Assembly (NCBI GenBank): GCA_019314185.1
Contig: JAFCZU010000377.1
Span: 1 to 5,275 of the forward strand
Reading direction: 5' to 3'
DNA from: Deltaproteobacteria bacterium
GTDB taxonomy: Bacteria > Desulfobacterota > Desulfobacteria > Desulfobacterales > ETH-SRB1
Length of the DNA stretch: 5,275 bases
Positions 1 to 5,275 of this stretch are shown here, one piece after another. The number at the start of each line of letters is the position of its first letter. Position 1 is the stretch's first letter. The notes beneath the pieces are model-generated. The model saw only the letters and a program-made list of their open reading frames with translations. It made no database searches and had not been told where the DNA came from. The position numbers and the translations under genes are program-made.

Positions 1-1
1 C

Positions 2-37
2 CATACACCACCGCTGTTTTATTTCTACTGGTGTATG
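2..37. repeat. 9-bp inverted repeat at the left edge
   Basis: CATACACCA (2-10) and TGGTGTATG (29-37) are exact reverse complements with an 18-base loop. There is no T-run, so it is not a typical terminator. It lies in the non-HsdM sequence (1 to about 110) and may be part of an inserted element whose remainder is outside the window. I see no recognisable gene in bases 1-41. Confidence 0.55.
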
Positions 38-102
38 AATTTTATATATTCATCAAGTATAACTGCTTGAAATAATTGAGTTGAAATATCATATTATTTT
101 GA

Positions 103-115
103 ATGACATTGTCAT
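103..115. repeat. 13-bp palindrome at the point where hsdM breaks off
   Basis: ATGACA (103-108) and TGTCAT (110-115) are exact reverse complements around T109. The last family-like residue of HsdM, D303, is encoded at 111-113, inside this palindrome. Confidence 0.6.
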
Positions 116-947
116 AAACCTGCGGGGTGGAAAAATTGTGCAGATAGAGATTGACCAGAGAAAGCCGCACCATGTCCGGTGAAATGTCGTAGCCTACAAT
201 GTTTCGGCCCAGCCGTTTGCGGTTGTCTGGGGTGAGTTTGTCGCCTTTGAATTTACCGTTTTTCTGTATCTCCACCGTAGAAATGTCGGCGCTTTCCGTT
301 TCCGCGAAGGTTGGAATATATTCATCGGCTTTAAAGTTGGAAGAGTTTTCACGCCAAATATGCTTGTATGAGGAAATCAAAAATCCGGCTGTGCCACAGG
401 CAGGGTCAAGAATCCTGTTGGTCTTTTGTGGGTTCACTACCTCAACAATAAAGTCAATGATATGGCGGGGAGTGCGAAACTGTCCGGCGTCGCCCTGAGA
501 GCCGAGAATTGAAAGCAGGTATTCAAAGGCATTGCCCAGGTTTTCGCTGTTGCTATAACTGAACCCGTTAATTTCTTTTAAAAAAAGATTGAGTGTTTCA
601 GGGTCACGGTAGGGCAGATAAGCGTCCTTGAAAATGGTGCGGAAAAGTTCTGGTATCTGTTTTGATTTGGCAAAAGATGACAGGGCGCGGGTATAGATGT
701 CCCACCGTTCCAAACCGGAAAGTTCCCGGCTCATCAAACGGCCCCATGAAAATTCTTTCAGATCGCCAGTGAGGAATTGCGCCTTGCCACCAAGCTCTTC
801 ATTTTCTCTGTCCATGTCATCCATGAATTTGTAAATCAGAGCATTGGTGATCTGTTCAACCTGTGCCTTGGGATCTGGCACTTTCCCAACCAGAATCTGC
901 CGGGCTGAATTAATTCTCTGTTTGGTTTCCTTATCTAAGATGTATAT

Positions 948-954
948 CCTTCTT
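948..954 (-). promoter_or_regulatory. Shine-Dalgarno site for hsdM with no ATG, GTG or TTG behind it
   Basis: AAGAAGG (954 to 948) sits just after the hsdR stop and six bases before codon ATC at 941-939. The codon two before that, at 947-945, is ATA. Both codons are in the hsdM frame immediately before the conserved LDKETKQ start, and either is one substitution from ATG. This suggests that the real hsdM start was here and has mutated, or that a rare start codon is used. Confidence 0.5.
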
Positions 955-960
955 CTTATC

Positions 961-1625
961 TCAAGCGGCGTAAGTATTAAAAGGGATATAGTCCTTTGCG
1001 TATTCCGGGACAATATCACGCCAGCCGTTCAAAGCCCTGAATTCGTCTTTGGTAAAAGCCGGATAGAAATCCAACTCGCCATAATGTTTGTTATTGATGA
1101 TCTGCCGGAATTGTTCATCACTGACATACGCTTTCAAGTAATTCTTGATATAGGGCACATATTTGCTTTCCGGCTTGTGAATTGAGATAAATTTTTCGCA
1201 TTCTTCTTCCAGTTTTTCATCTTTGGTTTTGAATCCGGCAATAAAACCGAAAACTCGTTCCAAAAATTCACGCCATGTCAGTCTGCGGTCAAGATTTTCA
1301 CTTTTTCTTATCTTTTCAAGATTCAGATAAAGTTCCGGTTTGTTTTCGTATTTTTCCCTGAGAATGGAAATTGCTCTATCCCATTGTTCATTTTCAACGG
1401 CCTGCTTGACTTCCTCATCCTGCTGAATCGTTTCCTGCGCTTTTTCAAAAAATTCGCGGTCTATCCGCATTCCCTCAAGCCCGATCGGGGTTTCAGTCAG
1501 AGTTTTAACCTTGTCCGGGTCGAAAACCTCTATTTCGTCAACATCAATTCCTCCACCGCCTTCACCTTTCCCGTTTTGTAGGACTGGAAGTTGGAGAACT
1601 TCATCGTAATTGAACTTTTGGGGTT
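961..1625 (-). CDS. hsdR: HsdR fragment 3: C-terminal domain
   Basis: This is the C-terminal domain of EcoEI-like HsdR, which docks the motor onto the HsdM/HsdS core. The frame opens after a TAG at 1630-1632 and is protein-like from about 1612 (NYDEVLQLPVLQNGKGEGGGG). It runs through the first ATG at 1470 to a TGA at 961-963. The glycine-rich stretch and the following DVDEIEVFDPDKV segment lie before that ATG, so starting at 1470 would lose about 50 genuine residues. The end, WRDIVPEYAKDYIPFN, is a family-like HsdR tail, so the C terminus is probably complete. No convincing start or ribosome binding site exists for separate translation; the bases before 1470 (GAGGGA) touch the ATG too closely. 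Confidence 0.82.
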
Positions 1626-2719
1626 GGTTCTAACTTCGGCCACCTTACTTCGTGACTTGACTCAACATCCAAATAAATGCTATTAATTCGCTTGGTTGAG
1701 TTTTCTTGAACTGGTATTGTAAAATTAGTGTCAAAATATTCACAGTTGGCAAAAAAATCGAAAAACTTGAAATTTATTTTCTCGTGCTTGTGAATGATGT
1801 CATATTCGTCAGTGTATTCAAAGGTAAACTTCCGTGTTCCTCGGCCTTTGATCTGGATAAAGTCTGTTGGAGAAAATACCGGACGTATCAGGGCAAGGTT
1901 TAAAATATCCTGACAATCGTAGCCAGTAGTCATCATGCCAACGGTTACACAAACCCGTGTTTTACTTGATTTGTAGTTTTCCAGAAAACGGGTATGACCA
2001 TTTAAGTTGTTGTTGGCAAAATTGATAGTAAACCGCTGCGCGTCCGTTATTCTTGATGTCAATTGAACTGCAAAGTCAGAATTGTATTTATCCGGCCACA
2101 ACTGGAAAGCCATCTGGTTGAGTATTTGCGTTATTTTCGCAGCGTGGTTCTGGCTGACACAAAAAACAATACTTTTACCAATTTCACCACTGACAGGGTC
2201 TTTCAAAGCGTTTTCCAGAAATGTGCGGCAAAAAACGGTATTTGTTTTTTCAGAGTAAAACTTTTTTTCAAAATCCCGTCCGAAAAAAGTTTCTTCCACT
2301 TCCTTTCCATCTTCATCTGTTATGGTGACGGCATATCCCTTATCCGATAAAAGCTGGGTTGTTATTTCTGTTCTGGCATCGGCAACAACCGGGTTTATCA
2401 GATATTTACCCCGCACACCGTCAAGCAGGCTGTATCTGAAAGTAGGCTCGCCACTCTCACAGCCGAATGTACTGTAAGTATCAAGAAGCTGTCTTCTCTC
2501 CCAAGCGCGCGGGTCTTTTGAGGGGAGTTCTTCAGGGTCGATATTTTTCAAATAGTTTTTTGGTGTAGCGGTAAGACCGAGTTTGTAGCCGATAAAATAC
2601 TCGAAAACAGCGCGGGAGTTGCCGCCTATTGAACGATGGGATTCGTCAGAGATAAGTAGGTCAAAGTCAGTTGGGGAGAAAAGTTTTTTGTATTTGTTCT
2701 GTGAGGAAAGGCTTTGCAC
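1601..2719 (-). CDS. hsdR: HsdR fragment 2: DESH box to helicase motif VI
   Basis: This is the middle of the same protein in a shifted frame. Correct-frame sequence begins right at the A7 tract (RDDWKKAEIVISTVQSL), upstream of the GTG at 2719, so that GTG is an internal codon and not a natural start. Numbered from it, motif II is DESH at 25-28 and motif III is LGLTATP at 47-53. Further on come motif IV (SIVFCVSQNHA), motif V (TVGMMTTGYD) and motif VI (QIKGRGTRKF), the arginine-finger region of superfamily 2 helicases. The protein-like sequence runs to about KLEPTPK, then the frame breaks and ends at 1601. With fragments 1 and 3 it completes the motor. No ribosome binding site supports independent translation. 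Confidence 0.86.
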   Translation of the reverse strand: MQSLSSQNKYKKLFSPTDFDLLISDESHRSIGGNSRAVFEYFIGYKLGLTATPKNYLKNIDPEELPSKDPRAWERRQLLDTYSTFGCESGEPTFRYSLLDGVRGKYLINPVVADARTEITTQLLSDKGYAVTITDEDGKEVEETFFGRDFEKKFYSEKTNTVFCRTFLENALKDPVSGEIGKSIVFCVSQNHAAKITQILNQMAFQLWPDKYNSDFAVQLTSRITDAQRFTINFANNNLNGHTRFLENYKSSKTRVCVTVGMMTTGYDCQDILNLALIRPVFSPTDFIQIKGRGTRKFTFEYTDEYDIIHKHEKINFKFFDFFANCEYFDTNFTIPVQENSTKRINSIYLDVESSHEVRWPKLEPTPKVQLR

Positions 2720-3579
2720 GGTGGAAATGACAATTTCCGCCTTTTTCCAATCATCACGATTTTTTTGTATATGACTGTGGTGTAATCATTTTTCAGGTAA
2801 CGAACAAAATTTTTATATGCCTGATCTTCGAGTTCCAGCCTATCAACAAGAAATAGTATCCGCTTTGCATTCCCGGTTCTTAGAAACAACTTGATGGCGG
2901 CGGCGGAAATAAGGGTTTTCCCTGTTCCTGTGGCCATTTCAAAAAGAAACCTGTCTTTATCTTCCCTTGCCCATGCCTGTAAAGCGTGTATTGCCTTGAT
3001 CTGGCAAGGCCATAAGATTCGTAAACCTTCATCAAAAAGATATTTGTCTCGTGTTTCTTCATCCTGGTATCTTGGGTCATCCTTGAAATCCGGTTTTTGA
3101 GTAATAGCGATGTAATCATCTGAAACGATTTCATCAGCAAAGCGTTTGTTGTCGGGGGTAAAGGAAATCCGATGCCCTAAAGACTCCTGAGTCGGAAATT
3201 CGGTAATAATTTCGGGATTGCCACGCTCCAGGTCCAAGAAGTAATGCAGATTGCCGTTTGACAGGATGACAAACCTGACATTCAAGCTTCTTGCGTATGT
3301 CCTGGCCTGTTCCTTGCCGTCAAGGGGGTTCTTTTCTTCTTTTTTGGCTTCAAGAACAACAAGAGGAAAACCTCTTTCGTTCAGAAGCAGAAAATCAACA
3401 AATCCATTTTTTGAGGACTCAAAATCTTCACCAAACGCATCAACATCTTTTTCTTTAATTTTGATATTTGGCTCAAGCTGGATATTGGCAGGGCCGCTTT
3501 CATTATCGAAAAAACGCCACCCTGCTTCTTCAAGCAGTTTGTTAATTCTGATTCTGGCTTTTGCTTCTTTTTCTGCCAT
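2626..3579 (-). CDS. hsdR: HsdR fragment 1: nuclease domain and first helicase motifs
   Basis: As read, this frame gives 317 residues, of which about the first 273 are genuine HsdR. The PD-(D/E)XK nuclease core is visible: D62 in FVDFLLL, then E77-A78-K79 in VVLEAKK, then a Q91-x3-Y95 pair (EQARTY) typical of type I nucleases. The linker 167-190 contains the QIKA segment before the motor at 193-196. The Walker A motif ATGTGKT is at 216-222 and motif Ia (ILFLVDRLELEDQA) at 241-254. After YKK at 271-273 the frame leaves the gene at the A7 tract, and the last 44 or so residues are out-of-frame sequence ending at 2626. On its own this piece has the nuclease and ATP-binding loop but lacks the DEAD-type motif II, so it should not hydrolyse ATP productively. 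Confidence 0.88.
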   Translation of the reverse strand: MAEKEAKARIRINKLLEEAGWRFFDNESGPANIQLEPNIKIKEKDVDAFGEDFESSKNGFVDFLLLNERGFPLVVLEAKKEEKNPLDGKEQARTYARSLNVRFVILSNGNLHYFLDLERGNPEIITEFPTQESLGHRISFTPDNKRFADEIVSDDYIAITQKPDFKDDPRYQDEETRDKYLFDEGLRILWPCQIKAIHALQAWAREDKDRFLFEMATGTGKTLISAAAIKLFLRTGNAKRILFLVDRLELEDQAYKNFVRYLKNDYTTVIYKKIVMIGKRRKLSFPPCKAFPHRTNTKNFSPQLTLTYLSLTNPIVQ

Positions 3580-3590
3580 TAAGTTTCTTA

Positions 3591-3597
3591 TCCTTTT
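3591..3597 (-). promoter_or_regulatory. Ribosome binding site of hsdR
   Basis: AAAAGGA lies 11 bases before the ATG at 3579-3577. The spacing is long but the start fits the family: MAEKEAKARIRINKLLEEAGW is a normal HsdR N terminus. Confidence 0.5.
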
Positions 3598-3636
3598 GGA
3601 TTTGGCACGGTGGTTGGTGTAGCGTTATAACAAGTA

Positions 3637-3642
3637 ATTATA
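3637..3642 (-). promoter_or_regulatory. Possible -10 element for hsdR
   Basis: A perfect TATAAT is read from 3642 to 3637, about 60 bases before the hsdR ATG. Seventeen bases upstream lies TGTGGT (3665-3660), a poor -35. In an AT-rich leader this may be chance, but the position suits a promoter for hsdR-hsdM. Confidence 0.35.
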
Positions 3643-3681
3643 TGATTTTCCGTTTAAATACCACACTTAAAAATGTTTCCA

Positions 3682-3700
3682 ACAAAAATGTAATTTTTGT
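3682..3700. repeat. 8-bp inverted repeat in the kilA-N/hsdR gap
   Basis: ACAAAAAT (3682-3689) and ATTTTTGT (3693-3700) are exact reverse complements around GTA. It lies between hsdR and the opposite-strand recombinase-like start, so it could be an operator. The low complexity makes chance plausible. Confidence 0.4.
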
Positions 3701-3756
3701 ATACTTTATCTAATCGTTTGGCACTCACCAAATATAGACGGATACGGATAAACACA

Positions 3757-3852
3757 ATGAAAAAGATTCCTGCTGCCCTGAATGTGCAGTTCAACGCTTT
3801 ATTGGTCAAAAACAAAATACCCGCAGAGCCGCGTGAAAATCTTCTGTTTTGA
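3757..3852 (+). pseudogene. Possible N-terminal remnant of an integron-type tyrosine recombinase
   Basis: This plus-strand frame of 31 codons begins MKKIPAALNVQFNALLVKNK and continues IPAEPRENLLF to a TGA. It resembles the first residues of integron-integrase-like tyrosine recombinases of proteobacteria, which commonly start with a short 'IP...F...L..K.IP' pattern before a KWLRYYLDFC-like segment. That next segment is absent, as are the core-binding and catalytic domains, so it would be only a start fragment. A weak GGAT lies upstream of ATG 3757-3759. It overlaps the opposite-strand stub at 3806-3852, so at least part of one reading must be coincidental. Identification rests on pattern memory alone. 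Confidence 0.4.
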
Positions 3853-3868
3853 AATAATCTAACTTCAT
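3806..3868 (-). pseudogene. 20-codon stub of a lost gene directly downstream of the KilA-N gene
   Basis: An ATG at 3868 follows the KilA-N stop by two bases, with GAGGG six bases upstream, inside the end of the KilA-N gene. It reads MKLDYFKTEDFHAALRVFCF and stops at 3806-3808. The first 16 residues look like a real protein start. They remind me of the N termini of large Eco57I-type restriction-methylase proteins, but this is memory-based and weak. I read it as the beginning of a gene once co-transcribed with kilA-N and removed by deletion or insertion near 3820. A true 20-residue peptide is the alternative. Confidence 0.45.
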
Positions 3869-3870
3869 CT

Positions 3871-4704
3871 TCAACCCTCAAGTTTTTTTAATGATTTGTT
3901 TTCAAGCATTATTTTCATCTGCCGGATAGCAATCTGATTTAATCTTTTCAATCGTGTATCTGCATCAAGTCCTTCTTTGATAAATTCCGAATTGAAGCTC
4001 TCCAGATTGGATAAAACCACCAACTGCTCAATGGTTGCGGTATCACGGATATTGCCTTTTTCATCCGGTTGTTCTTTACGCCAGGATGAAGCTGTTTTAT
4101 TAAAAAGGGCAAGGTTTAACAAATCCGCTTCGTCCGCGTAAACAAAGCGTTGCTTTGACTTGGATAAATCATCAGGAATAAGATGTTCTTTGACAGCGTT
4201 GGTGTGTACCAGATAATTCACTTTGGCAAGTGTCATGGAAACATCCCATTCAAGCTGCTGCCTCCGTGTTTCATCAGATTTCAGTCGTTGGAATTCTTTA
4301 ATGAGATACAGTTTGAAAACCGGATTGATGGCTGAACAAAACTCAAAGGCAATATCTTTATGGGCATATGTTCCGCCGTATTTGCCGGAACGAACATACA
4401 TGCCGATGGCGCAGGTCTTTTTTATCCACTGTCCCGGACTCAAAACAAAACTTGGCAGTCCTGCTTGCATTTTAAAGTGGTCGAATTCGACCACTTTAAA
4501 ATCTGAATTGTACATTTGCTCCCATGTGCCTAAAAACTCCAGAGTCGAGCGGTTTCTTATCCAGTTTTTGATAATATCAGCGGCGCGGGAATCGCCCTTT
4601 TTTGCTTTCGCGATATCAGTGAGACAGATATAATCTTCATCATGTATTATTGTGAGTGAAATAGAGATATTTTTTACATTAATTATTTGCGTTTTAGGTC
4701 CCAT
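3871..4704 (-). CDS. KilA-N domain protein
   Basis: This is an intact 277-residue protein of the KilA-N domain family, named after the phage P1 KilA DNA-binding domain. The KilA-N domain covers roughly residues 22-140: DDE-like start with YICLTDIAK at 25-33, NWIRNRSTLEFLGTWE at 47-62, PSFVLSPGQWI at 84-94, GKYGGTYAHKDIAFEF at 107-122, and FKLYLIKEFQRLK at 130-142. The C-terminal part, roughly 150-270, is a conserved extension of this subfamily (LEWDV, YADEADLLNLALF, TIEQLVVLSNLES, RLNQIAI). Members often sit beside type I R-M genes; their function there is not established, and DNA binding is an inference from the domain. The start is ATG at 4704 with GGAGG at 4718-4714 and nine bases of spacing, the best ribosome binding site in the window. 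No frame breaks are seen. A perfect 34-bp palindrome lies inside the gene, coding for residues 69-78. Confidence 0.93.
   Translation of the reverse strand: MGPKTQIINVKNISISLTIIHDEDYICLTDIAKAKKGDSRAADIIKNWIRNRSTLEFLGTWEQMYNSDFKVVEFDHFKMQAGLPSFVLSPGQWIKKTCAIGMYVRSGKYGGTYAHKDIAFEFCSAINPVFKLYLIKEFQRLKSDETRRQQLEWDVSMTLAKVNYLVHTNAVKEHLIPDDLSKSKQRFVYADEADLLNLALFNKTASSWRKEQPDEKGNIRDTATIEQLVVLSNLESFNSEFIKEGLDADTRLKRLNQIAIRQMKIMLENKSLKKLEG
4469..4502. repeat. Perfect 34-bp palindrome inside the KilA-N gene
   Basis: The half-site ATTTTAAAGTGGTCGAA (4469-4485) is followed with no spacer by its exact reverse complement (4486-4502). The centre is GAATTC. The first flanking pair (C4468, C4503) does not match, so the arms are exactly 17 bases. 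The axis falls on a codon boundary, GAA|TTC, so each codon on one side is the reverse complement of its partner on the other; the peptide is FKVVEFDHFK (residues 69-78). In RNA it could form a long hairpin with a minimal loop; in DNA, a cruciform or a dimeric protein site. Confidence 0.97.
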
Positions 4705-4713
4705 AATATCGAT

Positions 4714-4718
4714 CCTCC
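4714..4718 (-). promoter_or_regulatory. Ribosome binding site of the KilA-N gene
   Basis: GGAGG lies nine bases before the ATG at 4704-4702. It fixes the KilA-N start and suggests efficient translation of this gene. Confidence 0.75.
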
Positions 4719-4743
4719 GGTCAACTCACCAAAAACCAGGTAA

Positions 4744-4923
4744 TTAAATCAAAATTATCAAGTTGATACTTTCATTGGTTTTAATATTTTGCTTTAACCT
4801 GGTTAAACTGCCCTTGTCGCCCCTTTTTATTTTTACCAGTATATCCCTGGCTTCTTTGCCCATTACTTTTTTTCGGTTCCATCGGACTGCTTTTCTATTT
4901 ACACAGCCTGATTGTTGAGCCAT
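4744..4923 (-). CDS. Small basic hypothetical ORF upstream of the KilA-N gene
   Basis: This is a 59-residue frame starting MAQQSGCVNRKAVRWNRKK and ending in SINLIILI. It is rich in lysine and arginine, with a mixed middle section (GKEARDILVKIKRGDKGSL). The ATG at 4923 overlaps the end of the upstream broken gene by 25 bases, and the stop at 4744 is 39 bases before the KilA-N start. No strong ribosome binding site precedes 4923; an internal ATG at residue 21 is an alternative start, also without one. I do not recognise it. It may be a real small gene, part of the decayed gene upstream, or a chance frame. Confidence 0.3.
   Translation of the reverse strand: MAQQSGCVNRKAVRWNRKKVMGKEARDILVKIKRGDKGSLTRLKQNIKTNESINLIILI
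4793..4807. repeat. 15-bp palindrome upstream of the KilA-N gene
   Basis: TTTAACC (4793-4799) and GGTTAAA (4801-4807) are exact reverse complements around T4800. Its core ACCTGGTT (4797-4804) recurs inverted as AACCAGGT at 4734-4741, 30 bases before the KilA-N ATG. The pair brackets the leader of that gene and could be operator half-sites. The palindrome also lies within the small 59-residue frame. Confidence 0.45.
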
Positions 4924-5275
4924 CCCTGCACAGCATTTACCAACTCTTTAATTGCGTTTTCATTCCCTCTGTCAATAGCATCAGGAACGAACCTGTTTTT
5001 ATCTTTATGCACTCTCAGGGTATCCAGTATTTTTTTTGATTTAACAATACCGCCTTGCCCTGCATATTAATATATATCAAATCAAACAGTTGATAGTCAT
5101 AATCCGGCTTTTATTTGGCGCTGTGCCTATCTCTATCAGAGAGGTGTTGATCCGCTTGCTCGCCGACAATCAATGCACGATATCTCTATAACCATATGCG
5201 GAGTCGTAGATTACACCGTTCTTATCAATATAGAAAGATGTGTTGATGATACGCACATGTTGTTCCGGGGGATAA
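4899..5275 (-). pseudogene. C-terminal part of an unidentified gene, broken by two frameshifts and a stop
   Basis: The gene enters from beyond 5275 and ends at a TAA at 4899-4901. Four segments are protein-like when joined: YPPEQHVRIINTSFYIDKNG through YGYRDI (5274 to about 5178); RALIVGEQADQHLSDRDRHSAK (to 5114); after an in-frame TAA at 5111-5113, KPDYDYQLFDLIYINMQGKA (to about 5038); then KKILDTLRVHKDKNRFVPDA to the end WLNNQAV. The first frame change is a one-base loss near 5175-5180. The last is at the T8 run 5030-5037 (A8 on the coding strand), where one more A would restore the frame. I cannot name the family; it looks like a protein C terminus. Three separate lesions in under 150 bases indicate real decay. 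Confidence 0.55.

Follow-up and report, generated by a model that had tools for sequence, protein, structure and literature searches.

A palindrome inside a PDC-S22 KilA-N gene that covaries with a predicted recognition helix and recurs in phages: a possible DNA self-recognition site

Introduction

BstA is a prophage defense protein with a KilA-N-like domain, and its gene contains aba, a DNA element specific for the variant concerned (Owen et al. 2021, PMC8585504). This element spares the prophage that owns it and reportedly acts as DNA, also when placed on a plasmid; it is 63 bp long, covers the first 34 bp of bstA together with 29 bp upstream of it and contains direct CCCGCC repeats (PMC8585504). 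The mechanism of BstA-type self-immunity was given as an open question in that paper (PMC8585504).

The KilA-N gene described here lies in a window of 5,275 nucleotides, the whole stretch of DNA that was analyzed, and belongs to PDC-S22, a candidate single-gene phage defense family defined by a model only. PDC-S22 resembles BstA with aba in its KilA-N-type domain, its carriage on mobile elements and the presence of a short variant-specific DNA element in its own gene. In the sequences, this element and the protein appear to vary as cognate partners, as in BstA-like self-immunity. The elements themselves are different: the PDC-S22 palindrome lies at codons 68 to 79, whereas aba lies at the start of bstA, in which the longest near-palindrome found has arms of 8 nt. 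A recognition code and phage-borne arrays are features of PDC-S22 sites that are not known from aba. No significant similarity of the two proteins was detected, with a BLASTP E value of 0.16 (24% over 42 residues) and an hhalign probability of 0.3% (E value of 0.2 over 46 columns). Fungal APSES/Mbp1-type domains have 20% identity or less to PDC-S22, and the fungal proteins are transcription factors. Controller (C) proteins of restriction-modification systems are small DNA-binding proteins that adjoin a restriction system and have their own palindromic operators. The present locus resembles them in having a DNA-binding protein beside a restriction system, but C proteins have another fold and their operators lie in promoters, while the PDC-S22 site is found in coding sequence and in phages. 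No description of the palindrome was found in the open-access papers searched on KilA-N, PDC-S22 and BstA, nor were binding, defense or immunity experiments on the family found there. The only paper found to name the family concerns its co-occurrence in Streptococcus suis, and its passage on the family contains no mention of the palindrome, the code or the phage copies.

Results and Discussion

The window gene was assigned to the KilA-N family (PF04383) with a score of 73.1 bits against a gathering cutoff of 23.8 and to PDC-S22 (PADLOC PDLC04962) over its full length, with residues 4 to 275 aligned to positions 4 to 274 of the 281-position profile (Table 1). The satellite, phage and Methanosarcina relatives tested were also full-length members, and one search scored more than 8,000 related proteins, which is a lower bound. 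In an AlphaFold2 model with a mean pLDDT of 89.8, the fold of the KilA-N domain resembled Mbp1 and the PCG2-DNA complex, and residues 41 to 50 formed one helix. A match to PHROG 32500 (76 positions) was limited to residues 6 to 77.

Table 1. Features of the KilA-N gene and its palindrome in the window
Feature	Position	Strand	Description
KilA-N protein, 277 aa, PADLOC PDC-S22	3871..4704	-	Pfam PF04383, 1.9e-20; PDC-S22, 7.6e-124
Perfect 34-bp palindrome	4469..4502	.	Sense order ATTTTAA-AGTGGT-CGAATTCG-ACCACT-TTAAAAT; code AGTGGT on both arms
First half-site, six-base code AGTGGT	4490..4495	-	Codon 70, base 3, through codon 72, base 2
Second half-site, six-base code	4476..4481	-	Reads ACCACT in sense, complementary to the first code
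Predicted recognition helix, codons 41-50	4555..4584	-	AlphaFold2 helix (model residues 40-49); A42, D43, K46 and N47 covary with the code

The PDC-S22 gene stands alone in many settings. It was found between the repressor and integrase genes of a streptococcal satellite, in Staphylococcus phage EW, near Qat genes on a Xenorhabdus plasmid and near dinD in one E. coli. In the window, it precedes type I restriction genes (42-3579, minus strand), which are present as two HsdR pieces (2626-3579 and 1601-2719) and an HsdM piece (42-1019); these are split over several frames and hence look broken or contain sequencing errors. On Aeromonas salmonicida plasmid pS44-1 (L128, 1-6825), a PDC-S22 gene lies near copies of IS26 and genes for resistance to macrolides and aminoglycosides.

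The initial annotation had described a perfect palindrome, centered on a codon boundary and very unlikely to have arisen by chance. This description was accurate: two 17-nt arms, with no spacer and no mismatch, meet between E73 (4488-4486) and F74 (4485-4483), and a scan of the window detected no other perfect palindrome with a half-arm of at least 8 nt. Half-arms of the longest perfect palindrome reached at most 11 nt (mean, 6.3) across 300 first-order Markov versions of the window, compared to the 17 nt observed. The peptide itself accounts for some of the symmetry, as bases in the middle of codons pair automatically; when peptide DFKVVEFDHFKM was kept and codons were drawn at the family usage, full symmetry was obtained in 32 of 200,000 random codings (1.6e-4). 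The palindrome is located ∼200 bp inside the gene, and its peptide was conserved in most of 120 homologues among the matches listed. The annotation was imprecise in placing this peptide between conserved KilA-N blocks, as the Pfam KilA-N match spans residues 16 to 143 and the palindrome therefore lies within the domain.

Conservation of the site as DNA was examined in relatives taken from 80 genome contigs (the best 80 of 578) and 44 viral contigs. Contrary to the refuting condition set in the initial annotation, synonymous codons were not free to vary under the same peptide, and the palindrome was kept across homologues, with the DNA of its codons nearly fixed across phyla. The V72 codon was GTC in 94% of valines, compared to 13% elsewhere in these genes; likewise, GAC was used at D75 in 97% (30% elsewhere) and CAC at H76 in 99% (35% elsewhere). 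Mean divergence from family codon usage was 0.87 inside the palindrome and 0.068 outside it. The patterns used to find the genes were, by their description, degenerate at synonymous sites, and this conservation is hence not an artifact of the search. Broken PDC-S22 genes with intact palindromes also exist among hand-picked examples. Two truncated frames of ∼117 to 122 aa (L495 and L496) retained the DNA-binding domain and the palindrome.

An amino acid change in one arm was matched by the opposite arm, as in KVVEFDHF (GTGGTC..GACCAC), KPVEFDGF (CCCGTC..GACGGG) and HIEFDVF (CACATC..GATGTG) and also in NYGEFAAI and NSLEFEGI. The consensus of the site was TTTTAA-N6-CGAATT/CG-N6-TTAA, with nearly fixed ends and center and a variable N6 code. 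Both arms had the same code in 126 of 184 distinct genes (183 plus the window), representing 21 codes, while the arms of the remainder differed by one base (42 genes), two bases (14) or three bases (2). Two streptococcal genes fetched later (L517 and L518) had perfectly matched codes that were new to the set of 62 gene codes. When the helix and palindrome columns were left out of tree building, the resulting tree placed 184 and 165 changes on the two arms; 136 coincided in branch and position and 126 were to the same base, and co-changes per position pair averaged 21.0 in register versus 2.4 off register. The codon usage divergence, the matched arm codes and the in-register co-changes exclude a local accident of codon choice.

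A long stem would be formed by the sense strand, and an mRNA hairpin regulating translation or decay could tolerate the G.T pairs present at pair positions 4 (62/184) and 15 (47/184). At the six code positions, however, the mismatches were A.C in 27 cases, G.T in only 7 and others in 42, so that G.U was not preferred; the AATT that would form the loop was nearly fixed and was kept at noncoding phage sites too; and an RNA stem leaves the covariation with a protein helix, given below, unexplained. A hairpin, one of the options in the initial annotation, thus fits worse and is very improbable.

Comparison of protein pairs matched for overall identity detected code-linked columns at A125, A42, D43, K46, R40, T60, R52 and N47. 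Base by base, n3 covaried with A42, n4 with A42 and K46, n5 with D43 and K46, and n6 with N47; the covariation search did not detect a clear partner in the helix for n1 or n2. On the tree, the top columns were K46 (7e-15), D43 (8e-15) and A42 (6e-12), followed by V87, K96 and N47, in branch tests run without branch-length correction; V87 and K96, which also scored high, lie outside the helix. Codes ending in GGT were accompanied in nearly all rows by D or Q at position 43 and K at 46, and those ending in CGT by D43 and mostly R46. Codes ending in CAT had Y, T, I, N or L around position 43 and mostly Q46, and those ending in TGG or CGG had D47. As the code covaries with helix residues 42, 43, 46 and 47, we infer that the PDC-S22 protein binds the site in its own gene, and such binding is highly probable from this sequence evidence. 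This covariation of site and helix lends strong support to the suggestion in the annotation that the encoded protein binds the palindrome.

The same covariation would be produced by autoregulation, in which transcription is blocked by the protein bound to the palindrome in its gene, as a negative feedback moving together with the gene, phage copies being side effects or decoys. A same-code site was present directly before the gene, in an operator-like position, in L029 and L068, and the PHROG annotation of relatives is that of transcriptional regulators. Against this, these were 2 of the 125 loci scanned (124 plus the window), and upstream sites in L028, L073 and L074 had a different code than the gene. 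Two other long palindromes, with the centers CCGGCGTCGG and TTGACGTCAA, were located ∼128 bp upstream of the PDC-S22 gene in L034 and ∼73 bp upstream of it in L099. A pattern match was detected in 23 of 28 carrier genomes. Those bacterial sites outside the sought copy that were followed lay in a second PDC-S22 gene (L159 and L160), in a decayed gene (L162), in the upstream copy (L158/L068) or in an intergenic region (L157), and one (L161) was not assigned to any class.

Sites were also abundant in viruses. A pattern scan of viral contigs detected at least 120 stretches and a looser pattern detected 118, versus 0 and 3, respectively, for control patterns with the center changed from AATT to TTAA. 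Among the matches listed, 62 of 81 sites (80 loci) were outside a detectable PDC-S22 gene, mostly with short or no reading frames. A PDC-S22 match was present in 2 of the 50 viral records tested (of 61 loci), one being a 24-residue piece, although many of these records are fragments, so that failure to find a gene does not equate to its absence. When arms AGTGGT were combined with a free center, 26 sites were obtained, 24 of them outside genes; their centers were all AATT-like even though no protein is encoded there. Named phages with the site were Streptococcus phages Javan527, Javan465, Javan53 and Javan637, Lactobacillus phage LR1, Staphylococcus phages DW2, SP197 and PMBT8, and Bacteroides phage C3_41T2LP; none of these coincided with any of the 17 phage records that gave a PDC-S22 match.

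Phages thus carry the site where no gene was found, and autoregulation accounts for the copy in the gene but not for these copies; it leaves no role for hybrid-code sites far from any PDC-S22 gene. We consider autoregulation, the main rival of the reading favored below, rather unlikely. A recombination or integration site, also proposed in the initial annotation, is, like the codon accident, scarcely credible. Palindromes do occur in mobile elements and two phage sites adjoin integrase genes, but other phages carry sites far from integrases and the palindrome is kept within an intact reading frame in the 184 distinct genes; nothing was found in support of this option. The interpretation in the annotation is thus partly supported: strongly for self-binding, with autoregulation as a lesser candidate.

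The phage sites could instead be targets through which PDC-S22, for example, from a satellite or prophage, represses phage genes, with the copy in its own gene providing feedback. The streptococcal phage sites are directly before the scaffold gene, two staphylococcal phage sites are at the start of the dUTPase gene, and PDC-S22 is present in satellites beside the integrase. In Streptococcus phage Javan163 (L520, ∼1198-1229), one half-site is missing from a site positioned as in Javan465, a loss consistent with escape. Phages would be expected to lose targets, yet the center and arms are kept, the half-codes are valid ones and sites are stacked in tandem, and the position of the site varies widely among phage genomes. 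Repression of phage genes would account for the copies before capsid genes but not for their retention, diversification and stacking by phages, and is an improbable explanation.

Of the 296 distinct sites, 154 lay within genes, 15 within pieces of genes and 127 outside, some of the latter being gene remnants (L182, L004 and one site of L073, the last two apparently from another PDC-S22 gene). Of the half-codes outside genes, 182 of 254 were among the 59 gene half-codes, out of 4,096 possible. In the looser-pattern set alone, 73 of 118 half-codes were known gene codes (62 known), compared to 14.4 on average and at most 25 in 2,000 column shuffles. Equal halves occurred in 9 of the 59 sites of this set versus 1.3 expected; two different known codes were combined in 17 sites, one known code was present in 21 and none in 12. 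Tandem sites with different codes, spaced ∼24 bp apart, were detected in L228, L363, L371, L394, L504/L511 (one genome) and L390. Related streptococcal phages had ACTGGT/AGGGGT, CCGTGT/AGGGGT and ACTGGT/ACCAGT at one shared position before the scaffold gene. Phage and host codes were compared in a small number of streptococci, among which S. suis and S. uberis genes shared ACTGGT with one half of some phage sites, while S. canis and S. agalactiae genes had other codes.

A cognate site in the gene and phages that own sites fit the logic of BstA, and self-recognition is therefore the reading we favor. By analogy with aba, the palindrome is probably a built-in DNA self-recognition or antidote site that phages imitate as a counterdefense, though this is held with limited confidence. 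The PDC-S22 protein, presumably as a dimer, would read two half-sites, TTTTAA-N6-CGAATT, with helix 41-50 reading the inner bases of the 6-bp code. A site kept inside the gene would label the element carrying it as self, and DNA with a cognate site would be spared or would switch the protein off, as aba does for BstA. Phages could gain from sites as antidotes, and combined half-codes would let them deal with more than one variant of the protein. Against this antidote role, just one half-code of the pair matches a protein in most hybrid sites. The fuller proposal, on which we are evenly divided, is a DNA password system with an in-frame, 6-bp-coded antidote in each gene, in which helix and site coevolve and hybrid or tandem "keyrings" on phages and other mobile DNA pass several variants. 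If true, a large, uncharacterized defense family would have a readable protein-DNA code that tells from sequence which phage site matches which defense gene, offering a direct handle on how BstA-type self-immunity works, and the need to keep a DNA site read by the encoded protein would have shaped the coding sequence.

A variant form of the site was observed in Flavobacterium phage FCL-2 (L285, 3501-3527), where AGTGGT arms flank a changed center, AAAATT, in an intergenic region; similar matches were present in 78 Flavobacterium phage records.
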